A stretch of 64,000 bases of DNA, from NCBI RefSeq assembly GCF_000004825.1, contig NW_008805089.1, forward strand, positions 620,001 to 684,000. The letters run 5' to 3'. The translations under genes were made by a program, and so were the position numbers. Positions 1 to 64,000 of the stretch are shown here, piece by piece (the stretch's first letter is position 1; every line of letters starts with the position of its first letter). Origin of the DNA: Heterostelium album PN500 (lineage: Eukaryota; Evosea; Eumycetozoa; Acytosteliales; Acytosteliaceae). Below the pieces are notes generated by a model, which made no database searches, was not told the DNA's origin, and saw nothing but the letters and a program-made list of their open reading frames with translations.

Positions 1-645
1 ATCAGCTTTTGGAAAAGACATCATCGCGCCAGTCAGCTCCGTAGTTCTCCCTTGAAAAGTTCAACTTCTCCACATTTTATTTTGTATATCCAACCCTAAA
101 CGTTCAAAAATACCTCCACCACAATCACTTCACAACGTCAACCTTAAACTGTCTCTCACCTTGTCTTTTCTCAGTGACATATAAAACTTTTTTCTACCAG
201 AAAAGTTTTAATGTTATTTAAGATCTATAAGGTGCCCACTGCTATCGAGTTCTCTTTATTTCTTTCTCTCTCGTACAAAAGATAAGTTTTAATTAAAGAA
301 AATTTTCTTCTTATATTATATACTTCATCCCACTTTCACAATCAATCATACCGCCTCACCAAAATATATATATATATCAGAAAATTTATTATTTCAAAAA
401 TTACACTCTCTATTAAACATCAATTCCGTCCTACAATTTGTCTTCAATTCCACTGTTATAATTTGCCAAACTAGTAAGCAATTTAAATAACAAACATCAA
501 TAACAATCTTAATTCCATTCAAACAACAGCAATAATCAACAACAATAATAATTCAACAACAATCAACAACAACAATAATTCAATAATAATAATTATAATT
601 TTAAATTTATTTTATCAATTTTAAATTCAACTATTTTGTCAAACA
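1..645. promoter_or_regulatory. Upstream region and probable 5' leader of the Zn2Cys6 factor
   Basis: AT-rich DNA without a supported gene. The last 120 bases before the ATG at 646 are a CAA/AAT-rich tract typical of dictyostelid 5' leaders. No specific operator could be recognised. Confidence 0.4.
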
Positions 646-2954
646 ATGTACGTCACACATATTATCAATCAATCAGGTCAAGTACCAATGCAACACTACA
701 ATGTTAATGTTCAACAACAACAGTTGTTACAAAACGTTATGAACAACAACAACAATGCTACCAACAACAACAATAATATTGTTTCACAACAAATTTCCAG
801 TCTCTTGACTGATCAAATCCAACAACAAGTTTCATCGATTCAAGTTGTTGCCCCATCGGCCATTGCCCCAGTTGTTGCTGACCAACAACAGCCACAACAA
901 CCACCAGTCAAGAAACGTGCCAAGAAAGCTTGTTTGAATTGCCGTTCCTCCAAGGTAGCCTGTGACCACAATCGTCCCTGCCTCAGATGTACAAAACATG
1001 GAATTGAGGACAGTTGTCTTGATATTCCAAGAAAGCCCAAGGTTGTCGGAAAGCGTCTCAAGAAGGATGCCAATTCGTCGCCATCTTCTGCGCTCGTCCA
1101 CACCACTACCGAGCCAATCATCCTGCTCACAGATAATGGTTCCATAGTCGGTCAACAAGGAGCCTCTGCCAAAAAGGTTAACTCCAAAGTTGGTGCCAAT
1201 GCTCCCAAGCCCCAAATGACAACCTATCCTGGAATTCAAGACACCTCCAGTCTTGTAAATAGTATCAAAAACAACCCACACCTCCAACAACAAATCCCTC
1301 ACTATCTCAACCTCACCTCTAACAACAACAACAAATCTCAACCACCCTCACCAACCAACAACCAAGGTAGTAATATCATTCAATCCTCAACTAATGGTAA
1401 TCAACAGATGTTCAAGTTTGTTGGTACTACTGACCAAAACAACAACGTCCAACAACACCAACAATCATCGCCCCAACAACATCAATCTGTTAAAGAAGAG
1501 AATGATATTACTGCCTCTGGTAACCCCATATTTATTCCTTATGTATTTAATAGCAACATCGACAATAAGGAAATGTCGTCAGTCGACGCCATCAACAAAA
1601 GTGAGCTATCTGCCAGCAACAACAATAGCATTCAATTCATGTCCTCGCCAACAATGAATGGTACTTCGCCCGCCTCAAGTATACCATCGTCTCCACAATC
1701 TGCGTTCTCAACACCATCGCCTTCAATCTCTGCCTACTCCTCCGACTCGTCCCCAGCAAGTCCCCACGCTCACTTTGATATGATATTCCAAACCAACGCT
1801 AGCTTAGACTATCAACATCTCCACCATCAACAACAACAACAACACAACCAACACCAACAACTCAACAATTCATCTTCACTCTGTCATCCATATGTTGACA
1901 CAAATAACGAAGACACCAACAACTCCAAATCCGCAACTGGAGGTGCCATCTCACCAATCCAGACCGTTGTTGAAAACGTATGTGCCAACCTCTCCAATCT
2001 CATCAGTACAAGCTCCAGCTTCCAAGAACCAATCGGTGTCGGTTCTTCACCATTCGGATACTGCATGAAGAGTCCATTCTCAATGGACGGTACTCCACAA
2101 CAACAACAATCCGCACAACAACAACAACAACAACTTCAACTCGCCTACAACAACAACAACAACAACCAACTTCAACAACAATTGATTGGAGACAACGTTA
2201 TCCAATCAATTCTCAACAGCGGAAACTTCTTCAACAACCACAACACCAATAGTAACTCACCTGTACATACAATCTTACCTGACGTTCTAGTAAATGAATT
2301 CAAGAAGATTCATCAATCTCTTGAGACAATTACTTCATTCCTTCAGTTCCCCAATATCCAAAGACCACTTTACTCTCCCTCACCCAAAAATCCACTCATT
2401 CCAGGTGGAATTTGGTTGCCTTGCTCAGAGTCGGTAAAATATCTTTAAGAGAATCATTTTTCTCTACATTTCTTTTGATCAACTTATTAATATTTTTAAT
2501 TCTTTTTGTTTTTTTTTTTTTTTAATTATTTTAGGTAAAGAACAATTTACCGCTTTCAAGATGGGCATTCCCAGATCGTAATCTCTTAGACATGAACGAT
2601 AGCTTTGCCAAGCTATTAGGTTTCAAGTCGGAAGAAGATCTGAGGACCTATTCACCTCAGTTAACCTGGGATGATATTGTACATTTTCAAGTGATCCAAT
2701 TTACAAACCGTTACGCGCTGGAAGCAGTCGTCAAAGGAATACGCAAGTTCCAACGTCCATGCCTTTTCAAACATAAACAAGGTGGATACCTGTCCGCAAC
2801 GATCTTGGTTGCCTTTGACACTTGCTACCAATCATTTGAAGTCAGCATCCTTCAGAAACACAACGAAACCCGTGAGGACATCTCCTCCGAGTATGTAATT
2901 AGAGAATACCGTTTTAAGAATGCCTGTCTTGAATTAGATGATATCAATCATTAA
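646..2954 (+). CDS. Zn2Cys6 transcription factor with C-terminal PAS-like domain, AcuK/ERT1 type
   Basis: Exons 646..2433 and 2535..2954 (phase-0 GT-AG intron) give a 735 aa protein. A basic patch precedes a binuclear zinc cluster with Cys at about 96, 99, 106, 112, 115 and 124, spaced CX2CX6CX5CX2CX8C. The eight-residue last gap, rather than the usual six, is the AcuK/ERT1/RDS2 arrangement. Residues 130-560 are low complexity, rich in Asn, Gln and Ser. The second exon encodes a PAS-like fold (NDSFAKLLGFKSEEDL), which the fungal AcuK/ERT1 proteins also carry. Those proteins regulate gluconeogenesis and alternative carbon use; the same role here is an inference. It is expected to act in the nucleus. 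The reading frame is continuous across the junction, so splicing is well supported. Confidence 0.85.
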
Positions 2955-4699
2955 AATCTTCAACAACATCAACAATCAATTATAACTTATACTACCATCA
3001 AAAAACTACACACACAACAACACATCAACTTACCGCACCAACTATGTTTTGTTTTTTTTTTTATTATTATTATTTGTTTTTTTTATATAGATAGATTAAC
3101 TTTCGCCACGACCAACTAAACTACAACCTTACCTTTATATCTATCATTAAACTTTTTGCCCAGATTTCAAAACAATAAACATTACCTTAAATATTTTTTT
3201 TTTCAACGAACTTATTATTTCTTCTTTATAAAAATTTTTTTTTAAAGATCTTTAAGTAATTAATTGTTAGTAACTTATTTTATAGAAAAGAATTAAACAA
3301 ATAATAATTATGCAACTTCATAATATTATATAATATATTTTGTTTATTTCCACCCTTTTTGCTTAAAAAATAAGAGAAAAAAAAGTTAAGAATATTAAAA
3401 AGAGAAATATAATCTAAAAATATAATCTAAAGAGATTCCACATCATCCTGCCTGATCTTACATAGAAAAATAAAAGAAAAATCATAACAATGATATAAAG
3501 AATATATAAAAAGAATAATAGATAATTTATTTGTTTGTAAGTGTCAGATGAAATAGATTAAAAACAAAAAAAAGCATTAATTGAAATTGAATTCATCAGT
3601 ATATATAGGCAATTTGGAATACAACACACATCATCAGTTTAAACAGAACAAAAGTTTATGACACTTAAACACCGGATTAAAGGCGACATTGGGCAAAGAA
3701 TGATAAATCCACAAGGAGCAAAGACAAATTTGGAGACCAAAAATAAAAAACGGCATTTTGTTTTTTCACCAAAAATGCATTTTATTCGTGATTCGGGGGT
3801 TTGTTTTTGAGGAACAAATTTTTGATAACTTAATATTCAGTCGACAAACGTCTAGATTTTAATAATTGGGGTGTCAATTTATATACTTGTTGATGTGTGA
3901 GTTGTTGGGATGTACACATTGATGTCAATATACCGAAAATTAAAAGAATAAAAACTAAAATATAAACAAATAGAATTCACAATTGTATTGTTGGAGATTT
4001 GATTTTAGATTAATGATCATTTTTATCTTTTTTTATAAAAAAAACCACCACATTAACCTTTGTAACTTCCAATAACAATAACATCAAAAACAATGGGTCA
4101 ATATAATCACCCGATATATCACTGCGATGAGGAACTATTTAGTGAGTGACAGAAAAGCAATATAGAATGTTTGAGAAAATTCTTTAGATTATCAGGCATT
4201 AAACTTGTTCTCTTTGCTTTGTCATGTAATCATAACTATACCAAATTTCTTAATATCATGAGCTCCAATATTGGTGATTTCAAAAATACCGGTTAATTTC
4301 GGTGTTTGAATTATTCAAATTCCAATAATTAAAATTAAAATTAGTAATATATGTTTTTAATAATAGGCAAAGGACTCCCAACTAATAAATTTATTTAATT
4401 TAAATTATTTTTTTTTAGTTGAAAATGATTAAACATCAGAAGTGGTAAGGAATTATTCATTGTTTAACTAATGTTTACATAGTTGTTATTTTTAACAGTT
4501 TTGAGATTTTATAGGATACACATAATTTTAATAATTTAATATTCAGAACGGTTTTAAATAGTTAAAGTTTTAAAATTTTTAAATATATATAATTCTAATT
4601 TGTTTGATATATTTTTATTTTAAAAGAATTTATCTATTTAAATAAATCAATTTGTGTTTTGACTAAAAAGTAAAGAAAATTTCTACAGAATTTTTTGGA
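2955..4699. other. Gene-poor AT-rich intergenic stretch
   Basis: About 1.7 kb downstream of the Zn2Cys6 gene. It contains T and A homopolymers and a few short open frames (3658-3810, and scraps between 4093 and 4293). None has recognisable homology or good codon usage, so none is annotated. Confidence 0.5.
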
Positions 4700-4814
4700 T
4701 TATCCACAATTCACAACAAACTCTGATTTTGTTAATCCAAAAAATGAGTTTTTATGTATATCCTTTGGATTAACAAAATAAGATTTTGTTGTAATCTTTG
4801 TGAATTGTGGATAA
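4700..4814. repeat. Long imperfect inverted repeat (hairpin)
   Basis: The outer arms 4700-4716 and 4798-4814 are perfect 17-bp reverse complements. The inner arms 4726-4741 and 4764-4779 are perfect 16-bp reverse complements. Unpaired bulges of 9 and 18 nt separate the arms, and the loop is 22 nt. The transcript of either strand would fold into a hairpin of about 115 nt. It could be a small foldback element or a hairpin RNA precursor; the sequence alone does not decide. Confidence 0.75.
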
Positions 4815-5109
4815 TGTTGTCAAAGAGGTTGGTATTTTGAACAAAAAAAATGATTTAATATATTATATTTGTAAAGCATGTTTAAAAGAACTAAATTTAT
4901 CTTTATTAACTTTCTAAAAAGTAGTAGTTGTTTACAAATTTTTATTTTTAGAAATCTAATTGAGATTGAAAAAATTGATCATCCAATTATATTACTATAT
5001 CGACAACCACTATTAAATCAAACTCATGTTCATATAGTTAAAGAAATGAAAAAAAATTATTTGTCCAGAGTTCAATTTTCAAATAGATTAACATATGATC
5101 CCAAAAAGC

Positions 5110-5593
5110 CATGTGCTCGGATTGAAAAGAGGCCACCATCACATACTCGGATCGAATAGTTTTTTTTTTGAAGTGATAATACAAGGTGGAAGTTGAGATA
5201 TTCAAAACACAACAATTGTACCGAGTGTTTTATTGCAACTAGTAATTAATTAAAATGAACGTCAACTAAAGACCAGGCGGGGGAAATTATATCTGTTCTC
5301 CTTAGGTTGGGACCACCATGATACCACTACTGATGTAGGTCTAAGGGAGTCACAGCGGGCTCTTAGAATTATGAATGGAAACGTTGCTATGATTAGATCC
5401 TCCGTTTGTAATCCCCTAACAAGAAGCATAGGATCTTGAGACTCGAATATATTTAAAGTAGTTTAGGTGTGCTCGATGGAATAGTGGTGTAATGGAAGTA
5501 TATACCACTGACGTATGTATGCTTATCGGCATAAGGATTAACCAGATTCCTTATGCCATAACGCACCAACGATAAATTTGGGAATCATTATAT
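5110..5593. other. tRNA-like scraps and hairpin upstream of tRNA-His
   Basis: Bases 5142-5160 match the first part of the tRNA-His gene downstream (5591-5609) at 17 of 19 positions. Weaker likenesses to the same 5' half lie near 5113-5131 and 5470-5496. A perfect 10-bp stem (5528-5537 with 5548-5557) lies 36 bp upstream of the tRNA. Nothing here forms a complete tRNA. The segment 5250-5450 is less AT-rich than its surroundings but has no recognised product. Confidence 0.45.
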
Positions 5594-5664
5594 GCTCGGA
5601 TCGTATAGTGGCAGTACATGAGGTTGTGGTCCTCCTAACCCTGGTTCGATTCCAGGTCCGAGCA
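5594..5664 (+). tRNA. tRNA-His (anticodon GTG)
   Basis: A 71-nt cloverleaf. The acceptor strands 5594-5600 and 5657-5663 pair over seven bases, followed by discriminator A at 5664. The T arm CCTGG-TTCGATT-CCAGG is perfect and contains the B-box core GGTTCGATTCC. The anticodon loop TTGTGGT gives GTG. The outermost anticodon-stem pair (T with C) is mismatched. The 5' end has no encoded extra G, as usual in eukaryotes, where G-1 is added after transcription. It is the only complete tRNA seen in the window. Confidence 0.9.
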
Positions 5665-6315
5665 CTTAATTTTAATAAATTTTTATTATGACCGCATGCG
5701 GACTTTTTTTTGAAAACAAAACCAAGCGCACTGGTCATGTCTGTGAGTTCTGTGGTGACACCTTCACTGAGCTCTGCAACCCACATGAGCATTTCTTCTT
5801 TAAATGCAGGAATGTAGTTTCACAGCAGTTCCTTTCCTTTATCAAACATTTATACCATAAGTACTGTAACTATAGACTCCGTAATTGGAAGCACTCGTGC
5901 ATCAAGTTCGACGGTCCTATTCGTACTACTGTCCACTTCACCCACCTTACTGCTGCTATCGTACATTCGTTATGGCAGGCGCTGTCCTGTGAAATGTTTG
6001 GTGATGGTACCCATTACAAGCTGGAAAATACCGTCAAGAGCAGTCACCCATTACACCAAATTAATCGATGCCAATTACCACAAGCTTAACTTCACAATCG
6101 CTAATTCTATCTCCCAAGGAATCACTGTCGATTGCTCTGCATTAACGCTTAAATTTAAATCTGATTGGAATCTAAATCCTTCCAACTACGTGCCACCACT
6201 TTATACTGTTGTTCATCAACACGCAACTACTGTTAGATCTATTCTATCCTAATACTACTCAACTTATTAATTAATAATAACTAATAATAATAATAATAAT
6301 AACAATAATAATATT

Positions 6316-6346
<31 letters not shown>

Positions 6347-6485
6347 ATTGGCTATATTTCTCACGGCCTGTGTGAGAATGTAAATATAATATAAAACACG
6401 AACTAGCAGGTTAATATCAATACCTGCAATTTGTTGACTGATCATGAGTCAACAAATCTTTTTTGCAAAAAAAAAAAAAAAAAAA
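5665..6485 (+). mobile_element. 5'-truncated non-LTR retroelement (TRE-like) tail behind tRNA-His
   Basis: About 25 bp after the tRNA begins a coding scrap resembling the C-terminal end of a LINE-type reverse transcriptase polyprotein. It is followed by a (TAA)n-rich stretch, three consecutive hairpins (stems 6358-6364/6372-6378, 6406-6411/6422-6427, 6430-6439/6447-6456) and a 19-nt poly(A) at 6467-6485. Poly(A) and 5' truncation are hallmarks of non-LTR retrotransposition. Dictyostelid TRE elements are known to insert at fixed distances from tRNA genes. The left border is only approximate because no target-site duplication was found. Confidence 0.7.
5688..6252 (+). pseudogene. C-terminal fragment of a retroelement polyprotein, frameshifted
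   Basis: The first frame (5688-6089) carries a zinc-finger-like pattern, CEFCGDTF followed by HEHFFFKC, of the kind found near the C terminus of LINE reverse transcriptase polyproteins. The coding signal then moves to the +1 frame (within 5989-6252), which ends in a natural stop before the 3' hairpins. The shift falls between about 6000 and 6070. The endonuclease and polymerase domains are absent, so this is a dead, 5'-truncated copy. Confidence 0.65.
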
Positions 6486-6591
6486 TCAATATAATAGGAT
6501 GCAGAATAATTAATAAAAATAATAGAAAAGTAAGAGAATCTTTATCGACCGTTGTTGGAGATTGTTGTACTGTAGACTATACTGATTCATT

Positions 6592-6900
6592 GACTTTTCT
6601 CTTTTACTTTTACTTCTACTTCTACTTCTTCTAACTCTTTATGTTCATTACTGTGGTCAACGTCAATTTCCATTTGATTGCTTTCATTATTATCAAAATT
6701 TTCTTGTTCTTGCTCTTTTTCTTTCTCTTGTTGTCGTTATATTATAGTGTAGGTTAGGCAGAGATACACAAACACTGCCTTCTGGGTTGGTAAAGTTTGA
6801 TGAGATTCCAGTATTCTTGGAAACTTCTGGAATCATTGAAGAACGAACTCATTTGATTGTCATGGGTATCGTGTATTTCATCTCGATTGAACCAGTTTAA
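6592..6900. pseudogene. Orphan coding scraps on both strands
   Basis: On the plus strand 6754-6900 is open for 48 codons, with dictyostelid-like codon use, and ends in TAA. On the minus strand 6735-6592 encodes an acidic Glu/Lys/Val-rich tract ending in TGA. Neither has a start codon in context or a recognised family. They could be isolated exon relics or chance frames. Confidence 0.25.
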
Positions 6901-7452
6901 AAGTGAATTGATAATGACTAAATTCTCTCATTTTATATAAATATAGTATGATAAAAATATAAAAAAAAAAAAACGAAAACTTATAAAAATATAAAAATAA
7001 ATGATATTATAACAAATAATTTATAAAAGGCAATGAGTTCTCAATTAATACAAAAAAATAAAAAAATTTTGGTAATAGTATGATAAAGGGGGGTAAAATA
7101 GAGATTAAGTTCAAAATACCTTCAAAACCTCACGTTTATAGTTTAGAGCAAAAACGGTTTTGGCTTCTCGCAACCATCTCAGGCTAAGCAATTAGCCAAG
7201 CCAATCACAATCTCAACCATATGGAACTCGGTATTCAACAACACATCTCTTGTATGGGTATTAGTTTGACCAAAAAACTAGAGAATTTCTTTGTTTTTTA
7301 AAAAAAATTCTCTAAATTACAAAATTTTTTTATCCCTCAGTTTGATCACACTTGTTTATTGCCTCATTTCAAATTTATTTACCCCTCTTAAAATATTATA
7401 TAATTAAAATGTTCATCCTTTTTTTTTCCAAACATCTTTATACAAATAAATA
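6901..7452. promoter_or_regulatory. Intergenic region upstream of the F-box-like gene
   Basis: AT-rich with several A runs and no supported gene. It presumably holds the promoter of the downstream reading frame at 7453. Confidence 0.3.
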
Positions 7453-9199
7453 ATGTCTCATTTGAGATCTCCACGTTCAAAAGTATCATATAGTAGTAAT
7501 GTCCCCTTTTCAAAGGTAGATGTATACGATGATAATGGTAGTATGCCACCTGATACTAGGGTGCTTACTCCCATCCATTGTCAATTGCCATCTTTTGATC
7601 AGAGTTATATCGTTCAGCATGCCTTGCATCAATACCTCGCATTGTTTGAACAAAATAATATCTTGGTTCCACTGATGAGAAAAAAGGTTTCAGATAGTGG
7701 TGGAAACAGAGTTCCTTCTTTCGAGAAACTTCTCACGCTCGCATTGGTTTGCAAATCATGGTTTAAATATGTTTCATGTCGACTCACTCGATTCAATGCA
7801 GCTTGGGAAGGCGATTGTAGTAAATTCGATAAGTTAGAAAGTCGTCTTATCCTCCCAACACCGTGGTCACTCTACCACGTTGATAATATTCTCAGACTAA
7901 CAATCCAAGAGCTTGGTTGGAACGATGAACAAAAGTCTGATGAAGATAGACTGGACATTGTGTGTGGCTATATTGACAATTTCCCAAATCTCACAACCAT
8001 TGTCATTCGAACTCAAGTTGGTGATTGGGTGGTTGACTGTCTAGCCGAGAGCTATCCACATATCGATATTCAAGTAAAAGTTGATTTTCATCATAAATTC
8101 CTCCCCGACTTTGGTGCTGAAGAGATTACCATTGACTATGATCTTTTCGAAATTTAAAAACATAAAGTCTATCAAAATGAAAGTAAAAGACGTCGAGATG
8201 GAAGGTGACAAGAAAATAGTGACAGAAAGCTTTTACAATTTTGTTAGATGGTGGCAAACAGATTCGATTAATCTTCGCTTCGAAAACGTATGGGACGAGA
8301 ATCCCAGAATGCATACTAGATACAACACACTCTTTAGAATCAAGACACTCAGACACTTGAGAATTGATGATGATTTAATAGAACTACGTGATTTACTCGT
8401 TGCGGTCAGCGAATGTCCACATATTGAATCATTGGCAGTTGCTATTTCCTTCTGTCATCTTGGTGGCAGTGAAGATGGTCAAGGACTTTGCAAATGTTAT
8501 GGTATCAACGAGCATAGTGGTGTCCCCATGGATGATCCAGAGAACTGGAACAGAGTATGCAAAGCACTAGCTTCCAATCAAACTATCAAAAGACTTTCCA
8601 TTAGAAATTGGTGTTACCCTGCAAACCATAGAAAGATCACCCCAGAATCTCAACAAGCTTTTGCTCAGATATGGGCATTGAACACAACGATTAAATTCCT
8701 CTTGCTTGACAGCATGAGATTAATTGTTTGCTCGCAACTCTTTGAGTCATTCGAAATCAATAAGACCATCACCCACCTCTTGCTCCACAACTGTATTCAA
8801 GATGACTATCAACTAGAGTTGTCTTTCAAGAAATTCGCGCAAAACAATCAGACAATCACTTTCCTATCGCTATTTAATAATCATGTATCAGGTGGCTATC
8901 ATATTGAAGAGGCATTTAAAACCAACGAAACGATTACTCATTTGATATTACCGGATCTCGTGCAAGCAAATAAGCGATTATTCGAATGCCTGATTGAGAA
9001 AGACAAGATACAGTACTTGGGATTGTCTTCACGTCTCAGGGGAGGTGTTGCACACGAAACCAAGAATTACACCCAAGAATATCGAACCACATCAAAATCA
9101 CTTTGCAATCTCTTTTATTATGTCAATAGTTTTGGTGTGCCTATAAATCGCACATTATCCAATTCTCTATGGAATGATGTAATCAATCTAATAAAATAG
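7453..9199 (+). pseudogene. F-box-like/leucine-rich-repeat protein split by a frameshift
   Basis: The frame from 7453 (234 aa) stops at 8155-8157. The coding signal continues at once in the +1 frame to 9199 (about 345 aa), so one extra base or one missing pair lies near 8141-8156, next to TTTT and AAAAA runs. No GT-AG intron fits between the parts. Residues 88-112 of the first part (FEKLLTLALVCKSWFKYV) resemble an F-box. The second part has repeated units such as NQTIKRL, NTTIKFL, NKTITHL and NETITHL, typical of the large dictyostelid LRR-type families. If intact, it would be a candidate ubiquitin-ligase substrate adaptor. A sequencing error cannot be separated from a genuine pseudogene here. 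Confidence 0.65.
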
Positions 9200-9390
9200 A
9201 CAACCCAATAATAATCAACAGTAATTAAATTAAATCATTAAAAAAAATAAAAAAAAAATAAAAGAATTATGTATTTTTAAGAGTAATCAATAAAATAAAA
9301 AATTATATTACCCTATTAATTAACTTTGTAATTGTCCTTTCTAAAATAAATTGTTAAGTTGGAAGCTGAAACAGATAAATTATTTATCTC

Positions 9391-9538
9391 TTAATACAGT
9401 TGTTTATTTTTCATTAAAATGATACAATCTTCTATAAATGAAACAATTTTGTTTGAAGCCAACAATAATTCTTGAGGAGTAAGTGTATTAGGTGGGATAT
9501 AAAGATTTGGTGCAAATACAACAGCTAATAGATTGAAG
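9391..9538 (-). pseudogene. RhoGAP domain C-terminal exon relic
   Basis: The minus-strand frame ending in TAA at 9391 reads LLAVVFAPNLYIPP, then an acidic/hydrophobic helix. This is the conserved NLAxVFGPNL helix region near the end of RhoGAP domains, with the usual Gly replaced by Ala. A possible acceptor (CTATTAG) precedes it. No earlier RhoGAP exons are visible between 9540 and 9740, where the PH-domain gene ends. It is best read as an orphan exon or gene remnant. Confidence 0.5.
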
Positions 9539-9740
9539 GAAATAAATTTGTTAGTGATCCAGATTTATCAATGAATTATTGTTATTAATATTTACCTAAT
9601 TTGATTTTTTTTATTTCTTTTAATCAAATTTACATTATATCAGTTTTAAATTTAATTCCAAGTAAATGATGACTTTTTTAAATTTGTAATAAAATAGTCT
9701 GTTTTCAAAATTAATATTAATTGTTTTATTTGTATGCATC

Positions 9741-12409
9741 TTATTTAGATGATCTACTACGTCTGTTTGATTCATAGGTTGAGTTTAATTTTACATTATT
9801 CTTTTTATCTTCGATTACCGATGAAATCCATTCTGGCCACTGTTTATAATCGATGTTGGCGCGTATCGATTCGTCATAGAGATTGTGGATGTTGATGTTG
9901 GTCGATTCTCCAGCCATTCCACGATGTAGTTTTACAGAGACAGCCAGTGTAAGGAAGTACTCCTTCTTGATGAGCAGATTTTCCTTCTCGATCTTCTTGC
10001 AGTACTCTGTCTCGTTCGTACCCAATAGTTTTTCGCGTAGTGTTCTATATTGATATATACATTCGTTGAGTGAACGAGTCAACTCTTCGGTCTCCTCCGC
10101 TTTGATCTCCTTGAGTAGCTCCATGTCGGTCTCCAAACGTTGGATCTCAGAGATCAAGAATGAGTTTTGCGATTGGTGAGCGAGCACCGACTCCTTGAGT
10201 TTGTTGATGTCGATCGTTCCCTTGTTTCCGGCGGCACCGCCACCAGAAGCACCGGACTTGATGGTCGCGGAATCACGGTTTCTCTCGTTGAGTGAATTTA
10301 TGTATTTATCCTTCTTCTCGGTTTCCTCACGCAACATTTCATTCTCACGTTTGATGACCGACACTGCATTCTCCTTCAACTTCAAGTTGGCAGAGATCTC
10401 ACCGATTTGCTCGCGTAAACTGAGAATCTCGCGGTCACGATTGGAAATCTCTGCGGCCCATTCATACTCGTGAGGGAACGATTCCTTTGGTTTGGCAGCG
10501 AGTGTTTCATTGTCCTTTTGGAGCGTGGTGATATTGTCGTTGGCAATCGATAGATCTTTCTTGAGACGGTCAATCTCTTCGTCACGATACTGCAGCTCTA
10601 GCTTGATATTGGCATTGCTTTTCTCTGACTGTGCTTGCTTTGCAATGATTTCCTTTAGCTTTTGAATCTCTGACTCTAGCGAAAGTCTTCGTTGTCTTTC
10701 GATCTCCAAAAGTTCATCTTGCTGTGACATCAATCGCTTGGTTACTTCCTCTTCGATCTTCTTCCTTAGAGCAGTCTCATCGACTTGTGAATATCCAGCA
10801 GGTGTATTTGGATAAGATGAACTCTTCAAATAGGGTGATGAATATTCATTGTTACCGACAACGCCAGGTGTAGATGAAGTTGGTGTGGCAACTGGTGAAT
10901 CTACAACTGCAGGTGAAGAAACGATTGGTGTTGAATTTAAACTAATTGATTTTCTATCATTTTGATAATCATTTTGATCGTTATCATTATTATTATTATT
11001 ATTATCTTGTTGTTGTTGTTGTTGTTGTTGTTGTCTTTCTCTTTCTCTTTGTTTCTCATTCATTTCTTCAATTAGTTTCTTTTGTCTTTGATCTTCTTCA
11101 TCTTTTACTTTATCTTGTTGTTGTTGTCTTTCTCTATCTTCATCAAATTTCTTCATTTCCTCGACAATCTTTTGTTCCTCTCTCTTTAATCTTTCATCAT
11201 TCAACTGTTGTTTTTTAAGTTCTTCCTCTTGCTCTCTCTTTTTTCTTTGTTGTTCTTCTTCTTCTTCTTTAATTTTCCTTTGTCTCTCTTCTTCTCTCTC
11301 TTTCTGTCTCTTTGCTTCTGCTTCTTTCTCTTCTTCCTCTCTCTTCTTCATCATCGCTTCCATTGATCCACCACCATTACTATAACTACCATAGTTTGTT
11401 CCATTATTACTATTATTATTATTACTATTACCACTTGTAGTAGTTGTATTAGTATTTCCATCAACCATTGACATCTTTCTATAATCACGTTGTGATCCAC
11501 CAGATGTACTTGTACTACCACTACCACTACTATTATCAATTGTTGAAAGTCTTCTAAGATCACCAAGACTCATTTGATTACTTGGTAAGTCACTCATTGA
11601 ACTAGAGTTGGCTTGCTTCAAACTGTTTTGCAATGCAGTGTAATACTTTTTGAATTCCTTCAAACCTTCGGTCCAGTAATTTAGATCGGCAGCTTTCAAC
11701 ACTTGGAAGTTGTACACTCTACCGGGGGTGACCAACTCAAAGCCGGAATCAATGGTTTTGACACCGATCATATCCGGTAGATTAATGAATCCAAAGCTAG
11801 TGGTATCTCCCTCCTTCTCGTAGTAGTAAAGTTTATTGTCCTTCTGTAGGAACCATCGTTTCTTATAGGATTTAACCAGTCCTTTCTCACCGAGTTTCTT
11901 CAAATAACCTTGTAGTAACGGTGGTCTCTGAGGTAACTCTGACTTTACAAATGGTGAATTCTGCTGTTGTTGTTGTTGTGCTTGTGCTTGTTGTTGTTGT
12001 CTATCGTCAGCGGAAGACGAACTGGTAAGAGCAGCTTTCTTTGCTTCATCACGCTTCTGTATGACTCTATTTGTTTCCTCTGTCAATCTTACTTTAATCT
12101 CTTTGAGTTGCTCCAAATACTCGGGTATCTTACTCTCTTCATTCGCAGTGATATCCTTATAAAGTGGTAGAATAGATTTCACTGCAAACGTTGTAACCAT
12201 AACCAATTAATCAATCAAATTAGCAAAGTTGTAATGATTAATGTAATGATTTCTCTAATTAGCTAATACTTACAAATTGAAGATGCTTTTGCAACCTCAC
12301 TTTGACTTCCACTGTCAATCAATTGACGAACTTGATCCAAGAGTGCTTTAGCCTCTGAGAATTGTTCTCTAATCGATTTAGATGAAAGTGTACTATGTAC
12401 ATATGACAT
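9741..12409 (-). CDS. PH-domain coiled-coil protein
   Basis: Exons 12274..12409 and 9741..12181 join in phase 1 to give 858 aa. The first exon (MSYVHSTLSSKSIREQF) supplies a helical N terminus with no upstream in-frame alternative. A PH domain spans about 135-230, starting LLQGYLKK and including the conserved Trp in YWTEGL. Asn/Ser-rich linkers follow, then highly charged Glu/Lys/Arg/Gln coiled coil (about 320-460 and 520-700) broken by poly-Gln and poly-Asn. The last 120 residues are a conserved-looking helical region. PH domains bind phosphoinositides or proteins at membranes, so a membrane-associated scaffold is plausible. The specific role is unknown. The neighbour SWSAP1-like gene is on the same strand, 703 bp upstream. 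Confidence 0.85.
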
Positions 12410-13112
12410 ATCTAGATATCTGATTCCGTTTGGTTTGATTTGATTTGATTTGATAATATATAATATTTATTTTAAATTACAAACACCAAACTATTATAAT
12501 TATGTATAATATTATTATTATTAATTAATACAAACAAACTGTAGTAAAATAAAAAAAAGTTCTTCTCTAAATTCTTTCTAAAAAAATAATAATAAATAAA
12601 TAAAAGATATTATAAGATAGATAAAAAATATATCTTAATTTGTTTTGTTTTGACCAAAACCAAGTGTAGTGTTGTTTGGTGATGATGCTGATGTCTAAAA
12701 ATCAGAGAGGTAACAGAATAGTTTTGAAGAATGAGGATACTCACTTTTTCAATTTTTATAATGTTTTTTTGCAAATTTTAAAAAAAAAACCACAAAATTA
12801 TCCAAAGATCTTTATTTTTTCAACCAAAACAAACAATTATCTGATTTAGTTTTTATTTTCTAACACTATGACTAAATGACTATTATTATTATTATTTATA
12901 ACAATAACATAAACAATAATAATTAATCAACAGGAAAAGTCTATCTACTTTTTTTTTATAAAAATATAAGATAATTTTTTATTGATTGATGACCTCACCA
13001 AACCACACTGCAAATCAACACCAGTTAACTCGTTTTGATAACTTTCATTGGACGTCACAAATTATTTTATTTTATCTTTTTTTTTTTTTGTTCTTTTTTT
13101 TTTTTTTTGGTT
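12410..13112. other. Intergenic region between PH-domain and SWSAP1-like genes
   Basis: AT-rich promoter-side DNA of the PH-domain gene and 3' flank of the SWSAP1-like gene, both on the minus strand. It contains poly-T runs and TTA/ATT repeats. No gene was seen. Confidence 0.35.
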
Positions 13113-14354
13113 TTATTTATCATTATCATTATCATTATTACCATTATTATTTTTTTGATTAAATTGTATACAATCAAATTTAAAAGTTGATATTGAAGGT
13201 TGAACTGTGAATTGAATATTAATAAAGTTGTGTGTTTGATCATATTTTCTTAATAATAAATATAGTTTTCTATCTTGATCTGTATTCTGTTGTTGTTGTT
13301 GTTGTTGTTGTTGGGTTGTGTTCGTTGTCGATATTGGTGTTGGTTGTTGAAAACTACTTGAATCATTATTATTATTATTATTATAAAGTATATCAGAGGT
13401 ATTTGTGTTGGTCGTAGTAGTAGTAGATGGTAATGTTATTTCTGGTGAATGACTGATTTGTAATGCAAGATTAGCCCATCGTTGTACAATATAAAAGTTA
13501 CTTTCAATGTCTGTTACTATCGCTTTACACTTTAACATTGGATTTTGTCTATATTCATTTGTTTTGAACCAACACAGTTTGAATACAATGAGAAAATTGA
13601 TTTGATTTGATTTGATTTGTTTTTTAATTTACCTTTGATTATTTATATAGTTTAATGTATCTTTTAGGAAACCTAGTGATCTTCCCATGTTTGAGCGATT
13701 CATTCCAAAGAAAGAAGAGAGATCATCAATCAATATTAAATCGGGTAATAGGTTTAACATTGGGAATTCCAATAGGTAGTTCTTAAAATCTGTTTCTTTT
13801 TCTATATATCTTTATATTTATTCATTGATTGATTTAGTTAGCAATTGTAATATTATTGATTTTATATATACTATGATTGATTATACAATTCTATTCAACA
13901 TACTTTATCTTTAAATGTTTAAGATTAACTTGATTGTTTGAAATCTTCTCAGAGTTGGACATCATTGGTAGTGAAGAGTTGAATCTTTTCTTTTCACATA
14001 TATATAGTACAGAGTATCCTTGTTTAGTATAGCTATATCCATATTGAAATAATAATGATGATTTACATCTGTTGTTGTTGTTTACAAACAAATATTGATT
14101 TTAAGAAATTTAGTGTGAGTTTGTTTATATTAACTACAAAACTTTATAGTAATTATTGATAGTTACGATTTAGGCGGGCCAATTAGAAAGGTAATATCCG
14201 ATTTAAATGTGATTATCTCTTGATTTTCTTTATTGCATGGTTTACCAAAGAATCTGTTCACTTCCACCGTTGACTCTGCACCAAAGCTATAGTTACTGTT
14301 ACTACTACTAATACCAGCAGCATGCTGATTATCATTGTTATTATTATTATCCAT
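13113..14354 (-). CDS. swsap1: RecA-fold ATPase resembling SWSAP1 (RAD51-paralogue complex)
   Basis: Four exons (14167..14354, 13904..14068, 13633..13809, 13113..13548) keep frame through all GT-AG junctions, giving 321 aa. An N-terminal beta strand leads into a P-loop formed across the first junction, GPPKSCKSSLLFQYGYSY. It departs from the GxxxxGK[ST] consensus by having Cys before Lys. A Walker B strand, LPDLILIDDLSSFF, follows in exon 3. The order ILIGPP-P-loop, LYICEKKRF, LKHLKIKYIE, Walker B matches the animal SWSAP1 layout. SWSAP1 works with SWS1 in homologous recombination. Residues around 220-270 are Asn/Thr/Gln-rich and probably a loop insertion. The family call is from motif order only; another RecA/RadB-like paralogue is possible. 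Confidence 0.65.
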
Positions 14355-14979
14355 CGATTTAAATTACATTATTAAATTGACAACCTTGATTTTATGAAAT
14401 TGAATAACATCAAATTTCAAATTCCAAGAAAGGTTTGATTTTTTTCAAACTTTTGCAAATGTGTATAGGTTCAGTTCACTCAAGTTTTAACGGATTCTAA
14501 ATAAAAATTATTTATTTTTTTAAATACATGAAGATCTATTGGTTGGTTTTGATATTTGTTAATAAACATATCAAATAATAAATCATTCAATCATTCATTC
14601 ATTTAGATAGAAAAAAAAACAAAAAGAATAGTTGTTCAAAAACAATAATCATTTAAAACTTTTTTCTTTTATAGCTTAGAGTAACAATAGTAATAATAAA
14701 ATCTAACGATATTCTATTTATATAAATAAAAAGTATATTTCCAATAAAGGAAATTACTGGATTCAAAACTACTATAGTTTTTTAAATTTTTTAAAAATTT
14801 TTTTTTTTTTTCATCACCATTGCTTAAATTTTTTATTCTATTATCTTTCGCTAATTGTGTTCTGCAACTGTTCGTTTGGTCGTATATTTCTTTTTAATTA
14901 AAAACATATACAATATATCATTTTTATCTTATCTTATATATTTTTAGTCAATAAAGATCTTTAGAGATTCAACTTAGCT
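14355..14979. promoter_or_regulatory. Divergent promoter region, SWSAP1-like gene and TFIIS
   Basis: A 625-bp gene-free stretch between two divergently transcribed genes, very AT-rich with T and A homopolymers near 14800-14815. Both promoters must lie here; no specific site was recognised. Confidence 0.5.
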
Positions 14980-16511
14980 ATGGAAGGTGAAATTGTAGAA
15001 CTTAAACAACAACTTGATAATGCCGTCAAAGATGATGTAAGATTAGAGATTATATGCTATATAATTAATATTCAAACTAATCGAAACTCTGTTATTTCAA
15101 AATAATCGATACCAATAAAATAGGATTTAGATACAGTTTTAGCATTGTTGAAGGCAATTTCTTTATTAGATATTTCAAAAGATCTATTACAAGTAATTTG
15201 AAAAACATATTATAAATATTTGAATACATTAGATTAGATTTTGTTTGTCTTACTGATTGGTAAATTTTTAATTACATTATAAACATATAGAAAACAGCAA
15301 TTGGTAAATCAGTAGGATTATTGAGAAAGAATAAGAACGAAGCAATCTCAAAGAATGCACTCGAATTGGTTGACAAGTGGAAAGAACAGTTGGCAACAAA
15401 GACAACTCCAGCATCATCTACTCCACCCATCAAGAAGGAATCGACAACAACCACAACTACATCATCATCATCAGTAAAGAAAGAAAAAGACTTAAAAGAA
15501 AAAGAAAAAGAATCATCACCACCACAATCATCTTCATTAACACCATCATTAAAGAGAAAATTAGATATAAGTAAGTTTAGTTAGATATTGATATCAATAT
15601 AATATTATCAAATCAATAAATATACTAATAATACTTATGATGTTAATGTATTGATGTGTAGAGGATGAGAAGAAAGAAAATGAAGATGGTAGTAGTGCAT
15701 CGACAACAGCAGCAAAACCATACTCACCGATTAGCGTAAAGAAACAACAGTCCAGCAGATCGACTTCCTATAGTACAGAGTTACCATATCTATCGGACGA
15801 TACTCGTGCCAAGACTATGAAGTTGATAGCGGATTCGTTGGAGGACAAATCGGGTGTTGAGACATTGATGCACCACAATCAAGCTGCAGCAGCGATCGAG
15901 TCTGAGATGTACAACATCTTCAATGGACCAACCACCGAATATAGAACCAAAGCAAGATCGATCATCTTTAACCTCAAACAAAACAAAGCACTCAGAGATT
16001 CAATCTTGAGTGCCGAAATATCGATCACAAGATTCTGTTCAATGGATTCAAATGTAAGTACTACTACTACTACTACTTCTTAATATTAGTTAGTTAGTTA
16101 AGCAGAATTATAAACAAACCTATGATAATAATAATAATTGCTAATCTATTTACTACTACTACTACTACCACTCTTAAGGAAATGGCAAATAAAGAGTTAC
16201 AAGAAGAAAGAAAGAAAATGTTGAAATTCTCAAAGGAAGCAGCCACGTTGAGTAGAGATGCTGCTACAACCGATCAATTCCAATGTGGTAAATGTAAACA
16301 GAGAAAGTGTACATATTTCCAACTTCAAACAAGATCTGCTGATGAGCCTTTAACTACTTTTGTAACTTGCGTAAATTGTAACAATAGATGGGTATGTTTC
16401 ATTGAAAACAATGCAAACCAAGCTACTTTCACCAAACTAACAAATTATTATTCTTTTTTCTATTTTAATTTTGTTTAATCATTTCACAAACAAATATAGA
16501 AATTCTGTTAA
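14980..16511 (+). CDS. tcea1: Transcription elongation factor TFIIS
   Basis: Six exons (14980..15036, 15124..15192, 15291..15570, 15662..16053, 16179..16391, 16500..16511) give 340 aa with frame kept throughout. Domain I (LW/TFIIS-N helical bundle) covers about 20-75, with IGKSVGLLRKNKNEAISKNALELV. A charged Thr/Ser/Lys linker follows. Domain II (about 160-260) contains DDTRAKTMKLIADSL and YRTKARSIIFNLKQNK. The C-terminal zinc ribbon has CGKCKQRKC and CVNCNNRWKFC, with RSADEP providing the acidic pair that TFIIS inserts into the RNA polymerase II active site to stimulate transcript cleavage. The last exon codes only three residues plus stop. Length and motifs are normal for the family. Confidence 0.95.
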
Positions 16512-16780
16512 AACTATATATATATAAACATTTAACAACACAAAAATATAGCATAATAATAATAATAAATCTATTACTAATTTATTTAAAAAAAAAAAAA
16601 AACAAAACTAAACAACAACTGTTATAACAGTAGTATCGATCAGTAGTTAGTCGTACATTGTCAGATTTTTATATATAAATAGTAGAAGAAATAGAAGTAG
16701 TTCAAATATGAAACATTTATATTTGTATGATTGTAACTTTAACAAAAATAAATAATTTATTTTTATTTGTTAAGTTTAAT
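16512..16780. other. 3' flank of TFIIS
   Basis: AT-rich sequence between TFIIS and a decayed minus-strand gene. No gene or structured element was recognised. Confidence 0.4.
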
Positions 16781-16995
16781 TCAAATCGATTCTAGTATAT
16801 TGGTGTTACAAAGTATTGCTCCTTTATGACATCCAGCATTACTAATACCATTGATTGTCCATTGTAATGTTCAGCTGCTGTTGTACCACAGCCAACATAT
16901 TTACTATTTTGAGGCGCACCTATACTACAAATGTCATCAATAACACATCTCACAAAGTTCTTCTTTACAAAATCCACTAAAGTCATAAGCGTTGG
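16781..16995 (-). pseudogene. Decayed Cys-rich gene, copy 1
   Basis: The minus-strand frame reads VDFVKKNFVRCVIDDICS and then KYVGCGTT, after which it must shift frame to continue as GISNAGCHKGAILCNT before a stop at 16781. The same order (DDVCS, YIGCGTS, NGICGD, CKGAIPCNST) occurs intact in the relic at 18372-18740. Both are thus members of one small Cys-rich family. The upstream end is replaced by a fragment copied from TFIIS. The product family is not recognised. Confidence 0.55.
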
Positions 16996-17000
16996 GAACA

Positions 17001-17075
17001 TCAAGAAGGAATCATCACCACACAATCATCTTCATCATTAAAGAGAAATTTGATAAAAGTAAGTTTGTTAATGTT
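17001..17075 (+). repeat. Partial duplicate of TFIIS exon 3 and its splice donor
   Basis: This tract repeats, with an internal deletion and small changes, TFIIS sequence around 15431-15441 and 15510-15590. It includes the Ser/His-coding CATCA-rich run, the TTAAAGAGAAA block and the following GTAAGTTT donor. It lies about 1.4 kb downstream in the same orientation and does not encode a usable exon. Confidence 0.7.
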
Positions 17076-17544
17076 ATGAATTTTCAAAAAATAATCTTTT
17101 CTTTTAAGAAAATCATGAACAGAACAGAAAAACTTTAGCAAACCCATCTTTGGTGGGAACATCATAGGGATATAGTGTCTTGTTTTACATTTTGATATTG
17201 TTTTTTTTTTTCAAGAAACAAATATATAGTTTGGTTTCGTCCGAAATTCTTTGATTCTTAACAACTAATATTTATCATACTTTACTACGTGGCATTTCTA
17301 GTTCAATATTTGCAAATGAAAAACTTTAGATTTTATTTCTGGTTAACTAACTGTGTAAAGTTAAAAACCTATCAATATCAAATCCCTCATAATGAAAAAG
17401 GACTATAAATATGATAATCATTCAATTATCATTTACAATATCAAATCAAAAATCAAAATTTATCTAAATATTCTTTAAATATTTGTAATTTTATCTTTAA
17501 ATTCACTATAGATTATTTATTTCTTATAGATATAACAAATAAAA
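17076..17544. promoter_or_regulatory. Upstream region of the thioredoxin-like gene
   Basis: AT-rich DNA with no supported reading frame, presumably containing the promoter for the gene starting at 17545. Confidence 0.35.
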
Positions 17545-18003
17545 ATGTCTCTTGTTGCTCTCGACCCAAACGAAATCATTGATACCTTTGAAGTTGTTCA
17601 AGAATCAAATACTTTAATGAATTTCCTCAACTCTCAAGCTTATCCAAATCAAATTGTAAGTGATACCAAAATAAAATTTTGAAAAATACTGACAAAAACT
17701 TATTCATATTTTTTATTATAGGTTGTTGTATACTTTGCTGAATTTCCATGTAAGGCTTGTGATGACCAAAAGGCGTTTATGAGAGCTCTTCCAAACAAAT
17801 ACCCAGATGTTGTTTTTTTCCAAGTCCCTAAGGGTTCACCAATTACCAAGAATAATATGTGGTGTAATGATGTTGCAGTATACCCAACAACCAAATTCTT
17901 CAAAAATTTTGCAACAACTCAAAATTGTACTGCTTATTATATTGGATATGGTCCAGAACAAATTGAAGGTTGGATTCAATCCCACCTAGAGCCACTCCAA
18001 TAA
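17545..18003 (+). CDS. Thioredoxin-like protein with CKAC active site
   Basis: Exons 17545..17655 and 17722..18003 (phase 0) give 130 aa. The fold is recognisable: VVVYFAEFPCKACDDQK places a CxxC redox pair as CKAC instead of CGPC, and VAVYPTTKFF holds the cis-proline loop. A C-terminal helix with IEGWIQSHLE follows. No signal peptide is visible, so a cytosolic location is expected. The altered dipeptide between the cysteines usually changes redox potential in this superfamily, so it may not be a general thioredoxin. It sits inside an accessory island between two decayed Cys-rich genes. It is a small, apparently intact gene. Confidence 0.85.
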
Positions 18004-18371
18004 ATTATTTATAAATTGTTGCTCTTGATTTATGATTCATCAAAATAAAATTTATAAAAATTTTTACAGGATATCTATAATAGTCATCTTAAAAAAAAAC
18101 ATATTATAATATATATTTACTTTGAACTTTATTTGAGAATAGATATATTCAAAAAAAAATTAGTAATCTATAAATGTTAAAAATATATTTCTATTTAAGT
18201 ACTATCAATTAATCAAACAATAAATATGAATTCTTCAATATTTATTTTAAGTAGTCTTGATAGACAGATATAGAAGATGAAATGTTCAAATATGAATTTA
18301 TAACTATAACTCTTATTTTTCTTTTTTTTTTTTGGGGGGTATTTTCTTTTATTAATTTGTACAAATTAAAA
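18004..18371. other. AT-rich flank after the thioredoxin-like gene
   Basis: No gene was seen. It includes T- and G-run sequence near 18325-18340 and separates convergent units. Confidence 0.35.
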
Positions 18372-18740
18372 CTACTTCATTCCCGTGGAGTTGCATGGTA
18401 TTGCCCCTTTACATCTATCGCCACAAATACCATTTGCCAGTATATTATATCCTGATACAACAAATGAGGTACCACAACCAATATAATTTCCATATGTAGG
18501 CCAGTCAGTACTACAAACGTCATCACAATAAAACATCACTTATAGTTCTGCCATGTAATAGTTGGAAAAATAATTTACACCAAAATTATCATTATAATAA
18601 CATTAGTATTCTTCTTGGCTAGCAGGATCTGGCCAATAAGCGAAGTGTGTGCAAACAGGGAGACAAATTATAGAAGAAGTATTGATTATTTGGTGAAATA
18701 TAAAAGTTTGGTGTATCAATGCAATGTGGCTGCTCTTCAT
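18372..18740 (-). pseudogene. Decayed Cys-rich gene, copy 2
   Basis: An ATG at 18740 opens a 45-codon frame that includes ICLPVCTHFAYWPDP and ends in a stop. Coding likeness then resumes in other frames (CYYNDNFGVNYFSNYYMAEL, then a stop) and finishes with DDVCS, YIGCGTS and CKGAIPCNST. At least two disruptions make it a pseudogene. The C-terminal part aligns with the relic at 16781-16995. The family is unknown; the many cysteines suggest a secreted or lumenal protein. Confidence 0.55.
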
Positions 18741-18745
18741 CTTCT

Positions 18746-18833
18746 CAGATTGAAATCTATATTGATAAAATAAAGCTTTTTTTGTATCTGGATATTATTA
18801 TTTAAAAACAACATCCAATTTTTGAATATAAAT
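18746..18833. repeat. Dispersed 88-bp repeat R, copy 1
   Basis: Almost the same sequence occurs at 61718-61805 in the same plus-strand orientation. Here it lies immediately upstream (in gene sense) of the start of Cys-rich relic 2, so it may be an old promoter segment of that family. Confidence 0.7.
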
Positions 18834-19023
18834 ATTATGAAATTTGAAAAATAATGCCCCAGTATAGAATCTTGGAGGGAGAAGTTCATCAGAGCATAGA
18901 GTATTTGATTTTATAAATTTCAAAGTAATATAAAGATACAAGGAATATAGAATATTATTTGTACTATAACAATAATAAAAAAAAGATATTTATGTTTTTT
19001 ATTAATATTATTATTATTTTGAT

Positions 19024-19913
19024 TTATTCATTGACTGCAATATAGTTTTTAGGATGACTTCTCTTTCTTTTACAATATCTAACAGTGAATACAACTATTA
19101 TTACAACTATTATTATAAATACAACGACCGACACGATTGATATAATGACAATGATAGCAAGTGCTCGACCAAGAGCTGCACCTTCTCCATCGCCTGCTCT
19201 TCTATTGTGATAGCTATAGGTACTTGTGAAATAGAACTTATCAGATGCACCATCTCTAACATAAACATAACATTGATCTCCTGCTGAACTCTCGATTCTA
19301 ATAACAATGGTTGTAGAATTTAAACTTATAAATTCATAATAACCACATGCTGATATATAAGTTTGGTTTGTGAAGTTTCCAATTACATATGTTAGCCTTT
19401 CATCTATATTACTGAAAACACTTGATATATATGGTACTTCTATAGTTAGATAATATATGAGGTTAATATTTATTAGAACAAAAAAGCATAAAAATTCATT
19501 TAATACAAACTTCTTTGAAATTTAACATTTTCATTAATAATCTGATTTGTTTCATTAAATATTAGAACTTGATAGATATCTTCATTCAATGATGTTTGAT
19601 TGGACAAATAGCAACTTATTTGGCGATCTTTGGTGGCGATAGTGGTACATTCAGTATTATTGATTGTTATATTTTTAATTGAAGGGAATAAATAAATTAC
19701 ATAAATTGATAAATTCAATTCGATTTTGGTGGAACCTGATTGAGTAATTGTGTAGGTTCCATTGTTTATATAGGAAGTTGAAGAGAGTGTTGATAATTCG
19801 GAAAAATTATTGTTATTGTTATTTGTAGCATCTATTGCATAAACATTGTTCTTTGCAATAAAAATAAGCAATAGATAAAGTGAAAATATTATTGTAATTA
19901 TTTGATTTCTCAT
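19024..19913 (-). CDS. Single-pass membrane glycoprotein, family copy A
   Basis: Exons 19511..19913 and 19024..19439 (phase 1, donor GTTTGT) give 272 aa. An N-terminal signal peptide (IITIIFSLYLLLIFIA, cleavage near residue 26) is followed by an Asn run and an ectodomain with about ten N-glycosylation sequons. The first half has a TIG/IPT-like pattern, ITINNTEC then ISCYLSNQ then YQVLIF. The second half (residues 136-215) carries ISACGYYEF and DQCYVYV. One hydrophobic span (about 224-253) precedes a basic stop (RYCKRKRS) and a short tail ending YIAVNE. The function is unknown; a cell-surface role is inferred. Gene and upstream module are closest to copies C and D at 60.7-63.4 kb, although this copy lies 40 kb away in reverse orientation. 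Confidence 0.8.
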
Positions 19914-20130
19914 TTTTTTAGTATTATATTATTAAATGTTTTAATTAAAGTGATATCATTTAAATTAAAAAATTTCTCTATTTATAGAATGACTCTTCAA
20001 AAAAATGATTGATCAACGTCGAGAGTTCTTCAAATACAGAGAATCTAATTAATTAAATGATCTGTAACCACTCCCATCAGTTTTTTCAATATTCAGGAAA
20101 AAATTTATCCTGCAAACACAAATTTTTATT
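19914..20130 (-). promoter_or_regulatory. Conserved upstream module of family copy A
   Basis: About 215 bp before the ATG are nearly the same as 60463-60678 (copy C) and 62270-62489 (copy D). The block includes TTTTTTCCTGAATATTGAAA, an AACTGATGGGGAGTGG-like core and TCGACGTTGATCAATC. It ends with AGTCATTCTATAAATAGAG, where TATAAATA could serve as a TATA box. Conservation outside the coding part suggests that the promoter was copied with the gene. Confidence 0.65.
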
Positions 20131-20772
20131 TTTATCAGATTTTATCGATAAAAATCCGGATTTTTTATTATATCATTAAATCAAATAAAATATTTTATAA
20201 TTTAATTAAAATTTTTTTTGATCTAGTTATTTTGGAAAATTTATCATTATTCATTCAATTTGTTTTCAATGAGTTTATTGTATATTAACATATTATTTCT
20301 GATCTGCACTAATTCTTTTTATTTTAATGGATTTAATAAAGATAAAATTCATTTCATTGCAAATTATTATTATTAATATTTATAAATGAAAACAATCTGT
20401 AACATAAAATATGTCTAAACTTTCTTTTTCCTTTTCCTAGTGCTAATTTTCATAAGTATAATAAAAATTGATTGTTTATTTGGAACTTCTTAATTATTTT
20501 ATTTTTCTAGTTTCTTAAAATTTAAATTTTATTATTTTAAAAATATCTAATTATAAGGAGGTGTGATTAATACCTTGAATTTTTGAAATTATCCAATACT
20601 GTTAAAATTTTTTTAAAGAAATATAGAAAAATGGTCCACTATAAAATTCTCAATATTATGTTTCTTTACATAAAAAAATGTTTTTTATATATGTGTACAT
20701 TATTTTATTTATATTAATAATATTATAGTTTTTATATATTCTATTCAAATAAAACTAAAACTATTTTTAAAG
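20131..20772. other. AT-rich intergenic stretch
   Basis: No gene was recognised between family copy A and the TTC13-like gene (both minus strand). It has very low G+C with long A and T runs. Confidence 0.4.
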
Positions 20773-23700
20773 CTAATATAATGATTGGTTTAGAATTTGA
20801 ATTAAATGTCGAAGTGTGGTTATTGATTCAGCAATGTTTGGTAGAGTTCCCAGGTCAGTCTCTGGTTTCTGTCTGGCTGGGTACATCCAAGGCTTGATCA
20901 CTTTGATGAATGAATCTACAGTTGGACGCAATATTCCTTCCCAATCAGGCTGTTGATTCTTTATGATATTGGTACCGATTTCGATATCGAGCGAAAGGAA
21001 CAGACCGAGTAAAACCGTGTATCCAACTGCTGCACTTCCTCTTGTCAGCGGCATAAAGTTATACCAATAGAATGTTAGTTTCAAAATTTGATCACTAACC
21101 AAATCTATCAATTCCTGTTCCTCTTGCTCCGATATACTTTTACTACTGTCGTTATTGTTGCTGCTGTAGCTATTTTTTAATTTATATACACTTGAACATA
21201 GTTCATTCCAGATGTGAGTCATCTCTTGGTCGTAGAGTTGCCAACGCTCTGGAGTACATGGTGTTCTTATGGCAAATTCATAGCCCTCTGGATAGACAAA
21301 CTGAAGAGTGAGACGTGTTCCTTCCATGACTGTGTTGGGACGATAACTACTGTAGCAGGGGGTGACTACGAAAAAGTCTTTTTTCATCACACGATAGAGA
21401 TCCTTACAACTCTGGACCGCTGAGAGTTCGTTGAGAATATTGTTGTTTGTACTACTACTGTTGTTGTTATTCTGTAGTTGAATAAGCGTGTCTTTGAATT
21501 GGATAGGTAGTAACTGCTTCATGATCTCCAGTGAGCGAGTAAACATAGGGTAGTATCTCACTACGTTGGTCTGTCCAGTGATGATTGGGGTGTGCGAACC
21601 GAATCCCTCTTGGAACTGTTCTTTACTCAGGAGGTCGACCCACCATACCGGATCGTTTGGCTCTGAAAACTGACGCCATTTCACTGCTATATCATAGAGG
21701 TCACGCCATCCAAATGAGTGTTCTGTGTTGCAAGATGAACTGGATTTACCATCCACCTTATAGTTAATTTCAACCTTGGTATCGTCACTGTTAGCTTTCA
21801 TATACCCATTGTTTTGATTCCATATCTTTTTCAAGGTTTGAGCAATATCTATTGCTGCCAATCCACATTGAAGATGTTGACGTTTATTTGGTAGGAAACC
21901 CTCACAGTCATACTGTAGCTTTCTTCCAATTCTAAGTGCACTATCAATCAACTTTTGTTCGGATTCGTTTCCTTTGTAATTCAAATCTACATCAACTATA
22001 GATTCTGACAGTTCTGCTTGGGGATTGTACCCAACCAATGATGAAGGTGCAACACGTTGACACAAGAATGTCTTTATATAAACATTCATTAATCGATCCA
22101 TATTATAACCATTCAAAGGTGTATCCAATCTGTGATGTGTAAATAAAGCAATCTCTCTCTGATAGTATGAATAATGAAGTTGATTATTTTCAACAATATA
22201 ATTGAAATCAACTATTGAATCTCTATATTTTCCCTAATATATTATCAAGAAAAAGTTAATATTCATTAAATTTTTGACTAGTTTGATGTTATATATATAT
22301 ATATTTACTATTGAACAATTCGATATAGCTCTTAGTTGTCTGAGGTCAGCAATGGTTGAATCTTGATCAAGGAAATCAGTCCAATCTTGAATGGCTTGTA
22401 AATGCTTTCCGGAATTGAAGAAAAGTATACCACGAAGATGAAGTGCATTCGAATAGTTGGGTGCGATGCTAAGTGCCTGTGTGAATGCATCGTAGGATCG
22501 ATCGTAATCACCAATCTCTTTCCAACATTGTCCGACATTGGTAAACGCTGCTTCAAACTGAGAGTCAAGCTCGATTGCCCTGTCAAAAGCATCGAATGCT
22601 TCACGTGGAAATCCTCTGATATTCAAGCAAAGACCGACACGATTCCAAGCGAGTTTATTGCGACGGTCAAACTCTACAACCTTTCTGAAATCCTTAAGTG
22701 CACGCTCGTAGTTACGCATCTGGTAGTGTAGCAATCCACGTTGATAGTAGATATCCGAGTCGTTGTCACGGTCAAAGATAGCGGCCTGATTGAAATCCTC
22801 GAGCGCCTCGAAATCCATGCCTTTAGCAACACGAGATTGTCCACGACGCTTGTATGCATCGCCCATCGTATTGTCGAGTTCTATCACCTTGGAGAAGTCG
22901 TAGATAGCATCATCTAGATTGCCAGTGATAGCGTTAGATGTTCCTCTTCCGAGATAGGCCGACGGTATCAACGGATTGGAATTGATAATCAGCGTGAACA
23001 ACTGAATCGCTTCTTCATAGAGTCCGGAATTCACCATATAATTTCCCTTTGATATTTCCGAAGCGAAATTCTCAGTCGAAAGCTGCTCCAACAAATCATT
23101 CAACTCCTCGGCCGATGTAGACTTTCTCAATTCTGAGTAGCCACCACCTCCACTTCCACCGCCAATTGAACTAGATAGATTATTATTGTTGTTGTTGTTG
23201 CTGTTGAAAGATGAAGATTCGGGTGTTGGAGGTGCTGCAGTAGCAGTTGGTGTAGTTGGAGGTTGACTAGAGGCAGCAAAGAAATTTATAGATTCTTCCA
23301 GTTGCTGTTGTTGATGCCGGCTTGTAAGAGTTGGACTGACACTACAGGATTTATGATGGTTCATCATGAGAAGGTCGGTAATTTCAAAGTCTCCCCACAT
23401 CTCTATGGCATTCTCAATGAGAAGCGGTGCACCTTCAGCAAGTGATTTCACATTGGACATTGCCATGGATCGACGCATTATCATCAGTCGATTGTTCGGC
23501 TGACTTGCCAGCACAGTATCACAGTCTTTTATACAATGTTGATATAACTCAAGTTTATAATGACATGTTGCTCTATTCCTGAAAATAATAATTTTTAATA
23601 ATAAATTAAATAATAATAATTATTAATATTTTAAAAAAATGTTGCAAAAATTAAACTCAAAAAATAATAAAAAAATAATAATAATAATAATAAACATACG

Positions 23701-23827
23701 ATATTGCAGTTAAATCATTTCTATCTGATTGTATAATTTTATTTATTAGTTTAATTGATTCTGAATAGTTTGCATTCTGATAGCATTTGATTGCTTCTTT
23801 CCTTATTGACTCTATCGATTCCATCAT
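20773..23827 (-). CDS. ttc13: TTC13-like tetratricopeptide repeat protein
   Basis: Exons 23700..23827, 22309..23578 and 20773..22233 keep frame and give 952 aa. The start was chosen at 23827 (MMESIESIRKEAIKCY), where a first TPR helix begins. After an Asn/Gly/Ser-rich linker (about 150-200), an array of TPRs spans about 215-460, with units such as YYQRGLLHYQMRNYERAL, AWNRVGLCLNIRGFPREA and AFTNVGQCWKEIGDYDRS. The C-terminal half is not TPR. It begins GKYRDSIVDFNYIVENN and HHRLDTPLNGYNMD, and contains HSFGWRDLYDIAVKWRQ, as in animal TTC13. TTC13 has no established biochemical function. No signal peptide is apparent at the chosen start. Confidence 0.8.
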
Positions 23828-24560
23828 CTCTCTCTGTTTCTGATTATTCTAATGACGATTGTGATCTTTTAATTAACAATTCTATTATAAATATATATAA
23901 TTTACTATATCTATATATTATATTTTACTAATTTTTATGATTCATTTCATTCAATCAATTAAACCAAAAATGAATTTTTAAATATATAAAACCAAAAATG
24001 TATGATATGTTTTTAATTTAAAATGCAAATATTTTAATATAATTAATTCTATTTTTAATGATTATCATCGGGGGTTGTTCAAAGTTTTTTTGGGTTACTA
24101 AAAAAAAAATGATTATTTTATTTATTTTAAAAATGTTTGCCTTTTTTGTTTTTTGTAAAGTACACTTGCTCAAGTTAGAAACCCATTTTATAACAATTAT
24201 GAAGATTACTAGATTGTTAACTTTTATAAAAATTAAATAAATTTTAGAACTTTTAAAAAAATAAATATCTAAAAATAAAAATAATCTGGTTGATTGTTTG
24301 TTTTGTTGTCATAATTATACCTATTAGTTTGTTTATTATTTATTAGTTAGAAAAAATAGATAAATGTAGTAATAGAGAAGCAGTTTAAAATTGATTGGTT
24401 ATAATATCGATATCCATAACCAAACCAATAAAAACAATAGAGATCATTAGATCTAAGATTAGTTTAGTTTAGTTTTGATTGTTGTTTGACTCAATTTATT
24501 CATCAAGCGTTTAACTTGACTTTACTTTAATTAATTAAAAATAAATTCATTTAAATGAAA
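23828..24560. other. AT-rich intergenic stretch
   Basis: No supported gene. A short hydrophobic frame at 24058-24240 lacks any family likeness. Confidence 0.35.
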
Positions 24561-24725
24561 GGCGCGCGAACCCTCATTGACTCGAATGCATCGACAACAA
24601 TTTGCTTGTTTAGAATGATCCAAGAAAAAAGTCAATCAATTTAGATCGTTGAGGCCCGTTCCACGGTAAACGGATCGGATAATAATTGGTATTGATTTAC
24701 CGAGACTTTATAGGTCCGCACCCAT
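24561..24725. other. G+C-richer island of unknown nature
   Basis: This 165-bp block stands out from flanks made almost only of A and T. It starts GGCGCGCGAACCC and ends TAGGTCCGCACCC. A 7-bp perfect stem pairs 24664-24670 (CGGTAAA) with 24696-24702. The minus strand can be read in one frame across the block with three stops. It could be a structured RNA gene or a pseudogene scrap; no known RNA was recognised. Confidence 0.35.
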
Positions 24726-25746
24726 TTTACTAACCTACTTTTTAAAAAAAAAAAAAATTGCAAAAATAATCAAAAAATCATATAAAAAAAAAAAAAAAAA
24801 TCAAAAAAGCCTTTTTTTATTCTTCCCCCCAGATAGCAAATTATAATGATCACATGCATAAAGTAAAGTCAACCTATTTTATTTTTTTTAAATTCAAACA
24901 ATTTTTTTATTTTATATTTTTTATATTTTTTCATAGATAATTATTTTTTTTTTAGATAGTTTTGCAAACTTTGATAAAAGCAACAACAAAGTACTACACA
25001 AACAAATAACATAACTGTTCAACTTTGACTCATCAAACAAAATAATAATAATTAAAAAAAATTAGTTTTTTTTTATTTTTATTTTTATTTATTTATTGTA
25101 TGTATCTTAAGAGAGAGCAAAAAAAAAAAAAAAGATATCTTTACTTTTTACAAAAAAAAAAAAAAAAAAACAAATACAAATCACTGCACTCACCATTCAA
25201 CAAAAAGCCATCACACAAATTTTATTATGAGTTTGTGGGTGGTCAAAGGTGATAGAAACAAAACCCAAAAACACCTGCTAACCAAACACCCAACAAATAT
25301 TTCACCAACACACTTTTGATTGATTGATTGATTTCATTAAAAAACAACATTATTTTTAAAACACTTTATATTATGTTATACTACCTACCATGTGTTATAA
25401 TATTTTGATATAATCAACCTAAAAAAACACACCAAAAATAAAAAAGCATAAAAAAAAAAAAAACTACTAAGAAAAATATTTCAATCAGCCAGTCAAACAG
25501 TCAGTCAATAATCATACCCTTTTGAACATAATCATCTCAAATCAAAACATAAATAACAATCTTATATAACTTTAATTTATTAATAATAAATATCTTTCAT
25601 TCATAGGAATATAAAATAGATAATCATTTCATTTGATTTACAAATATTTTAGGATCAGAATAATCAATAATATCACAAACACTAAATAAAAAAAAAACGA
25701 AGAAAAGAAAGATTTCTTTGAAATAGTCAAAAATATATAGTTAGTT
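24726..25746. promoter_or_regulatory. Long upstream region of the Rel-like/IPT factor
   Basis: One kilobase rich in long A and T homopolymers without coding sequence, leading into the ATG at 25747. It probably contains the promoter and 5' leader. Confidence 0.4.
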
Positions 25747-27656
25747 ATGGATGATTCAAGTTTAATCAGTTTCGAAAACTATCTGAATGGATCGGGAATT
25801 GATTCGAGTTTGATAAATGTAAAGATCGAAAATCCACCATCTCCACAGATGTCGGGCAGCGGCATGCTCAACACCGCTGGCATTGAAGAGCTGTCGGCTC
25901 CGGCCACTGCCGCTTCGATCACCACCTCTATCAAGGCACTGCAGCTGCCAACACTCAACATACCATCAACCACCGACCTGCAGAACAGCGCTGCCGAGTC
26001 GTTCCAGCAGTTGCTCCAACAATCAACCTATCCCACCTACAACAACTACTACAACAACGTGCCAGCCATGGACAACTCGGTGTGCGAGATGACATCGACC
26101 GTCTCACCGTCGAACCTAATCAACTCGGTGCACCATCAACTCATCAATCATCACATTCAACAGCAACAACATCAACATCAACCACTCACCCCGCAACAGC
26201 AACAGCAGCAACAGCTGAACCAACAACAACAACAGCTAAATCAACAACAACAACAGCTCAACCAACAACAACAAATAAATCAACAGCTATCTCAACACAA
26301 TATATTTAATAACAACAACAATAATAGTATAAAACCAATTAATTTAATTTACCCAAACGGCAATGGTTTGCAAAATACAACAACCACAACAGCAAATCAT
26401 ATTTTCACACAGCAACCACTCGGTATTTCATTGGCACCCACTACAACGACGACAACCACCACCAGACCCATATATATTTCACCGACATTACAAACAGCAG
26501 GTGGACAACATATTCAAATCAATACACTACCACAGCAAAACACAACGCTCCAACCACAACAACTATTCCAAGACTTGAGCAACACCACCACCACAACCGA
26601 CGACATCACCTCAGCGTATCTCTTAAACAATCAACTCTTAAAATCACAACAATTCACTGCCAATTCAATTATTAATACATCATTACTTCCATTGACTCAA
26701 GCACAAACCGTTGTACTAATGTAAGTTTAACAACAATAATAAGATTTTAATTATAATCAAATGATAATTAATATTTATAATTATTATTATTATTAGTGGA
26801 GATGTCGATATTACAATTGAACAACAACCACCCTCTGATGTTAGAACACGTACACCTAATGATCGTAGAACATTCAATTGTGTTATCAGAGTAGTTGGTG
26901 ATTATGTAAAGAATAACATTACGACTGTGTTGGCACAACTTGCCTATGCAAATTCGCACACCGAACGTCCATCACAAGATATTTTGGGTGGTAACAAGGT
27001 GGTACCCGTAGGAAAAGATGGAAAAGTCGTTTTCGATAGCCTATCTATGACAGAGGCTTCCACCAAACATCAAGAGAACGAGTTTTGTCTTGAATATATT
27101 TTGTTGACCGACGACAACAAACGTTTCATTCTTCCAAACGGTACTCCATTCCTCAAGCGTTCCAGACCATTCTATGCTTATTCCAATCAAAAAGTTTTAT
27201 CAAGAAGAAGTAAGTTATTAACTATACTCTTATTATTATTATTATTATTGTTGTTGTTTTTGTTGTTTACACCTATTAATCTAAAATCTTATTATTATTA
27301 TTATTATTATAGGAAATGTTACATTGAGAACATTAAGCTCCAACAAAGGGTCCACTATTGGTGGAGACCAAATGCATGTTGTTGGATCACCATTTATCCG
27401 TTGTAATTCATTACGTTGTATTTTCCATACACCACACGGTGATATTCCAGCCAATAACATTGAGCTGTACAGTGAATCGGTGTTGTTCTTCACACTGCCA
27501 CAGTATCCAGCACCACCCAACTTTTGTCCACCCGACGGAACCGAATTGCCCGTGCAAGTAGTCATCACCAACGATGGAAGAAACTACAGTAATCCACTAC
27601 CATTTACTTATATTTTCGAGAGCGGCAATACCAAGAGACTGAGGTCAAGATTTTAG
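25747..27656 (+). CDS. Rel-like/IPT-TIG domain transcription factor
   Basis: Exons 25747..26720, 26797..27209 and 27313..27656 give 576 aa. Residues 1-320 are low complexity (Gln, Asn, Thr), resembling a transactivation region. Exon 2 (about 325-463) encodes a beta-rich region, starting IEQQPPSDVRTRTPNDRR and ending PFLKRSRPFYAYSNQ, that resembles a Rel/NFAT or p53-like DNA-binding fold. Exon 3 (464-572) is a clear IPT/TIG immunoglobulin-like domain: GGDQMHVVGSPFIRC, LRCIFHTPHGDIPA, LFFTLPQYP, LPVQVVITNDGRNYSNPLPF. This order is that of Rel-type factors. The DNA-binding assignment is tentative because the usual Rel recognition-loop motif was not seen. Confidence 0.65.
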
Positions 27657-28504
27657 ACGCTATCTTACAATCCCTCAATCAATTATTATTCTATTTATCT
27701 ATTCTACTCCTACTCTACTCTACTCTTTCTATTAAAATTCTTTGTTATATTTTTACTTTACTTTACTTTCTTTAAATTATTCTTTCTTATTATTACAAAA
27801 ACAAAAAAAACAACAACAAAAAAAAACAAACATTCAAAATTACTATTTCTTTCCACTCTTTGGAAAAACAATATTATAATATTATATATTCCAATTCTAT
27901 TCTTTCCTTGTATCACAATTTATTTCTTTATTTATAAATATCAGACAATAATTATAACTTACATTTAAAAAAACTCCCCCAATAACCTATGAATAGCGAA
28001 ATTAACGGTCTAACTCCGCTATTAATCAATTTGTGTGCACGATATTAATCAAACAATAATAATTAATCATTATTATAAAATAAAAATAATTTTTTTTTAA
28101 AAAAAAAATAAAAAATATCAATAGAATTTATTCATTTAAGGTTATTTGATGATGTTACTGATCAAATAATATAGGAGTCATTTATTCCCATTTTGGGAAG
28201 ACTTCAAAACTAAATTTTTATATTTATTTATTTTATTTTATAATATCTTCAATTCCGAAATTCTAGTTGATATTTTTTCTTGCCCAGATTTTTTTTTTAT
28301 TTAAATTTTGCCAAGCAAATGATCAGAAATTTCAATGCACTCTAAATTTATTCTGTGATCCCCAATCTCACATCACGCCGAAAGGTATTATATTTTAATT
28401 TTATATAATTTTTTTTAAAAAATATATTTTGTGTAGAATAAAAAAATATCATATTTTATCAATTACAATTTCATTAAATCATAGTTTAATATATTTTATA
28501 AGAT
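27657..28504. other. Intergenic region upstream of alpha-galactosidase 1
   Basis: AT-rich, with TC-rich sequence just after the preceding stop and A/T runs later. No gene was seen. Confidence 0.4.
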
Positions 28505-29789
28505 ATGAAGTTGTTATATAATTTAATTTCTATTTGTTGTATATTTTCAGTTGTAGTTCAATCATTACAAAATGGATTGGGACTGACACCACAGATGGGA
28601 TGGAACAGTTGGAATCACTTTGGCTGTGATATAAATGAAGATATTATTATGCAAACAGCAAAGGCTATGGCCACCAACGGTATGAAAGAAGCAGGTTATA
28701 TATATGTAAATATTGATGATTGTTGGGCATCACATAGAAATGAATCAGGTCACATTCAAGCGTATGTAATTAACAAAACATAAGTGAATTTCAATTATAA
28801 ACTAACACTGTCAAAAAAAGTGATTCAAAGACATTCCCAAATGGAATTGCTTATCTTGCTGATTATGTTCATTCTTTGGGTATGAAATTAGGAATGTATG
28901 TATATATTTTATTTTGATTAGTCAATCAAATAATAATTATTTTTTTCTTTTTTTTTTTTTGTATTTAAAAAGTTATACAGATGCTGGTCCTTTGACTTGC
29001 CAACGTCGTCCAGGTAGTTATGACCACGAAGAAATTGATGCTCAAACCTATGCTGCATGGGGTGTAGATTATGTAAAGGAGGATTGGTGTTGGGCATTCC
29101 TTTCCAATCCTTTAGATAGATATGCTATCATGTCACAAGCATTGAATGGAACTGGTCGTCCCATTTTCTTTTCACTCTGTGACTGGGGTACCGATAATCC
29201 ATGGGAATGGGGACCAACCGTAGGAAATTCATTCAGAACCACCTCTGACATCAAAGACACTTGGGACAGTTTCCTCGACAATCTCGACAAACAAATCCCA
29301 ATCACTTCCTACTCTCAAGTCGGTGGATGGAACGATCCAGACATGTTGGAAGTCGGCAACGGCGGTATGTCATACACAGAGTATTTGTCGCACTTCCAGC
29401 TGTGGTCTATTATCAATGCACCTTTGATTGCCGGTAACGATATGAGAACTGTAGATCAACAGTATCTAGACATCTTCACAGCACCAGAGATCGTTGCAGT
29501 CAACCAGGATCCACTCGGTAAGCAAGGATCGTTGGTTCGTTCGTACAACAGTGGATTACAACAGGTATGGGCCAAACCAATGGCTGATGGATCGAGAGCC
29601 GCCGTCCTTTTCAACCGTGACAGTTCATCAGCTGGTATTCAACTTTTCTGGGCTGATATCTTTTTGACACCAAACACCTCGATGACCGTTCGTGATCTCT
29701 GGTCACAAAAAGACCTGGGATCTTTCACTGATTATTACGTTGCATTGAATATCCCATCTCATGGCAGTGTAATGTTGAAAGTTTATTAA
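28505..29789 (+). CDS. melA: Secreted/lysosomal alpha-galactosidase (GH27), copy 1
   Basis: Exons 28505..28761, 28821..28895 and 28973..29789 (both introns phase 2) give 382 aa. A signal peptide ([18 protein letters not shown]) precedes the GH27 barrel. [28 protein letters not shown] and [14 protein letters not shown] (nucleophile Asp in KxDxC) are present, as is [18 protein letters not shown] with the likely acid/base Asp. A C-terminal beta domain starts around 290. The enzyme removes terminal alpha-galactosyl residues from glycans or plant/bacterial oligosaccharides, acting in lysosomes or outside the cell. A second copy follows in tandem 400 bp downstream. Confidence 0.93.
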
Positions 29790-30190
29790 AAAAAAAAATA
29801 AAAGAAAATAATAATTAAAATCAACTTAATCTTGCAAAGATTTTGACCTTTAAGAATTCCCATTAGACTTTTTTAAAAGAAACTATTACATAAATAAATA
29901 ACACCCCTTTGTTTTTCTATTTTTTTTAAAAGATATTTTATATTTTATTTTTAAAAAATTAAAATCTGTGGAATGGTATCATACACCACAGATATTTCGA
30001 AAAATTTGTAGCGTGATCAAAAAAAAAAAAACAAATTTTTATTTAAATAAAAAAAATATCCGATTCCACTATCATGAATTGCACCATCATTCATATTTAT
30101 TATAATTCCGAAATTGGTTTGATTTTTAATTAGAGTCATTAAAGGAGGAGAAATCAAAACAGAACATAACATAAATTCAATTAATAAAAC
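29790..30190. promoter_or_regulatory. Spacer between the tandem alpha-galactosidase genes
   Basis: A 400-bp AT-rich spacer holding the end of copy 1 and the promoter of copy 2. No other feature was seen. Confidence 0.45.
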
Positions 30191-31558
30191 ATGTATATCT
30201 ATAAATATTTAGCTATTACATTAGCTTTTGTTAGTGTAATCAGTGCACTTAACAATGGTTTAGGTCTTACCCCACAGATGGGTTGGAATAGGTGAGTATT
30301 ATTTATATTTTATTAGCAATTGGATAAATTCTTATTATTTGATTACTTATAGTTGGAATTACTTTGCATGTAATATCAATGAAACTGTTATTATGGAAAC
30401 CGCCAAAGCTATGGCAACCAACGGTATGAAGGATGCCGGTTATGTATATGTCAACATAGATGATTGTTGGGCTGAATCCAGAGATAAAAACGGTGTTATT
30501 CAACCAGATTCAAACACATTCCCAAATGGAATTGCTTATATTGCTGATTATGTTCATGGTTTGGGTTTGAAGTTGGGAATGTATGTATTATTAATAAACA
30601 ACAACATTATTTATTTGCTAATATAAAACTAATTCGTTTCTAATTACTTTTGTAAAAAAAGTTACACTGATGCTGGTACTGAGACATGTGCTGGTCGTCC
30701 AGGTAGTTTCGGATATGAGCAAATCGATGCTCAAACCTATGCCTCTTGGGGAATCGATTATCTCAAGGAAGATTGGTGTAACACTGGATCGAATCAACCA
30801 TTGTCAAGATACTCCATCATGTCACAAGCATTGAACGCCACTGGTCGTCCAATTTTCTTCTCTCTCTGTGACTGGGGTACCGATAATCCATGGGAATGGG
30901 GACCAACTGTCGGTAACTCATTCAGAACCACCGGTGACATCAAAGACAACTGGGCCAGTTTCATGAACAATCTTAACCTTCAAATCCCAATTACTTCCTA
31001 CTCCCAAGTTGGTGGATGGAATGATCCAGATATGTTAGAGGTAACTAGCTAGCTAAATATTCAAAATTGATTAAAACTATTGTTTATTAATATATGTCTA
31101 TAAAACAAACAAACAAACAGGTTGGAAATGGTGGAATGACAACAACTGAATACATTTCACATTTCTCTTTATGGTCAATTTTGAATGCTCCATTGATTGC
31201 AGGTAATGATTTAAGAAATATCGATCAAACTACTTTGAGTATCTTGACAGCACCAGAGGTTATTGCAGTCAACCAAGATCCACTCGGTAAGCAAGGTGCA
31301 TTGGTACGTTCATACAATGGTGGACTCCAACAAGTTTGGGCCAAACCAATGGCTGATGGTTCAAGAGTAGTCGTTCTATTCAACACCGATTCGATTTCAG
31401 CCGATATTCAACTTGAATGGGTTGATATCTATGTACAAAACACTGCCACTATGACTGTCCGTGATCTCTGGGCACGTTCTGATGTCGGTCAATACACCGG
31501 ATCTTACGTATCCCTCAATGTACCATCTCACGGATGTGCAATGTTGAAGATTTATTAA
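30191..31558 (+). CDS. Secreted/lysosomal alpha-galactosidase (GH27), copy 2
   Basis: Exons 30191..30291, 30353..30580, 30662..31040 and 31121..31558 give 381 aa. The signal peptide is [16 protein letters not shown]. The barrel motifs match copy 1: [43 protein letters not shown] and [17 protein letters not shown]. It differs in gene structure: introns interrupt the WNS codon and DMLE/VGNGG, which are uninterrupted in copy 1, while the intron of copy 1 after HIQA is absent here. Only the intron at KLGI/YTDAG is shared. The tandem arrangement and strong likeness point to local duplication, with the copies probably differing in expression or substrate. Confidence 0.93.
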
Positions 31559-31654
31559 ATTAATAAACAACAAAAGTAAACATTAATAATTTAAAAATAA
31601 CATAAATAACAGTTATATAAACTTATTGTTTCTTTTTTTTCTTTTTTACAAATT

Positions 31655-33505
31655 TTATAAAATTGATTTATTCTTTTTGAAATGTTGAATTCCACTTTTA
31701 CAAATTGGTTTACCTTGTAATGTAATCTCTGATCCATCTACAATGTCAACCATTATATAGTCACCTGGTTTTATATCCTCCATATTGTTGGAGTTGCTTG
31801 GATTAACGATTGGAGTATTGGGGATGATAACTTTCTTGTTGGTATCGGTACGACCGACAAAGTGATCTTTTGAACGACGACTGATACGATCCACCAACAC
31901 CAAATGACGTCTTCCGATCTCTGCTTTCGATTTGCCACGTAGGTTGCTATAGAAGGTATCGATTACCTCTTGGAGTCTTCTTGTTTTCGTTTCGACATCG
32001 ACGTCGTCTGCCATTGTACGATGAGCATGTGTCTTCTCACGCAGCGAATACATAAACATAAATGCATTTTCATAGCCAACCGCATTCAACAGTGAAATGG
32101 TATCGCGATGTTCCGATTCAGTCTCTCCGCAGAAACCACTGATGAAATCCGATGAGATGGCGGCGTCTGGCAGTTCACGACGAATGAGATCGATCAGCTG
32201 AAGATATGATTCTCTCGAGTATCCTCTTCTCATTCTTTCCAACACCTCTGTATTTCCACTTTGTGCGGGTATGTGTAGTTGTTGGCATATATTCGGTCGT
32301 TGCTTGATCAACTCGATCAGAGCATCTGGAAAATCTTTAGGATGTGGACTGGTAAATCTAATTCTCATCTCTGGATCCACCAGAGAAACTTTGTCCATTA
32401 GTTCTGTGAAAGTAACACCACGTTTTGGTGATTTATAAATAGTATTGAATCCTTCTCTTGGTGTCAACACCTCTTTCTCCTTTTTTTCAGCCAATGGCTC
32501 GACTACCTCGTCTATGAAATTGTAAGAGTTAACATTCTGTCCCAACAATGTAATCTCTTTGTAACCATCTGCCGACAGCTGTTTAACTTCATCGACGATC
32601 GAGTGTATGGAACGACTTCTTTCTCTACCTCTGGTGAATGGAACTATACAATAGGAACACATATTGTTGCATCCTCTCATAATGGAAACATAAGCGGATA
32701 CTCCATTGCTGTTTGTTCTAATTGGTGCGATGTCGGCGTATGTCTCATCGGCCGATAGCATTACATTGATTGCAGTTTGATCGCCATCTTCAATACGCGA
32801 GAGTAACGATGGTAAGGAACGATATGCATCCGGTCCAACCACCAAATCTACACTCTTGTTTGATTCCAACAACTTTTGTTTCAGACGTTCTGCCATGCAA
32901 CCCAAAACACCAATAACCGTGCCTTGTCGACGCTTCTGTTTTCTGAGTTCCGACAATCGGAACCAAATCTTGTCTTCTGCATTCTCACGAATCGCACAGG
33001 TATTTAGGAATACAATGTCGGCTGACTTTGCACTCTCGGCAACAGTGTATCCAGCGGATCGCATGACAGAGTACACGATTTCCGTGTCTGCGAAATTCAT
33101 CTGACAACCATAACTCTCAACGAATACCGATCTTCCTTCACCACTGGCATCGGCAATCTCCAAATACGGTGGGATATGATTTACATCCAATCCAGTATCC
33201 TCTACCAAACCATTTTGATTATCAATATTGTTTTTCATGAATTCATTTAACGAAGGTACATTCTCTAATTTCTTTTTCACATCAAACTTTCTATTATCAC
33301 TATTGATATCATTACTATTGTTTTCTATATCTTGAATAATATTATTTTTAATTGATTCTAATATTGTTGCTCCTGACGAAGAAGAGGGTGTTGTAGAACT
33401 GGTAGATATCGAACAAAATCTATTTGCATGATAACTTTTATATCCTAATTTATATCTATTACTATTTATATTAATATTTATTAATCTATTAATAGATCTT
33501 AACAT
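31655..33505 (-). CDS. cdk5rap1: CDK5RAP1/MiaB-type tRNA methylthiotransferase
   Basis: An uninterrupted 616 aa frame. The Arg/Asn/Ser-rich N terminus ([11 protein letters not shown]) looks like a mitochondrial targeting sequence. The N-terminal domain has the three cluster cysteines in [28 protein letters not shown] and [11 protein letters not shown]. The radical-SAM cluster is [18 protein letters not shown] (CxxxCxxC), and a TRAM domain occupies the C terminus ([16 protein letters not shown] onwards). Family enzymes add the 2-methylthio group to isopentenyl-A37 of tRNAs reading UNN codons. In animals CDK5RAP1 does this in mitochondria. It is divergently arranged with gatA, another organellar translation gene. 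Confidence 0.93.
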
Positions 33506-33686
33506 TTTTATAACTTGTAGTTATATTATTTATTGCATAAATAAATTATGATATTGCAAAAAAAACGAACGAATGTAGACTGATTTGGCAATGAAAAAAA
33601 AAAATTGGTTAATTTGATCAATTTTTTTTATTTTAAATGATGAAGATTTCAACTTATTAGTTGGTTGATAACTTTACAAATCAGAA
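33506..33686. promoter_or_regulatory. Short bidirectional promoter, cdk5rap1-like and gatA
   Basis: Only 181 bp separate the two start codons, so both promoters and leaders overlap or abut. It holds T and A runs; no specific motif was recognised. Confidence 0.6.
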
Positions 33687-35210
33687 ATGAATAGTTTAAG
33701 TCAGGTTAGATCATTGTTGGTTGGTGGAAGAGTTACTTCTAGACAATTGATAATCGATTCTTTAAATAGGATCGATGCTACAAAGAAATTCAATGCTTAT
33801 ATCACTCTGGAAGATAGAGAGAAACTGTTGAATGATGCCGATGAATCTGATAAACGATTACAACATCAACAACAACAACAACAATCAGGTGTAAAGAGAG
33901 AGTTAGAAGGTATTCCTATTGCAGTTAAAGATAATTTCTCAACCAGCAAGCTAAAGACGACATGTGCATCAAAGATTTTGGAAAACTACATACCAAGTTT
34001 CGATGCTACTGTTGTCAGTCGTCTTAAAGAGGCTGGTGCTATCATCGTTGGAAAGACAAACATGGATGAGTTTGCAATGGGTTCATCTACTTCGACCGGT
34101 CACTTTGGTGCATCGATCAATCCTTATTCGAGAGATGCAGGTGAATCATTGGTTGCCGGTGGATCGAGTGGTGGAAGTGCTGTCGCTGTCAAGTTGAATA
34201 CAGTTTCCGCTGCGATTGGAAGTGATACCGGTGGATCGGTTCGTCAGCCCGCCGCATACTGCGGTCTTCTAGGATTCAAGCCAACCTATGGATCGATCTC
34301 GCGTTATGGAATGATCGCATTTGCCAGTTCACTAGACACACCTGGATTCTTTGTGCACAATGCAGTCGATGCTGCCATACTCTTGGACGTCTTGGTCGGT
34401 AGAGACTGCAACGATTCCACTTCAATCGAGCATCCAATGCAAAAGAAATTCCAACAATATCTAAATAGCAGAGATAATAATCAAGATATGAAAGGTTTGG
34501 TATTTGGTATACCCACTGACTATTTAGTCAAGGAAATGGATCCGGAAATAATTAACTTGTGGAGAGAAACAGTCGATCTGATAGAGCAAGCCGGTGGAAA
34601 AGTTGTAGCAGTCGATCTCCCACATACTAAATACGCATTGCCAGCCTACTATATTCTGGCGACATCGGAGGCCAGTTCGAATTTGGCGCGCTACGACGGT
34701 ATACGCTATGGCGCGTCAACGAGCGGCGCCAAGTCACTCAAGCAACAGTACATGGAAACAAGAAGCGAAGGTTTCGGAGCAGAGGTTAAACGACGTATCC
34801 TACTGGGAACCATGTCATTGTCACGTGGTAGCTACGACAACTACTATAACAAAGCACAACAAATAAGAAGATTGGTATCCGATGACTTTAACCAGGTTTT
34901 CAATCGACAGAGTGTCGACATTCTAATTACACCGACGACACCGTCGGGACCATTCAAACTCGGTGACAATCAAGATCCAATCGATATGTACATCAATGAT
35001 ATCATGACAATACCGGCTAGTCTTGCCGGTCTGCCATCGGCATCGATTCCACTGGCGCACTCACAAAGCAACAACAAATCAACACCCACACCACTCTCAC
35101 TACAACTCATAGGCAATCGTTTACAAGATCACAAAGTACTAGAAGCCATTCAAAAGATAATGTCATTAAATAGATATAATAATTTTTATAATCAAATTAA
35201 CATCAATTGA
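33687..35210 (+). CDS. gatA: Glutamyl-tRNA(Gln) amidotransferase subunit A (GatA/QRSL1)
   Basis: A single-exon 507 aa amidase-signature protein. The catalytic Lys lies in GIPIAVKDNFST, and the two catalytic serines in VAGGSSGGSAVAV and GSDTGGSVRQPAAYCG. The GatA-specific stretch GLLGFKPTYGSISRYGM follows. A poly-Gln insert lies near residue 65. In mitochondria GatA releases ammonia from glutamine so that GatCAB can convert mischarged Glu-tRNA(Gln) to Gln-tRNA(Gln). The N terminus is short and lacks an obvious presequence, but the eukaryotic protein is normally mitochondrial. The divergent neighbour modifies mitochondrial tRNA. Confidence 0.95.
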   Translation: MNSLSQVRSLLVGGRVTSRQLIIDSLNRIDATKKFNAYITLEDREKLLNDADESDKRLQHQQQQQQSGVKRELEGIPIAVKDNFSTSKLKTTCASKILENYIPSFDATVVSRLKEAGAIIVGKTNMDEFAMGSSTSTGHFGASINPYSRDAGESLVAGGSSGGSAVAVKLNTVSAAIGSDTGGSVRQPAAYCGLLGFKPTYGSISRYGMIAFASSLDTPGFFVHNAVDAAILLDVLVGRDCNDSTSIEHPMQKKFQQYLNSRDNNQDMKGLVFGIPTDYLVKEMDPEIINLWRETVDLIEQAGGKVVAVDLPHTKYALPAYYILATSEASSNLARYDGIRYGASTSGAKSLKQQYMETRSEGFGAEVKRRILLGTMSLSRGSYDNYYNKAQQIRRLVSDDFNQVFNRQSVDILITPTTPSGPFKLGDNQDPIDMYINDIMTIPASLAGLPSASIPLAHSQSNNKSTPTPLSLQLIGNRLQDHKVLEAIQKIMSLNRYNNFYNQININ

Positions 35211-35595
35211 AAATAAATAAATAAATAAATTAATAAATATTAAATTTAATGTAAAAAACATGATCATATGATCAAATTAAACTATTTGCTAATTTTGGAA
35301 AAAGAATAGTTAATAAATTTTTCAATCTCATCTTATCTTACTTCACCCCAACACAATTGATCTTACACCCTCTCACACTACTTATCTTTTTTTTTTTTTT
35401 TTAGAAAAAAGGATAGATATATATCATCATAAATCAGATATATTTAATAATATTATTAAATATAATAGAATGATATATAATTATATAATGATAATTTGTT
35501 AGTCAAAGAAAAGATATATATATATTTATATTTATGTTTTTATTTATATATATATATTTTGTAGTTAAAAGAAAAAGAAGAAAAAAAAAAAAAAG
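35211..35595. other. Intergenic region downstream of gatA
   Basis: AT-rich with TAAA repeats directly after the gatA stop, a poly-T run near 35390 and TATA-repeat runs before 35560. No gene was seen. Confidence 0.4.
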
Positions 35596-36588
35596 ATGTT
35601 ATTTAAGAATATAAAACAATTCATTGTAAATGTTCAACTAAGAGAGAGAGATCATGAATTGATTGAACATGTAACAACAAAGATAGAATATCTCTATGAG
35701 TTGTATCCATATTACTGTGCAATACAAGAGATGGTTACACCGATTATATATCACTCTGTATTAAGCTATCAGCAATATATAAAGAGAAAGAGAGTATTGG
35801 AGGTTTTCGAAGAAGGCAGCTATCCACTACACTTTGACAGCAATCATAGTCGGTCCAAAATCAACCATTTACTATCACTTGTTCAACACCAACAACCGAC
35901 CGAACATCTCTATATACTCGAAGGAATTACCTCCAATGAAATAATAGAAACTTGTAATATCATAAAGAATGGTGTAATCTATTTAAATTGTTTAGATAGT
36001 ATCAATATCAAAGAAAATAAGAATAAGAATAGCAATGAAGTTTTAGTTGGAGAAGAAGAACAAGAACAAGAACAAGAAGAAGAGCAAGAAGAGGAAGATA
36101 AAGATAGTTTGACAATTCTTAATATTCTTTCTAAAACTCTAAGATATGAAGATGATTACAATGTTTATAATAAATATTGTGATTGGATTTTGGAGAAGGT
36201 GGTTGGCGATGCAGAGTGTTGTACAAAGGAAAAAGACAAGCCCATTTCAATACAGTTTAAAAAGATGCTGTATCTTCTTGATGAAGCATCCGAACGTTAC
36301 AAGATCAGTCATGTGAAGTCACCAGTGTTAATAATTGACAACGTGGACTATTTATTGGCTAACGATATACAATCACTGCAATTACTACTGGACTATTCAT
36401 ATCTACATTCAATACTAGGTCATTTAATCATTATATATATTTACAATCCACAACATCATCATCATCAAAATCAACCAAATACTGCTGTTCCAGATGAAAG
36501 TATTATTAATGATAATCAAAATCATTTAAATTCAATGGAATATTTGCGATCGAAAATTAAACAATCATATACATATCATTGCTATTAA
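35596..36588 (+). CDS. Uncharacterised protein with degenerate P-loop NTPase likeness
   Basis: A single exon of 330 aa. The predicted helical N terminus (1-95) precedes LYILEGITSNEIIETCNII, located where an NTPase P-loop would be expected but without GxxxxGK[ST]. A Glu/Gln-rich acidic insert covers about 155-175. VKSPVLIIDNVDYLLAND (about 255-272) looks like a Walker B strand of an AAA/ORC-type ATPase, followed by SLQLLLDYS. The C terminus has His/Asn repeats. I do not recognise the family with certainty; a non-hydrolysing AAA-like protein is one reading. It converges with the RNA cyclase gene, the stops lying 30 bp apart. Confidence 0.6.
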   Translation: MLFKNIKQFIVNVQLRERDHELIEHVTTKIEYLYELYPYYCAIQEMVTPIIYHSVLSYQQYIKRKRVLEVFEEGSYPLHFDSNHSRSKINHLLSLVQHQQPTEHLYILEGITSNEIIETCNIIKNGVIYLNCLDSINIKENKNKNSNEVLVGEEEQEQEQEEEQEEEDKDSLTILNILSKTLRYEDDYNVYNKYCDWILEKVVGDAECCTKEKDKPISIQFKKMLYLLDEASERYKISHVKSPVLIIDNVDYLLANDIQSLQLLLDYSYLHSILGHLIIIYIYNPQHHHHQNQPNTAVPDESIINDNQNHLNSMEYLRSKIKQSYTYHCY

Positions 36589-36618
36589 AATAATTGTATT
36601 ACAATTTTATTATTATTT

Positions 36619-38163
36619 CTACGATGATGAAGATGTTGTTGTAGTTGTTGTTGTTGAAGTATTATCATCATTTCCATTTTGTTCTGTAATTTCCTCATCA
36701 CTCTTTGTTTCAGATGATTTATTTTCAAATCCAACACCTTCACAAGTAATAATAAATGTATCTTCACCTCTTTGTTTATCTTCTGCTGGTTTAACTTGGA
36801 ATTTTGCCTATAATAGTTTAATTCATTTATTGTTGGTTTGTTAGAGATTTAGATGATAGATCAGTTGATTATATTATACTTACTCCTGTCAGTAGAGATG
36901 TGAAATGAATAGAAGTTTCTGTGTGAAGTGAGATTGGTCCGGTTTTGATCTGACTGGTACCTTTTGCTAAAGCCATAAAGATAATCAATTGATCTTGTAA
37001 ATACTCATCCATACATCCGCCATGTAGTAAATCATTTAATATTGAAGTGGCTGCATCCTCTCCTACCTTTTCAGCAGGTACACCTATAGCTCCATTTGCA
37101 GAGCCACCATACAAACATCCTGTATCTGTTTCTGCAGTAATACTATAGTGTTTTTTTTTAAAAGTTATTAGTGACATTATGATCAGCAATAAATAACATA
37201 TTACTTACAAAATACAACAACCATCACCAAATGTATATTTAGCAGTATCAACCAACTCCTCGACGATTTCAACTTTTTTATAATCTTTCTTTATCATTTT
37301 TCTTGCTGCATTCAACATTCGATCGCCAACCTCTGCTGAAATTCTTGTTGAGGTAAAAAATACTCTAATTGTGAACTTTACAAGGTTTCCTTTTTTCAGA
37401 ATGGAAATGGGATTGAGTGTACCTTTAATTGGTTGAGTAATCAACGATACTTTTCCACCTCCTCTTGGATAGTATCCTCTTTATTAACAAAAAAAAAAGA
37501 AATAAATTAGTTTAATCCTAATCAGTTAGAAAAGGGAATTGTTATTGCTATTGTTATTGTTTGTTACCTTTTTAAAACTTCCATATTTGAATTGATACCA
37601 AATTGTTTGGCTATTGGGAAGAATACATTCATTAGGTAGTCGGCAGCCGGTGAAAAGTCAACGTTGGTTCCACCGCCAAGATCAAGCTTTGTTGATTTCG
37701 GTGTGAATAGCAAACATGGCAATGCAATCTGAATGAGTAATGTGATACTTCCAGCGGTGCCAGTGTCAGCCTCGATCGACTGGTCTTTGATATTGGTGGT
37801 TGAGATTCTCGGGTGATAGTAGAGCACTGTTGAACCTTGTTTGACGCCATCGGTGTGTGCTTTGAACATACGTGACACCAAATCGACACCGGCTTTGTGT
37901 TGTGCTTTCAGTCCGGGTTGATCACGGTTGTATCTGATCTTTTCGATTCTCACTGGTTTGCTCAATAGCGATGATAGAGCAATTGAGTTTCTGAGAATCT
38001 GACCTCCACCTTCTAAAATCGATCCATCTAAAACGAACGAAGGATTGACTTCTACCTCTGGTAAACTACTATCATCCTTTGAATTTGTTGAGCTAGTTGC
38101 TGGTGCTTGAGGAACTTTTGTCTTTTTATTATGTGGTTTGAAATTTCTTTTAGTTTTAGTCAT
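36619..38163 (-). CDS. rtca: RNA 3'-terminal phosphate cyclase (RtcA family)
   Basis: Exons 37568..38163, 37209..37478, 36884..37142 and 36619..36807 give 437 aa with consistent phases. A Lys-rich N-terminal extension (about 45 aa) precedes the cyclase fold. [36 protein letters not shown], the Gly-rich [12 protein letters not shown] and [18 protein letters not shown] followed by [13 protein letters not shown] are RtcA hallmarks. The last supplies the probable nucleotidylated His. The enzyme converts RNA 3'-phosphates to 2',3'-cyclic phosphates with ATP. The conserved QPGLKAQH supports RtcA over the nucleolar relative Rcl1. The last 40 residues are a Thr/Ser-rich tail outside the family core. 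Confidence 0.93.
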
Positions 38164-38667
38164 TTTTGATATTAATTTTTAATGAACTGAATTAATCACA
38201 TTCGTCGATATTTAAAGTATTTGTTAATCAAAAAACAAAGAAAAAAATGAGATTTGCAAGTAGATCAAAAATTTCCAAAAATAACATAAATCTTAATATT
38301 TTATTATTTTTTTAATAATGCAGTTAATTTTTAAAATAACAAGTCTTTGTTGATACAATATAATAACGATTTGTTCATTAAGTTTTTTGAAATCTATATT
38401 TTATTGTTTATTGTACTAGTGCAGATAATAATGGAAAGCATTGTATTTGAAATGATCTATTTGATAGCGAAGTGAAATAGCTCACTTAAGAATGACATTA
38501 CTTCAAATTACTATTTTAACTTTTATGGAATGAACGAATGATTATACCAATCACTATTGGGATATAAATTATGATCAGTATCAAATTGATTTCAAATGCA
38601 ACCAAAGATTATTTAGAATTATAATTTTTTATTTTTATTTTATTTATATATATTGATTGATTTGTTT
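38164..38667. other. Intergenic region between RtcA and UTP10 genes
   Basis: About 500 bp, AT-rich. It includes the RtcA promoter side and the 3' flank of UTP10. No gene or repeat was recognised. Confidence 0.4.
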
Positions 38668-41600
38668 TTATAGGTATGAAGATATTGATTCCTCTGTACC
38701 TAGATGAGCTTCTATAGTCTTTACTAAATCTTGGCATGCCTTTTCTACCTCTGGCGCAGAGTCTTCTAGGAGTTCCGAAATGAATTGGAATGATTCCGGT
38801 AGAAGAATCAGTAGTCTCTCTCCAAGACGCTTGTAAAGTGACTGGATGACTGCGATCGCAGACAATTTGACGTTGGCATATGGATTTCTTGTCTTCATGA
38901 GCACAGCATGATTCATTGGCTTCCAGAGCATCTCTTGGTTAATTGTAATGGCGAGCTGGGTGATGCAAGGCACCAAATAACGATCCACTCTATTCTTGTA
39001 GCTTTCTTCGTTGCCCATTTGGTTCTCCAATTGATTGACCAACGCCGGCAAGAGTTTTTCAAACTTTTGTTTATCTAAAAATCCGTCCTTGTCGAATGAC
39101 AGACACTTTTGAATCGATGAAATGATGTTGCACAAGAGATCTTCTTGTACCAATGTTACACTATTATTATTGTTGCTGTTGGTGGATGATGAGTTATTCG
39201 ATGATCCACCGTTCATTTGTGACTTCTTTCTCTTTCCGTTGGTGATGACAATGCCGTCGTCAAGTTGTTGGGAGTGTGGAGTGCTCACAACCAGTGTTTC
39301 GAGGTGGTGAATTGCATTGTCCAAAAAGTATGATAGGTATGGCACGAAAATAGACTTGAGGTTGGTGGCGAGTGAGTTGACGAGCTTATAGAAAAACAGT
39401 GTGTTGTTAATGTCGAGCTCCGGTTGTGCTTCGCCGGCGACCTGTCCGTTTTGGCCAGTCTTTTTCTTCTTGTTTTGTTGTTGCTGTTGTTGTGGTTGAA
39501 TTGCCCAGTCAGAGATCTTCAAGAACAACGGTTTAAAGAGAACTTCATTGAGTTTCATAATCAAGATTATGAAAGAACTGATGATATGATCTTCAACTTC
39601 ATCGATATTCTTGACTTTGCTGCTGTATTTACGACGGAAATCAAAACATTGGAGGAAGAACTTAAAGATTGCCTTGTGATAGAGTGCCACATCCTTTGGA
39701 ATGAGATTGTTGCTGATGTCACCGATAAAGTCAAACAGGCAGATCAGTGACTGGTCGTTTTCAGAGAGTACTGCAAACTCGTAGGCCGAGGTCATGGCAG
39801 GCAGGAGCAGACGGAATTCAATGTTCTTGGTGAGAAGTGTCAAGATCTTCTTGACCTGTGTGAATACCTTGGATGAAGTCGATGTCAGACGTGGATGCAA
39901 CAGTGCGTTCAACATCTGTGGGAGGTAAGGCGACAAGAACTTGGGGATCTTCTTCAACATCATCTCCAACGATGAGATACACGACAACTGGAGAAGTGAA
40001 CGTGATTCCGATTCCTCGGTCGACTTGTAGCTGCCTGTCAAAGTGTTGAGGAGCACAGGGAAGAACTGTGGAATGTGTGGAACGGTCTTGGCTTGTAGCT
40101 CAGAGCAGAGAGTGGCAATGCAAATGAGCGAGCTGGAAACTACCATGTAACTGCCGGAACCCATTGCGTTGATAATGGTTGGCATCTGTCTCAAGAAGAC
40201 GCTGCTGTGTTTGATGGCAAAGTTACGTGCAAGAATCTCAAAGCTGAGAAGTGCAGTCTGCTTGTTGGTGTCGTTCTCATTCGACGATTCGATAATCTTG
40301 GCGAAATCGCTGAGTAGTGAGAGGAACTTGAGGATTTGCTCGTTGGTGAGTTTGCTCTTGAGTGCTGTGATCTTCTCATTGAAGATGACGAGAGAACGAC
40401 GACGAACCTGTGGATCGGCATGGTGCAACAACTTGGAGACGGAAATGACGAAACCGTCGATCGATAGCAATTGGTTGTAACGATCCATGCAACGGTTGAC
40501 AGAGGACAACAATTTCTTCAAGTATTTCTCTCTGCCCTTCTTGGCGGCTGGGTCGGATTTGAGTGATTCCAAACTCTCGGTGATACCTCTGAGCAAGACC
40601 AACAACGATGAGAAAGCATCGAGATAGAATTGTTCGATTTGTTGACGTTGCTCTGGGTTGACACGGAATGAAAGATCTTCGAGATAGGTGGTGGCGGACA
40701 AACGCTCATCGATGAAATCGAGGATGTTGGCTTGGATCAAACGGTTGTCTTTGGCAGCGCTGCTCTCAAAGAGTTTGACGATCTCTTCGAGTTGGTCATT
40801 GGCAAACTCTTGGTCTTGATCGACTGTTGCACTCTCCAAGGCGATGGTGTTGACTGCCTGCGACAAGATCGACAGAGCCAAAGACATTGGCACGGCTGGC
40901 ACCTTATTAGCAACAGCGGTAACAAATTCATTAAATACTGCTGACTCTGATTGTTTTCCGTTGGATTTTTCGTCGGATAGATCCATTCCATTTTCATTGG
41001 ACGATGCCAACAGTGTCTCTTTTCTGAGCAAGTCGATACGCTTCTCCATGGTAAGGGTGAGGAATACGGCCAACTTGGAATAGTTAATCGATTGAATCAT
41101 CATTGAGAAGAGTTCAACACGGTTCTGTTTGGGAATATCGTCGAATGCTTTGATGAACATTCTAAAGACGGCGGTGAGGGTGATTCCACCGGCTTCCAAC
41201 AACACTGGCAATGTATCGGCAAGGAATCTCTTGAGAACAGAGAATGTCTGGTTGTCGTCTCTTGAAACTGTGATCTTTATCATCTCTATGATCTGTTCAA
41301 AGTTGTCAATCACTCTGGATGGCGCGAGTTTGGCAATCTTGGCGATGAGCAACAGTCCGTAGTTGCAAGTCTGGGCGTCGTCCGACTTGGAGATGGCGTT
41401 GAGCACGGTGACAACATCGAAAGAAACAAAGTCAGTGTCTCTTCCACTGGCATCGATATTAAGATTATCAATGACATTGGTGATGGCGAGCAGTGTCAAC
41501 TGCTTGGAGTATTCATTCTCGCTGCTGTTGGCGAGCAACAGCTTCAAAGTGGAGAACATGGAACCGAGCAAAATAAGTACATCCTTGATCTTTCCGGCGT

Positions 41601-44600
41601 TGTTCTTGATGATATCCATGAGTGAATTCAAACGGGTGATGGTTGGCAACACTTTTTCGTTCTTTGACTTTACAGAGAGCACCGAGAGGATAGAGTTGGC
41701 GTCGACGAGCAACTCGCCAAGACACAAGAGTGTAGAGTCACGAATGGCGACTTCATCGGATTGGAGGAGGTCAAGTAGCTTCTCGAGGAGTGTAGTTTGG
41801 TCTTTGTAGGCCAACCCAACGAGTAGCGAGTGTGTTAGACGCTTCTCGATCGATTGAATGACACTGTAGTTTTGGGTGGCGCTCAACTGGACGACGGTAT
41901 TGATATCGAGTGATTTGATCAACATTGGCAAGTGTCCTTTCTTGCTGTTCAACACTGGTAGTTGAACTAGCTGTTCAATGAGAACGTCTAGGACGATTGT
42001 CTCTTCGATGGAGACAGTCGACTTTTGACATTTCTCGAGCAACTCCTCCATGTAACGGTTACAGATGTTGAAGACGTATGGCTCACGAATCTCTGAGAGT
42101 GCGGCCAACAAGGCGGAACGTTGAGTTGGAGTGTCCAAAGCCATGGCAGAAGACACCAAGTACGATCCAATCTGTTCTCTTTCTTTGGAGCTGAATGTCT
42201 TGGTAGTACGCGACATCAAAACCGATCCGACAAACGACTTGAAGAATGTTCCACTCATGGTAAACTCTGAGCTGTAGTCAGAGATTAAATGAACCAATGT
42301 AATATATTGTTCTGGTTCCAATTGAGATACTTCATTAGTTAAATAATTTTCGAATGAACTTGAACTGCTGCTGCTATTGTTGTTGTTGACTTTATCTTCT
42401 TCTTCATCTTCCTCTTCTTGAGATGAATTTAACTTGGTGAGAGATGCATCTATGGATGCAATACACTGACAGACAACGGAACGAATTTCAGTTGACTCTG
42501 AAAGGAGACCGAGAAGTAGCGAGGGAAGTAGACACTGGATCTGTGCCAACTCAAAGAAACACTTGGAGTTCATAAAGGAGTGACAAATGGAGAGAGCGGC
42601 CAAGCGGATGTGGTCGGGTTGCACTGGACTGCTCCACATGAACGACAAGTACTTCAGGAGCTGTTCGTTCTTATTCAACATCTTACCGATAAAGTTTTGA
42701 ATCAAGAGTGTCGAGAGATTGGCGTTGGTCGAAGTCATGGTGATCGAGGCAATGAACAGCTGTTGGAGCAACTCCAAATACATTGGCTCGTGCGCACCAT
42801 CAGTGCTCCTATCTTGTTGTTCGAAAGCTTTGATCTGTTCGAGAAGAATGGCATCGTCTTTGATTGGAACCATAAGCGAATCAAAAGTCAAGGCCAAAGT
42901 AAGAGCTGGTACCACCAAAGAATGGTAGTCACTCTCTATCGACTGACAGAGACTATCCAAAGTAAAAATAGATCTTATCGCTGATTTTATATTGTTTAAA
43001 GATAAAAAGTTGATTGAAAATTGTAAAATAATATTTGATAATTTGATTCTATCTGAAGCTATAGTTATATATATGTATATCAAGAAATAAATTAGTATTG
43101 AATTGATTAATATTGATATATAACATTTAAGTTATAACTTACCATTTTTCAGTTTTGGTAGTGTATAAGATGAAATTAAAAGTAATAAAATTTTATCGTT
43201 TGGAAGAAGTGAGTAGTCGTCGATGTTGGTGAATGCTTTTTCGATGAGTGAGTGGAGAAGTTCGGTGTTCTTCAAGAGATTCTCTCCAAGAGTGCTTACG
43301 ATGTCGATGTTGTGGAAATCCGATTTCAAACCCTTGAACATTGAATGGTGTTTCTTATTGGAGAGATATTCAACGATCCATTTATGTGATCCATTATCAG
43401 GTTGTAAAATTAAAAAGAATTGTGAAAGTGTACTAAATAATTGTTGTTCTTGTTGTGATTGTTTTTGTTTTTGTGGTTGTTCTTCTTCTTTATCATCTTC
43501 TTGTTGTGATTGTTGTTGTTGTTTTAAAAATTCAATTGACATTCTTTCTACTATTTGTTGTTTGATTGGTTGTGAGAGTGAAGGTGTGGCTATGCAACGT
43601 TGCATCGACTCAATGAGTTGATCCAATTGTACTATGTTGTTGAGATTTGTAAGTGACCAGGTTTGTTGGACTACTGTGTGGTCAGAGTCGACTAGCAGTG
43701 CGCAAACACTGTCGCTGAATGAACGCCAGTCGATGTTGGTGCCGCTCGACTGCAGTGACTCGAGTTGGCGCACACCTTCAAGACGCGACTGAACAGCTGG
43801 ACTAACCAGACGCAAGAAGAGCTCGTTGGCCTTTGACTTGGAGAGGAACTTTTGTGCGAAAATCAACGATTGGAACTCGGTTAGACGCGCCTGGTCACCT
43901 TCGGTACAGGCGTTGATGACGGTCTGCACGAGTGCTGGATCGACGGCACGGATTAACTTGCGCATCAAGTCGAGATCCAAGACTTGTTCTTTGGAGGAAT
44001 CTGCAGCGGCAGAAGAAGCAGCAGCAGCAGCAGAAGTGCTACTAGCAGCACCGTTGGAACTGGTATTGCTATTGAGAACTAGATACTGCTTGAGTAGAGT
44101 ACTGACGATGGTGGTACGTTGCATCTGGGTCGATGGCAACTCGGTGACGTACAACAGTAGCAAGTCGAATGACTCTGCCTTTTCCGAGTAGGTGTCGAGC
44201 AGGTACTTGAGAGTGACCGCCATGAATTGGTCGAGTGAACGATTCTGTTGGTGTAGCTCCAAGAGGATATCACCGAGTGCCGGTGTATCTACGAGCATCT
44301 CCAGAGTGGTGACCGAGAGTTGACTCTCAATCTTTTGCTTTTGGAAAAGCACCAACAGGAAGGTGAACGATGCCATCAAACTACCCTGACAATTCTTCAA
44401 GGTGGAACGAATCAACAACTCGATTGCTTCATTCGAAAATTGAACCTTTGATGCTATATTACTTAAAATCATAAATGCTCCAAGCTATAAATGATGATGA
44501 TGATTGTTGTGATGAAGGTTAATAAATGTTTGGTTGTTTTCGGTGAATGTTGTGTGTTTAAATACAACGAAATAACTTACTTGTAATTCAATATTACTAC

Positions 44601-45446
44601 TCTTTAAACAATAATTTAAACATGGCAAGGCGACACGGTTGAAATGCTCTGGAACAGAGTTGGACGATGAAACGAGGTCGATCAACAAGGCAGTGAAGAA
44701 ACTGACCATTGTCTTTGAAAGTGTTGCGTTGTTCTCATACTCGATGATGGCATTACAGATTAACTCTGAAAAAAATCCATTCTTTTTCATCAACTTTACA
44801 AAGAAATCTCTTGTAATTGATACTTTATTTTTTTTAGTCTCTGATAAGAAACTCCATTTTCCGTCACGTCTTTTAAAAGGGTGGAAAGAAGAAGAAATAA
44901 GAAATAAGAAGAATTAAAAAGTTAATTAAATGTGTGTGTTTTGGCAAAAAAAAAAAAAAACTAATTTGCTACTTACGAAAATCTTAAGATTGATACTAAT
45001 TTGGCAAATGTATTCGATTGATGATATGGAATGACAGAGATCATTAGAGAATCGATATTGAATTCGTTGATTCTGTAACGACGAATCAGCCATTCCAATG
45101 CTTTCTGTGCTGGATTGAGGAGGAAGTAACCGGAGGACAGTCGGAGGAACCGATGAATGTCAGTGTCGAGCTGGTCAGACTCCTCGGCGGTGATCTGCAT
45201 ACGATTGTGTGAGCGAGACGATGGTGCAAAGAGATTCGATTCAAACTCTTTGAATCGCTGATCGAGTCGAATCAACTCGCGCAATCCTTCCTGTCCGATG
45301 ACCAACACCGCCTCGTAGTCGATCGCTGCTGCCTCTTTCGCATCGAACAACAATGAATCTCTATATTTATTGGTATCTACACGATGAGCACGCTCATTGA
45401 TCTTTGACAACTGACGATCCAATTGTGTTGTTGATTTACTACTCAT
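38668..45446 (-). CDS. utp10: UTP10/HEATR1, HEAT-repeat component of the small-subunit processome
   Basis: Exons 44977..45446, 44581..44869, 43143..44484 and 38668..43058 give 2163 aa, close to the length of animal HEATR1. The N terminus matches the UTP10 family: STQLDRQLSKINERAHRV, SLLFDAKEAAAIDYEAV, ALEWLIRRYRINEFN and MISVIPYHQSNTFAKLVS. The rest is helical HEAT-type repeat, with the BP28CT-like C-terminal region including NQEMLWKPMNHAVLMKTRN. Low-complexity Ala, Gln and Asn inserts occur. UTP10 acts in the nucleolus in pre-18S rRNA processing and polymerase I transcription. An in-frame ATG 14 codons upstream (45488) would add a Lys/Glu/Arg-rich extension; the shorter start fits the family better. 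Confidence 0.95.
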
Positions 45447-46217
45447 CTTTTTTTTTTCTTTTCTTTCTTCTTTTCTTTCTTTCTTCAAAAAAAGTTAACT
45501 TTTAAATCCTAAATGATATAGTAAAAACAAATCAGATCTATATCTAATATTCTAACTATTCTAACTATTCTATTCTATTTTAAAATCTCTATTATTATTA
45601 TTATTATAATATATTATTATTATTATATCGTTTTGAATATGGTTTTTAATTAAAATAAAAATAAAGTCATGACAACCAACAAGACAATAATCTTTAATTA
45701 ATTAAAATATCAAAATAAAAATGGTAGTAGTTAGATTGATAAGGAGAAAGATAAGGAGAGTCGACTAAATATAAAAACAATTAGCTTAATCCACATCAAA
45801 TTCGATTTCGTTTCCAACAAAAAAAATGTTTTTGTTAAAAAAAAAATAAAATTAAAAAAAATGAAAACTTTTTTCAAAAAAACGACAAACAAATAAATTC
45901 ACGAAAAAAAAAACGATTGAGATACAAAACATGATTATGGTCATGTTTGTAAGTAATGTTGTAACAACAACTGATCAGTCCAACTCAATCTTTAATTTTA
46001 TTTGATTTAAGATTAATTCTTTAAAAAAAAAAAAAAAAAAAAAAGTAATAATTCCAATAACTCTTTGTTTCAATCTCTTTGACTGAAAATGAATGAATTT
46101 TTGTATGACATTTCTATGATAAACTATCGATCATAATCATCAATTGATTTTATTTTCATTATTTTTTTTTATTCTTTATCACAAAGTAGATAGAGAGTCA
46201 ACAGGATTTAAATAGGT
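45447..46217. promoter_or_regulatory. Upstream region of UTP10
   Basis: A purine/pyrimidine-biased leader next to the UTP10 start, then very AT-rich DNA with several A runs (23 A near 46022). No gene was seen. Confidence 0.4.
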
Positions 46218-46590
46218 GGAATAGTTATTGCTGATTATTTAGGGTGACAGCCTTTCTGGATAAAGATTAGACTATCGACCTAATCGATTCCTATTTAGTA
46301 TTTCTATCAGATCTTCAAAAAAGAGTACCCTATTTATGGAGTTAAAAATCAGTACAAGCGTTCTCTTCAAATCTCTCATTCCTAAATGTATCAGCGCTGT
46401 CTGGGCACCACCAAAGATCATAGAATTCTATATTTGCATTTTCCAGTTACGAAATACTCTTACCACTTCAAATAAAACCCATTCTATGATAATTATAATA
46501 AGAAGGAAATAGATTATTGTTTCCTACAGATTTGGATATACCAAGAATGGTCAAAGTGTTGATGAAACTCTAATCAGCAATAACTATTCC
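46218..46590. mobile_element. Small element with 20-bp terminal inverted repeats (MITE-like)
   Basis: Bases 46218-46237 (GGAATAGTTATTGCTGATTA) and 46571-46590 are perfect reverse complements. Pairing extends imperfectly outward for a few bases. The 373-bp unit is less AT-rich than its flanks and contains a 60-codon open scrap ending near 46511 with no recognised family. Size and ends suggest a non-autonomous DNA element or a remnant of one. No target-site duplication was identified, so this remains tentative. Confidence 0.55.
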
Positions 46591-46717
46591 CTCTATTATA
46601 TTATCTTAACTATATATTAAATATGTAATAAAGATTCAATAAAAATTATTATTTTAAATTAATCAAATCTCATTTTATTTAGTTTGTTAACTTATTATTA
46701 TATGATTATTATTATTA

Positions 46718-48438
46718 TTAAAAATCCATTGGTTGATCACTACCAATGGATGATGATTTCAGTGAGTTTACATATAAACTAAATTGTTTACGGTATCTTT
46801 GGAAATCATTGGTATTGTTATCTTGATTTTTACTTTTCTTTTTCTTCTTGTTGTTACTTTCATCATCTATATCCATTTGATTACTATTATTGTTGTTGTT
46901 GTTGTTATCTTGATTAATATTTAAAATTGAATTTAAAGTTGGAACATTGTTTGGATCAAACTTGTGAATCTCTGATAATTCAATTGGAACACATAGTTTC
47001 TCTATTAAAATAGTAAATAGTAAATGGATATTATATTAATAATGTTAGTGATTGCTAATCTACCAATATTATTATTAAAGATCTATCCTAAAATTATTAT
47101 TACTTACTGGTTCTTGGATGTATACAAAATGGTGATTTCAAAAGATGGTTAAATCCAATGGTTACCGGTTCATCTATACGTGGATGAGTATAATACATGA
47201 CGACACGGAAGATGATCTCTTGCAAATCGATATTCTCCTTGAGAGTGGCCAACGATGCCTTGATAGCCATCCACTTTTCGACATCGGATGAAACCTCGCT
47301 GTTCTCCTCTAGAACACGCTCTACACTCTCTCTAATATTAATCTTTTTCTTTCCATAACTCTCTGGGAATTGCTCTAAAAACTGTTTCAACTGCTTCTCG
47401 TCACTCAACAACAACTGATCTTCAATCATATGCTCTTCGAAATACTTTAAGAAAAATCTATTAAAACATTCACTAGTAGATAGATAGATAGATAGATAGA
47501 TACAAATAAAACATTGTTGTTGTTAATAACCAATTTTAAATATAAATAACAAACAATAACAATAACATACTCTATTTGTGGATGTAAATAATCGGATGAA
47601 TGATCCATTCTTAGGAATGAAACGAGTGATTTACGCATTTCGTAGGTGAGTGTTACCGCTGACTTGTCAGAGATCCAAATGTGAAGACCACGACCACCAC
47701 TAAAGACATAGAGGAACTGCTCGAATCCGAAACACTCGTTGATCTGGTAGGTGAGATAGTCGGCCGCCAGTGCAAGTAGTCCCCAGCACTTGCTGCAGAG
47801 CGTTTGGCCTTTGCAGCAGGCACGCACCTCGTCGTAGTCGTTGATATCGATATCAAACACCAACTCACGCTCCACCGGTGAATAGCTAGTAACGCTATCC
47901 TTTTTAATGGGTTCACTGTTGTAGACTGGACCGATATCGAGTTTATCGTATACTAGCCTACCGCTGCCACCGATTGTCTTTCTTTTTACTTCGCCACTTG
48001 CACCGACCACTGTTGTCGCCGGGAGTAGGTCATTGATCAACAGCTTGATATTATTGACATCGGGAGACGATCGATTACGCAATACAATTTGTTTGTCCGG
48101 TCGTGTATACGATACAGAGAACTCACGTCTTCCAAAGTATTCGGATTGTCCATCACTAGAATCACCAAAATGATTGAATGATAACCATTCATATAACAAA
48201 TCCCATGGGAATTTCTCATCTAAATTAAAATTATAAATATATTTATATATATAATGAAATGTTTAGTTTAATCATTTGAAATTTGTATTGTATTGGTAAT
48301 ACTATACTAACCATAGTATTTCTTTAGACTTTGCTCTTCCGGTGTAAGTGTTGAAACAAACTGTTGTTGTTGCTTTACTTCATCTTTTTTATCTACATCT
48401 AAAGTAAGATCGAAATCATCAATTTCATCTGCATCCAT
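46718..48438 (-). CDS. prim1: DNA primase small catalytic subunit (PRIM1/Pri1)
   Basis: Exons 48312..48438, 47571..48219, 47108..47472 and 46718..47001 give 474 aa. YFGRREFSVSY is the conserved nucleotide-site region. ERELVFDIDINDYDEVRACC holds the two catalytic aspartates (about 165 and 167). CCKGQTLCSKCW gives the zinc-binding cysteines (about 177, 178, 184, 187), and FSGGRGLHIWIS carries the conserved SGGRGxH motif. It makes the RNA primer with the large primase subunit and DNA polymerase alpha in the nucleus. The acidic N-terminal 35 residues and the Asn/Lys-rich segment before the C terminus are dictyostelid-style additions. Intron 2 contains a GATA-type microsatellite (47474-47502). Confidence 0.95.
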
Positions 48439-48712
48439 CTTTTTAATCTATAATTTAATTATTAAATTCTCTTGATATTCTAATATAGATAGAAATTTAT
48501 AATAATTAAGACCTTACTTTGTCAATCAATTAAAATTTTAAAAACATTCGCGCCTTTTTTTGAATATTCAAAAAATAAAAATTAAAATGTTATGTTAAAA
48601 AAAAATTTTTTTTTATTATTTTTTCATGAAATGAATAGATAAACTTTTCTCAAGTTTTAAACTATTAAATACAGCATAATACTTTTTTTTTTTATTCTAT
48701 TTTTATCTACAA

Positions 48713-48815
48713 ACAAAAGCGAGTTGATTTGAGATTGCGCTACGTCTGATTCGACTATTCGATTGGTAAGGTGTTGTTGCTTTATTAAACCACATTGTGA
48801 TCCTGAATACACCAT
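48713..48815 (-). pseudogene. Decayed relic, copy 1 (pair with 49354-49545)
   Basis: This shares two blocks with the copy at 49.4 kb: CAAAAGCGAGTT followed by GATTTGAGATTGCGCTACGT, and GGTAAGGTGTTGTT followed by ACCACATTGTGATC. A block of about 25 bp between them is missing here. On the minus strand both read with a QxQHLTN motif. It is non-functional and its family is unknown. Confidence 0.5.
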
Positions 48816-49353
48816 TGTTATAATGAACTTGGATTGGTTTTTTGTTTTTTCTATAAATTCAGTGAACAAAACCATTGTGATTAATCATACATACTTATTA
48901 TTAATTCAAAGTTTTCTAAAACTAGTCAAATGTCTAAATTGTTATTATTATTGACACTTTGTTAGCAATTATTGGAATCTGCTTGGCGGCTGGAGGTTAG
49001 TTGGAAAAAAAAAAATAGGAATAAAGTTAATTAATCTAACAATTTTATTATTAGACTATTACCCCCACAAAATAAGAGATGAGGACCATCAATTTGCTTC
49101 TGCTGATTAACGGATTCCCTTTGGAGATTAATCTGGAAAGCCCAAAGGTGAAGAAAATCAAATTTACTAAATAAACTTGAAATTGTCAATAATAAAAAGA
49201 TTAAGATTATATACCTTTCCCATCTACTTTAATTAATAATTGTCATATAAAAAAATATTATATTTCAACACTTTTAGTTTGCACCTATTAGTATTTTGTT
49301 TTTTGGTCTATAGATAATCTTTGTAAACTACCAAATTTTCTATAATAATAGAT

Positions 49354-49545
49354 CAAAAGCGAGTTTGTGATTTGAGATTGCGCTACGTCTGATCCGACCA
49401 TCCGGAAAGTTGGATACCTTCTCTATATGAGTTGGTAAGGTGTTGTTTTTGCTTCATCATAACCACATTGTGATCATGAATCCACCATTGTTTCGAAGTC
49501 GTTGCATAAGCATCAACTCCCTCTCGACGGCGGTCGGGTCCCGTG
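49354..49545 (-). pseudogene. Decayed relic, copy 2
   Basis: The longer copy. The minus strand has an open frame of about 54 codons from a possible acceptor (AAATAG at about 49546) that includes DRRREGVDAYATTSKQWWIH and KQHLTNSYREG, then a stop. Codon usage looks coding, with higher G+C than its surroundings. No family was recognised. Confidence 0.5.
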
Positions 49546-50511
49546 CACTATTTCTAATTTGGTTGTTGTCATTTATTTATTCAAAGTATGACGATAACTT
49601 TATGCCCAATATTCACAAACCTATTTAATCAATATAATGTGTAACTTTAAAAATCATACAAACAAACGATACTAATAAAATTTATGGTGAGCATTTAATA
49701 ATTCTATAAAATTTCGTTGCATTTCAGAATAAATAAAAAAATTGGAACGTTAAGAATTAAGCAAAAAAAATTAATCTTGTAAAAATAATAAAATTTACTA
49801 TCAGTAAACCAAACATACTAAGTTATAATGTCATTCAATTAAACTTGTTGGGAATAAAAAAGTTTGAAAAAGTGAATTTAAAGAAAGAGACTTGGATTTT
49901 AGTTTTTCGATTAAGTTAATTAAAATATTTATTTTATTTTTTAAAATCATAAGGAACTCAAACTCGGTAACAAAGGCAATCTGAATCATAGAAGTGCAAT
50001 CTATTTAAAAAGAAAATGATTTTTGTTAGTAAATTAATTTTAATCAATTTTTAATAAAGAAAGCTTTGATGTAGAAATAAATAGATAGATAAATAGTTTT
50101 TTTTGTCAGAAGGTGTGGTCAAATAACCATTTTTTTCATTCTGGGTTCAAAATGAGCTGGGTTAAGTAAAAATCATCATCAAAAAAATAACAATATATAA
50201 ATAAAGAGATATTAGATATAGAGTGATAAAACTTACAAGTTGCTTTGAATAACAATGAATCTGTTCTCAATGCAAACCTTTTTGTTCAGTCAAGCGAGTT
50301 AATTTTTAGTAAAAAAAAATTTTAACTCAAAAAAAACGAGTGATTAAAAAACTTTTTTTAAAAATGAAAACGAACTACGAAAAAACCAAAAAAAAATCAT
50401 TATTCCTTATTTTTTTTCAATTTCTAAAATTTTTCTTTTCGTCACACAACAAAATTAATTACAAAACAAAAAGTTTTTTTTTTTTGTTGTTTCACCAAGG
50501 TATTATTCAAG

Positions 50512-51494
50512 ATGTCGTAAGTTATCTATTTCTACACCTACTTTATTCATTTTAGTATCATCATTTTATAATCGTTCGATCAAACAAAACAAAAGCAATT
50601 CAATTAGCAATCAGACACATTTAGAAACAGACAGAGAATAATCTACAAAAAAAAAAAAAAATAATAAAAATAACAATGCTAGAAAAATTAAAGAATAGCA
50701 ACAGAATAAAAAAAAAAAAAAAACTAATTTGCAATTGATTTGTTTGATTAGTGATCAAATTTGATGATAATGAAATGATATGTAAAAACAAAATAGAAAA
50801 TTGATATTAACAAAAATAATGTTATGTTTTGTAAAATGAATATAGAAAGATTCAAAGCGAACAAGTCAGACAAATCATCACTCAACTTTTGAACGAGTCA
50901 AAGGAAGCCAAGAGAGGATTCTTGGAGACTGTCGAGCTCCAAGTTAACTTGAAGAACTACGATACCAAGAAGGACAAGCGTTTCTCTGGTCAAATCAAGT
51001 TGTCCACCGTCACCAAGCCAAAGATGAACGTCTGTGTTTTCGGTGATCAACAACATTGTGATGAAGCCCAAAAGATCGGAGCTGAATTCATGGATATCGA
51101 AGCCTTGAAGAAGATCGGTCCAAAGAACAAGAAGGCCATCAAGAAGCTCTCCAAGAAGTACGATGCTTTCCTCGCCTCTGAAACCATCTTGCGTCAAGTT
51201 CCAAAGCTTTTGGGTCCAGGTCTCAACAAGGTCGGTAAGTTCCCATCGCTCTTGACTCACTCTGAAGATATGGCCACCAAGATCAACGAAGTCAAGTGCA
51301 CCGTCAAGTTCCAATTGAAGAAGGTTCTCTGTTTGGCCGTTGCCGTCGGTCACGTCAACCTCTCCGAAAGAGAAATTGCCACCAACGTTATGCAATCAAT
51401 CAATTTCTTGATCTCCCTCTTGAAGAAGGGATGGCAAAACATCAAGACCCTCTACGTCAAGTCCTCCATGGGTCCATCCCACCGTATCTACTAA
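50512..51494 (+). CDS. rpl10a: Large-subunit ribosomal protein uL1 (L10a)
   Basis: Exon 1 is only ATGTC (50512..50516). After a 329-nt intron, exon 2 (50846..51494) completes 217 aa beginning [17 protein letters not shown]. Family motifs include [52 protein letters not shown] and [19 protein letters not shown]. It binds 28S rRNA at the L1 stalk and helps release deacylated tRNA from the ribosome. Codon use is strongly biased to C-ending and AAG codons, unlike neighbouring genes, as expected for a highly expressed protein. A start codon separated from the body by a long first intron is common for eukaryotic ribosomal protein genes. Confidence 0.97.
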
Positions 51495-52231
51495 ACTTCC
51501 TGCTCCCTCTTATTTCCTAACCAGCGAATTCGATTTGTATGTCATAGACACCAACTTTGGGTTATAATTAACAATGCTTAGGCATCGTTAATGTTCCCCA
51601 ATCAGTTGGAAGCTGATGAAAATAAAACGTTTATAATGATACCTACCTTTTAAAAAACAAAAAATTCAATCACATCTTTTTTTATTCTCATTATTATATT
51701 TTTATTTAATGATCAATCTTATCTTATCTATTTATTCTTTATTTGTTGTTGTATGTTATTTTTTTTTTTTTAGACATAGCATAACTTAAAAACATAAAAG
51801 AAGTATCTCTGTCCTTATCATCTTCTTTAATTAATAAAATTTTATTTATAATTTTTTAAAAAAATATAATATAAAAATCAGATATGTTCTTTTTTTTGGA
51901 CAATCATTACTAACCAATTAGTTTTGTTGTGCCTTTAAAAAACACACAAATAAAATTCAAAGTAACTTATCCCAATTTTCATTAAAATAACAAGATTTTT
52001 CAAAAAATACTTAAAAAAATCGATGATTGGATGAATCGCACAGAAAATTGGATGGCATAAAAACCTTTTAATAAAATTTCAAGATTCCTTTTTTGACCTA
52101 TGCATCACCAAAACAAAATGGTTTAAAAATAAGTTTGTTTTGTTAAATAATATTTTTAAATTAGTAATTATATAGTTATAATAATAATTTCTATTTATAA
52201 ATTATATTTATATATATATTAGTTAATTAAT
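51495..52231. other. Intergenic region between rpl10a and the CLU-LRR gene
   Basis: AT-rich. Bases 51559-51610 contain short internal repeats of TTGGGTT and TTAATG types in the rpl10a 3' flank. No gene was seen. Confidence 0.4.
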
Positions 52232-55200
52232 ATGTCTGACGACCAACAACATAATAAGACGTTTGCTAATGTCTTTTCATATTGGGTGGTCAAAGATAAG
52301 AATGTCAACAGACAAAATAATAATAATAATAACAACAACAACGTTAGACCAATTATAATTCCTAAAAAGTTAAACCAAAACAACAATGTAAATCAGTCGC
52401 AAATTCAACAACAACCACAACAACCACAACAACAACCTGTACCATTAGAGCAACCACAACAACCACAACAAGAGAAACCACAACAACCTCAACAACAACA
52501 ACAACAACCTAAAAATAATGTCACTTTTATAAATAATTCATATCAAACTAATCTAAGAGGATATCAGGCATCGTCTGCCTCAGATGAAAAGGTTGATGAA
52601 TCTGAAGATCAACCGGTTTCCGCTTATTCTATAATGCCAATGTCGTCAGGTAGCGAGAGTGAAAGAGAGTCCAACCGTAATCTATTCAGAAGAGGAGTAG
52701 CTGGATTGAATATATCATCATCTGACTCATCTAATTCTGCCTATGCCAATGTTGATGGGGCAGATCGTCCAATCAATTCCTCTGGTTACACAGTTGTCAC
52801 CGATACAGAGAATTCCTACAATTCATCTACCTACTCATCATACTCACCAATTCATTCGACTGGATCAATCTACACACCACTATCATCCTACTCTGCCGGT
52901 GGAGCAAGTACCTATTCTACCTTCTACAACTTATCATCTCCAAATATCAATAGTAACAACAACAACAACAACAACAATATCAACTATAGTAATGGCAGTA
53001 ATTATTCCAATGATAGTATGGAGTTTGATAAACCAATTGGTGATTCAACAGATGATGATAATGATGCTTATGATAATAATAATAGGAATGATAATAGAAC
53101 AGAACGTGAAAGATCATTACTTCAAAGTAGAGAAGTGAAGGATGTCGGTAGAGATTGGAATCGTGAATTCCAAAATCTGTTGAGAATGCAACCAACATTG
53201 GATAAGTTCCAAAAGTTGACTTTTATGGCTATGGATTTTGTAAAGGCTGCCGAGACCTATGGACGTATCATTATCAAGGAGATGTTCATGCCGGTCAAGA
53301 GTAAAACGATTCCACCTATCGATATCGGTGGGGTTGCTGGCGGTGAGAAGTACATCTGTCAGAACATCTTGTTCAAGTTTGCCTACGACCAAAAGATAGG
53401 AGGAAGTTGGCTATACGGTGGAAAAGTGCCTTCGGATTTCGGTGCATCGAAAGCGGCCGGCAATGAGCTGCGTGGTCTCTCTTTCTTCTTCCAGAATATC
53501 ATGGATCATGATTGTGCCGATCGCATCAATGTTCCACTGATGTGTATCATCGATTACTATGGATATCGTCTCGTTGCCATCTCGCTTTTGCCCATCACCA
53601 AAAAAACTCTCATCTATGGAAGTTGTGACGGTGGAAACACAGTACATGACGACGTACCGGAAGTCAATGAAATCATGGAGCGTGTCTCCAAAGGAATGAA
53701 TCTCAGTGGTCATCTCTCTGGTATCAATCCCAAATTCATCTACGGACCTGGTGATTTTGAAATTCACCAATCGGCAAACAATGAATTCTACGCATTGGAT
53801 TTCGCCAGATTACTTCCACCCCAAGCTTATTTCGATGATTCAGGGTAAGTTCAAGTTAATAATATAAACAAACCAAACTAAACTAAAACTAACCATTGAT
53901 TATCTATTATAGTAATGCAATTGCACATAGAGATGTATTCTATAGATTGTTGAGACCGGAGTTCTTAAGGACATGGGAGAAGCCGTTGAATTCCGATGCT
54001 TTCACTGGATGGAGTAGTTGTGATCCCGATCAGGAACAACATAACCAAGATGTTGCCGATGCCACTAAACATCTTTTTGATGTTGTTATAAGACAGGCGG
54101 CATTGGAGTTAGAGGCAAGAACAGAGGATGAAGAAAGTTTCGATGTTGCCGTCGAAGTTCACAAGCTGGGAATCAATCTTCGTCATCTTGGTCGTTTGCG
54201 TAGTCAGATCGATAGCCACAAGAAACAAATTCGTAAGCATATTCTCAATGAGATGATTGTGCGTGTGCTAAAGGGTGAGATCAAAGATGAGTTGCGTATC
54301 AAGTTGCGTGGTCACTTTATTGGTTCCGAAGAGAAGTGTATCGATACCATCGTCAGTTTCTTGAATCATGTATTCAATGTCAATAGATTCAACAATGAGA
54401 AGGAGTTCTGGACTATAACAATCAAGTCATTGCTACTCGACAAGTATGGAAGTAACTGTGGATTGACACCGGATGAGCTCGACACGAAGTACGATCTTTC
54501 CAACTCCATCTCCATCACCGAGGTGATGAGCAGATTCCAAGCGAAAACTGGAATCAAATTGTCATCGCGTATCAAGACAATACTGGAGAAGTACAGCTCC
54601 AACAGCAATGTTAATTCTCTCCCAATGGTTTTGTACACCGATGTCAAGTCGGTCAGACCCATCATCAAGCATTCCAACCTCATTGCCAGATCCGAAGGTA
54701 TCTCCCTCTACATGAAGGCACTGGAGTTCATCTATGCCAACACAGTCTACTATGGAAAGGAACCAAAGGAGCCCGATTTCACTCGTTTCAGTAAGATTTT
54801 TGCTGAGGAGCATAGTTTACTTGACAGTTGTCGTCAGAAATTGGAGTTGGCTTCGAGATCTTCAACTACCGACGCTTCTCTCCACCATCTTCTCGGACTG
54901 GTTGACGTTGAAAAAGTTAAGCTCAACTGGAATTCATCGGCCAACGATCTACACGGAAACAATCATTTGATGTTGAAACGTGCAGAGAAGACACTGATTG
55001 CATCGCTTGGTTACCATGACTCGCCAGGTCCTATTATTACACTTGCCACTGTTCACAACATGCGATCCGATCATGTCAAGGCACACGCCACCTACCAACG
55101 ATTGAAAGCATTCGAGCCACAACTATTCGTGCCAAGTCTCTATGAAAGTGCATCGCTCTACGCACCCTATTTCACCACACCCAAACATCTCTCATACCTC

Positions 55201-57024
55201 GCCATTTCCGCACATCAGCTTTTCATTTTGGTCGGTATTTTAGAGTCATTGCCAGCGGACCACCAGCTTGTCAAGCAGTATCTACATAGCAGCTATAAGA
55301 TTCTCTGTGTTATTCTACTGAGAAGCATCTCATTGAAGAATTGCGAGGTTGCTCGTATCCTAGAGGCCCTCCACGATATATTGCATCCCTCAGCAGAGAA
55401 AGCAGCGGAATATAGCTTTAGCTTGGCAAAAACATTTGGTCCATTTATGGAGCGTGTCTTAAAATATGACCCAGCAATCTTTGACGATATACTGCTTGCT
55501 TCAACCAAGCTAAACTATGGAAGTGTACACTTTAATAGTTTCGTGAGATATATCGATCACGTTCCTTCGCTTGAGCCAATTATCGTTCGTAGTTTGACAA
55601 GTCATCCACTATCATCGATTTCTTATGATTATTTGGAATCTTTATTTACTGATGCCGATGCTTTAGAATCATTGTTAAAATTGAAATGCCAGTTGGATCT
55701 ACTGGTTTACCGTAAGACCAATCCAAACTTTGTCAACTTGCTACAATACCAAAACAATCTCACAACAATGGTGATAACGAATATCTACCTCCAAGACGAC
55801 GAAGCATTCCTCGGAATGTTCCGTTGTATTAAACCAACATTGACCACCTTTAAAATGTCATCGGTGCGTTACACCCAACCAAATCCAGTTGTTCCAGACG
55901 AACTTATTATCAGCTGTCCGAATCTCAAGGAAGTATCGCTCAGAGACATTGAATTTGAGACTCCATCATTCCAATCGCTCTTCAAAATCATTGCGCCGGT
56001 TGTTGAGAATTTGATTCTCGAGAGGGTCCCAATGGATGAAATGCCCGAGGTATTCCAATCTATGAACAAACTAAAACATCTGGAACTATATTCTGTTCAC
56101 TATGTCGATGTTAAACAATTGCCATCGTCCATCACCTCTTTTGGTTGTCATTCCGATTTTAACAGTCATCCTGAAGGCGAGCCATTTGTCGAGCCATTCA
56201 TGAAACAGTGTCCAAATATCACTGACCTACAAATTCAGAACTACGGTCACAAGTTCTATGACGAGCTGGCAATCCTCAAGAAATATCCTTTCAAACGTTT
56301 GCGATTGGGTTTGAACAACGCCATTCTCAGCGAGCAGAATATGCAAGAGGGATTGGATGTCTGGGGTAATAGCATCGAGGATCTCTATCTAAACATCAAT
56401 TCCTACGGTACCTTTGAGTTTATTGGACAAACCATCAGTTCTTTATCACTCCTCAGAAAGTTGGATCTTGGTTGTTATAAATTCGATGACGGTCATCTCA
56501 CTATGGTAATAGATAAACTTCAACTGTTGGAGGCATTCAGGTTCGATGCCAATGCCATTCAATTGACACCACAACCGAAACCACATCCAACTCTTTCCAA
56601 GGTAAAGATGAGTGGACTACGCGCACCAACCAACAACTACATCAACCTCGGTTTGATTTTCCCTCAACTCAAAGCATTGGAAATATCGAATCCAGTCAAC
56701 GTCAACGATACATGCTTCAGAAAGTTGCTAGAGAACGTTAAATCACTTGAATCACTCCGATTGGAATCGTGTTTCGATATTACCGATGCTTCCATCATTG
56801 CTTTGTGTTCATCTGATAACATCTATACACTTATCAACCTATCTATTGTTACATCATTGAATATCTCTGACTCATCCTATGTGAAATTGGCTGAAACATG
56901 CACCAAGCTCCGTAGTCTTGACAAGGTTGGATCTCCATTCCACAGATTCACAACTGAACAATATTTTGGTGCCAGATACACTAAACTCAGTGAATCAACT
57001 TATGACCAAGTTAAAAGTTGGTAA
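52232..57024 (+). CDS. CLU-domain protein with C-terminal leucine-rich repeats
   Basis: Exons 52232..53844 and 53913..57024 (phase 2) give 1574 aa. The first 320 residues are Asn/Gln/Ser-rich and disordered. A CLU (clustered mitochondria) domain spans about 330-600: ICQNILFKFAYDQ, YGGKVPSDFGASKAAGNELR, MCIIDYYGYRLVAISLLP, TLIYGSCDGG and FYALDFARLLPP correspond to CLUH landmarks, continuing across the intron with HRDVFYRLLRPEFL. A middle helical region follows. The last 430 residues are LRR-like, with units such as LKHLELYSVHYVD, LRKLDLGCYKFDD and LESLRLESCFDITDASI. CLUH binds mRNAs for mitochondrial proteins and organises mitochondria. The LRR tail is not part of standard CLUH, which normally ends in TPRs, so this is a separate architecture. 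Confidence 0.8.
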
Positions 57025-57318
57025 AAATGATTTTGCAACTTCCAAAATATATAAATAAATATTTTTGTTATTTTTTATTAAATCTATGAATAACAGATAT
57101 TAATTTCCCAAAATAAATTCTTTAAAAGTAACTATTTTAAATTACAATTTACCAAAAAAAAATAAAAAAATTATTAAGAGGCCTAGGGAACCAAGTTTGT
57201 CAACTTTCCACTTTCTACTTTCACAAAAGATTAATTTATCAAATGAACAATAATCAGAACAAATAAAAAGGTGCTTTCTACTTGTTTACAGTTTATTGTT
57301 GGGTTATTTTTTACATAT
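57025..57318. other. Convergent 3' flanks
   Basis: Short AT-rich spacer between the CLU-LRR gene and the small Cys-rich gene on the opposite strand. Nothing further was seen. Confidence 0.4.
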
Positions 57319-57640
57319 TTAGTTTTCAATCAATGATTTGTAGGCAGTTGCACATGGGTGAGTCTTCATGACGCAAGACAAGGTTTCCTTACAGAGAACC
57401 AAACCTTCTGGGCATTGGTATTCAACATTACATGGACCCATCCATGGGTTTTCACATATACCATTACATCTTGGGCTGATAGTGATAAAATAATTAATGA
57501 GTTTCTGAAAAAACATACATACATGTTTAACAATGTTTTTATAATACATACTATCCATGTGGACATGGTTGTGATAATACAACTCCAAAGAAACATAGAG
57601 CAATAAAGAATAAAGCTAAAACGTTGATTTTAATATTCAT
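57319..57640 (-). CDS. Small secreted cysteine-rich protein
   Basis: Exons 57552..57640 and 57319..57475 (phase 2) give 81 aa. A signal peptide (INVLALFFIALCFFGVVLS) would leave a mature peptide of about 58 residues with eight cysteines: PCPHGYPRC, GIC, GPC, YQCPEG, LCKETLSC and HPC. It is probably disulfide-bonded and exported. The spacing resembles a chitin-binding or EGF-like knot only loosely, so no function is assigned. The signal peptide and Cys framework meet exactly at the splice junction, which supports the gene model. Confidence 0.75.
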
Positions 57641-58578
57641 GATTTGATTTAAGTTTTAATTTATGATTTGTAAAGTTAACAATTGTGATTTATAGTTGTA
57701 GGAGTTGTTTTTTGAAGTAGAGGCATTGGTCCAATTTAAATTTTTAAATTGATTTTTATGAATATTTGAGAAAAAGCATGAAAATTAAAATTTAGATTCT
57801 ACCATTTTTAAAAATATCTTTAAAGACATGAGTTCTTTTACAACCACACGTGTGTTCCGTGATAATCCAAAACTTAAACGATCTCAATTTTAAAATTGTT
57901 CTCTTTTTCGAAAAATCTATTGAATTTTCAATCCGCCCGCTAGTTCTTCTGAAGTAAAAGATTATGAGAAATTTACATTCTGATGATGTAAAAGATTTTT
58001 ATTGAGAGGGAGTTCCTAAAAGATCAAATAAAAAATCAATTTTAAAAATAAATTACAAGCCTATTTTAAGTGTATTGGAAATTAAGAATAAAGAAATCCA
58101 ATGTAAAGGAAACCTAGGTGGAGACATCTTTGAATGTTTTACAGAGACGACCTTAAACATTCTTGGAAAGTATCAACACAGTTTTAAAAAAAGATAGAAA
58201 TTTGAGGATTCTCAAATTTTGGCAGACTATGGATAGAAAATCATATCTTTTTATCTACAATTATTCTCTATCACCCGAAAATCTTTTTTTGTTATATTTT
58301 TGAATTTGATCTTTATATCTTTGGTAAATTAAATTTCTTTGTATTGAAATTATTTAATAATTTCAATAATCTCTCCCAAAATTTTGAACGAATTTATGTG
58401 TTTGAACATATTGGTGAATTATTACAATAATATTTTTATTTTATTTTTATTTTAATCAATCTTGTTAAAAATAAAAATTCGATGAAAACTGATGGATGGG
58501 GTTATATTTTAAAATGATTTATTCTCTTGAGGCAGAAAAAAAATTTAAATGGATAAAAATAAAAATAATTGTTAGTAA
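57641..58578. other. Intergenic region with an orphan open frame
   Basis: Mostly AT-rich. The plus strand is open for 63 codons at 58006-58197 (contains KEIQCKGNLGGDIFECF, stop TAG) with coding-like composition but no ATG and no recognised family; it may be a relic. The last 100 bp keep only traces of the upstream module seen at copies A, C and D. Confidence 0.35.
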
Positions 58579-59500
58579 ATGGATATCAAAAATAAAATAA
58601 TAATTACAATAATATCTTCGTTTTATCTATTACTTATATGTATTGCAAAGAAAAATGCATATGCTTTTGAAATAAATATCAATAACAATAATACTTTTTC
58701 CGAATCATCAACACTCTCTTCAACCTCATATGTTATCAATGGAACTTACACAATTACCCAAGTAGGTTCCACCAAAATCGAATTGAATTTATCAATTTAT
58801 TTAATTTATTTATTCCCATCAATTAAAAATATAACAATCAATAATACTGAGTGTATCACTATCTCCACCGAAGATCGCAAAATAAGCTGTTATCTGTCCA
58901 ATCAAACATCATTGAATGAAGATATCTATCAAGTTCTGATATTTAATGAAACAAATCTGATTATAAATGAAAATATTAAATTTCAAAGAAGTTTGTATCT
59001 GAATGAATATATTTATGTTTTTTTAATTTCAAATTTAAGTTCTAATATTTACATTTCTATCTATAGAGGTACCATATATATCAAGTGTTTACAGTATTAT
59101 AGATGAGCTACGAACTTATATTATTGGAAATTTCACAAACCAAACTTCTTACTATAATTATATATCAGCATGTGATATTTATGACTTTATAAGTTTAAAT
59201 TCTACAACAATTGTTATTAGAATCCATAGCTTATTGGGAGATCAATGTTATGTTTCTGTTATTGGATCAGAAAAGTTCTATTTTACAAGTACCTATAGTT
59301 ATTACACTGATTATAAAGCAGGCGATGGAGAAGGTGCTGCACTAAGTAGAGTAGTTACTATAGTTGCTATTATTTCAACAGTGTCAGTAATTGTATTTAT
59401 AGCAATAGTTGTAATAATTGTTGTATTCACTGTTAGATATTGTAAAAGAAAGAAAAGTCTTCCAAAAAACTATATTGAAGTTAATGAATTAAATAAATAA
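58579..59500 (+). CDS. Single-pass membrane glycoprotein, family copy B
   Basis: Exons 58579..58990 and 59067..59500 (phase 1) give 281 aa. The architecture matches copy A: signal peptide (IITIISSFYLLLICIA), short Asn run, TIG-like half (ITINNTECITI, KISCYLSN, YQVLIF), second half after the intron (VPYISSVYS, ISACDIYDF, DQCYVSV), one hydrophobic span, basic stop (RYCKRKKS) and tail ending EVNELNK. It is the most divergent copy: an insert (YYNY) before ISAC, a different pre-membrane loop, and only remnants of the shared upstream module. It is the first of three tandem copies on the plus strand. Confidence 0.8.
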
Positions 59501-59598
59501 CTTTAAAACAACTTCGACTAATTTGGCATAAGTTTTAATAAAGGATCAATTAATTCATTTCTGCTACTTAGCTTGCTGCTTCACTACGATTAGTAGCT

Positions 59599-59637
59599 CT
59601 TGTACAGAACCCAACTTAGTTGGCCTCGCTGTACAAG
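59599..59637. repeat. Nested perfect hairpin
   Basis: CTTGTACAG (59599-59607) pairs with CTGTACAAG (59629-59637). Inside it CCAAC (59611-59615) pairs with GTTGG (59619-59623) around TTA. It lies just after family copy B, at the start of the relic that follows. Its role is unknown. Confidence 0.6.
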
Positions 59638-59639
59638 AA

Positions 59640-60460
59640 GTACTTTTAGTAAGAAACTCAGGCTATTGTGTGACCTCATCTTATTAAGAGTAATGTGCTA
59701 TCTATCAGAAATACAACAACATGTTAAGCCTAGCAAAAGTGATTGGGATCTACTTAACCAGATATTTAGACAACAAATTACAAATATACAATCATCTACA
59801 CCATCATCAACACTATCCTCTTCATCATCATCATTACACTCATCGAATAACTATATAGTTAGAGCACCACCCAGTAAGTAACTTATATAAATTTATATTA
59901 CAAACATTATCTAATGATATTCATTATTATTATTATCGTCAACAATAGTAGAACCAATCTCAGCACAAGATGACCCAATTCTCAAAAAAAATACCACCAG
60001 TGGTACAATATAAAACATAGCTTTATCCGATATTAGCAGAAGCCAGGAAGTTATCATCAGTTCAGCTCAATTATCAACACAACAAAACAACAACCAAATC
60101 AATATCAATATCAATATCAATTCAATATCTTTTGTGAATAATAATATAGATAAGATCCCTCAGACCAAGCTCAACCAGTCAGAGACTAACGTCAATGACC
60201 TTAAAACCAAGCTCAACCAGTCAGAGATTGAGATCTATCTATTACAATCAATTACTATGGATATGGTGCAACATTATATACCTAAAGAACTCTACACCAA
60301 CCTCTCTAAATGATGGCAATTCAAAGAGTCAATCCACATCAACTGATGATACCGCTCCAATCCCTAAATCCTCATCCAGCAGTGATGCCACCCCAATGAA
60401 AAGAGGCAGACCTCCAAAGAACTCTACACCAACCTCTCTAAACGATGGCAATTCAAATAA
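59640..60460 (+). pseudogene. Relic of a coiled-coil/AT-hook protein gene
   Basis: The frame from 59640 (EIQQHVKPSKSDWDLLNQIF, then a Ser/Thr run) has a plausible donor at 59876 and acceptor near 59948. It meets an in-frame TAA at 60009-60011, continues with Asn/Ile repeats and duplicated TKLNQSE units to a TGA at 60312-60314, and resumes in another frame. That frame carries an AT-hook (MKRGRPPKN) flanked by two copies of a NSTPTSLNDGNS segment. The relic ends abruptly where the upstream module of family copy C begins (about 60461). At least two disruptions are present. The parent gene is unknown. Confidence 0.5.
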
Positions 60461-60462
60461 AA

Positions 60463-60678
60463 ATTTGTGTGTTCACAAGTTAAAAATAAATTTTTTCCTG
60501 AATATTGAAAAAACTGATGGGGAGTGGTCACACATCATTTAATTAATTAGATTCTCTGTATTTGAAGAACTCTCGACGTTGATCAATCATTTTTTTGAAG
60601 AGTCATTCTATAAATAGAGAAATTTTTTAATGTAAATAATATCACTTTTAATTAAAACATTTTAATAATATCTAAAAA
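60463..60678 (+). promoter_or_regulatory. Conserved upstream module of family copy C
   Basis: Almost the same as 62270-62489 and, in reverse, 19914-20130. A 27-residue frame shared by this block and the D block is a by-product of the DNA repeat, not a protein. Confidence 0.65.
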
Positions 60679-61576
60679 AAGAGAAATCAAATAATTACAA
60701 TAATATTTTCACTTTATCTATTGCTTATTTTTATTGCAAAGAACAATGTTTATGCAATAGATGCTACAAAAAACAATAACAATACTTTTTCCGAATTATC
60801 AACACTCTCTTCAACTTCCTATATATACAATGGAACTTATACAATTACTCAATCAGGTTCCACCAAAATCGAATTGAATTTATCAATTTATTTAATTTAT
60901 TTATTCCCTTCAATTAAAAATATAACAATCAATAATACTGAATGTACCACTATCTCCACCAAAGATCGCCAAATAAGTTGCTATATGTCCAATCAAACAT
61001 CATTGAATGAAGATATCTATCAAGTTCTGATATTTAATGAAACAAATCTGATTATAAATGAAAATGTTAAATTTCAAAGAAGTTTGTATCCAACTTTATA
61101 TTTTTATTACTAAATTTCAACTTTATGTTCTAATAATTAATCTATATTATATATCTATAGAAGTACCATATATATCAAGTGTTTTCTGTAATATAGATGA
61201 AAGGCTAACATATGTAATTGGAAACTTCACAAACCAAACTTATATATCAGCATGTGGTGATTATGACTTTATTAGTTTAAATTCTACAACCATTGTCATT
61301 AGAATCGAAAGTTCAGCAGGAGATCAAAGTTATGTTTATGTAGGCGATGGTGCATCTGATAAGTTCTATTTCACAAGTACCTATAGTTATCACAATAGTA
61401 GAGATGATGAAAGGGAAGGTGCAGCACTTGGAGGAGCACTTGCTATCATTATCATTATAACAATAGTGCCGGTCGTTGTATTTATAATAATAGTTGTAAT
61501 AATTGTTGTATTCACTGTTAGATATTGTAAAAGAAAGAGAAGTCATCCTAAAAACAATATTGAACTCAATGAATAA
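60679..61576 (+). pseudogene. Membrane glycoprotein family copy C, start codon lost
   Basis: Exons 60679..61081 and 61161..61576 have the same lengths (403 and 416 nt) as copies A and D and stay open throughout, but the first codon is AAG where A and D have ATG. No in-frame ATG replaces it before the signal peptide core; the next would remove it. The downstream protein is otherwise whole: signal core, TIG-like half, DQSYVYV (Ser replaces the Cys of A, B and D), membrane span, RYCKRKRS and tail NNIELNE. Either the gene is recently inactivated or translation starts at a non-AUG codon. Confidence 0.7.
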
Positions 61577-62269
61577 ATCAAAATAATAATATTATTAATA
61601 ATAAAGATAAATATCTTTTTTTTTTATTATTGTTATAATACAAATAAATCTATATTCCATGTATCTTTATATTACTTTGAAATTTATAAAATCAAATACT
61701 CTATGTTATGATGAACTCAGATTGAAATCTATATTGATAAAATAACTCATTTTTTGTATCTGGATATTATTATTTAAAAACAACATCCAATTTTTGAATA
61801 TGAATAATAGGAAATTAGAAAATAAAATAAAATTCAATTTTCATTATACTTTTGAATTAACACTTGATAATATGTAATCTAAAGGAAAACAGAATGTTCA
61901 GACAACTTTATTACAGATGGTTTTCATTTATAAATATTCATAATAATTTGCAAAGAAATAAATTTTATGTTTAATAAAATCATTGAACATAAAAGAAATA
62001 GTGCAGTTCAAAAAATTTTCAATAAACTCTTTTAAAACAACTTCAACAAACTTGGTAAACGATAAAAAATGATATATTTTGCAAAACAATTTTATTAATA
62101 AATTTTTAATTAAATTATAAAAATATTTTTATTTGATTTGATAAATTTTTAATTCCATTTAATGACAGTTGGAAAAAAATTAAAATTTGGGGTCAACCAC
62201 TCAAATTTTTTTAATTTGCTTCTGTTTTTCCATGTAATTAAACAAATATTAAAATCCGAAAAAAATAAA
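61577..62269. other. Spacer between family copies C and D, with repeat R
   Basis: Bases 61577-61717 match the 3' flank of copy A (19023-18883 on the minus strand). Repeat R follows. The rest is AT-rich without recognised coding. Confidence 0.5.
61718..61805. repeat. Dispersed 88-bp repeat R, copy 2
   Basis: A near-copy of 18746-18833. Relative to the neighbouring glycoprotein gene its orientation is opposite to that at copy A, so R moved or inverted independently of the gene. Confidence 0.7.
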
Positions 62270-62489
62270 AATTTGTGTGTTCACAAGTTAAAAATAAATT
62301 TTTTCCTGAATATTGAAAAAACTGATGGGGAGTGGTCACACATCATTTAATTAATTAGATTCTCTGTATTTGAAGAACTCTCGACGTTGATCAATCATTT
62401 TTTTGAAGAGTCATTCTATAAATAGAGAAATTTTTAAATGTAAATGATATCACTTTTAATTCAAACATTTTAATAATATAATACTAAAA
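62270..62489 (+). promoter_or_regulatory. Conserved upstream module of family copy D
   Basis: Third copy of the upstream block, with CTATAAATAGAG about 75 bp before the ATG as a possible TATA element. Confidence 0.65.
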
Positions 62490-63379
62490 ATGAAAAATCA
62501 AATAATTACAATAATATTTTCACTTTATCTATTGCTTATTTTTATTGCAAAGAACAATGTCTATGCAATAGATGGTACAAATAACAATAACAATACTTTT
62601 TCCGAATTATCAACACTCTCTTCAACTTCCTATATAAACAATGGAACTTACACAATTACTCAATCAGGTTCCACCAAAATCGAATTGAATTTATCAATTT
62701 ATGTAATTTATTTACTCCCTTCAATTAAAAATATAACAATCAATAATACTGAATGTACCACTATCGCCACCAAAGATCGCCAAATAAGCTGTTATATGTC
62801 CAATCAAACATCATTGAATGAAGATATCTATCAAGTTCTGATATTTAATGAAACAAATCTGATTATAAATGAAAATGTTAAATTTCAAAGAAGTTTGTAT
62901 TAAATGAATTTTTATGCTTTTTTGATCTAATAAATATTAACCTCATATATTATCTAACTATAGAAGTACCGTATATATCAAGTGTTTTCAGTAATATAGA
63001 TGAAAGGCTAACATATGTAATTGGAAACTTCACAAACCAAACTTATATATCAGCATGTGGTTATTATGAATTTATAAGTTTAAATTCTACAACCATTGTT
63101 ATTAGAATCGAAAGTTCAGCAGGAGATCAATGTTATGTTTATGTTGGCGATGGTGAATCTGACAAGTTCTATTTCACAAGTACCTATAGTTATCACGATA
63201 GTAGAGATGATGAAAGGGAAGGTGCAGCACTTGGTCGAGCACTTCTTGTCGTTGCAATTATAATACCAGTGACAGTCGTTGCATTTATAATAATAGTTGT
63301 CGTAATTGTTGTATGCACCATTAGATACTGTAAAAGAAAGAAAACTCTTCCTAAAGCCTATATCGAAGTCAATGAATAA
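62490..63379 (+). CDS. Single-pass membrane glycoprotein, family copy D
   Basis: Exons 62490..62892 and 62964..63379 (phase 1) give 272 aa, the same exon lengths as copy A. MKNQIITIIFSLYLLLIFIA is the signal peptide. The TIG-like half has ITINNTEC, ISCYMSNQ and YQVLIF; the second half has ISACGYYEF and DQCYVYVGDGE. The hydrophobic span is more changed than elsewhere (VVAIIIPVTVVAFIII), followed by RYCKRKKT and tail AYIEVNE. It is intact and probably expressed, since ATG, splice sites and the upstream module are all present. Function unknown; see copy A. Confidence 0.8.
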
Positions 63380-63444
63380 ATCAAAATAACAATGTTAATA
63401 GTAAATGTTTATTTTATATTTCTTATTAAAATATTATTAAAGTG

Positions 63445-64000
63445 TTACTTATTATTTTGTAATTTGTTATAATCCAATTCTCTCAAGTATGATGAACTCA
63501 ATTTGAAATCCGAGCCTTGATCGACACCATCGAAATAGGTAATCTCGTAGATCTCAAGTGGTTTCAAATTGTTTTTAACTCTCTCTTCATTGATGTGCAA
63601 CGCCGTATTCTTTGTCTCTGGTGATACAATAATAACTTCCAACCGATTGCTAACCTTTGTATTTGCATATGGTTCTAATAATCTTAACATCTGGAAAACA
63701 TATACAATTCATTATTAATTAGTATTAAATCATTCATATTTAACTATTATTGTTGTTGTTGTTGTTGTTGTTGATAGTTACATTATATTCAACATATGGA
63801 TTTAAATGTTTCATAAATTTATAGGTGATATCCGATCTCTCTTGGAATGGAGCAATCAGCTCACTGTATTTTTTCGATTTCAAAATGGTGTTATCGGTGA
63901 CACCTATCTCCATGTATTCCGAACAGAGCAGTGCTGCCATCGAAAGCAGAACTTTGTGACCTGGATGGATTCTGTCGAATGTTCCACCGAGTACTGCACC
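63445..64000 (-). CDS. Phosphopantetheine adenylyltransferase (CoA synthase), partial
   Basis: Two exons are visible, 63782..64000 (running off the window) and 63445..63690, joined in phase 0. GAVLGGTFDRIHPGHKVLL is the nucleotidyltransferase signature, with the HxGH-type motif as HPGH. EIGVTDNTILKSKKYSELI, FQERSDITYKFM, LEVIIVSPETKNTALHIN and SSSYLRELD match the eukaryotic PPAT family. The enzyme makes dephospho-CoA from phosphopantetheine and ATP, the penultimate step of CoA synthesis. Whether a dephospho-CoA kinase domain is present cannot be settled: none follows the PPAT domain, which ends at the stop, and the N-terminal part is outside the window. Confidence 0.9.

Follow-up and report, generated by a model that had tools for sequence, protein, structure and literature searches.

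The 64,000-nucleotide stretch of Heterostelium album PN500 that we analysed (the window; contig NW_008805089.1) holds four related genes for small membrane proteins, copies A to D (Table 1). Their places, with copy A on the minus strand, had been proposed in a sequence-only reading of this DNA and were borne out when the coordinates were confirmed. Three of them, A, B, and D, are intact, have two exons, and encode predicted type I membrane proteins of 272–281 residues. A single phase-1 intron (GTTTGTAT...CTATAG, 71–79 nt) separates the two halves of the ectodomain in all four copies, as that reading had it. At each junction, this intron was the sole frame-consistent GT-AG solution among the few bases searched.

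Table 1. Exons, introns, and upstream blocks of copies A to D (window positions).
Feature	Positions	Strand	Remarks
Copy A upstream block	19916..20132	-	common to C and D; 91% to D
Copy A exon 1	19511..19913	-	hydrophobic N-terminus and first TIG-like domain
Copy A intron	19440..19510	-	phase 1, 71 nt
Copy A exon 2	19024..19439	-	second domain (putatively TIG-type), membrane span, RYCKRK, short tail
Copy B exon 1	58579..58990	+	
Copy B intron	58991..59066	+	phase 1, 76 nt
Copy B exon 2	59067..59500	+	
Copy C upstream block	60455..60671	+	99% to D
Copy C exon 1	about 60682..61081	+	no start codon; in-frame TAA at 60673
Copy C intron	61082..61160	+	phase 1, 79 nt
Copy C exon 2	61161..61576	+	lacks the domain's second cysteine and the tail tyrosine
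Copy D upstream block	62262..62489	+	as query, recurs only before A and C
Copy D exon 1	62490..62892	+	
Copy D intron	62893..62963	+	phase 1, 71 nt; 70/71 bases identical to copy A intron
Copy D exon 2	62964..63379	+	span and tail diverged from copies A and C

Hydropathy analysis of copies A, B, and D revealed a hydrophobic stretch at the N-terminus and a single span of strong hydrophobicity, from which the topology is predicted. These results fit the signal peptide and single span proposed earlier for these three copies. We counted exactly 10 N-x-S/T sites in each of the four copies, where about ten had been claimed. This is about twice the number in shuffled ectodomains, which average 4.6–5.2 sites; 10 sites were reached by 0.6–1.3% of 2000 shuffles. 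The RYCKRK stop and short cytoplasmic tail, also part of the sequence-only reading, align in all four copies. The tail is about 15 residues long and contains Y-I-x-V in the intact copies A, B, and D.

The first in-frame ATG of copy C lies 101 codons inside the gene, at 60985, and its tail tyrosine is replaced by N. Copy C, which has lost its start, a conserved cysteine, and the tyrosine of the tail, is probably a young pseudogene.

The two halves of the ectodomain

In a Pfam scan, PF01833 matched copies A, B, and D with 16.0, 11.7, and 14.6 bits (E 0.012, 0.27, and 0.032), and none of them reached the curated cut-off of 20.9 bits. We then compared an exon-1 profile with a profile of TIG domains from the same genome (13 distinct stop-free rows, from 20 TIG loci cut out). 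The exon-1 profile omits E, a small relative with a broken frame in exon 1, the first domain of F (extra domain), and that of G3 (frame uncertain). The first domain scored 27.2 against a maximum of 14.0 in 100 column shuffles, none of which scored as high. Its cysteines are 12 residues apart in copies A to D, and most TIG domains of the genome have a spacing of about 12–14. The structure prediction that had been suggested as a check gave a mixed answer: a low-confidence model of the first domain matched IPT/TIG entries at middling Z, but among other folds, and non-TIG folds scored equally well or better. By its profile, and weakly by its fold, the first half of the ectodomain thus appears TIG-like, which supports the earlier assignment.

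The second domain scored 14.6 against the 13 genome TIGs, a marginal result since the controls reached 14.0 both in 60 and in 100 shuffles. Against a nine-row Tgr-like profile alone it failed (13.2, a score reached by 2 of 100 shuffles). A clearly positive result came only from the combined 22-row profile (22.8, reached by 0 of 100 shuffles). These comparisons suggest that the second half is TIG-like too, by profile, though less clearly than the first. The two domains did not match each other.

The low-confidence model of the second domain was unable to separate TIG from Ig folds, and Ig constant-type domains filled its match list. Ig constant-type and viral envelope domain III-type domains headed the fold lists. 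We regard both as less likely, given the low confidence of this model and a combined profile, an intron position, and a pattern across the family that point to TIG. Solved structures searched with the copy B sequence gave no match at E ≤10. When nine second domains, without that of copy C, were combined into a profile, it matched two chains (E 1.5 and 7.7); we took both matches as chance. Foldseek found no match at E ≤0.001 for the model of either domain.

Relatives in the genome and the last-exon design

A DNA search of the genome found no copies beyond A to D. Protein searches uncovered at least six further genes, more distantly related but built alike, which have the last exon and its intron in common, and the ten small genes are linked by reciprocal protein hits. 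The four-copy family first proposed was thus drawn too narrowly, and one of its copies is probably dead. Three other loci (C6:497k, C11:273k, and C10:428k) gave weak matches only and were not accepted as members. By eye, C6:497k looks like a large EGF-bearing protein.

A phase-1 intron lies directly before the last exon in all 16 genes in which we placed it with anchors picked by eye, 10 of them small and 6 larger and Tgr-like. This last exon encodes one putative TIG-type domain and one membrane span, followed by a short tail where it was read to the end. The larger genes that share this design (C5:516k, C3:1434k, C10:864k, C5:591k, C24:108k, and C6:120k) differ from the small ones in having more domains, as seen in C5:516k, where several exons were read through; for the last four of the six, the sequence taken was the 3' end. 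A Tgr-like last exon used as query retrieved the small-family member G1 at E 1e-3. Matches between the last exons of small and large genes have weak E-values, and the last domains share little sequence. The kinship with tgr-type genes that the sequence-only reading had suggested is nevertheless supported by this retrieval and by the common exon–intron design. Gene structure is the best link of the small genes to the Tiger (Tgr) proteins.

The two groups differ in how far apart the paired cysteines of the last domain lie: 13–14 residues in all six larger genes, versus 24–30 in nine of the ten small genes, the exception being copy C, which lacks the second cysteine. Of the non-terminal domains of C5:516k, three in number, one has a pair 15 apart and two have none. 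The wide pair is the small genes' own mark. In a tree, the small last exons split from five large ones with support of 95/92, on long branches and with a midpoint root; C24:108k was omitted because its fetched stretch stops within the membrane span.

TgrC1 is described as a glycoprotein that crosses the membrane once, with a large extracellular domain, a short tail, and TgrB1 as its adhesion partner (PMC4404348), and TIG domains are called critical to cell-cell binding (PMC12324515, a preprint). On these descriptions, Dictyostelium TgrB1 and TgrC1 resemble the small proteins, which are predicted single-pass glycoproteins with putative TIG-type domains and a short tail, and likewise belong to expanding and recombining families (PMC4404348, PMC3188802, PMC12324515). 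With 272–281 residues and two domains, the small proteins contrast with the large extracellular domain described for TgrC1. Their TIG match below the cut-off and the wide cysteine pair of their last domain also set them apart from Tgr proteins. A large ectodomain with E-set and further repeats, a Tgr trait, was not found. Because the small proteins have two domains only, we file them as Tgr-like and not as Tgr proteins. The portions of the open-licence literature searched yielded no description of such short Tgr-like proteins. ComC-type proteins share with the small genes a TIG-rich genome context, and the small relatives clustered on C3 have one ComC-type gene in their midst. However, they carry ComC_SSD (E 2.1e-6 in the C3-cluster gene), which had no match in copies A, B, and D at E up to 10 in the Pfam scan.

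Recombination, selection, and a candidate role

Copies A, C, and D are recombinant mosaics (0 of 5000 permutations). Between A and B, dN/dS is 0.36 (p 7.6e-7), indicating purifying selection; between C and D, it is 0.66, which cannot be told apart from neutrality (p 0.17). The sequence-only reading had named neutral rates in every copy as evidence against itself, and these were not observed. The sequence upstream of copy B does not resemble its counterparts in A, C, and D and lacks their shared block. We considered a developmental promoter element and rejected it because the block is confined to these three copies. Its recurrence there and not before B points to recent duplication and is no evidence of regulation.

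The small genes might be truncated tgr fragments, that is, last domains of large receptors shed as the locus recombines, which would be little expressed and on their way to loss. The lost start of copy C, the broken frame of E, the exchange of segments between copies, and the C–D comparison, indistinguishable from neutral, all fit, and many tgr homologues in Dictyostelium are described as truncated, with 26 tgr pseudogenes counted in AX4 (PMC12324515). We consider this unlikely, given the purifying selection between A and B, the intact frames of A, B, and D with their own N-terminal hydrophobic stretch, the wide cysteine pair kept in nine of ten genes, and the separation of small from large last exons in the tree, long-branched as it is.

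Taken together, these results suggest, with a probability of roughly 55%, that copies A to D belong to the dictyostelid Tiger (Tgr)-like superfamily as compact members with two TIG-type domains, ten sequons, a span, a YxxV tail, and a putative function in contact binding. The ectodomain of such a member would consist of two TIG-type beta-sandwich domains, one per exon, joined at the phase-1 intron and carrying ten N-glycosylation sites, and one membrane span with its RYCKRK stop would anchor it. On the amoeba surface, the two glycosylated domains may bind a partner presented by an adjacent cell, as TgrC1 does TgrB1, with a shorter reach from the membrane than that of the large receptors. The YxxV tail would serve internalisation or sorting, not enzymatic signalling. 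Recombination may swap segments among copies, so that the first domain is kept alike while span and tail diverge. The small proteins are probably cell-contact proteins; we infer surface expression, a binding partner, and a role in adhesion or recognition.

Two other functions can be imagined for such proteins. As decoys or modulators, they would take up the binding partner of a large Tgr-like receptor, whether this receptor sits on their own cell or on a different one, and would not signal themselves. The last-exon design common to the large genes and the very short tails would suit this role, but so little sequence is shared between the last domains of the two groups of genes that a common partner is a guess, and we hold the idea to be quite improbable. 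The ten sequons per ectodomain would also suit general surface glycoproteins that attach to substrate or prey or coat the cell, with no role between amoebae, to which we give little credence, although nothing specific speaks against it and the data would fit it as well as adhesion between amoebae.

For the compact Tgr-like members that we favour, the setting is a group-2 dictyostelid. In PMC4931340, tgrB1 is listed for group 4 only and tgrC1 for D. discoideum only, and the question therefore arises how dictyostelids outside group 4 recognise kin; no orthologue of either gene is expected in this species. The same source counts 110 IPT/TIG proteins in P. pallidum; since the small genes score under the Pfam cut-off for TIG, they could be missed in such a domain count. 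There is a slim chance that they form an old, distinct, minimal two-domain Tiger-like subfamily with a relocated membrane-proximal disulfide, used in cell-contact recognition and renewed in its variants by recombination. The whole ectodomains are of a size that can be expressed, deleted, and solved, which would make the kin-recognition question more tractable than it is with the large receptors.

Two probable TIG-like domains in small, selected genes

All four copies of the small gene, A to D, are present in the window. Spliced models give proteins of 272 (A), 281 (B), and 272 (D) residues, with one intron of 71–79 nt in each copy. Identity to A is 82–96% for the exon-1 proteins and 77–88% for the exon-2 proteins. 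With 10 sequons, each copy has roughly double the count of shuffled ectodomains. The tail motif Y-I-x-V is retained in A, B, and D, and we take it to fit a YxxPhi sorting motif. In copy C, an in-frame stop lies just upstream of exon 1 and no in-frame ATG occurs over 101 codons; its second domain lacks its second cysteine and its tail lacks the tyrosine of Y-I-x-V. The start may be missing through a sequencing error or may lie in an upstream exon; we read copy C as probably a young pseudogene.

The sequence-only reading had guessed a TIG-like structure, and the guess was good. TIG (PF01833) was the sole Pfam family to match the ectodomain in all of A, B, and D (E 0.012, 0.27, and 0.032), each match falling under the curated cut-off. 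We compared profiles with 13 distinct TIGs of the same genome, using 100 column shuffles as control. The first domain (exon 1) scored 27.2 (E 1.5e-4; shuffle maximum 14.0). The second domain (exon 2) scored 22.8 (E 8e-4; shuffle maximum 15.5) against the 13 TIGs plus nine domains of Tgr-like genes, was marginal against the 13 TIGs alone (14.6 versus a shuffle maximum of 14.0), and failed against the nine Tgr-like-gene domains alone (13.2, reached in 2/100 shuffles).

The dN/dS of A-B was 0.36 (p 7.6e-7), and thus purifying selection has acted. Values were 0.44 for B-C (p 4e-5), 0.46 for B-D (p 1e-4), and 0.47 for both A-C (p 0.02) and A-D (p 0.009); C-D (0.66, p 0.17) was not distinguishable from neutral. 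The intron of A matches D at 70/71 bases and C at 52/65 aligned bases, while its span and tail match C at 148/159 versus D at 130/159, and its 3' flank is closer to C than to D. It is in the span and tail that D differs most from both A and C. These split affinities of A, together with a non-random order of supporting sites (0/5000 permutations), show that the copies have exchanged segments; A, C, and D are mosaics. An upstream block of D recurs before A and C only, and the sequence upstream of B is unlike it.

Locations of the genes and features (contig:position outside the window)
Feature	Location
Copy A	window 19.0–19.9 kb, minus strand
Copies B, C, D (tandem)	window 58.6–63.4 kb
In-frame stop, copy C	window 60673
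Stretches compared for mosaics	window 18884–20144 with 60486–63400
Broken frames between B and C	window 59600–60470
Neighbouring ORFs scanned	window 646–57024
Relative E	C12:611k
Frame change in E	L035 (C12:607500–615500), about 3690–3840
Relative F	C30:349k
Relatives G1–G3	C3:235–241k
ComC-type gene	L048 (C3:232500–242400), about 4850–5750
Relative H	C12:103.6k
Larger Tgr-like genes	C5:516k, C3:1434k, C10:864k, C5:591k, C24:108k, C6:120k

More relatives in a TIG-rich genome

The genome searched comprised 39 contigs (32.93 Mb), and G+C in the window is about one third. For the group-2 dictyostelid Polysphondylium (Heterostelium) pallidum, an excerpt of PMC4334915 gives 33 Mb, 41 supercontigs, and 68% A+T. 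TIGs are abundant in the genome searched: all 150 candidates scored, of 729, lie above the Pfam PF01833 cut-off, and an excerpt of PMC4931340 counts 110 IPT/TIG proteins in P. pallidum.

The copies had been described as a four-copy family, a count that proved too narrow. A whole-genome DNA search returned A–D only; protein searches added E (E 9e-9), F (E 1.4e-5), and G1–G3, confirmed with G1 and G3 as queries. H was a weak match from F (E 0.04), and the reverse search from H returned B at 8.5e-6, then D, A, F, and C. By eye, these six relatives share a plan: a hydrophobic start, a TIG-like exon (two in F versus one in the others), a short intron, and a last exon encoding the second domain, membrane span, and tail. 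Because exon 1 of A significantly matched A–D only, A–D are linked to E–H through the last exon. The first exon of E contains a frame change, and E may be broken. A ComC-type gene (ComC_SSD, E 2.1e-6) lies between G1 and G2.

Around the copies, 7 of the 10 neighbouring ORFs scanned had Pfam matches (Zn_clus, PH, TPR, UPF0004/radical SAM/TRAM, amidase, and CLU; one ORF had weak LRR and eIF3_p135), none of them TIG at E 0.001. By eye, the stretch of broken frames between B and C, including a repeated RGRPPKNSTPTSLNDGNS-like peptide, looks like a gene relic.

Probable kinship with larger Tgr-like genes

Last exons resembling exon 2 also occur in six further TIG genes of this genome, the larger Tgr-like genes (C5:516k and C3:1434k read at length, the remaining four by fetched 3' end only). 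A search with one such last exon found G1 (E 1e-3), and a search with G1 found C5:516k (E 0.013). The Pfam TIG cut-off was passed by 3/4 scanned last exons; that of C5:516k fell under it, and one earlier exon of this gene lay above. In 16/16 genes (10 small, 6 larger), a script placed a single frame-consistent GT-AG intron of phase 1 and 61–93 nt, starting one base past the upstream anchor and stopping two bases short of the downstream one. The anchor peptides were picked by eye, which makes the result a placement rather than a blind search. In a last-exon tree with long branches, the 10 small rows split from 5 larger rows at 95/92. The last-domain cysteine pair is spaced by 24–30 in 9/10 small genes and by 13–14 in 6/6 larger genes; in 12/13 other TIGs of the genome, the pair of the domain is spaced by 12–13. 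The wide spacing thus sets the small genes apart. We infer that the small genes are relatives of the larger genes on their own side branch and not fresh fragments. We class their products as Tgr-like TIG membrane proteins, an existing kind, in a compact form that is new.

TgrC1, a glycoprotein that crosses the membrane once, has a large ectodomain and a short tail, and its partner in adhesion is TgrB1 (excerpt of PMC4404348). An excerpt of PMC12324515 describes TIG domains as critical to binding between cells. In contrast to the large ectodomain of Dictyostelium TgrC1, the small proteins would display a pair of glycosylated domains at a short distance from the membrane. By analogy with TgrC1/TgrB1, these domains would bind a putative partner on a neighbouring cell. 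The small genes are tractable candidates.
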